Under the pieces are notes generated by a model. It was given only the letters and a program-made list of their open reading frames with translations, was not told the DNA's origin and did no database searches. This document shows, one piece after another, positions 1-25,301 of a DNA stretch of 25,301 nt; the stretch's first letter is position 1; the number at the start of each line of letters is the position of its first letter. Where the stretch lies: IMG/VR virus record IMGVR_UViG_3300009068_000176, positions 1-25,301 of that record. One strand, 5' to 3'. Made by a program: the position numbers and the translations under genes. The stretch is from a virus.

Positions 1-436
1 AGTACCCGTCAAGGTAGCCAACCGATCCAGCGCCAGGGAAGTCCACATCCGTAATCTGGGCAAACACTAACGTGGATACGTTGTAGATGTAGCTTAACGG
101 ATTACAGGCTATGAATATCTGGGTTCCGTTGTCAGCCATACTGACCGGGCCGGAACCCGATACGGTGCCGATCAAGGTTGCAACCCAACTGGTATTCAGG
201 CTATAAAACTCACTGCCCGACACCACATAGGCTACGCCGTTGGTGACCCACAACCCACGGATTGGGCCATCACCAACGGTTGCAAGCAAACGCAGGCCGG
301 GGCAGCGCAATAGGAAGCCAGCCTCTTTTCCTCCGCTGCCTTCTGGCACAGCTTCCGCAAAAAGGTTGACCATGCGGTTGTCTGCCGCATTGATCGACCG
401 CGCGACGTAGCTGCCGCCAAGGATGGGCGTTTTCAA
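1..436 (-). CDS. P22 gp10-like packaged-DNA stabilisation / tail-hub protein, N-terminal part (runs off left edge)
   Basis: The reading frame stays open from 436 to the window edge (145 codons). It begins with residues KTPILGGSYVARSINAADNR followed by MVNLF. This matches the N-terminal pattern of P22 gp10-like head-completion proteins: a GSY..RS.NA segment, then a VNL.E-type segment and a beta-rich repeat region. In P22, gp10 binds the gp4 ring and helps close the portal after DNA packaging. The start is most likely TTG at 434-436, directly after the TAA stop of the upstream gene. The first in-frame ATG lies inside the conserved N-terminal block, so using it would delete that block. The gp4-like gene lies one gene upstream, as expected for this order. 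The 3' end is missing. Family assignment is from memory of the N-terminal motif, and the unusual start is an inference. Confidence 0.72.
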   Translation of the reverse strand, partial: MKTPILGGSYVARSINAADNRMVNLFAEAVPEGSGGKEAGFLLRCPGLRLLATVGDGPIRGLWVTNGVAYVVSGSEFYSLNTSWVATLIGTVSGSGPVSMADNGTQIFIACNPLSYIYNVSTLVFAQITDVDFPGAGSVGYLDGY

Positions 437-1051
437 TTACGCCGTTACCGCTTTGATAACTGCAAAGGCAATCACGATTGCCTCGCTCAACGAACCTGCG
501 GTGATATTCCGCACGTTAATGCTGGCTGTACCCGCAGCAGATTGGGCGTTGAGCAGGTAAGAACCCGCAGTGCCTGCGCTGATGTGGTTCATTATCAGGA
601 TGTCGCCAGCCTCAATAACGGTGTTGGTCAGGGTAAAGCTAACCGTAGTATCAGATGCAAGCGCGGCATTGTTCAGCGTAATCTGACCGGTTGACTTGCT
701 CAACGTCACACCAGTTGCCTTGCTGGTAGCTTGGGTAACCGTTCCACCCGCACCAGTAGCGTAGCCTTGCTTGCCGGTGCTGCTGATGACTTGGTTGCCC
801 GTGGTTGATAGACTTGTGCCAGTTGCCGCACCAATTACCGGCGTAGTCAACGCTTGGTTTGTGCTGGTGCAAGCACTGATGTTGCCGCTGGCAACCGTCC
901 CCAATGCGGGGGTAACAAACGTCGGGCTGGTGAACAGATTGGTAACCGACAGTTGTTTTGTTGTGCTGGTTGTAGCCTGAACGATTGGCAACACATCACC
1001 GCCAGCTTGCGAAGTGGCAACGGGGAGAGCAGATATAGCGATATTAGCCAT
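437..1051 (-). CDS. Fibre-like virion protein of 204 aa (Ala/Thr/Ser-rich)
   Basis: The protein is low-complexity and beta-prone, rich in Ala, Thr, Ser, Gly and Val, with almost no charged residues after the N-terminus. A segment around residues 42-56 (TSPTFVTPALGTVASGN) resembles a motif common in phage fibre or collar proteins. The C-terminal half (YLLNAQSAAGTASINVRNIT, then LSEAIVIAFAVIKA) resembles a short domain often seen at the end of small phage virion proteins. Position supports a structural role: it sits between the gp4-like adaptor and the gp10-like gene, one base after the TAA of the former and abutting the TTG start of the latter. A head or tail fibre or a decoration protein are both possible. 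The exact function is unknown. Confidence 0.7.
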   Translation of the reverse strand: MANIAISALPVATSQAGGDVLPIVQATTSTTKQLSVTNLFTSPTFVTPALGTVASGNISACTSTNQALTTPVIGAATGTSLSTTGNQVISSTGKQGYATGAGGTVTQATSKATGVTLSKSTGQITLNNAALASDTTVSFTLTNTVIEAGDILIMNHISAGTAGSYLLNAQSAAGTASINVRNITAGSLSEAIVIAFAVIKAVTA

Positions 1052-1052
1052 G

Positions 1053-1766
1053 TTAGTAATTTCCTGCGTAAATGTTAAACCGCTGGCGGGTTGCCACGAT
1101 GCTGTACGGCAAGCTCATCACATCGTCCGGGTTATTGATCCGCTTGATGTTGCGCTTGCTTGACATGGCGATCCGCTGCACTGAGGGCGGCGGCTCCACG
1201 CCAAACTCAGCCGCGATCTCGCACGCCAGGTTAAACCTAAAAGCTCGCAAGTAGCCCGGCGGGATAATCAACGAGGTCGCTAGCGTAGCCGGTTCGACCA
1301 GCTCAGTGACGCTAATAAAGTGCCATTCCAACGCTTTAGTTGGCACCGGATAGATATACATGGACACGTTCGGCATGTCCATGTTGATCCACAGCACTTG
1401 CGGGTAGGTTGAAGTAACCGTCTTGACCGCAATACCGTCGTACTGCTGCTGGTTGATAATCTTGATGCCAAAACTGATGTTGTTTGACGGATCGCGGAAG
1501 TAAGTTGCATCATCCAAAAGCACCGGACGATTGCCGACAAAATCACCCGTTGGCCCAAGAGTCCGTGAAATAAGACCTTGCGTCCAAGTAAACACTTGGT
1601 CTTGCGTCGAGAACACGGACAGGCGTTCCGATGACCAGCTATCGAGCATCTGATTCATTGCGGTCAGAGAGTCCTGCGAAGTCGCCGCTGATGGCGTTTC
1701 ACCTTCGGCCAATTGACCGATCAGGCGCAACGCTCCGTTGATCTGGTCGCCAACGGAAGTTGTCAT
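1053..1766 (-). CDS. P22 gp4-like head-tail adaptor (packaged-DNA stabilisation protein)
   Basis: This 237-aa protein has the features of the P22 tail accessory factor gp4 family: an N-terminal helical region (GDQINGALRLIGQLAEGETP), a Met/Leu/Trp-rich helix near residue 40 (MNQMLDSWSSERL), and a C-terminal helical region containing IPPGYLRAFRFNLACEIAAE. In P22, twelve gp4 subunits assemble under the portal after packaging and lengthen the neck. Length is somewhat above the roughly 165-aa P22 protein but usual for relatives in environmental podoviruses. The ATG overlaps the TGA of the upstream 61-aa gene (ATGA), which suggests translational coupling. The next gene follows after one base. Family recognition is fairly secure; the molecular role is transferred from P22. 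Confidence 0.86.
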   Translation of the reverse strand: MTTSVGDQINGALRLIGQLAEGETPSAATSQDSLTAMNQMLDSWSSERLSVFSTQDQVFTWTQGLISRTLGPTGDFVGNRPVLLDDATYFRDPSNNISFGIKIINQQQYDGIAVKTVTSTYPQVLWINMDMPNVSMYIYPVPTKALEWHFISVTELVEPATLATSLIIPPGYLRAFRFNLACEIAAEFGVEPPPSVQRIAMSSKRNIKRINNPDDVMSLPYSIVATRQRFNIYAGNY

Positions 1767-1948
1767 GCCGCAAGTTCCTTACGTGGTCTGCCGCGAGGTT
1801 TAGCCAGTTCGTTCAGTACGGGTTCGCTAGGTGTCAACAACGCCCCGGCGTCATACCGCACCCAGCCACTTTTTTCATCATAGACTGCTTCGGCCTCTGC
1901 AATAGCGACTTTGTTACCGTGGACGGGATGCCGCAGGTAGATGACCAT
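1763..1948 (-). CDS. Small virion-module protein of 61 aa
   Basis: I chose the ATG at 1948, which gives MVIYLRHPVHGNKVAIAEAE at the N-terminus. AAGGAAT lies just upstream, and the in-frame extension to 1972 runs through a strong hairpin and has no ribosome site. The sequence reads as a small beta-type domain (residues 1-40), then a basic tail ending KPRGRPRKELAA. The GRPRK stretch looks like an AT-hook-type DNA-contacting motif. Small proteins of this kind often precede the gp4-like adaptor in this phage group, but I cannot give them a function. The stop overlaps the next start by 4 nt. Confidence 0.75.
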   Translation of the reverse strand: MVIYLRHPVHGNKVAIAEAEAVYDEKSGWVRYDAGALLTPSEPVLNELAKPRGRPRKELAA

Positions 1949-1963
1949 GATATTCCTTAAAGA

Positions 1964-1987
1964 CCGCCCCATATTGCTATGGGGCGG
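1964..1987 (-). promoter_or_regulatory. Intergenic hairpin (10-bp perfect stem, 4-nt loop)
   Basis: Positions 1964-1973 (ccgccccata) pair perfectly with 1978-1987 around a TTGC loop. On the transcribed minus strand the hairpin follows the stop of the 140-aa gene. Only a short TCTTT follows, and then the ribosome site of the 61-aa gene. It could be a weak terminator or attenuator, an mRNA-processing site, or a stability element that sets stoichiometry between abundant coat-region proteins and low-copy tail adaptors. Confidence 0.6.
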
Positions 1988-1995
1988 GGTGTTGC

Positions 1996-2418
1996 TTAAG
2001 CTATCCGATAGACCGAATAAGCCGCCGTTCCGGTTTTGCGGAACAGGAACTGCGCCGCACCACCAACGCCAGCCGCACTGCCGGTGATAGCAACCAAAAG
2101 GTTGCCAACCGAAGTGATGCCAGTGCCAACAACAAACGTGAGAACGCCAGACGAAGTGCCAAGGTTAACCACGTTCAACAGAAAACAACTGTTGGTTTTA
2201 AGGTTGGTCATTGTTGCGTCGATCAAGGCCGCCGTAGGCAGCGTGTAAGACGCTGCGGTAGCGGTCGGATCGCACACCAAAAGCCCACCAGTGACTTGAG
2301 CAACAGTCAACGTTGCCGTTGCGGTTGCCGTTTGCGGTGCTGCTTGGGTTTCCATTACCTGCTCGTTCAGATTGCCATCAGTGTACTGATAGCCGCCACC
2401 AACTGAGGGAAGTGCCAT
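1996..2418 (-). CDS. Small virion protein of 140 aa downstream of coat (decoration or fibre type)
   Basis: The 140-aa protein is beta-rich and almost uncharged. It has a TASYTLPTAALIDA segment (about residues 55-68), then SCFLLNVVNLG (about 77-87) and a C-terminal GGAAQFLFRKTGTAAYSVYR. I recognise this architecture from many small phage proteins encoded near coat genes, in which a TYTLPTG-like strand is followed by an FRKT...Y.VYR end. Decoration of the capsid or an adhesin role have been guessed for such proteins, without proof known to me. It has a strong ribosome site (AGGAG) before ATG 2418. Perfect hairpins flank it on both sides (1964-1987 and 2445-2465), so its dosage may be set separately from coat. 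Confidence 0.75.
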   Translation of the reverse strand: MALPSVGGGYQYTDGNLNEQVMETQAAPQTATATATLTVAQVTGGLLVCDPTATAASYTLPTAALIDATMTNLKTNSCFLLNVVNLGTSSGVLTFVVGTGITSVGNLLVAITGSAAGVGGAAQFLFRKTGTAAYSVYRIA

Positions 2419-2444
2419 GATTGTTTCTCCTAAAAGATTAAGTT

Positions 2445-2465
2445 GCCCCCGCCTAGCGCGGGGGC
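2445..2465 (-). terminator. GC-rich hairpin after the coat gene, probable partial terminator or attenuator
   Basis: The arms 2445-2452 (gcccccgc) and 2458-2465 (gcgggggc) form a perfect 8-bp all-GC stem with a 5-nt loop. It lies 7 nt after the coat stop on the minus-strand transcript. The downstream sequence (AACTTAATCTTTT) is only loosely U-rich, so termination would be incomplete. A leaky terminator after the major capsid gene is common in phage late operons. Confidence 0.55.
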
Positions 2466-2472
2466 GGTTTGG

Positions 2473-3681
2473 TTAGCCCCAGATCCGGCAAGCCATCGCA
2501 GGACGAATGGTGCTGAAGCCGTACAGCACATCGACACGACAAGGCATACGGTCGTTGTTGATGTCGTACTGACGCACGATCCGCATTGAGATCCCGTTAT
2601 GCACCTGGCGCGAGGCCATGTCTACGCCTTGCGGGAGCAAGAGGTCAGCCGTAGCCAGCGTGATCGCATTCTTGTGATAGACCAAGTTCTGCGGGTACAC
2701 GGTAGACGCGGTTCCGGTGAACACCAGCGCAGCAGATGCAACTGGGAACGCGTCAATCGTAGCCAGTGCATTAGACGCGGTGTACATGGCAGGCAGGAAT
2801 GCAATAGTTGCCGAGGTGCTGGTCAGGGTCTGATCCGCAGTCACAACGAACTGTTGCAGGCTACCAGTGCTGAGGCGGGTTTGCGGGTTGACCGCGTAGA
2901 CCGCCGCAATGGTAAATACATCGCCTTGCTTGAGGGACTTGGTGCCACTGGTGTAGGTAATATCCAGCGTTGTCGCGCCTTGCGTTGAAGGCACAGTGGA
3001 CGCGCAGATCGGCGCAGCAGGCAAGTTACCTACGGTGTGGTTGACGATGGACTGAGACATATTCATCTCATCGTAGCCAAGCACACCTTCGCCCATCATG
3101 CCGGTCTTGAACTGGCGGGAAATCGTGCCCGTCGGGTTAAAGAATCCGGTCATACCGTTGACCAGCCCAGCGTTAGCGGCAGGGTTTACGGTGGCGTAGC
3201 GCGGCGACATCGGCGTTGCAAACTCGTTCAGCTTTTGCTGCGCTTGCAGCAAGACCAACGCGGTAGCAGGCGTGGTGCCGGGAGTGCCAACGGTATTGGA
3301 AATGGACTTGTAAGCGTTGGCAACGTCAGCATCTACACTCGATGCCAATTGGCTGATACGCGGTTTGAGAACACGTTCCGCGAAGTCGTCCAACTGCATG
3401 GTCAGCTCGGCAGAAGTAAAGTTAATGCCGATGTGCTTCTGGCTGGAAACCGTCAGCGTGGTGTACTGCTCGTTGTCGTCCTGAACTTGCAGGGCGGCAC
3501 CGTCAGTCACCAAGGCACGATCCGGCAGACGAATCCGCAGGGTCGAGCCGATCTTGGCACCTTCAACGGCGAAGCTGTCGTCGTACTCTTTGTTAACGTT
3601 GCGGGAGATGACTAGGTTGTTCTCGAGGATCTCAAGAGACTTCCGGGTAATCATATCAATGGTAAGCAGGCTATTAGCCAT
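2473..3681 (-). CDS. Major capsid protein, P22 coat (gp5) family
   Basis: This 402-aa protein is the major head subunit. The N-terminus (MANSLLTIDMITRKSLEILE, then NNLVISRNVNKEYDDSFA) is the signature N-arm and early strand region of P22-coat-family proteins. KIGSTLRIRLPDRA and KHIGINFTSAELTM follow at the expected places. The segment from about residue 225 (STVPSTQGATTLDITYTSGT) to about 345 is a variable beta-rich insertion corresponding to the extra domain of this family. The C-terminus (MACRIWG) also fits. The gene follows a scaffold-type gene, as in P22, with a strong AGGAG ribosome site 5' of ATG 3681. Length is close to the 430 aa of P22 gp5. Confidence 0.93.
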   Translation of the reverse strand: MANSLLTIDMITRKSLEILENNLVISRNVNKEYDDSFAVEGAKIGSTLRIRLPDRALVTDGAALQVQDDNEQYTTLTVSSQKHIGINFTSAELTMQLDDFAERVLKPRISQLASSVDADVANAYKSISNTVGTPGTTPATALVLLQAQQKLNEFATPMSPRYATVNPAANAGLVNGMTGFFNPTGTISRQFKTGMMGEGVLGYDEMNMSQSIVNHTVGNLPAAPICASTVPSTQGATTLDITYTSGTKSLKQGDVFTIAAVYAVNPQTRLSTGSLQQFVVTADQTLTSTSATIAFLPAMYTASNALATIDAFPVASAALVFTGTASTVYPQNLVYHKNAITLATADLLLPQGVDMASRQVHNGISMRIVRQYDINNDRMPCRVDVLYGFSTIRPAMACRIWG

Positions 3682-3697
3682 GAAAAACTCCTAAAAG

Positions 3698-4471
3698 TTA
3701 GCGGGTTCTCGCTTCCTGCTTTTTCAACTGTCTTGCTCTTTCAGCCTCAATCCACTGGCTTGTGGTCATGGTTTTAATTGACCTTGGGTCTGTGGTATCA
3801 AAACTGCCGGAGTGACCTCCGCGAGCGGTGACGGGTGAAATCGGCGCAGGTGCGCTGGATGTGCGTTTTGTTACGGGTTCAGAAGCAATTTTTGCTTCCA
3901 ATCTTCCAATCTCTTTTGCCTGCAAAAACGGTTCTAGGCGGGATATGCGATCAGCTTCCTTGGGGTTTGTGCCGAGATAGTATGCAATATCAGGGCCGTT
4001 ATCCGAAGATTGAATCGTCTGGGCCATCACCTGAGTAATCGGTAGCTTGGGGTTGTACGCAACTTGTTCAAAGTCCTCGTATTTGCCCCGCGCATCTTCT
4101 TCCTTTTCGTGATAGTTACCAAGCAATTCCTGTTGCTGCTTCGCGTACTGTTGTTGCTGGACAAGTTGCTGCGCCTTGGAAGTCGTCAGTGCATCAACGT
4201 ATTCCTCGGTCGTCGTAAACTGTTCCGGCTTCACATGCTCCACAGGGGCTGGCTTTGGTGCTTCGGCCTGCCTTGCTTCGCGCTCCCACTTTCTTTGTTC
4301 TCGTGCAAGCCTCTTGCCGATGGCTGCGTCAAGATCCTCTTGGGTAAATACCTTTGGAGTCTCCTTAACTTCGCCTTCGGATGCTTCTACCGGCGCTACA
4401 GTCTCTGGTTCAGGCGCTGCCGTAGCTACCTGTTCCGGCGCGGGTACTTCCGCTATTACTTCTTCAGACAT
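3698..4471 (-). CDS. Scaffolding protein
   Basis: The 257-aa protein is highly charged and helical. It has an acidic, Pro/Glu/Ala-rich N-terminus (residues 1-40), then TQEDLDAAIGKRLAREQRK, typical of phage capsid scaffolds. A Gln-rich coiled-coil stretch follows (about 108-130, QQLVQQQQYAKQQQ), and the C-terminus is basic (ERARQLKKQEARTR). A basic C-terminal helix is the coat-binding element in P22 gp8. The gene lies directly upstream of the coat gene, the standard position. It should act inside the procapsid during assembly and exit or recycle before DNA packaging. Sequence identity to P22 gp8 is not evident, so the call rests on composition, motif and position. Confidence 0.85.
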   Translation of the reverse strand: MSEEVIAEVPAPEQVATAAPEPETVAPVEASEGEVKETPKVFTQEDLDAAIGKRLAREQRKWEREARQAEAPKPAPVEHVKPEQFTTTEEYVDALTTSKAQQLVQQQQYAKQQQELLGNYHEKEEDARGKYEDFEQVAYNPKLPITQVMAQTIQSSDNGPDIAYYLGTNPKEADRISRLEPFLQAKEIGRLEAKIASEPVTKRTSSAPAPISPVTARGGHSGSFDTTDPRSIKTMTTSQWIEAERARQLKKQEARTR

Positions 4472-4513
4472 GGCTTGATTCCTTGGAATCCCTGGCGTTC
4501 CGCGCCAGTGCGG

Positions 4514-4807
4514 TTATTCATAAACAAAAGTCAATTCCATCGTGCCTGTAGCCAGAACATACAGGCCACGGCTGAATCCGATACCGCTATCAGCCCCACT
4601 CAACGGATAGTTCTCGCTGGCTTGTGGGGTCAGAATGCTGATGATTGTGCCATCGGCTGCCGTCTGGGTCGCGGAGTCATGCACCGTCACGCGAGGCGTG
4701 GCTGATGCAGAGCTGCAAAATATGCCCTTAAGTTTTCCAAATCCCACCTTAATAGTGGTCTTGTTTGGCACACTGGCAGTCACGCTCAACTGATAATAAT
4801 GGGCCAT
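4514..4807 (-). CDS. Small virion-module protein of 97 aa, second of a tandem paralogue pair
   Basis: A small beta-type protein clearly homologous to its upstream neighbour (4816-5094). Both share an IKVG.GKLKGI.CS.ASA.P motif near residues 20-40 and end with GI.FS.GLYV...GT...TF.YE. Proteins of this shape, with a GKLKGI segment and a GLYV...GT end, are familiar from head modules of many phages, usually in one copy. A trimeric decoration or spike role is plausible but unproven. This copy carries an N-terminal insertion (SVPNKTT) relative to its partner. A ribosome site (AGGAAC) precedes ATG 4807. Together with its partner it separates the portal block from scaffold and coat. Confidence 0.78.
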   Translation of the reverse strand: MAHYYQLSVTASVPNKTTIKVGFGKLKGIFCSSASATPRVTVHDSATQTAADGTIISILTPQASENYPLSGADSGIGFSRGLYVLATGTMELTFVYE

Positions 4808-4815
4808 GTTTGTTC

Positions 4816-5094
4816 CTATTCGTAAATGAACGTGACACCAACGGTGCCGCCGATCACTACATACAAGCCTTTGCTGAACCAGATCCCACCGTCATCCCCA
4901 GTTAGTGAATACATTGTATGTGCGCCGGGAACAAATTCAGCCAAGATCGTGACCGCGCCCGTAGCCGCCGTTGCGGAGTCGTAGACCGCAATGGTCGGCG
5001 AGGCCGACGCGGTGCTGCACATGATGCCCTTCAGCTTGCCAGCGCCAACCTTGATTTGCGTAGTTGCGCTGATGTTTAGGTAGTTAGATGCCAT
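4816..5094 (-). CDS. Small virion-module protein of 92 aa, first of a tandem paralogue pair
   Basis: This protein has the same fold signature as the downstream 97-aa protein (TTQIKVGAGKLKGIMCSTAS near the N-terminus and KGLYVVIGGTVGVTFIYE at the end). The two genes are 8 bp apart, and each has its own Shine-Dalgarno site (AGGAC here). The shared blocks with diverged middles indicate an old gene duplication rather than a recent one. No catalytic motif is visible. A head-surface or vertex protein is my best guess from position between the portal and scaffold genes. Confidence 0.78.
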   Translation of the reverse strand: MASNYLNISATTQIKVGAGKLKGIMCSTASASPTIAVYDSATAATGAVTILAEFVPGAHTMYSLTGDDGGIWFSKGLYVVIGGTVGVTFIYE

Positions 5095-5102
5095 GGTTTG
5101 TC

Positions 5103-5465
5103 CTATGCCAAGAAGCGCAATTTGTACAAGGTTCGCAAGTAAAGCTCCACGATATTGTCGATGAGTTGCTGCAACGAGGTATCCGACTTGTCCACAACGT
5201 CATACCGAGCCGCTTCAATTTCTTTCAACTGGTCTTCCAAAAACTCGATGATGTTGGCTGTTTTCTTTGCCGACATCAGCGAGATCGGGCCAATCAAACC
5301 ATGCCGCCCTTGGTAGGCTTCGGCAAACTCGTCTGCCGCCTTTACGATTCGCTTGTAGAAAATACTCAGCGCCTCATGCTTGGAGAAGCTGCGGGTGTTC
5401 AGATGAACGCTATGCGCCACATCCCGCGCTAGAAATAGCGCGCCCATAAAGTCGTTGCACTTCAC
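5103..5465 (-). CDS. Small helical ferritin-like protein (DUF5856-type)
   Basis: The 120-aa, mostly helical protein begins with GTG at 5465 and overlaps the portal stop by 4 nt (GTGA), so it is probably translationally coupled to the portal. The N-terminal FLARDVAHSVHLNTRSFSKH and the EFAEAYQGRHGLIGP segment are a pattern I associate with DUF5856, a phage family predicted to fold as a ferritin/Dps-like helical bundle. His and Glu residues at helix spacing (H18, H21, H30, E48, H55) could be metal ligands, but this is not established. Its role in the virion or in assembly is unknown. Position next to the portal is typical for the family in environmental phages. Confidence 0.75.
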   Translation of the reverse strand: MKCNDFMGALFLARDVAHSVHLNTRSFSKHEALSIFYKRIVKAADEFAEAYQGRHGLIGPISLMSAKKTANIIEFLEDQLKEIEAARYDVVDKSDTSLQQLIDNIVELYLRTLYKLRFLA

Positions 5466-7666
5466 TGTGGCACCCCTTGCGGTGGCGGCATGTTCTGCAT
5501 GTGCGGCATCCCCTGCATCATGTCCTCCTGCGGCATCATGTCTTGGTCGCGCCCCGGCATCTCATTAATCAGATCGCCAGAGGTAATCATGCCGTGGACG
5601 GTTCCAAGCACAATGTCTTGGATCTGTTCCGGCGACATGCTGGCTTGCACTTGGGCCAAGCGTTTAGTCTCCGCGTCGTAGGCTTTGACCTCGGCCTCAA
5701 ACTCTTTGACTTTCAGCGTCTGAGCTTCCATTGACTGGCTGACATTTTGCAGCATCTGGTGCATCTGCTGCATCTCTTGCCCCATCGCCTGCATCTGCTG
5801 GTTGGCCGCTTGCAGTGCCGGGTCGTCATCATCCGACAGCAACTTGGGGTCAATCGTCTTGGCAAACCGCGCTGCCATCTCCTGCGCGCCCGGCCAATCC
5901 ATGTGCTTGATAAAGAGGTCGCCGGCCACGGCCCACAGTTGCGGGTTGCCTTGCAGCAGTTGGCTCATGGCATCCAGCGACTCCTGCCGCTTGGTCATGT
6001 AGCTCGGGCCGGTAGTCACCGCCACGTCGTACTTGCCGACGTTGGGGTTGTAGATCTTCTTGATAACGATGCCCTGCTCGTTCTGGATCTTCCTGACCGG
6101 CATCGGCTGCGTCGGGTCGATCATGGCCTGATCTGTCTCGCCGTCCATGCCGATGATGCGCGCAATGCGCTGGGTGTCGTAGATCTTCGGTATCAAATCG
6201 ACCAATTGCCGGGTAGCGTACCGGATCGCCCGCGCCAGGTTGTCGACATAGTGGTAGGTGCCGGTGTCGGACTGCTTCTCGCGCGCGAGGATGGCCCGCC
6301 CCGACCGTTCGTTGCTGGTGGCGCCCAGACTGCTGTCGTACTGCCCGGTGGAACTCTTGATGTCGTCCGACGCCCCAGCCTTGGCTTGCAGCAGGCCGCT
6401 AGAAGCCATCGGCGGCTGCGCCCGCGCCGGCAGCGGCAACACGCCGCCCTGACCATCGGTCACGTCGGGATTGACCTCAAGGTAGGGCCAGTTGTTGATG
6501 TTGGCCGTCTTCCACTGCTGCTCGTAACCCTCAAACTGGCCGCCGTAGCCAATAAACGGTGCCTTGGGCGCCAGTGCCAGCATCTCGGCCTCTTGGCTTA
6601 CCCAGTAGTTGTACATCCGTTGAGCGTCTTTGGCGTTTCGCACCAGCCCGCTGACGTACATGCGGCCATCTATCTCAAATTCGTTGCCAATTACACGGAT
6701 TACGGGGATGTATTTGCCCGCCCAATCGCGTTCTTCCAGCACCTCGAAACCGTTGGTTTTGCACCATTTGACCTGTTTAACGTCCACATTTCGGGTCTTT
6801 ATGGGCTTCAAACCCATCAATTCGGCTTGTTTCGCCTCCGGCGAGCCAGCCATTGCGGTGATTCCACCGTGGTACTGGTGCAGTTTCTTGGCCGTATGCT
6901 CAATATAGAAGTATTCCGCGATTCTTACCGTGTCTTGGTTGATCCAAGCATTCAATTGCCCGTCACCGACGCCGTATTGCAGGCTGGACAGGGTTGCGGC
7001 GTTAGGAAACTCGCGTTCGTACTCGTCTGTAGTGATTTCCTGATTGATAAAACACCATTCAGCGTCAGATCCGCAAGGATCTTGGATTGTTGGATCCATA
7101 TAGACGCTAAAACTGTCCCGAATGCGCCCAATTCGCAGATCCTGCTCAAAACTGTTGTCGTCGTTGTACTCGGTCAGGATGCGAAAGTAACCCTCACCAA
7201 ACGTCACCTGGTTGTCGCAAGCGGTGTCGTAGGCTACGTCAGCATCGGAGATGTACTCGATGTGGCGCACCAGACCGTTGAATATCTCGGCAACCTCAAT
7301 GTCGGCCTTGTCGTCAGCCGGGATAACCTTGCCGCTTGGACGGTTTTGGCGCTGGTCGTTGGTGACTTGCAGCACATGTTGCGGTAGCTTGTTGATGGTC
7401 AGGCATGGGCGAGCGTTGATCGTTTGGCCTTGCACCGAGCCGCGTGTTGCCAGCACATCGGCAGGCCACTGCCACTGGTTGTCGGGGCTTGCAGCACGGA
7501 AGCGCAGGTCGTCCAGCTCGTCCTCGCGGGAGTCCGAGTAGGCCGAAATTGCCATCGTCAGGCGAGTACGCATGGTCGCCAGCATCTCGCCGTTGTCACG
7601 GTCGGACTTAGTGCCGCCAGAGGCTACTGCCCCGGCTTCGTTGATGCCTGTGTCCTGATAGGCCAC
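5462..7666 (-). CDS. Portal protein, P22-like family
   Basis: The 734-aa protein matches the P22-type portal family in length (P22 gp1 is 725 aa) and content. The N-terminal clip/wing region includes RFRAASPDNQWQWPADVLAT and GRPCLTINKLPQHVLQVTND-like text (about residues 50-110). The core has VTFGEGYFRILTEY (about 151-164) and SFSVYMDPTIQDPCGSDAEW (about 185-204). The crown-proximal tail is rich in Gln and Met and forms a predicted coiled coil (about 625-690). Twelve copies form the ring through which DNA is packaged and ejected. The start is GTG 7666, which shares its G with the TAG of the upstream 45-aa gene. The downstream gene overlaps by 4 nt. Confidence 0.93.
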   Translation of the reverse strand: MAYQDTGINEAGAVASGGTKSDRDNGEMLATMRTRLTMAISAYSDSREDELDDLRFRAASPDNQWQWPADVLATRGSVQGQTINARPCLTINKLPQHVLQVTNDQRQNRPSGKVIPADDKADIEVAEIFNGLVRHIEYISDADVAYDTACDNQVTFGEGYFRILTEYNDDNSFEQDLRIGRIRDSFSVYMDPTIQDPCGSDAEWCFINQEITTDEYEREFPNAATLSSLQYGVGDGQLNAWINQDTVRIAEYFYIEHTAKKLHQYHGGITAMAGSPEAKQAELMGLKPIKTRNVDVKQVKWCKTNGFEVLEERDWAGKYIPVIRVIGNEFEIDGRMYVSGLVRNAKDAQRMYNYWVSQEAEMLALAPKAPFIGYGGQFEGYEQQWKTANINNWPYLEVNPDVTDGQGGVLPLPARAQPPMASSGLLQAKAGASDDIKSSTGQYDSSLGATSNERSGRAILAREKQSDTGTYHYVDNLARAIRYATRQLVDLIPKIYDTQRIARIIGMDGETDQAMIDPTQPMPVRKIQNEQGIVIKKIYNPNVGKYDVAVTTGPSYMTKRQESLDAMSQLLQGNPQLWAVAGDLFIKHMDWPGAQEMAARFAKTIDPKLLSDDDDPALQAANQQMQAMGQEMQQMHQMLQNVSQSMEAQTLKVKEFEAEVKAYDAETKRLAQVQASMSPEQIQDIVLGTVHGMITSGDLINEMPGRDQDMMPQEDMMQGMPHMQNMPPPQGVPQ

Positions 7667-7803
7667 TATTTCTTCTTCTTCGTTGCTTCGCGTTTAACAG
7701 AATAGGCAATCGCCACGGCTTGTTTTACGGGTTTTCCCGCCTTGACTTCCGCTTTGATGTTCTTGCGGAAGGCCATTGAGCTAGGTGACTTGACGAGGGG
7801 CAT
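7666..7803 (-). CDS. 45-aa basic protein between terminase and portal
   Basis: The protein begins MPLVKSPSSMAFRKNIKAEV and ends KREATKKKK. It is strongly basic, with an AGKPVKQAVAIAYSVKR segment. I recognise this small family from many phages and prophages, where it sits among terminase and portal genes with no assigned function. It is one of three consecutive tiny Lys/Ala-rich genes here. Spacing is tight: one base after the stop of the 48-aa gene and a 1-nt overlap with the portal start. The charge suggests nucleic-acid binding, but that is inference only. Confidence 0.8.
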   Translation of the reverse strand: MPLVKSPSSMAFRKNIKAEVKAGKPVKQAVAIAYSVKREATKKKK

Positions 7804-7804
7804 G

Positions 7805-7951
7805 TTATCTCTTCTTCGCAGTTTTAGCCGACTGCTTGAGCGCCTTGGCCGTGGGTGCGCCGGGGGCGCCCGGCTTACGCATCTTCTCTTTGCTGCCCGC
7901 AGCTATTCTGTCGCGCTTGGCGTTAATGTTGGCGTAGAGTCCTGGTTTCAT
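7805..7951 (-). CDS. 48-aa basic protein between terminase and portal
   Basis: The protein begins MKPGLYANINAKRDRIAAGS and continues with KEKMRKPGAPGAPTAKALKQ, ending in a Lys/Ala-rich tail. Its composition is about one-third Lys, Arg and Ala. Close relatives with the MKPGLYANI.AKR.RIAAGS..KMRKPG pattern are widespread in phages and are usually missed or left hypothetical because of their size. ATG 7951 follows the previous stop by two bases, with a GGAAG ribosome site. The function is unknown; possible roles are DNA condensation or a head-interior protein. Confidence 0.82.
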   Translation of the reverse strand: MKPGLYANINAKRDRIAAGSKEKMRKPGAPGAPTAKALKQSAKTAKKR

Positions 7952-7953
7952 GG

Positions 7954-8211
7954 TCAGCACTTCCATCGTTTAAGAGAGGCTTTTGCACGTTCAGCAGGGC
8001 CACTGGCTTTAGCCACCACCCCCGACATTCTCGCGCAAAAGGATGCTTTGCGACCCTTGTCGGCGGCGGTCTTGGGACTGGGTGCCGGCGGCTTCAAGTT
8101 GCTACCAGTGGCTGCGTTGTACTTGGCTCGGCCCTTTGCGGTCAGGCCAGCGCCCTTACTGACCGGGAGCTTCTCGCCTCGACCCACAGCTAGAGACACG
8201 CTTTTCTTCAC
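7954..8211 (-). CDS. 85-aa basic protein, DUF6321-like
   Basis: The protein contains LTAKGRAKYNAATGSNLKPP (about residues 23-42), PKTAADKGRKASFCARMSGV (about 46-65) and a C-terminal SLKRWKC. This combination of GLTA.GR..YN..TGSNLK.P, SFCARM.G and a final ALR.W.C is the pattern I know as DUF6321, a conserved small protein of phage late operons. It begins at GTG 8211, immediately after the TAG of the large terminase gene with no intervening base, so re-initiation is likely. Two conserved cysteines (near residues 59 and 85) could pair or bind metal. The molecular role is unknown. Confidence 0.82.
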   Translation of the reverse strand: MKKSVSLAVGRGEKLPVSKGAGLTAKGRAKYNAATGSNLKPPAPSPKTAADKGRKASFCARMSGVVAKASGPAERAKASLKRWKC

Positions 8212-9735
8212 CTAGCTACCCATCCAAGAGTTGGTTACGCTGTTTGATTGGGAGTTTATCCGGCGCGCAGGCTCGCGGTACTCGCGGTGCGCGACGGGGA
8301 AGGCAAACGTCACCGCCAGCGCGTCGGCGGCATCGGGTGAGGCTAGACCTCTACTACGCATTTCCTTCTTTCCTTCAAGGAAAATCGTGCCGCTACTGTT
8401 GGGCTTCTTCATGGGGCCGACCAGATCAGCCTTTAGCTGCCGGTCGCCAGGAATGGATGCTGTCTTCAACCAGTCCTTCATCAAGCCCCACATCTCAGCC
8501 CGCTTGTTGCCCCACATAATGGCGTTCTTGGCCTTCCAGCCAAAGTTTACCCCACGCACCTTGTACCGCTGTTCTGTGAGCCTGTCAAGTATTCCGTATC
8601 CGAGGCCACCTTCGTCGATTACCGACAGGATCGGCTTGTACTCCTCAATGGCGTCGATCACTCGTCCGACGATGGTCATGGTGTCCTCGCCCGAGTACCG
8701 TTTGATGGCAATAATGTCCCGCCCTTGGCGCACCACCAGCACGGTCGAGTCAGCGCCGCCGCGCGCGGGGTCTATCCCGAGCACAATCGGTGCCGTGGTG
8801 TCCTTCCACCGCTCGCGGCCCATCGCGTCCTCGACCAGCAGCGGCTTGATGAACTGATCCTCGCCAGCATCCGGAAACTCGCCGTACACCTCGACCTTCG
8901 CCTGTGGCGAATCTTCTCCGTATTCTGCGATGATCTGCTCATAGACCTGTTTGTCGGTGTCCTCCACCGTCCTCGCGTCTACACTACGGGTGTTCCAGAA
9001 CGCCCGTTTGGCGTGGAAGCACTCGAAGAAGTAACCTTCGTTGCGGCGCGGGTTGCTGAAGGCAAACCAGTACCTGTCCGGTGTGTTCTCGGTGAAGAAC
9101 CCGGCGCCGACCTCCCATATAGGATTAGGTATGCCGGAGGACTCATCGAAGATGAGCATCATGCCGTCCTGGTTGTGGACGCCCGCGTAGCTGTCGGGGT
9201 TCTCAGCCGACCACAGCTTGCCCTCTGCGGCCCAGTAACGTGTGCCTTTCTTCAAGTCGCGCTCGACCAGCTCGCACAGCCACGCCGCCGGCACCAGCTT
9301 GGTCGCGCTGATCTCGAACCAGTGGTTGTTGATGGTCATCGCCGCCCACTTGGTCAGCTCGGCCCAGGTCACTGACCGTAGCTGGCTCTCCGAGTTGGCG
9401 CTGATGATGACGCTCGCGCCAATGCGGGTGGTCAGCATCCACAGCACCAACCAACTCACCAAGGCCGACTTGCCGATCCCTCGCCCGCTGCTGACCGCTT
9501 CTCGCAGCGTGTCCATCTGCACCTTGCCTTTGTTGCCGTCGATGTGCGCCTTGATGTCGCGCAAGACTTCCCGCTGCCACTTGCGCGGGCCACGGAACTT
9601 GTGCAGGGGGGTGTTCTTCTGGCCCCAGGGGAACGCAAAGAGGACAAACGCCTCGGGGTCGTCGGCCAGCGCGGGCGACCACAATTCCACCATTAGCCGC
9701 TGTTCTTCCTCAGACTGATAGATCGGTAACTGCAC
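8212..9735 (-). CDS. Terminase large subunit (ATPase and nuclease)
   Basis: The 507-aa motor protein pumps DNA into the procapsid and cuts it. The ATPase domain has a Walker A-type loop SGRGIGKS (residues 83-90) and a Walker B MMLIFDES (192-199) with its catalytic Glu. A coupling-type SNPR motif lies near 227-230. The RNase H-like nuclease domain starts with VLGIDPARGGADST (318-331, D322). It continues with SVIDEGG (371-377, D374) and ends with SPDAADALA (466-474, D468), giving the three acidic metal ligands. The start is GTG 9735, inside the end of the small-subunit gene (26-nt overlap), with AGGGGA upstream. All key residues are present, so it should be active. Confidence 0.95.
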   Translation of the reverse strand: MQLPIYQSEEEQRLMVELWSPALADDPEAFVLFAFPWGQKNTPLHKFRGPRKWQREVLRDIKAHIDGNKGKVQMDTLREAVSSGRGIGKSALVSWLVLWMLTTRIGASVIISANSESQLRSVTWAELTKWAAMTINNHWFEISATKLVPAAWLCELVERDLKKGTRYWAAEGKLWSAENPDSYAGVHNQDGMMLIFDESSGIPNPIWEVGAGFFTENTPDRYWFAFSNPRRNEGYFFECFHAKRAFWNTRSVDARTVEDTDKQVYEQIIAEYGEDSPQAKVEVYGEFPDAGEDQFIKPLLVEDAMGRERWKDTTAPIVLGIDPARGGADSTVLVVRQGRDIIAIKRYSGEDTMTIVGRVIDAIEEYKPILSVIDEGGLGYGILDRLTEQRYKVRGVNFGWKAKNAIMWGNKRAEMWGLMKDWLKTASIPGDRQLKADLVGPMKKPNSSGTIFLEGKKEMRSRGLASPDAADALAVTFAFPVAHREYREPARRINSQSNSVTNSWMGS

Positions 9736-10126
9736 TGGCCGTCCCCTCGATCACTCTTGCGCGCGCCTGCTCAAGCGCCGTGATGACGCTGATCTTCTGG
9801 TACACGTCCACACTGATCTCCTGCCGGGCCGTCCAGCCATGCACATGCTGGAGGATCGCCAGGCTCGCCTTGGCGTCGCCCGCTTCAGACGCCTCGTTCA
9901 GACGCTGCGCTGCGCGCAGCTCATTGTCGGCCTTGCCCTTCTGCGCCGCCAGCTCAGCCAATGGGTCAAATTGGCACAATTGCCGGTACTCCAAAGGCAG
10001 CATCCCAGACGCCAGTGCCAGTGAATCTCCTTTCAACCCTAAAGATGCTGCTTTGTATATGGAGTCCAGACGCGCCTCTGTCGCCTGAAGTCTAGGTCGG
10101 ATCGCTAACGGCAGTGAGCGGAACAT
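9710..10126 (-). CDS. Terminase small subunit (putative)
   Basis: The 138-aa helical protein lies immediately upstream of the large terminase and overlaps it by 26 nt, the classic position of the DNA-recognition subunit. A central charged helix (about residues 58-83, AELAAQKGKADNELRAAQRL) could be the oligomerisation coiled coil. The segment SLAILQHVHGWTARQEISVD (about 88-107) resembles the end of other small terminases. I do not see a clear N-terminal helix-turn-helix signature, so the call is mostly contextual. The ribosome site before ATG 10126 is poor, and the start lies at the edge of the repeat-rich spacer. Small-subunit genes often contain or adjoin the packaging site. Confidence 0.75.
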   Translation of the reverse strand: MFRSLPLAIRPRLQATEARLDSIYKAASLGLKGDSLALASGMLPLEYRQLCQFDPLAELAAQKGKADNELRAAQRLNEASEAGDAKASLAILQHVHGWTARQEISVDVYQKISVITALEQARARVIEGTASAVTDLSV

Positions 10127-10143
10127 GGCTGCGTTATACCACG

Positions 10144-10170
10144 ATTTGGCCTATTTGGCCTATTTGGCCT
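10144..10170. repeat. Three tandem copies of a 9-bp unit (atttggcct)
   Basis: Three exact, in-register copies lie at 10144-10152, 10153-10161 and 10162-10170. They start 18 bp upstream of the small-terminase start codon. The unit is unrelated to the next two arrays. Direct repeats this close to a terminase gene could be binding sites for the small terminase or a transcription factor. Confidence 0.95.
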
Positions 10171-10174
10171 ATGC

Positions 10175-10210
10175 CATGTGGGGGCGCATGTGGGGGCGCA
10201 TGTGGGGGCG
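10175..10210. repeat. Three tandem copies of a 12-bp unit (catgtgggggcg)
   Basis: Three exact copies lie at 10175-10186, 10187-10198 and 10199-10210. The guanine run of five in each copy gives three regularly spaced G-tracts on the plus strand; another G5 follows at 10257-10261. Protein binding (iteron-like) or G-rich structure are both possible; neither is shown. Confidence 0.95.
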
Positions 10211-10330
10211 TAAGCGTTTGGCTTGCAAGAGAAAGTTAAAAATAAAAATTGTTCGTGGGGGCTACCCTGACCGACACGGCCAGCGCAGGGCCCTGGCCCC
10301 CCTTGCTGCGCTGCAACAAAGCCGATGGCC

Positions 10331-10452
10331 GGCCAGCACGGCCAGCACGGCCAGCACGGCCAGCACGGCCAGCACGGCCAGCACGGCCAGCACGGCCAGC
10401 ACGGCCAGCACGGCCAGCACGGCCACCGGCCAGCACGGCCACCGGCCAGCGC
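10331..10452. repeat. Ten-copy 9-bp tandem array (ggccagcac) with interrupted tail
   Basis: Ten exact head-to-tail copies of ggccagcac occupy 10331-10420. They are followed by ggccacc, one exact copy (10428-10436), ggccacc again, and a variant ggccagcgc (10444-10452). The ggccacc units look like copies that lost two bases, so the array has been expanding and decaying by slippage. Because 9 is a multiple of 3 and the unit has no stop in any frame, all six frames read through as artefact peptides. There are no unique spacers, so it is not a CRISPR array. Confidence 0.97.
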
Positions 10453-10494
10453 GGTAGACTCTGGAATGCGTGAAATGTGGACAATGTGAGCTAT

Positions 10495-10566
10495 GGCAGG
10501 CAGGCAGGCAGGCAGGCAGGCAGGCAACCAGGCAACCAGGCAACCAGGCAACCAGGCAACCAGGCT
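10495..10566. repeat. GGCA x8 array passing into 8-bp accaggca repeats
   Basis: Eight exact GGCA tetramers (10495-10526) run directly into four exact 8-bp units accaggca (10527-10558) plus a fifth with one substitution (10559-10566). The 8-mer contains the 4-mer plus acca, so the longer unit probably arose from the shorter and then amplified. Simple tetranucleotide repeats are uncommon in compact phage genomes and are prone to length variation. Confidence 0.95.
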
Positions 10567-10619
10567 GGCAGGGTCTATGTACACTATTTACCCTTTTTGA
10601 CCCCCGCTAATGTCGGCGC

Positions 10620-10637
10620 CCACGCAGCGCTGCGTGG
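10620..10637. promoter_or_regulatory. 18-bp perfect palindrome, possible operator
   Basis: The sequence ccacgcagcgctgcgtgg is its own reverse complement. It lies between the repeat arrays and the AT-rich stretch that leads to the plus-strand operon. A gapless palindrome of this length suits a dimeric DNA-binding protein or a site-specific nuclease. As RNA it would be a poor hairpin because it has no natural loop, so a DNA-level role is more likely. Confidence 0.55.
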
Positions 10638-10882
10638 CGCACGTGCCCTACACCATACATACTGTTATTTTAAAACTGCAGAATATATTCTTATGAAATA
10701 TAGCTTATCAGGCCTATACGCCCCTGAAGCGGGCGCAAGCGCGAGGGAAAGAATCTGCAAATAACATGCAATATTGTAAAGAAAAGACTTGCACTCCTGA
10801 AAAGACTATGGTCTACTCAGATTGTCTCATCCATGCGCGCCAATCCCCGCGCGCATGCTCATACACTTCAGGCGAGTAAATT

Positions 10883-11602
10883 ATGGCTGGATTCATATTT
10901 TACCGCGGACCTAGTCCAATCGATGGCGCGCCGATTGTCGCCATCGCCACGCTCAAAAGCGTTAACGCCAAGACTGGCGATATGGTCCAGACGTGGATAC
11001 TGCGGACCGATGTTAGCCCGCTCGACGCGATCGCGACCGGCGCGGACGCTAGCATCTGCGGAAATTGCGCGCACCGCGGTACCGCGAAACGCAAGCGGAC
11101 CTGCTACGTGGATATCGGAAAATCGCCATCTTCAGTATGGTCCGCCTATCATCGCGGACAGTACATTGACCTATCCGAGGATCCCGGTACCGTCGCGATC
11201 CTGATTGCCCAGCGCATTGTCCGGATGGGAGCGTATGGCGATCCGGCCATGGTCCCCGTGAAACAATGGCGCATGCTGCTAGCAGCTGCAGCTGGCCGCA
11301 CGGGTTACACTCATGCATGGCGCCGGATGTGGGCGCAAGCATTGCGCCCCTATGTAATGGCGAGCGTCGACAGCGTAGCAGAACAAGATACCGCGCGCGC
11401 GATGGGCTGGCGCACGTTCCGTGTGCGGACAGAAACAGAGCCATTGCAGTCCAATGAATTCGCATGCCCGGCATCGCCCGAAGCGGGCAACAAGAAACAA
11501 TGCATAACGTGCAAAGCATGCGATGGCGCGGATCGGCCCGGTAAGGCATCGGCGGCCATTATCGTGCATGGCGCCATGGCAAAGCACTTTGCAACAGCCT
11601 AA
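10883..11602 (+). CDS. DUF7227-like phage protein with two cysteine clusters
   Basis: The 239-aa protein is a conserved phage hypothetical whose SIVAIATL...KTGDM.QTWILR-type N-terminus (here residues 18-41) I associate with DUF7227. There are two cysteine clusters: ICGNCAHRGTAKRKRTC (C59, C62, C74, with H64) and ACPASPEAGNKKQCITCKAC (C195, C207, C210, C213). Each looks capable of binding zinc or an iron-sulfur cluster. The middle is helical (about 105-170). The function is unknown. It is the first and largest gene of the plus-strand accessory operon, which suggests early expression. The ribosome site (AGGCGAG) is weak but correctly spaced from ATG 10883. A hairpin follows the stop. Confidence 0.8.
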   Translation: MAGFIFYRGPSPIDGAPIVAIATLKSVNAKTGDMVQTWILRTDVSPLDAIATGADASICGNCAHRGTAKRKRTCYVDIGKSPSSVWSAYHRGQYIDLSEDPGTVAILIAQRIVRMGAYGDPAMVPVKQWRMLLAAAAGRTGYTHAWRRMWAQALRPYVMASVDSVAEQDTARAMGWRTFRVRTETEPLQSNEFACPASPEAGNKKQCITCKACDGADRPGKASAAIIVHGAMAKHFATA

Positions 11603-11612
11603 CAGTGCTCAG

Positions 11613-11636
11613 CCCTATGCGAGCGATCGCATAGGG
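11613..11636 (+). promoter_or_regulatory. Hairpin after the DUF7227-like gene (10-bp perfect stem, 4-nt loop)
   Basis: Arms 11613-11622 (ccctatgcga) and 11627-11636 pair perfectly around GCGA. No U-tract follows, so it is not a standard intrinsic terminator. It sits in the 69-bp gap between two genes of the operon and could be a processing or mRNA-stability element. Confidence 0.55.
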
Positions 11637-11671
11637 GCGCGCATTGTGCCAATACGCTAAAGGAAAGTACA

Positions 11672-11809
11672 GTGAAGATCACCAATTTATTCGCGATGTT
11701 TCGAAACAGCTATAACGAAGCGGGCTGGCAAGTTTGGCGCGGGCGCGAACTGCTAGCAGTGTTTCATACGCGCGCAGCAGCGCGAGTGTACGCGCGGGCG
11801 CGCGCATGA
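11672..11809 (+). CDS. Small basic protein of 45 aa
   Basis: It starts at GTG 11672 after an AAAGGA ribosome site with 8-nt spacing, and encodes VKITNLFAMFRNSYNEAGWQ followed by an Arg/Ala-rich tail (RAAARVYARARA). The sequence reads as two amphipathic helices with a basic face. No family was recognised. Its stop is overlapped by the start of the next tiny frame (ATGA), a sign of a genuine gene pair. Single-stranded or double-stranded DNA binding would fit the charge but is only a guess. Confidence 0.6.
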   Translation: MKITNLFAMFRNSYNEAGWQVWRGRELLAVFHTRAAARVYARARA

Positions 11810-11886
11810 GCCTGTCAACAATAGTAGGCAACGCGTGCGCCATTGGCGCAAGTATTTGTATTTTATACTTAATATGGAAGGGTTAG
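11806..11886 (+). CDS. 26-aa hydrophobic micro-protein (possible membrane peptide)
   Basis: The frame encodes MSLSTIVGNACAIGASICIL, then YLIWKG and stop. About 18 consecutive hydrophobic or small residues form a single predicted membrane helix, with a basic C-terminal residue. It has no Shine-Dalgarno of its own. Its ATG overlaps the TGA of the previous gene, so it would depend on coupling. It fills the gap exactly, with the next gene starting 3 nt after its stop. No homologue is known to me, and chance cannot be excluded at this length. Confidence 0.45.
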   Translation: MSLSTIVGNACAIGASICILYLIWKG

Positions 11887-11889
11887 ACC

Positions 11890-12117
11890 ATGACATCAAA
11901 AACGGTATTAGTTGATTTTTGGGGTGGGTACCACGCCCAGATGCGCCCGATCACTGTGCGATTGGACCGGGAAACATGTGCGGGCACGTATGGTGGCACC
12001 CCGATGGACGCGCTGCATGCACTCCCGCGCACAGAGGCGCGGGTGATGCGGCACTTGTGCGGCATGCAGGACTGCATGTGTGGCCTGCATCATAACGTTA
12101 ACTGGGGGATTAAATAA
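11890..12117 (+). CDS. Hypothetical protein of 75 aa with C-terminal Cys/His cluster
   Basis: A GGAAGGG ribosome site precedes ATG 11890. The N-terminal half (TVLVDFWGGYHAQMRPITVR) looks like two beta strands. The C-terminal part (RHLCGMQDCMCGLHH, about residues 54-68) has three Cys and three His in a short span that could bind zinc. No family is recognised. The stop shares its last base with the next ATG (TAATG), typical of coupled genes in this operon. Confidence 0.7.
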   Translation: MTSKTVLVDFWGGYHAQMRPITVRLDRETCAGTYGGTPMDALHALPRTEARVMRHLCGMQDCMCGLHHNVNWGIK

Positions 12118-12338
12118 TGCACACCATTGAAGAGCAGGAACGCGCAGCCTACGCGCGCGGTGATACCACGCTGGCGGGCACGCTGGCGCGCATTGATGAC
12201 CTACAGCGCGCACTAGGCGGCGCCACGGCGGAAATAGTAGATCAGCAAGCGGAAATTGAGCACCTGAAACGCATCCTGAGCGATGCGCTGGCCGATGACA
12301 CATGGCGCGAGCGGGCGCAGGCGGCGATTGCAGGCTAG
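12117..12338 (+). CDS. Small coiled-coil protein of 73 aa
   Basis: The sequence is strongly acidic and helical. Heptad-like spacing runs through LARIDDLQRALGGATAEIVD and QQAEIEHLKRILSDALADDT (residues 23-62), predicting a dimeric coiled coil. There are no catalytic motifs. ATG 12117 overlaps the previous stop. Proteins of this type in phage early operons are often adaptors or host-protein inhibitors, but nothing here shows which. A long hairpin-forming gap follows. Confidence 0.7.
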   Translation: MHTIEEQERAAYARGDTTLAGTLARIDDLQRALGGATAEIVDQQAEIEHLKRILSDALADDTWRERAQAAIAG

Positions 12339-12345
12339 TACCCGG

Positions 12346-12378
12346 CCGGCGGCGCCTGCTAACAGCGGGCGGCGCCGG
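12346..12378 (+). promoter_or_regulatory. Strong GC-rich hairpin in intergenic gap
   Basis: Arms 12346-12359 and 12365-12378 form a 14-bp stem with one mismatch and one G-U pair around the loop TAACA. It is almost all G and C. The following sequence (ACGGGCACTTGCACG) has no U-tract. This is the second such element in this operon and again sits in one of its few gaps, so RNase processing or 3'-end protection is more likely than termination. Confidence 0.55.
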
Positions 12379-12420
12379 ACGGGCACTTGCACGTCATAAT
12401 CCACTAGAGGACAGTCCAAT

Positions 12421-12648
12421 ATGATCAATCTTATCTATCAAGGGCGCCGGACGGCGGCGCACCAAAAACTGATCGACGGTCAAACGGCGGCGGGCGCGAG
12501 TGTAGTCCGGCGGGCGAAAGGCTTTTCCGACCACGGCGTGATCAGCGCTCTGGTGCGGGCGGGCTGGCTGGAACCCCGCGCGAGCGGCCCGCGCGGCGGC
12601 ACGCGGTGGTTCACCACGGCGGCGGGCGCGGCGGCGGTGGCATCATGA
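12421..12648 (+). CDS. Small protein of 75 aa, possible winged-helix DNA-binding fold
   Basis: ATG 12421 follows an AGAGGACAG ribosome site. The order of elements is a basic N-terminus (YQGRRTAAHQKLIDGQ), a helix-turn-helix-like segment (FSDHGVISALVRAGWLEPRA, residues 38-57) and a beta wing (GGTRWFTTAAGAAAV). HGVISALVRAGWLEP reads like the recognition helix and wing entry of small winged-helix regulators. The call is from pattern alone. If right, it could be the regulator of this operon. Its stop overlaps the next start (ATGA). Confidence 0.55.
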   Translation: MINLIYQGRRTAAHQKLIDGQTAAGASVVRRAKGFSDHGVISALVRAGWLEPRASGPRGGTRWFTTAAGAAAVAS

Positions 12649-12887
12649 GCGCGGCCATTGTCACCCGTTACCACTCGCCGACCGACACCAAAGGCGCGCG
12701 CATATCGGCGCGCATGATGACGGCGCGCCCGGTGTTCATCCCGTATGCCTACGAATTGAGCGAGCGCGACTGTCACGCAGCGGCGGCGGCGGCGCTCATG
12801 GCCCGCGAGGGCTGGCCCGTGGGCTGCCCGATGGTTGCGGGCGGCATGCCGGACGGCGGTTATGTGTTCGTGCGGGCGGCGGAATGA
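12645..12887 (+). CDS. Conserved phage hypothetical protein of 80 aa
   Basis: I start it at ATG 12645, which overlaps the upstream TGA. The longer in-frame extension is a Gly-rich shadow of the neighbouring gene. The sequence TRYHSPTDTKGARISARMMT, then YAYELSERDCHAAAAAAL and GGMPDGGYVFV matches a small protein I have seen in many phages (TRY.GPT..RGARI.A ... GG.PDG.Y.WV), always unannotated. It is probably a compact alpha/beta domain. The function is unknown. The stop overlaps the next ATG by 4 nt. Confidence 0.8.
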   Translation: MSAAIVTRYHSPTDTKGARISARMMTARPVFIPYAYELSERDCHAAAAAALMAREGWPVGCPMVAGGMPDGGYVFVRAAE

Positions 12888-13342
12888 GCAACATCAGCAG
12901 CATGCATGAAGACGCTTTGGACCCTGACAAGCATCTATGGCCCGTCGAGCCTCCGGAGTCTTATCAGGTGGTGCTGGACTTTTTCTCGGCTGAAACCGAG
13001 GAACAATGCAAGCACCGCATTTACAAGTACACGGATTGCGGCGCATGGATTGAATTCAAGGAATCCGGCATTGTGATTGGTTCGATTGTCGAAGGTTGCG
13101 ACTTTGGAACGGCCACATACCCGCTTTACTATTCCGACGATTTTACAAGCGCGGATATTCAAGCGCGAATTGATGCCGTCGAAAAAGAAGCCAGCGCAAT
13201 ATGGGAATGGGCTAATCGCCCGTGTGACAAAAACGGGAAGTGGCGACGGAATGGAAGAACGACAATGGCCGAGCAGGGTTGCGACGCCCCAGACACGTCT
13301 TACGAGTATGAACATTTCGAGCAGGGTGAAAGGTCGTCATGA
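12884..13342 (+). CDS. Conserved phage hypothetical protein of 152 aa
   Basis: An acidic alpha/beta protein with a well-conserved core (GAWIEFKESGIVIGSIVEGC, then DFGTATYPLYYSDDFTSADI, residues 54-92) and a helical Glu-rich part (QARIDAVEKEASAIWEWANR). It ends with an APDTSYEYEHFEQG motif. The same arrangement occurs in many phages of proteobacteria, often beside the 80-aa family found just upstream here, so the two probably work together. No enzymatic motif is evident. The start overlaps the upstream stop (ATGA). Confidence 0.82.
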   Translation: MSNISSMHEDALDPDKHLWPVEPPESYQVVLDFFSAETEEQCKHRIYKYTDCGAWIEFKESGIVIGSIVEGCDFGTATYPLYYSDDFTSADIQARIDAVEKEASAIWEWANRPCDKNGKWRRNGRTTMAEQGCDAPDTSYEYEHFEQGERSS

Positions 13343-13398
13343 TCGCGCTCGCCGTGTTCCTCTGTCTGGCGCTGCTGGTGATCGTGTTCGACTTGTAG
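13339..13398 (+). CDS. 19-aa membrane micro-protein at the end of the operon
   Basis: The frame encodes MIALAVFLCLALLVIVFDL. It is a single uninterrupted hydrophobic helix with no charged residue until Asp18. AAAGG lies upstream at acceptable spacing, and ATG overlaps the TGA of the 152-aa gene. A terminator begins 22 bp after its stop. Small single-pass peptides like this in phages can be holin-like or superinfection-exclusion proteins, but this one is unassigned and may be a chance frame. Confidence 0.45.
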   Translation: MIALAVFLCLALLVIVFDL

Positions 13399-13420
13399 AT
13401 CACCACCACCACCACCTAAC

Positions 13421-13447
13421 AGGGGCGCCCGAGGGCGCCCTTTTTTT
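13421..13447 (+). terminator. Rho-independent terminator of the plus-strand accessory operon
   Basis: Arms 13423-13429 (gggcgcc) and 13434-13440 (ggcgccc) form a 7-bp GC stem with loop CGAG, followed directly by seven T residues (13441-13447). It ends the plus-strand operon. The T-tract overlaps the stop codon of the convergent primase gene, so the convergent junction is extremely compact. The opposite strand has no U-tract on its own 3' side. Confidence 0.92.
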
Positions 13448-15749
13448 ATTTGACCGCCGATAATCCCGGTTTTCTCAGGGCATCGGCGAGCGGTGAGTTG
13501 ACCGGCGCCTCGACCAGGCGGCGCAGTTCTGACTTGGTTGCGTGAATCAACTCGGGGGCGCAATAGACGTGGCGCCGGGTTGGCAGTTCTGCGCTCGTCA
13601 CGCGCCCGCAGTCAAGCCATTGGCACTCCAAAAGAGCATGGTGCAGGGCGGCGGCGGGGATGCGCTGTCCCGGCGCAAGCCCTGCGCGCAGGGTGAGGTC
13701 GGCGCACAGGACATGGAAGGGCGCGGTGATAACGCCCGCGGCGAACGGACCCTCGCGCCCGCGTATCATCTCGCACAGGATGCTCTCGGCGGGCGACTGG
13801 CCGTTGGCGATCAGGCTCAACTTGTATTCGGTGACAGGCGGGGCGGCGGCGGGGTTGAACGCTGACACGTCGCGGCGGTACAGCCAGGCGGCGATGGCCT
13901 CATAGCCCCCGCCCGACTCGAACCAGCGCCACATGCGCTGACCGCGCTCCGGTGGATCCATACGCGGCAGGTCAGACCAGACGCAGAACCAGCGGCGGTC
14001 TTGGGAGTCCAGCACAATCGGCACACGGTCATTCGATGACGCGATCACCAGGCACCGGTTAACCACGCTATAGGGGTGTTGCGACTTCTTATTGACGAGG
14101 ATGGTCGCGGGCGGGGCGGCGATGATCGGTTTCAGGTGGTTCGCCAGCGCCCGGCGGTCTTTGGCCTCGCTCTCGCGCAGTTCGTGCAGCATGATGACCT
14201 CGCTCTCGTAAGCGTAGCCCCATTGGGAATTTATGGTGTTGTTGTTGAGTTCGCCCAGGTTGCGGCCTTGGCCGCATACTGACCAGAGAAACGGCGCCCA
14301 AAAAGTATCCTTGCCGCTGCCTTGGTAACCGGCGATCAGGATGGCGTGGTTGACTTTGGTGCGCGGTTGCTGGAGCTTGCAGGCCATCACGTCGAAGATA
14401 TGCTCGCGGTCGCGCTTCTCTGGGATCAGGGCGGCGCAGTGGTCGAGCCAGAGCGAGATATCGGCCACCAAGCTGCGGTTGACCGGGGGGCGGGCGTCGC
14501 GCCACATGTTGCCAAACACGTCACCGTCACGGGTCACCAGCACGTCGTCGCCGGGGGAGTAGGTGACACCGGCCAAGGCGGGCGCGCCCATCGACTGGCG
14601 GTTTTCGTCGTAGCAGATCGACGACTCGACGCGGCGCGACTTGCCCTTGGCGTCGGTGTGAATGGAATAGCAGGGGATGTGCCGGAACAAGGCGTTGAAC
14701 ACGCCCCGGGTGAGGTGCGCGCGCTCTTGCATGTCGAAATAGGCTTCATCGGACAACAAATAGGCGAACCGCTCGTACCAGCCCGCCTTCGCGACCCGCC
14801 CGACCTCTTTACGCGCCACGGCGGCGATCAAGGTGCCGGCCTCGGTGCCGGTGCTGAAAAGGTCACCGGGGGTAATCTTGGCGAGCGTGGTCGCCATCAC
14901 GGCGGCGAGCAGCTCCTCGCGCAGGCCGGTCGTGTGCGCCGGCCCCCCCTGCTCGGCCACCCAAGCGAGGAAGCGGGCGCTGTCCCACTCGCCACAATGG
15001 GCGTGAAGGCAGGTATAGGCGCGGTTCACGGGCATGTAGCGGCCCTCAATCTCGCCCGTGGTGTGGGCCTCGCTGTTGGGGCAGACCACGCCCCACCAGC
15101 CGGCGGCGTTGCCTCGGGCGGTCAGGTGACCGGCCTCCGAGAGCCACGCCAGCACGTCATCCGTCCCATCGTCGTCCAAGGTGACCGCGCGCGCGGTGGC
15201 GGTGTCGGCGGGGTCGGGCGTCACGCCCAACGCAGCGCAGACCTGCTCAACGGTAAAGTCGCGCTCGGGGTGGAACTCGGCAAGGCGGGCGGCGAAGCGG
15301 TCGCGGCCCTCTTTGAGATTGATCGACCCGGGGATGCGCCAGTTACGCACGGGCGTGATGGCGCCCTCGTCGGTGTAGCCCGCCGCGGCAAAGGCGCGCT
15401 CGGCAGCACCGGCCACGCCGAGGGGCACCTGTTCGCTCAGGACGTAGATCCACTGGAAGTTACCCGGCGATGTCTCGATCTTCCATGTCGGCTCGAGCGG
15501 CGGGATCTTGCTCTTGGTGCCCACGTCGTCCAGACCCAGAAAGGTCGCGTGGGTGCAGTTGGCCGCGCTCGCCGACAGGCCACCGGTCATGCGGTCGAGG
15601 ATGAAGCTGCCGCTCGACACGTACCAGGCACTGCCGGCACGGCGGGGGGCGGTGGGGAGCTGCGGGATCCACGCCTTGGTTTTCTGTTGTACAAATAAGA
15701 CAGTCTCGCCTTCTGGTGCTAGGCTCGTGACGAATTCAATAAAGTCCAT
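13446..15749 (-). CDS. Primase / superfamily 3 helicase (replicative, DUF5906-like)
   Basis: The 767-aa replication protein combines priming and unwinding. The N-terminal archaeo-eukaryotic-primase-like part has ATFLGLDDVGTKSK (residues 68-81, D74 and D75) and WRIPGSINLKEGR (137-149). A Cys/His cluster (C223, H229, C247, C252) looks like a zinc-binding module. The SF3 helicase domain has Walker A GYQGSGKD (474-481), Walker B EVIMLHEL (517-524), the SSND sensor (571-574) and the arginine-finger DRRW (584-587). I chose ATG 15749, which has an AGAGGAA ribosome site. The longer frame from 15887 would read into the polymerase gene. The stop overlaps the T-tract of the convergent terminator. Confidence 0.92.
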   Translation of the reverse strand: MDFIEFVTSLAPEGETVLFVQQKTKAWIPQLPTAPRRAGSAWYVSSGSFILDRMTGGLSASAANCTHATFLGLDDVGTKSKIPPLEPTWKIETSPGNFQWIYVLSEQVPLGVAGAAERAFAAAGYTDEGAITPVRNWRIPGSINLKEGRDRFAARLAEFHPERDFTVEQVCAALGVTPDPADTATARAVTLDDDGTDDVLAWLSEAGHLTARGNAAGWWGVVCPNSEAHTTGEIEGRYMPVNRAYTCLHAHCGEWDSARFLAWVAEQGGPAHTTGLREELLAAVMATTLAKITPGDLFSTGTEAGTLIAAVARKEVGRVAKAGWYERFAYLLSDEAYFDMQERAHLTRGVFNALFRHIPCYSIHTDAKGKSRRVESSICYDENRQSMGAPALAGVTYSPGDDVLVTRDGDVFGNMWRDARPPVNRSLVADISLWLDHCAALIPEKRDREHIFDVMACKLQQPRTKVNHAILIAGYQGSGKDTFWAPFLWSVCGQGRNLGELNNNTINSQWGYAYESEVIMLHELRESEAKDRRALANHLKPIIAAPPATILVNKKSQHPYSVVNRCLVIASSNDRVPIVLDSQDRRWFCVWSDLPRMDPPERGQRMWRWFESGGGYEAIAAWLYRRDVSAFNPAAAPPVTEYKLSLIANGQSPAESILCEMIRGREGPFAAGVITAPFHVLCADLTLRAGLAPGQRIPAAALHHALLECQWLDCGRVTSAELPTRRHVYCAPELIHATKSELRRLVEAPVNSPLADALRKPGLSAVK

Positions 15750-15781
15750 GCTATTATTCCTCTTGGTTGGTTGTTGTTTGG

Positions 15782-15808
15782 CGGCCCACGGTTCCTCCCC
15801 GTGGGCCG
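15782..15808 (-). promoter_or_regulatory. Hairpin between polymerase and primase genes, with a Shine-Dalgarno-like loop
   Basis: Arms 15782-15790 and 15800-15808 form a perfect 9-bp stem with a 9-nt loop. On the minus-strand mRNA the loop reads gggaggaac, which contains a strong anti-16S match. A short frame could start at the GTG at the loop/stem edge and run 11 codons to the TAA just before the primase start. No U-tract follows on this strand. On the plus strand a looser TTGTTATTTT follows, so a backstop terminator for plus-strand transcripts is also possible. Confidence 0.5.
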
Positions 15809-15811
15809 TTG

Positions 15812-17737
15812 TTATTTTCCGTAACGCTTCATTATCTTGACCTCGGCCCCGAGCGGCAAGCCAACGGCCCACGCGGGCGCCTCGCACATCACCCGCTCGA
15901 CATCAAGAGCGACACGCTCACCGTCGGCCTCGGGGCACTCCACCACCACCTCGTCATGCACATGCAGCACCACGCCCTCCAGATGACGCAGCGCATGGCG
16001 TAGCAGATCGTTGGCCGTGGCTTGGGTAATGTTCTCGACCGCCAGCCCTCGCCACAGACGGGCGCGGGGCCACTCGGTAGCGTCGGCTGCGGGTTTCCAT
16101 GCGGCCTTGAGGTAGGATACGCCATCGGCCTCTAGTTTGGCGAAGGGATAGCACAGCACCCGGCCCGAGGGCAGCGCGTACCACAGGTGCTGGCCGTCAA
16201 ACAGATAGACCACACGGCCAGCGGAAAACTCGCGCCCGACGTTTCGCATGGCGCGGGTGTAGGCGGCCTCCAAGTCTTGGCCGTGCTGCATGGCCCACGG
16301 ATTGGTGGTGCGCCAGAGGCGTATCACGCGGGGAACGTTCTCCACCTTGACACCATACACCCGGCCAAAGGTGTCGAACGATCCCTCGCCACCGAGAAAA
16401 CCCAGCGCCAACTCCTGCACCTTGCCGACTTGGCGCTGCTCGCCGGTCACGGCCTCGTAGGCCACGCCGAAGGTCGCCATCGCATTCACCTTGTACGGGT
16501 CGCGGCCCGAGCGGAACACGTCGAGCTTGGCCTCACCGGCGGGGCAGTTGGATAGCCACGGGTTGACGCGGCCCTCGATGGCTGACCAATCGGCCACCAC
16601 CAGCACGTTACCCGGCGCCGGGATGAGCGCGGGGCGCAGCATCCCCTTCAGCACGTCGGTGACGCGGGGGCCGAAGGCGGGGACGATCTTGTGACCGCGC
16701 ACCATTGCCTGGCGCACGGCGGCGGGGTCTTTTGCCACCTTGCGGGTAAAGTTGTGGACTTGGGCGCCGTAGGAACTGGCGCGGCCTGTTGCGCTGCCCC
16801 CGGCAAAGACGAACGCGCCGCGCACCCGGTGGTCGTCTGTGTCGGCGAGATCCGCAAGGCGTTTGAACTTGGCAACGGAGGACGCCCACAGGTCATCGGC
16901 GCACTGGATCACCTCGGCCACGTCAGCCGGTACTTGGTCGGGGTCGAGCGTAAGCAGGTTAGCCCGCACAGACTTGTCGATGCTGAACCGCTCACCCGTC
17001 CACATCAGCTTGACGGCCTCGGGGCCGACGCGATCCTGCACCCATTGGCGCATTTTGGGCGACCGGACGCTGGTGATCTCGCCCTTGGACACCTCGGCCA
17101 CGATGGCCTGTATCTCCAGCAGCTCGGCCTCGGCGTAGCTGACCGCAGCATGGCAGAGGTCGAGATCCACCAGCACGCCACGGTCGTTGATGCGCTCGCT
17201 CGCGTGGTAATCGGCCAGTTCCTCATCAGACAGCGGGCGCATGGACTTGCTGATCTCGCGCATCGCCCGCACGTCCTGCTCGCAGTAGGCCACCATCTCG
17301 GCCATCAGGGTGGGGTCGTCGTTAAAGGTGCCGTCCTTGCGGGGGATGCAAAGCAACCGGATCAAGGCGGCGCCACGATGGTCTTTCTTCATCTTGGCTG
17401 ACACGGCGCGGCCTACGTCCTCCAGACTGCCGGGCAGGCAGTTAGCGCGGGCTTGGGCTGCCGTACAATAGTATTGCTCCAGCTTTGGTTCAGGCACACC
17501 TATGTCTGGGCAAAGGACATACCAAAAAATGAGCCGCTCGAAAGCGGCGTTGTGGGCCATGATTTGATGGCCGCTGATGTCAGGGAAGGGCTGACCCGGC
17601 AACCAAGTACGCACGTCCTCATCGTCGAAAGCGTAGCTCATGCACAGCACCTCGGTGCTGGCATCCTGCGCGTAGTTGTAGACGCCGCGACTGGGTAAGT
17701 CGCAGCGTGATCGGGTTTCAAAATCAAGCCAGATCAC
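15812..17737 (-). CDS. DNA polymerase, family A, with 3'-5' proofreading exonuclease
   Basis: This 641-aa replicative polymerase is complete. The exonuclease domain has Exo I LDFETRS (D5, E7), Exo II AHNAAFERLIF (N63) and Exo III YCEQDVRA (D155). The polymerase domain has motif A VVADWSAIEGRV (D383), motif B RQVGKVQELALGFLGG (R435, K439) and motif C HVHDEVVVE (D595). In motif B the position that corresponds to the E. coli Pol I Tyr766 is Phe447. Motif A has Trp where Tyr is common. It begins at GTG 17737 with TAGGAG upstream. It lies between the 220-aa protein and the primase-helicase in one operon, forming the core replisome. Confidence 0.95.
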   Translation of the reverse strand: MIWLDFETRSRCDLPSRGVYNYAQDASTEVLCMSYAFDDEDVRTWLPGQPFPDISGHQIMAHNAAFERLIFWYVLCPDIGVPEPKLEQYYCTAAQARANCLPGSLEDVGRAVSAKMKKDHRGAALIRLLCIPRKDGTFNDDPTLMAEMVAYCEQDVRAMREISKSMRPLSDEELADYHASERINDRGVLVDLDLCHAAVSYAEAELLEIQAIVAEVSKGEITSVRSPKMRQWVQDRVGPEAVKLMWTGERFSIDKSVRANLLTLDPDQVPADVAEVIQCADDLWASSVAKFKRLADLADTDDHRVRGAFVFAGGSATGRASSYGAQVHNFTRKVAKDPAAVRQAMVRGHKIVPAFGPRVTDVLKGMLRPALIPAPGNVLVVADWSAIEGRVNPWLSNCPAGEAKLDVFRSGRDPYKVNAMATFGVAYEAVTGEQRQVGKVQELALGFLGGEGSFDTFGRVYGVKVENVPRVIRLWRTTNPWAMQHGQDLEAAYTRAMRNVGREFSAGRVVYLFDGQHLWYALPSGRVLCYPFAKLEADGVSYLKAAWKPAADATEWPRARLWRGLAVENITQATANDLLRHALRHLEGVVLHVHDEVVVECPEADGERVALDVERVMCEAPAWAVGLPLGAEVKIMKRYGK

Positions 17738-17747
17738 GCTGCTGCTC

Positions 17748-18410
17748 CTACGCTACAACCCGACGACGACGCCCAGCCGGTGCGGGGGCCGGAGCCTCCA
17801 CTGCCGGTGCCGGGGCGGGCGCTGCTGGTGCGCCTGCCTCAGCGGTCAAGCTGACCCACTCCACCATGTCGAACGCTGGCGTGTAGATGCGGCCATAACT
17901 CTTGTGCTGGTAATACTCGCTCTCCAGCTTGACGATTGGCACCGGGGTGGACTGATCCTTGTCCACCTGTGCCGCAATGGCGACGGCCAGTTCCTGCACG
18001 GCGCGCTTGCCACCGACGGACGTGGTCGTAAACCGCGCTTCCATGCCGGCGTCCTCGCCTGTGATGCACTTGAGGGACATACCAACCTGTGTCTCCCAGC
18101 CCTTCTTGGCGCCGGGAGGCGCTGCGTCCAGCTCCGGCAGCGGGTCGCTGACCGAGGCCATGCGCTCCCCGAGAACCTCACCGTCGCCCCAGGCGATGAA
18201 ACCGTGAACGAAAGAAAAGGGGTTGACGGCCCACTGACTGCCGCCCTCCATTTCGGTTTGGTCGGCACCAAACACCCAGTGGCCGGTGCGATCCATCTTG
18301 AGGATCACAATGCCCGACGGCCCAGCGGCTGGCTCCAGCTTACGAAGGGACTGCGAGAGGGACGAGACTGCGGGAAGATTTGCACCTGCGAACGTGACGA
18401 TATTTGACAT
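17748..18410 (-). CDS. 220-aa protein of the replication operon, candidate ssDNA-binding protein
   Basis: The protein has a mixed alpha/beta core (residues 25-190) with several aromatic residues suitable for base stacking (GHWVFGADQT, NPFSFVHGFIAWGDGE, YYQHKSYGRIYTPAF). A Pro/Ala linker (about 195-214) follows, and then a basic end GRRRRVVA. Phages with this operon type (RecB-like nuclease, unknown protein, family A polymerase) usually place a single-strand-binding protein here, for example DUF2815 members. I cannot match it to a named family. The C-terminal tail is basic, whereas bacterial SSBs end in an acidic tip, so partner recruitment would differ. The function is inferred from position and size. 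Confidence 0.65.
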   Translation of the reverse strand: MSNIVTFAGANLPAVSSLSQSLRKLEPAAGPSGIVILKMDRTGHWVFGADQTEMEGGSQWAVNPFSFVHGFIAWGDGEVLGERMASVSDPLPELDAAPPGAKKGWETQVGMSLKCITGEDAGMEARFTTTSVGGKRAVQELAVAIAAQVDKDQSTPVPIVKLESEYYQHKSYGRIYTPAFDMVEWVSLTAEAGAPAAPAPAPAVEAPAPAPAGRRRRVVA

Positions 18411-18420
18411 TACTGTACTC

Positions 18421-19521
18421 CTAGATGATTTTAGAGAGGGCGGCGGTCAACTGCTGCCCGATTTGCAAAACCGCTGGCCTCGGATCAGATTCCGGTGCCA
18501 GCGTATCGCCTGATGACACTGATACGGTCAGTCCATCGGGCAGATTCGTCTTCAACAACTTCTCGGCTTGCGCCGGGGACACCAACTCCTGCTTGATGGG
18601 GTCGATGCCAAGGGCCTTGAGGGCGTCCGGCGCCGCTTTTGGGTCAGCCCACTTGCGTGTGCCGCGCTTGGCGACCATCTTCCAGCCAGGTATTTTATAG
18701 CCCTTCTCGATCTTGGTCTGCACCAATTCGTTCAAGCTGTCGATCCAACCCTGCAACAGCACGGCGTTGGCGGCGTACTTGCCCAGCATCTCGTCATCCA
18801 CCGCGTCGAGCTTGACCTTCAGCGCCCGGTCAACAGCGCCGGTCATGGCGGGGCAGGTTGGCTTCGCCGGGCAGAAGCGGCAGTGGTCGCCGGGGTTGAG
18901 CTTGGCATCGGGCAGGCTGGCGATCTTCACCGCACGCTTGAGATCCTTCTCAAACGCCTTGATGCGCTCGGGCGTTGTTGTCCACTGGCGAATGACCGGG
19001 GGCTGGATGATGACGCACTCAATGGCAACCGCGCCATCAAACACCCACGCGACCTCGGGGGTACGCATGGCCGCAGCGGCGTAGTACATCAGTTGCTCGT
19101 TTTGCTCCGCATCCACGATCACACCATCACCGAACTTCCAATCTATGACGTAGGCCGTGTTACCGATGCGGCCCAGCACATCGCAAGAGCCAAACGCGCC
19201 GGGCAGATACTTGCCAAACCCGACGCGAGTCTCGATGGCGAGCTTCATCTGCCCGTCGGGGTCGAGCGTGTCCAGCAGGTCAAGGGCCACTTGCACCTTG
19301 TCATCAAACAGGGTCTGGTCGAGGGTCTGGCCCTCGTAGGTCATGCCGATCACGTTGTCCTCGCCCAGCAGCACCTCGCTGATCGCGGTGTGCAGCAGCG
19401 TACCCTTGTCGGCGTAGACGCTGGATGGCGACGGTGGCGCCAGTTGCACCAGCGCGACTGAGCCGGGGCACATCATCACGCGCTTGGCGGTGCTACCGCC
19501 GACGACTGTGGAGTGCTTCAT
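18421..19521 (-). CDS. DUF2800 family RecB/Cas4-like nuclease
   Basis: The 366-aa PD-(D/E)XK nuclease is of the RecB/Cas4 type. Motifs in order: MCPGS (C18), GTLLHTAI (H44), GSCDVLGRIG (D114), YVIDWKFGDG (D127, K129) and NEQLMYYA (Q143, Y146). The three C-terminal cysteines in HCRFCPAKPTC (C214, C217, C223) with C18 would hold a 4Fe-4S cluster, as in Cas4 and AddB. It probably degrades or resects DNA ends in phage recombination and replication. The start overlaps the stop of the 108-aa gene by 4 nt. It is followed by the SSB candidate and the polymerase, a conserved order with DUF2800. Confidence 0.9.
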   Translation of the reverse strand: MKHSTVVGGSTAKRVMMCPGSVALVQLAPPSPSSVYADKGTLLHTAISEVLLGEDNVIGMTYEGQTLDQTLFDDKVQVALDLLDTLDPDGQMKLAIETRVGFGKYLPGAFGSCDVLGRIGNTAYVIDWKFGDGVIVDAEQNEQLMYYAAAAMRTPEVAWVFDGAVAIECVIIQPPVIRQWTTTPERIKAFEKDLKRAVKIASLPDAKLNPGDHCRFCPAKPTCPAMTGAVDRALKVKLDAVDDEMLGKYAANAVLLQGWIDSLNELVQTKIEKGYKIPGWKMVAKRGTRKWADPKAAPDALKALGIDPIKQELVSPAQAEKLLKTNLPDGLTVSVSSGDTLAPESDPRPAVLQIGQQLTAALSKII

Positions 19522-19844
19522 TCGGCATACTCCGCTGCGGCGTGGTCAGCCACCATGTCGGAGCCGGTCAGGTGCTTGACCAGCACGGCCTCAACCAGCT
19601 TGCGCTCACGCTCGACGCGAATCTCAAACGAGAGAGTGCCGCTGCTCATGGCAGCAACGTACATCTCCATTGCGTAGCTAGGGTCGCGGTTATCGAACAA
19701 GAAGTCGTACAGGTCGAACTGCCTGCGACCTTGCGCCGGGTAACCGCCGTGGTCGAGGATACACTCGACTATTGTCTCAAGCGCAAGTTCCAGCTCACGC
19801 TCGGTAGGTTCTGCTTTGTAGTCTTCATCACCGTGGTATTCCAT
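19518..19844 (-). CDS. 108-aa acidic protein, first gene of the minus-strand replication operon
   Basis: I start it at ATG 19844 (MEYHGDEDYKAEPTERELEL), which has an AAAGGA ribosome site. The in-frame extension to 19886 runs through the promoter. The protein is acidic and helical, with a GGYPAQGRRQFDLYDFLFDN segment in the middle and ERERKLVEAVLVKHL near the end. No family was recognised. Leading position and coupling to the nuclease (ATGA) suggest a replication accessory or nuclease partner. Confidence 0.72.
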   Translation of the reverse strand: MEYHGDEDYKAEPTERELELALETIVECILDHGGYPAQGRRQFDLYDFLFDNRDPSYAMEMYVAAMSSGTLSFEIRVERERKLVEAVLVKHLTGSDMVADHAAAEYAE

Positions 19845-19874
19845 TTGACTGTCCTTTATTGAAGTGGAGAAAAA

Positions 19875-19904
19875 ATAATACCACACTTTTTATTTCTGTG
19901 CTAA
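19875..19904 (-). promoter_or_regulatory. Probable sigma70-type promoter (extended -10) for the minus-strand replication operon
   Basis: On the minus strand, TTAGCA (19899-19904; 4 of 6 to TTGACA) is followed after 18 bp by TATTAT (19875-19880; 5 of 6 to TATAAT). TGG directly precedes the hexamer, an extended -10 element. It lies about 30 bp upstream of the ATG at 19844, in the only gap between the two divergent replication operons. A promoter for the plus-strand genes should be here too, but I found no convincing match. Confidence 0.6.
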
Positions 19905-19914
19905 AGTTTCTTTC

Positions 19915-20190
19915 ATGGAACTTGAACGAGACATTGAACGCTACCTTGTGCGCCGCGCCATCGAGCATGGCGGCAAGGCGTACAAGTGGGTGTCACCGGG
20001 CCATGTCGGTGTGGCCGACCGCATCGTGCTGCTGCCGGGGGGTGTGGTGTGGTTCGTGGAACTCAAGACCGCCAAGGGTCGCCTGTCACCGTGGCAGAAG
20101 CTGTTCGCCGCCGACATGCGCCGCATGGGGATGAATTACATTGTGATTAGATCAAAGGAAGAAGTCGATGCGTGTCTTGATAGCTTGTGA
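19915..20190 (+). CDS. VRR-NUC domain nuclease
   Basis: The 91-aa protein is a complete stand-alone VRR-NUC domain, a PD-(D/E)XK fold nuclease of the type found in FAN1 and many phages. Motifs are E4 in the first helix, GVADRIVLLPGG (D35), WFVELKT (E49, K51) and SPWQ (Q61). Members cut branched or Holliday-junction-like DNA, and phage ones are often next to SNF2-type helicases, as here. There is no clear Shine-Dalgarno before ATG 19915, so translation may be weak or near-leaderless. It overlaps the next gene by 23 nt. Likely roles are resolution of replication or recombination intermediates before packaging. Confidence 0.93.
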   Translation: MELERDIERYLVRRAIEHGGKAYKWVSPGHVGVADRIVLLPGGVVWFVELKTAKGRLSPWQKLFAADMRRMGMNYIVIRSKEEVDACLDSL

Positions 20191-20914
20191 GTATAGCGGG
20201 GTGGTGCGGGATGCGTTCCGCGCCCGGGGGCATGAAGCCTTGTCCTGCGACCTGTTGCCGACCGACGCACTTGGATTGCACTACCAAGGGCCGGTCGAGC
20301 ATCTGTTGGACGGGTGGGCACCGGTGCAGTACACCGCCGATTGCGACCCGGAGGGCGACGGATGGTGCCAGACGACCGATACTGACCCATCGGATTGCTT
20401 CTGCTACGGCCCGACGCAAGACGGTATCGAATACACCGAGCGCGACGGCGTACTGTTTGGCCGGCCCAGCGCGCATCCGTACTGGGACTTGATGGTCGCG
20501 CACCCACCCTGCACCTACCTGTCGGTGTCCGGTATGCACTGGACAACGCGGGGACTGCGCGATCCCCAGTTGACCGAGGACGCGATGGCGTTTGTGCAGT
20601 TGCTGATGGGTGCGCCCATCAAGAAGATCGCGCTGGAGAACCCGGTCAGTATCATCAGCACCCGCGTCCGCAAGCCCGATCAGATCATTCAACCGTGGTG
20701 GTTTAGATATGACGCCAGCAAAAAGACGTGTCTGTGGCTGAAGAACCTGCCGCCGTTGGTGCCTACCGACAAGCTGCCGGGCGACAACAAGACGCGCCGC
20801 GCCAATCAGACGCCTTCCGGCCAGAACAAACTAGGCCCGAGTGCTGACCGTTGGAAGTTGCGTAGCGCAACGTATCAAGGTATTGCCGACGCAATGGCCG
20901 CACAATGGAACTGA
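20168..20914 (+). CDS. DNA cytosine-methyltransferase-like protein with a Cys-rich insertion
   Basis: The 248-aa protein has the start of a cytosine-C5 methyltransferase-like Rossmann domain (RVLIACEYSGVVRDAF, residues 2-17, motif I). Its motif IV-like catalytic segment is VAHPPCTYLS (110-119, C115) and a motif VI-like ENP follows (157-159). The target-recognition domain is missing, as is usual in this shorter phage group. Residues about 55-100 form an acidic segment with four Cys (C59, C67, C77, C79) and the motif DTDPSDCFCYGPTQDG, placed exactly between motifs I and IV. It may modify phage DNA or be a repurposed nucleotide-binding protein. It has a strong AAGGAAG ribosome site. It overlaps both neighbours. 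Confidence 0.78.
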   Translation: MRVLIACEYSGVVRDAFRARGHEALSCDLLPTDALGLHYQGPVEHLLDGWAPVQYTADCDPEGDGWCQTTDTDPSDCFCYGPTQDGIEYTERDGVLFGRPSAHPYWDLMVAHPPCTYLSVSGMHWTTRGLRDPQLTEDAMAFVQLLMGAPIKKIALENPVSIISTRVRKPDQIIQPWWFRYDASKKTCLWLKNLPPLVPTDKLPGDNKTRRANQTPSGQNKLGPSADRWKLRSATYQGIADAMAAQWN

Positions 20915-22197
20915 GACCCTACCAAGACGTGGCGGCTACTTTCCTCTACGAGCGTGACCGGGCGATGATCCTCGCGCCCGTCGGTGCCGGCAAGACCGCC
21001 ATCACCCTGACCGCCATGCGCGACATGCTGGCGGCTGGCGAGGTGCAGCGGTTCCTCGTTGTCGCACCCAAACGGGTCGCCGTCAGCGTCTGGCCGGCAG
21101 AGGCCAAGCTGTGGGCGCCCACGCTGTCGCTGTCTGTTGTCATCGGCACGCCGACGCAGCGGGTCAAGGCGCTCCAAGCGAACGTCCAGGTGGTCGTCGC
21201 CACCTACGACAACCTGCAATGGCTGGCCGAGCAGCCGCTGCACTTTGATGGCGTGGTGTTTGATGAGTTGACCCGGCTGAAGAACCCGTCCGGCAAACGC
21301 TTCAAGGCGCTGGTCAAGGTGCTGGACGCTATGCGAATCCGCTGGGGGCTGACCGGCAGCTTCACCAGCAACGGTCTGGAGGATGTGTTCGGCCAGTGCA
21401 AGGTGATTGACCAGACGCTGCTGGGCCGGGCCAAGGGCGCGTTCCTGCAACAGTACTTCCACTGCATCAACCGCGACTTCGGTGAGTGGACGCCGGCCAC
21501 CGGGGCGCTGGAACAAATACTGGCGCGCATCAAGCCCGCCACGTTCGTGCTGGAGGCGGGCGTGTACGCCGACAAGCTGCCGCCGCTGCACACGGTCGTG
21601 CTGACCTGCGATCTGGGTGACCGGGGGCCGTATGACGACATGAAGAAGAAGTTCATTGCGGAGTTCCCTACCACCACCGCCATCGCCGCCAACGCCGGGG
21701 TGGTGACGGGCAAGCTCCAGCAGATGGCCTCGGGGTTCGTCTACACCGACACGGGCGCGGTGTTCTTTGATGACGCCAAGTTCGCGCTGCTGGACGACCT
21801 CTTGACCGAGAACCAGCACGCCAACACGATTATCGTCTACCAGTACAAGGCCGAGTTGGCCGAGTTGCAGCGCCGTTACCCACGGGCGTCCACCTTGGAT
21901 GAGCCGGAGGCCATCGACCGCTGGAACGCTGGCGCAATTGAGTTGCTGCTGGTGCATCCCAAGTCTGCCGGCCACGGGCTGAACCTGCAACACGGTGGCA
22001 GCAAGATCGTGTTCCTGTCCCTGCCGTGGTCGCTGGAGCTGTTTGAGCAGACCATCGGGCGCCTGCACCGCAGCGGCCAGAAGCAGGATGTGTGGTGCTA
22101 CGTCCTGATGGCGAACAAGACCGTGGACGAGAAGATCTACGCGGCGCTGCACGACAAGAAATCCCTATCCGAGATGGCAATGGAGTCCTTGAAATGA
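20905..22197 (+). CDS. SNF2-type superfamily 2 helicase
   Basis: This 430-aa ATPase has motif I APVGAGKTA (residues 24-32), motif Ia VVAPKRV, motif II VVFDELTRLKN (117-127, a DELT variant of DEAH/DEAD), motif III GLTGSFTSNGLED (148-160), motif V SAGHGLNLQHG (354-364) and motif VI QTIGRLHRSGQ (382-392). The last is diagnostic of the SNF2 family. It lacks the accessory domains of bacterial RapA, and the size is usual for phage members. With VRR-NUC two genes upstream it likely remodels branched DNA during replication or recombination. The start overlaps the methyltransferase-like gene by 10 nt, and the stop overlaps the next ATG (ATGA). Confidence 0.93.
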   Translation: MELRPYQDVAATFLYERDRAMILAPVGAGKTAITLTAMRDMLAAGEVQRFLVVAPKRVAVSVWPAEAKLWAPTLSLSVVIGTPTQRVKALQANVQVVVATYDNLQWLAEQPLHFDGVVFDELTRLKNPSGKRFKALVKVLDAMRIRWGLTGSFTSNGLEDVFGQCKVIDQTLLGRAKGAFLQQYFHCINRDFGEWTPATGALEQILARIKPATFVLEAGVYADKLPPLHTVVLTCDLGDRGPYDDMKKKFIAEFPTTTAIAANAGVVTGKLQQMASGFVYTDTGAVFFDDAKFALLDDLLTENQHANTIIVYQYKAELAELQRRYPRASTLDEPEAIDRWNAGAIELLLVHPKSAGHGLNLQHGGSKIVFLSLPWSLELFEQTIGRLHRSGQKQDVWCYVLMANKTVDEKIYAALHDKKSLSEMAMESLK

Positions 22198-22352
22198 AAC
22201 GAATCGACACATTGAAGAACAAGTTGAAGGCGGCAGAGGCCGAGCTGACCATCCGTTACCGGCAGTTCAACGCCGCGCAACGGGGGCTGGTGCGGGTGCT
22301 GAAGAACATCAACGAACTGGAGAAGAAAATTGAAGCGGCTAACCTGGCGTGA
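22194..22352 (+). CDS. 52-aa coiled-coil protein
   Basis: ATG 22194 overlaps the helicase stop (ATGA). The protein (KRIDTLKNKLKAAEAELTIR, then NINELEKKIEAA at the end) is one long charged helix with heptad periodicity. A longer frame in the same register starts within the helicase gene, but the coupled ATG is the natural start. It may assist the helicase, given coupling, but this is inference. Confidence 0.7.
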   Translation: MKRIDTLKNKLKAAEAELTIRYRQFNAAQRGLVRVLKNINELEKKIEAANLA

Positions 22353-22515
22353 GTTGAACCACGTCCTCGCGTCGAAGACCGAGGGCGAGGTGTTGCAGAT
22401 GCTGCAAGCGGAGAAGCTGGGCGACCGGCGCGTGGTGGTGCTGGAGCGACTGCACCAGCGGTACAACGTCCTGCGCGTGTCGCGGGAGCGGATGGAGTTG
22501 CTCAATGGCATCTGA
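22330..22515 (+). CDS. 61-aa hypothetical protein with TTG start
   Basis: The frame starts at TTG 22330 behind GGAGAAG and overlaps the coiled-coil gene by 23 nt. It encodes LKRLTWRELNHVLASKTEGE, then LQAEKLGDRRVVVLERLHQR and a helical end. The pattern (L..L...L..EG...LL..E..GDRR..VLERLHQRYN.LR..RER.EL) is familiar from small phage proteins next to DUF3310. A DNA-binding role is possible because of the basic central helix. No tested function is known to me. Confidence 0.68.
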   Translation: MKRLTWRELNHVLASKTEGEVLQMLQAEKLGDRRVVVLERLHQRYNVLRVSRERMELLNGI

Positions 22516-22705
22516 CCCAACTAACCCAGAGCATTACAAGGGACACCCGTCGGGGATCGAGTGCATCCAGATCACCGAGCATATGAACTTTAACTTGGGC
22601 AACGCCATCAAGTACATCTGGCGCGCCGGGCTGAAGGGGGAAGCGGATGCTGACCTGAGAAAAGCACGCTGGTATCTGGAGCGTGAGATAGAGAGGATCA
22701 AATGA
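22505..22705 (+). CDS. DUF3310 family protein
   Basis: The 66-aa protein has the DUF3310 pattern: NPEHYKGHPSGIECIQITEH at residues 7-26, FNLGNAIKYIWRAGLKG (29-45) and a C-terminal helix DLRKARWYLEREIERI. Members are widespread in phages, sometimes labelled nucleotide kinase without evidence. Some are fused to or beside nucleotide-metabolism enzymes. The start overlaps the upstream gene by 11 nt, and the stop overlaps the next ATG. Confidence 0.92.
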   Translation: MASDPTNPEHYKGHPSGIECIQITEHMNFNLGNAIKYIWRAGLKGEADADLRKARWYLEREIERIK

Positions 22706-22848
22706 GCCTGACCGCCCAAGCAAGAAAGCTGCACCCCAACCGTCGCAACGGAGCAAAGTGGGTGATGGCAATAAGATACCTTCGCCGGAAAAATCTGTGG
22801 GTGCTGGATAAGTTCAGCAAGAAGCCCAACTGGACGCTGCCGCAATGA
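22702..22848 (+). CDS. 48-aa basic hypothetical protein
   Basis: The ATG overlaps the DUF3310 stop, with GAGAGGA upstream. The sequence (SLTAQARKLHPNRRNGAKWV, then RYLRRKNLWVLDKFSKKPNW) is rich in Arg, Lys and Trp. No family is recognised. Strong positive charge and a WVMAIRYLRRKNLWVLD core suggest a small nucleic-acid-binding domain. The stop overlaps the next frame (ATGA). Confidence 0.65.
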   Translation: MSLTAQARKLHPNRRNGAKWVMAIRYLRRKNLWVLDKFSKKPNWTLPQ

Positions 22849-22931
22849 AGAACGCAGGTGGACGCGACCAGCGGATTACCGCGCTTGAGGCGCAGCTTGA
22901 GCGCCAGATTGTGGAGAGGATTGGGAAATGA
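22845..22931 (+). CDS. 28-aa micro-protein
   Basis: The frame encodes MKNAGGRDQRITALEAQLER and then QIVERIGK, a short amphipathic helix. It lacks its own ribosome site but is linked by ATGA overlaps at both ends, so it reads as one link in a chain of coupled genes. No function can be assigned. Confidence 0.5.
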   Translation: MKNAGGRDQRITALEAQLERQIVERIGK

Positions 22932-23212
22932 ACGCACTGAGCAGGGAGGAAATCGAGAAGTGGCACATTTGGTATAAGGAATTTCATCGCGGGGACGCTG
23001 CTAAACAAATTGGCGGCGAAAAATCATTTTTTGCCCTCTGCGACATGGCGCTGCAATCGCTTTCTCCCTCGCCAGCAGAGCCGACAGGCTACGACGCTGG
23101 ATACCGTGCGGGGCTGGAAGTTGCGGCGAAGGTGTGCGACGGCTACCTCGGCACGGCAGCAAACGCAGCGGCACTGGTGCTAGAAATCCGCGCACTCAAG
23201 GAGCCAAAATGA
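22928..23212 (+). CDS. Hypothetical protein of 94 aa
   Basis: An alpha-helical protein (LSREEIEKWHIWYKEFHRGD at the N-terminus; GYDAGYRAGLEVAAKVCDGY, then a helical Ala-rich end). The C-terminal A..V.......AA.I.ALK part resembles the tail seen in several short phage hypotheticals that otherwise vary. GAGAGGATTGGGAA serves as the ribosome site. It is coupled to both neighbours by ATGA-type overlaps. Confidence 0.72.
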   Translation: MNALSREEIEKWHIWYKEFHRGDAAKQIGGEKSFFALCDMALQSLSPSPAEPTGYDAGYRAGLEVAAKVCDGYLGTAANAAALVLEIRALKEPK

Positions 23213-23274
23213 CACGCGCCTGTAAGGTGCGCTACAAAGCTAATTATCGTTACGATACCAAGGAGAAAACATGA
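23209..23274 (+). CDS. 21-aa basic micro-protein
   Basis: The frame is MTRACKVRYKANYRYDTKEK plus T and stop. It has a good ribosome site (AAGGAG, 5 nt before ATG) and ATGA-type overlaps with both neighbours. The net charge is strongly positive with three Tyr. It may be a leader-like coupling peptide or a genuine micro-protein. Confidence 0.45.
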   Translation: MTRACKVRYKANYRYDTKEKT

Positions 23275-23486
23275 TACTGACACGCGAGCAAGCGGCAATA
23301 ATTGGAGTATTCACAGGCATATCTTGCGGCCCATTTGAGGATATTCAGAAGTTAGGTGATGAACTTGTTGGCTATTCAACATTTACGCATCAGTATGCAG
23401 ACAAGGATTTTTGGGCCAATCTGAAAGTGCTGTGCAAGGAGCGTTTTATAAATATCTCCGCGCACCCAGGAGTAAGCCATGAGTGA
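23271..23486 (+). CDS. Hypothetical protein of 71 aa
   Basis: AAGGAG precedes ATG 23271. The sequence (ILTREQAAIIGVFTGISCGP, then FEDIQKLGDELVGYSTFTHQ and DFWANLKVLCKERF) resembles a small phage family with an EQA.IIG.FTGI..GPF.D.....E.....P..THE.A pattern. The predicted fold is two helices with a connecting loop. The function is unknown. It overlaps the next gene by 8 nt. Confidence 0.72.
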   Translation: MILTREQAAIIGVFTGISCGPFEDIQKLGDELVGYSTFTHQYADKDFWANLKVLCKERFINISAHPGVSHE

Positions 23487-23895
23487 TACGAAGCACATTA
23501 CCACACCTGAATGCGGCTTCGACCGCAACTCAACGCACTCCGCAGGGCGTTACGTCTGCGCCTGTGGAGAGCAACCCGCCGTCACGTTGAGCGCACTTGG
23601 GCGAGAGTTGATCAACGCAGTAGTACCGAAGTTGGAAGCGGAGAACGCTGCGCTGCGGGAGTGGGAATCTCGCTGCGCCGTCGCGCTAGGCGTAACCGGA
23701 TGCGACCCGGAAGAAATGCTGAATGTCATTGACAATCAGCGGGAGGACGCCGAGAGGTACAGGTGGTTTCGCTCAAAGCGTCTTTGGGATGCAGACCAAT
23801 TTCCGTGGCCCGTGGGTTTTGAGTACCCCGAACCGTGTTTGTGGGACGACGGGGAAATGCTGGATGCAGCAATTGACGCAGTGAGGAAGGTATGA
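23479..23895 (+). CDS. Hypothetical protein of 138 aa with RYRW motif
   Basis: The N-terminus has a Cys cluster (C12, C27, C29: PECGFDRNST...YVCACGEQ) that may bind zinc. The middle is a coiled coil (KLEAENAALREWESR, about residues 51-65). The C-terminal part EDAERYRWFRSKRLWD...MLDAAIDA is a motif found at the end of many unrelated-length phage hypotheticals (DAERYRWLR ... LDAAIDAA). Such proteins are typical cargo of early accessory operons. GGAGTAAG is the ribosome site. The start and stop overlap neighbours. Confidence 0.75.
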   Translation: MSDTKHITTPECGFDRNSTHSAGRYVCACGEQPAVTLSALGRELINAVVPKLEAENAALREWESRCAVALGVTGCDPEEMLNVIDNQREDAERYRWFRSKRLWDADQFPWPVGFEYPEPCLWDDGEMLDAAIDAVRKV

Positions 23896-24122
23896 ACAAA
23901 CACGTCATAGTAGAAGAAATGCCACACGGTCTGCGATCCGTAATTCTGGCTTCAGTTCTTAGCTGTTCAATGTTCTTCACGCTGGGCTTTTTTGGGAGAG
24001 ATGTATGGAACTATCATGTCGGCAATGTGGCAAACGGGCTGTCTCAGTGTGCGCCCGATCAGACTGCTGGGCAACAGAAGCGAACCTTGCAATGGAGACT
24101 GCCCGACGAGACAAAGAAGTAG
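23892..24122 (+). CDS. Small membrane protein of 76 aa
   Basis: One transmembrane segment is predicted at about residues 16-36 (SVILASVLSCSMFFTLGFFG), after a short N-terminal head and before a polar C-terminal tail. A GAGGAAGG ribosome site and an ATGA overlap support translation. The last 118 nt are shared, in another frame, with the 100-aa gene at 24005-24307. The C-terminal tail may therefore be constrained mainly by the other frame. The function is unknown. Confidence 0.6.
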   Translation: MNKHVIVEEMPHGLRSVILASVLSCSMFFTLGFFGRDVWNYHVGNVANGLSQCAPDQTAGQQKRTLQWRLPDETKK

Positions 24123-24307
24123 CCGCAGAGAATCGGGACGAGCAGAAACTTGCCGTTTTGCAGTTCCCACAGAACTTTGACGCGGTGGCTGCGTGGGCTG
24201 AGAATCTGGGCGCACAACGTAAGACGGACCGGGACGCGGTACGCCGGATGGCGAAAGAAACGGTGTACTCCGCGATGACGTATGCAGCGATAGCTAGGAG
24301 CTTGTGA
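24005..24307 (+). CDS. Hypothetical protein of 100 aa with N-terminal zinc-ribbon-like motif
   Basis: The N-terminus MELSCRQCGKRAVSVCARSD followed by C gives four Cys (C5, C8, C16, C21), a probable zinc knuckle. A charged helix and an amphipathic end (MAKETVYSAMTYAAIARSL) follow. GGGAGAG lies 5 nt before ATG 24005. The gene overlaps the upstream membrane-protein gene by 118 nt in a different frame, unusually long for this genome. A later in-frame ATG at about 24090 would shorten the overlap but lose the Cys motif. Confidence 0.6.
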   Translation: MELSCRQCGKRAVSVCARSDCWATEANLAMETARRDKEVAAENRDEQKLAVLQFPQNFDAVAAWAENLGAQRKTDRDAVRRMAKETVYSAMTYAAIARSL

Positions 24308-24465
24308 TGACTCTAGCCGAATACGAAAAGAACCGCGCCGCATACACCGAGTACCTGCTGATGTGCGTGAGGATTGGCGACTGGCACGGAGTATCAGATG
24401 CGGCAAATGATCTTCGGGTGCTGGATGCAAAGTTTAGCGTTATAGAAGAGGGGTATAAAGACTGA
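24307..24465 (+). CDS. 52-aa hypothetical protein
   Basis: TAGGAG lies 7 nt before ATG 24307. The protein (TLAEYEKNRAAYTEYLLMCV, then RIGDWHGVSDAANDLRVLDA) is helical and resembles small phage proteins with an EY...R..Y.EYL....A..DWHGVSDAANDLRVL.A pattern. The function is unknown. The stop shares its last base with the next start (TGATG). Confidence 0.75.
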   Translation: MTLAEYEKNRAAYTEYLLMCVRIGDWHGVSDAANDLRVLDAKFSVIEEGYKD

Positions 24466-24608
24466 TGCCGCGCATAACACCACCCAACCCAACCTGCATG
24501 AGCTGCCAGCGGGTGCCTGGCGTCGTCATGACGCACTCCCTGAACCGCAAGCAGAAGCAGTGGCGTTGCCTGCCCTGCGCGGAGCGAGTCAAAAAAAAGC
24601 CCCGCTAG
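24465..24608 (+). CDS. 47-aa zinc-ribbon-like protein
   Basis: Two CxxC pairs, CMSC (residues 11-14) and CLPC (35-38), are separated by 20 residues, with basic flanks ending VKKKPR. This is a compact zinc-ribbon plan. It is the last gene of the plus-strand operon. Its A-rich 3' end (eight As at 24591-24598) doubles as the U-tract of the terminator serving the convergent lysis genes. Confidence 0.68.
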   Translation: MPRITPPNPTCMSCQRVPGVVMTHSLNRKQKQWRCLPCAERVKKKPR

Positions 24609-24616
24609 ACGGGGGC
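24591..24616 (-). terminator. Rho-independent terminator of the minus-strand lysis/late operon
   Basis: On the minus strand, GCCCC (24612-24616) pairs with GGGGC (24599-24603) around an 8-nt loop and is followed by eight U residues (24591-24598). It lies about 20 bp after the endolysin stop. It sits inside the 3' end of the convergent 47-aa gene, so late transcription ends inside an early gene. Confidence 0.85.
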
Positions 24617-24636
24617 AAAGGGGATACCACCAGGCA

Positions 24637-25059
24637 CTAAGAAAAAGGTCGGGTTCCCGACTTGTCGATTATAAGCGCCATTTTGCGCGGGGGGAGCGTT
24701 GGCAGGTTGGGGATGCTGATATGCATCCAAGCGTCAAACTCTCGGATGATCTGGTCGTATGCCAGCCCCGACGCCATCACAGCCCTCACAACATCATTAG
24801 GGGTCATCCCCGGCACCCTGATGTCAGCCGCGCAGCCAAGCCTGTGCTGGCTGGTGTCGCGGCTCCCACAGGCATCATTGACCGCCTTGCTGCGGTAGGC
24901 AGAGGTGACCATCACAGCCCTGCCGCCCAGCCGGTCTTTGACCAGCTCCAGAAACGCAGCCAACCGTTGCAGGTTTGCCAGCGCCGCCGCGTCGGGGGTA
25001 TTGTCTAGGCTGCGGTGGTCGGTGACGGTTAGCTCCGCAAGGGTAAAGTGCGGGGTCAC
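24637..25059 (-). CDS. Endolysin, M15 family peptidase
   Basis: The 140-aa zinc peptidase has the M15-type ligand pattern: TSAYRSKAVN (residues 52-61), SQHRLGCAADIRV (70-82, H72 and D79 as ligands) and AWMHISI (110-116, H113), with E107 as a candidate catalytic base. M15 endolysins cut peptide bonds in peptidoglycan stems or bridges. There is no signal peptide or cell-wall-binding domain, as usual for phages of Gram-negative hosts, so release through a holin is expected. It starts at GTG 25059 with a 4-nt GTGA overlap with the holin-like gene, and a terminator follows. Confidence 0.9.
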   Translation of the reverse strand: MTPHFTLAELTVTDHRSLDNTPDAAALANLQRLAAFLELVKDRLGGRAVMVTSAYRSKAVNDACGSRDTSQHRLGCAADIRVPGMTPNDVVRAVMASGLAYDQIIREFDAWMHISIPNLPTLPPRKMALIIDKSGTRPFS

Positions 25060-25226
25060 CTGTTGCCGGGATCAGCCCGAACAGCGCCGCCAAGACCCAA
25101 AGCTGCCGCGATGCCCTGCACCAGCAGTTGATACTGCGGCGGCACCATCGGAATCCCGACAGCAAACAGCACTCCCAGCCCCGCCAGTGTTGATGCTTCG
25201 CCAAAACGATTTCTGAGCCAGCCCAT
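25056..25226 (-). CDS. Holin-like small membrane protein of 56 aa
   Basis: ATG 25226 follows a strong TAGGAG site. After a basic-containing N-terminus (MGWLRNRFGEASTLAG) come two hydrophobic stretches (about residues 14-29 and 34-49) separated by MVPPQYQLL, which fits a small two-helix holin. The WLRNRF.E.ST.AGL start is common in small phage membrane proteins beside endolysins. It is coupled to the endolysin by a 4-nt overlap, the usual lysis cassette. The holin role is inferred from topology and neighbour. Confidence 0.75.
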   Translation of the reverse strand: MGWLRNRFGEASTLAGLGVLFAVGIPMVPPQYQLLVQGIAAALGLGGAVRADPGNR

Positions 25227-25235
25227 ATCAATCTC

Positions 25236-25301
25236 CTAGAAGTTTCCGCCTACAGGATTCAACACCCCGGCTGGGGCGTCGGTGATAATTTTTGCACCCG
25301 G
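25236..25301 (-). CDS. C-terminal end of an unidentified late gene (runs off right edge)
   Basis: Twenty-one codons are open from the window edge to a TAG at 25236-25238, ending ITDAPAGVLNPVGGNF. The frame lies directly upstream of the holin gene on the same strand. The holin ribosome site falls in the gap right after its stop, so it is probably the last tail or internal-virion gene before lysis. Too little is visible to name it. Confidence 0.6.
   Translation of the reverse strand, partial: PGAKIITDAPAGVLNPVGGNF

Follow-up and report, generated by a model that had tools for sequence, protein, structure and literature searches.

The locus considered here raises the question of why a long non-coding spacer filled with tandem repeats should lie beside the terminase genes of a phage, and which part of it, if any, serves in replication or DNA packaging. 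The window, i.e., the whole stretch of 25,301 nt that was analysed, is an entire IMG/VR record, a linear 25.3-kb fragment whose nearest complete relatives are 36–38 kb in length. The spacer measures 756 bp (10127–10882), close to the gap of about 750 bp first reported, and extends from a 138-aa ORF (9710–10126, minus strand) to a DUF7227/phrog_2554 gene (10883–11602, plus strand; domain and PHROG match), with the terminase operon running leftward on one side of it and the first rightward gene on the other. In one relative with a circular assembly (G002, loci L166–L167) the DUF7227 gene is missing, and the spacer is followed instead by a different, cysteine-containing phage protein that is GP88-like by eye.

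The gene content of the window is P22-like, with a portal protein (PF16510, E 1e-172) and a large terminase subunit (TerL). The coat protein is 74% identical to the major capsid protein of DSL-LC05, and a family-A polymerase and a DUF5906 primase/helicase are also encoded. Judging from these genes, the window phage is probably a P22-like podovirus that uses headful packaging, and the group to which it belongs consists of widespread freshwater bacterial viruses. Several relatives assemble as circles with end overlaps of assembler size, which fits circularly permuted DNA without proving it. A host or prophage link is confined to three fragments of uncultured bins that carry a related terL.

The terL gene (8212–9735, minus strand; Pfam Terminase_6N, PHROG terminase large subunit) specifies a protein that is 70% identical to TerL of DSL-LC05 and 67% identical to that of MW202483. 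In the latter (L163), a gene annotated as a homing endonuclease (10712–11158) lies between the terminase genes and the conserved box described below. The 138-aa ORF overlaps the start of terL, a position that makes it the candidate small terminase gene (terS). No significant Pfam or PHROG match was found for its product, and the structural model is all-helical and HTH-like (mean pLDDT 73.7), with weak structural matches in the PDB to phBC6A51 (2ao9), Sf6 gp1 and PaP3 TerS (E 0.8 or worse), and further weak matches to annotated TerS models. Model and matches are compatible with a small terminase without proving it, and the protein is treated here as a candidate TerS.

Four tandem-repeat families had been described in the spacer, and all are present in the sequence and by TRF. 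Array A is ATTTGGCCT x3.2 (10144–10172), and array B is CATGTGGGGGCG x3 (10175–10210), with a unit and copy number that vary in relatives. Array C (CGGCCAGCA, 10330–10454; 14.3 copies by TRF) consists of ten exact head-to-tail copies (10330–10419), an eleventh at 10427, and decayed copies thereafter. Array D begins as GGCA x8 (10495–10526) and passes into CAGGCAAC-type 8-bp units that end at about 10566–10572. The arrays are real and non-random: an array scoring at least 50 appeared in only 8 of 1000 first-order shuffles (maximum 80), and the real arrays score 58 to 215. The palindrome and the AT-rich stretch included in the original prediction are also there, the first as an exact 18-bp palindrome CCACGCAGCGCTGCGTGG (10620–10637), and the second as the most AT-rich 50-mer of the spacer (10659–10708, 80% AT). 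Folding of arrays C and D gave no indication of stable single-strand structure (z −1.6 and −1.3 for C, positive for D). Open reading frames cross the arrays, but the units of relatives are 4, 5, 6, 7, 8, 10, 13 or 17 bp long, so no reading frame is kept, and a coding role was rejected. True genome ends within the spacer were likewise rejected, since two circular relatives (G002 and G003) were split by the assembler exactly inside the arrays, where their contig ends overlap by 117 and 127 bp. The arrays thus explain the assembly breaks seen at this spacer in the window's group.

Homologous spacers of relatives were retrieved via TerL, the DUF7227 protein and DNA patterns. Almost all of these sequences are metagenome assemblies in which array copy numbers may be collapsed, and because assembler breaks fall inside the repeats, exact copy numbers, particularly those of short-read records, need to be treated with care. 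Across 54 related genomes and fragments, 70 arrays are found in 42.7 kb of spacer compared with 3 in 36.9 kb of non-coding DNA elsewhere, the kind of local enrichment that marks a VNTR locus. Outside the 900-bp spacer windows, 23 of 27 arrays have periods all divisible by three, as expected for genes. Although the small terminases of close relatives are 91–99% identical, the arrays are unrelated in unit sequence, unit length and array number. At this level of TerS identity, the units that occupy the positions of arrays C and D include CGGCCAGCA, GCAGGCCGGACAGGCCG, GAGCCGTC, CAGCGGGC plus CAACCAGCGC, GGGCCG plus CTGGCATGTCGGG, CGGTCCATCGGATCCCG, and GCCGGGCAG. Array D is replaced in relatives by CTGG, TGGC, CTGGCAGC, GGCACCCT and others, and five loci (L006, L009, L191, L193, L197) carry imperfect 22–28-bp repeats on the dyad GTTAGTGnnCACTAAC instead of arrays C and D. 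Array A is retained, at 2–3 copies, in many close relatives. Whole-unit changes in copy number on an otherwise identical background, again typical of VNTR loci, are also seen: L002 and L192 are identical across the approximately 700 bp compared except for one 17-bp unit, and there are six plain 17-mers in L085 versus three in L190. Among the distinct flanks bordering the conserved box on its GC side, 80 of 128 have an array scoring at least 50, and a strong array is missing from over a third; arrays are common at the spacer but not required. Because units, lengths and numbers change between close relatives, and whole-unit copies change between near-identical genomes, the arrays are, on sequence comparison, hypervariable minisatellites and neither fixed iterons nor a fixed pac code. 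Conserved iterons with a cognate initiator, as would mark an iteron-type origin, are not seen here, the units differing despite near-identical neighbouring proteins.

Several observations on the relatives bear on how this region changes. Two loci with TerL only 70% identical to that of the window (L302, L267) have 9-bp arrays that share the unit of the window's array C (CACGGCCAG), so this unit would have arisen, or moved, between distant relatives; CACGGCCAG is also contained within the window's own conserved box. The right half of the spacer, on the early-promoter side, occurs as two sequence types (L005, L087, L197 and L084 versus the window, L002, L085, L191 and L193) that reassort with array types, as if modules were exchanged at the arrays. 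In more distant relatives, the spacers are full of lineage-specific dyads: TGTTTAYGTAAACA in L163 (MW202483), TGACCCAGTGGGTCA in L162/L184 (OR003940) and GTAGTCATGACTAC in L029. The GTTTACA element of TGTTTAYGTAAACA occurs 11 times in the spacer versus 3 times in the rest of 24 kb. One dyad copy of DSL-LC05 lies within its probable early promoter, a position that suggests operators of fast-changing repressors.

Between the 12-bp array B and the 9-bp array C sits a strongly conserved box of 65 bp (10238–10302), which the original prediction did not single out. It consists of an A-tract with TTGTT, followed after about 38 bp by GGCCCTnCCnCCCC (GGCCCTGGCCCCCC in the feature as aligned over 52 loci), and is the best candidate for a pac site. 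A loose pattern of the box matched 46 of 80 terL loci, once per locus, and every match lies upstream of terL with one orientation, whereas five shuffles of these 713 kb gave 0–1 matches each; the 34 terL loci without a match are partly accounted for by contig ends or by the strictness of the pattern. A scan of viral contigs that did not require terL returned at least 120 stretches with the box pattern. Among the matches listed there were 114 new loci, 108 of them with terL (TerL identity 59–95%), and the box was upstream of terL in the window's orientation in 108 of 108, for a pattern derived from terL-linked loci and contigs that do not sample all phages at random. The loose pattern did not find the box in the isolate Rhodoferax phage P26218, and a nucleotide search of a phage collection with the box region gave no real match. 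An RNA element or terminator was considered and rejected: the box had no Rfam match and no consensus RNA fold across 49 sequences, and in one lineage it stands between terS and terL along the direction of transcription, a context that, together with the missing structure, excludes a terminator.

That lineage also indicates which gene the box accompanies. In six loci (L308, L217, L243, L211, L314, L295), the box lies 18–69 bp upstream of terL, and a same-strand ORF upstream of the box ends 0–43 bp from it. In the first three, the product of this ORF is a small terminase of Sf6 type (PF20901, E 2.5e-29 to 6.4e-28), which places the box inside the terS-terL operon. By sequence, the 138-aa protein of the window is of a different family from the Sf6-type TerS; a profile comparison of the two gave a possible common C-terminal segment, at a weak probability of 18%. 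Read from these gene contexts, the box follows terL rather than the window-type terS, and is kept beside terL even where the TerS is of the unrelated Sf6 type.

The spacer also carries probable promoters at either end. An extended −10 sequence TGGTATAAC (10133–10141, minus strand), about 7 bp before the terS start codon, is assigned to a probable late promoter from the conservation of TGnTATAw, which in 33 of 56 homologous spacers occurs no more than 30 bp from the terS start (shuffling predicts 0.28). At the other end, TTGCAC-N17-TCTACT (10789–10817, plus strand) is a probable early promoter, proposed from the sequence and from comparable sites in relatives, and absent from the list given by a strict consensus scan. 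A leader hairpin, CATGCGCGC...GCGCGCATG (10832–10857, plus strand; DNA fold z −4.8), precedes the DUF7227 gene, the first early gene, and L082 has similar hairpins ahead of successive small early genes. The arrays therefore probably sit between a leftward late promoter, before the terminase genes, and a rightward early promoter. Given the positions of these two elements, the main arrays lie upstream of both promoters and would not be expected to be transcribed from them. The distance from the box to the terminase start ranges from less than 20 bp to more than 1 kb among contigs, and in the window the box is about 95 bp upstream of the late-promoter −10. In L302 and L222, the A/T-tract of the box directly abuts the extended −10 (TGGTATAAA, TGATATAAA), and in several lineages the A-tract touches a −10-like sequence.

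Our preferred reading, to which we give a probability of roughly 45%, is that the box is a packaging-initiation (pac) region, and that the arrays are minisatellites of slippage and recombination without a sequence-dependent role. The spacer would then be a region for cis-control and DNA processing upstream of the terminase operon, in which terminase engages the concatemer at the box and minisatellites arise, by slippage and recombination, in the coding-free zone adjoining it. Any role of the arrays would be independent of sequence (spacing, GC content or DNA deformability), and neither TerS nor a replication initiator would recognise them. This reading is the most economical because the box occurs once, in a fixed orientation and linked to the terminase genes, and because it tolerates varying distances and persists where the surrounding genes change. 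Like a pac site, it lies in or beside the terminase genes and is asymmetric, single and fixed in orientation in each genome, and the P22-type portal and the circular assemblies of relatives are in keeping with this. The hypervariable repeat zone separates the box from the early side. As the arrays themselves break assemblies, the positions of contig ends close to the box were not counted as packaging evidence. A bolder form, which we consider rather doubtful, is that the packaging-initiation element belongs to the large terminase and was kept through replacement of the TerS family, the adjoining DNA being a hotspot that creates minisatellites, perhaps via repeated packaging or replication breaks.

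Against a pac site stand the lack of a loose-pattern match in P26218 and in 34 of the 80 terL loci, and the contact between the A-tract and −10-like sequences, which would also suit a promoter element. The box might accordingly control late transcription, as the upstream part of the terminase promoter, a site for a phage activator or an A-tract UP element, with the arrays merely spacing it from the early promoter. Besides the abutting −10 of L302 and L222, this would suit the position of the box just before terL in the Sf6-type lineage, and one box per genome would suit a single late operon; a distance to the terminase start that varies so widely, the gap to the −10 in the window, and a location within the terS-terL operon in the Sf6-type lineage all weigh against it, and we see it as a possible but lesser explanation. 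A replication origin appears unlikely; here helix opening would occur at the box and the AT-rich part, and the variable repeats would bind an initiator or regulator. The AT-rich stretch and the many lineage-specific dyad motifs in the spacers of relatives, the GTTAGTGnnCACTAAC repeats likewise, would be in keeping with an origin, but the repeats keep no sequence in close relatives, and the box accompanies terL, not replication genes. A minimum of cumulative GC skew, put forward earlier as a check, does occur near 11.2 kb in the window, but the skew is weak, differs from genome to genome and is confounded by genes running in divergent directions, and it does not point clearly to an origin.

The arrays themselves could still act independently of sequence, for instance by offering a terminase ring GC-rich DNA of regular deformability on which to assemble beside the box. 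Arrays do recur at this place in unrelated versions, even where TerL is only 69–70% identical, and such a role gains plausibility from SF6, where TerS recognises pac by sequence-independent contacts and its DNA-binding domain binds pac DNA without preferring a sequence (PMC4737164). The flanks that lack a strong array, the absence of any structure signal from the arrays, and unit lengths of 4 to 17 bp without a common helical phase make this distinctly improbable. Least likely is the original idea that sequence-specific binding reads the four arrays as one composite origin or packaging code. It draws on a layout found in the window genome alone and on the retention of array A in close relatives, and it is contradicted for arrays C and D by their complete turnover between phages with nearly the same TerS; strong arrays are lacking in over a third of the homologous flanks, the conserved part of the spacer is the separate box, and the SF6 domain shows no preference for pac repeats (PMC4737164). 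What holds of the earlier proposal is that the spacer is special, abuts the terminase genes and contains the genome's best packaging-site candidate.

The marking of DNA for packaging in headful phages is poorly understood, and binding of TerS to pac is weak or non-specific in vitro (PMC9611059, PMC4737164). A box present in more than 100 environmental phage contigs, and kept beside terL under another TerS family, provides a concrete sequence to test, and the minisatellites are unusual in that, within a small phage genome, unrelated tandem repeats arise again and again at one fixed location. Like bacterial and eukaryotic minisatellites (VNTR loci), the arrays differ by whole units between near-identical genomes; unlike those, they occupy a fixed place in a small phage genome, and the unit itself is replaced between close relatives. 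The open-access literature yielded no description of minisatellites at phage terminase genes.

The pac site of P22 is a 22-bp asymmetric sequence inside the terS gene and, to our knowledge, has no minisatellites alongside. The box of the window differs in lying outside genes, in its length of about 65 bp and in being bipartite. The two are alike in that their phages have a P22-like portal, with headful packaging probable for the window, and in being single asymmetric sites at the terminase genes (PMC9611059). The box, in a form that can still be recognised, also precedes the terminase genes of DSL-LC05 (OR003940, proposed 'Luchaoviridae'), a metagenome assembly (PMC10611076), and of MW202483. 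Their spacers, as in the window, are full of lineage-specific repeated motifs, but these are dispersed dyads (TGACCCAGTGGGTCA; TGTTTAYGTAAACA) and not GC-rich minisatellites.

A close parallel is the pac region of SPP1, where sets of direct repeats (boxA, boxB, boxC; pacL-pacC-pacR) span promoters and the start of the small-terminase gene (PMC4737164). The SPP1/SF6 pac, like the window, is non-coding DNA at the small-terminase promoter and start with several direct-repeat sets (PMC4737164), and the claim that no described phage element resembles this layout therefore has to be narrowed. SPP1 and SF6 pac are 80% identical, whereas in the window's group there is complete repeat turnover between closer relatives, and the conserved box, with its candidate role in packaging, is separate from the repeats and follows terL. 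Neither complete repeat turnover nor a separate conserved box was found described in the open-access literature. Because SPP1 pac also joins direct repeats with promoters at the small-terminase start (PMC4737164), the element is of a kind already known, and what is new is the complete turnover of its repeats together with the separate conserved box.
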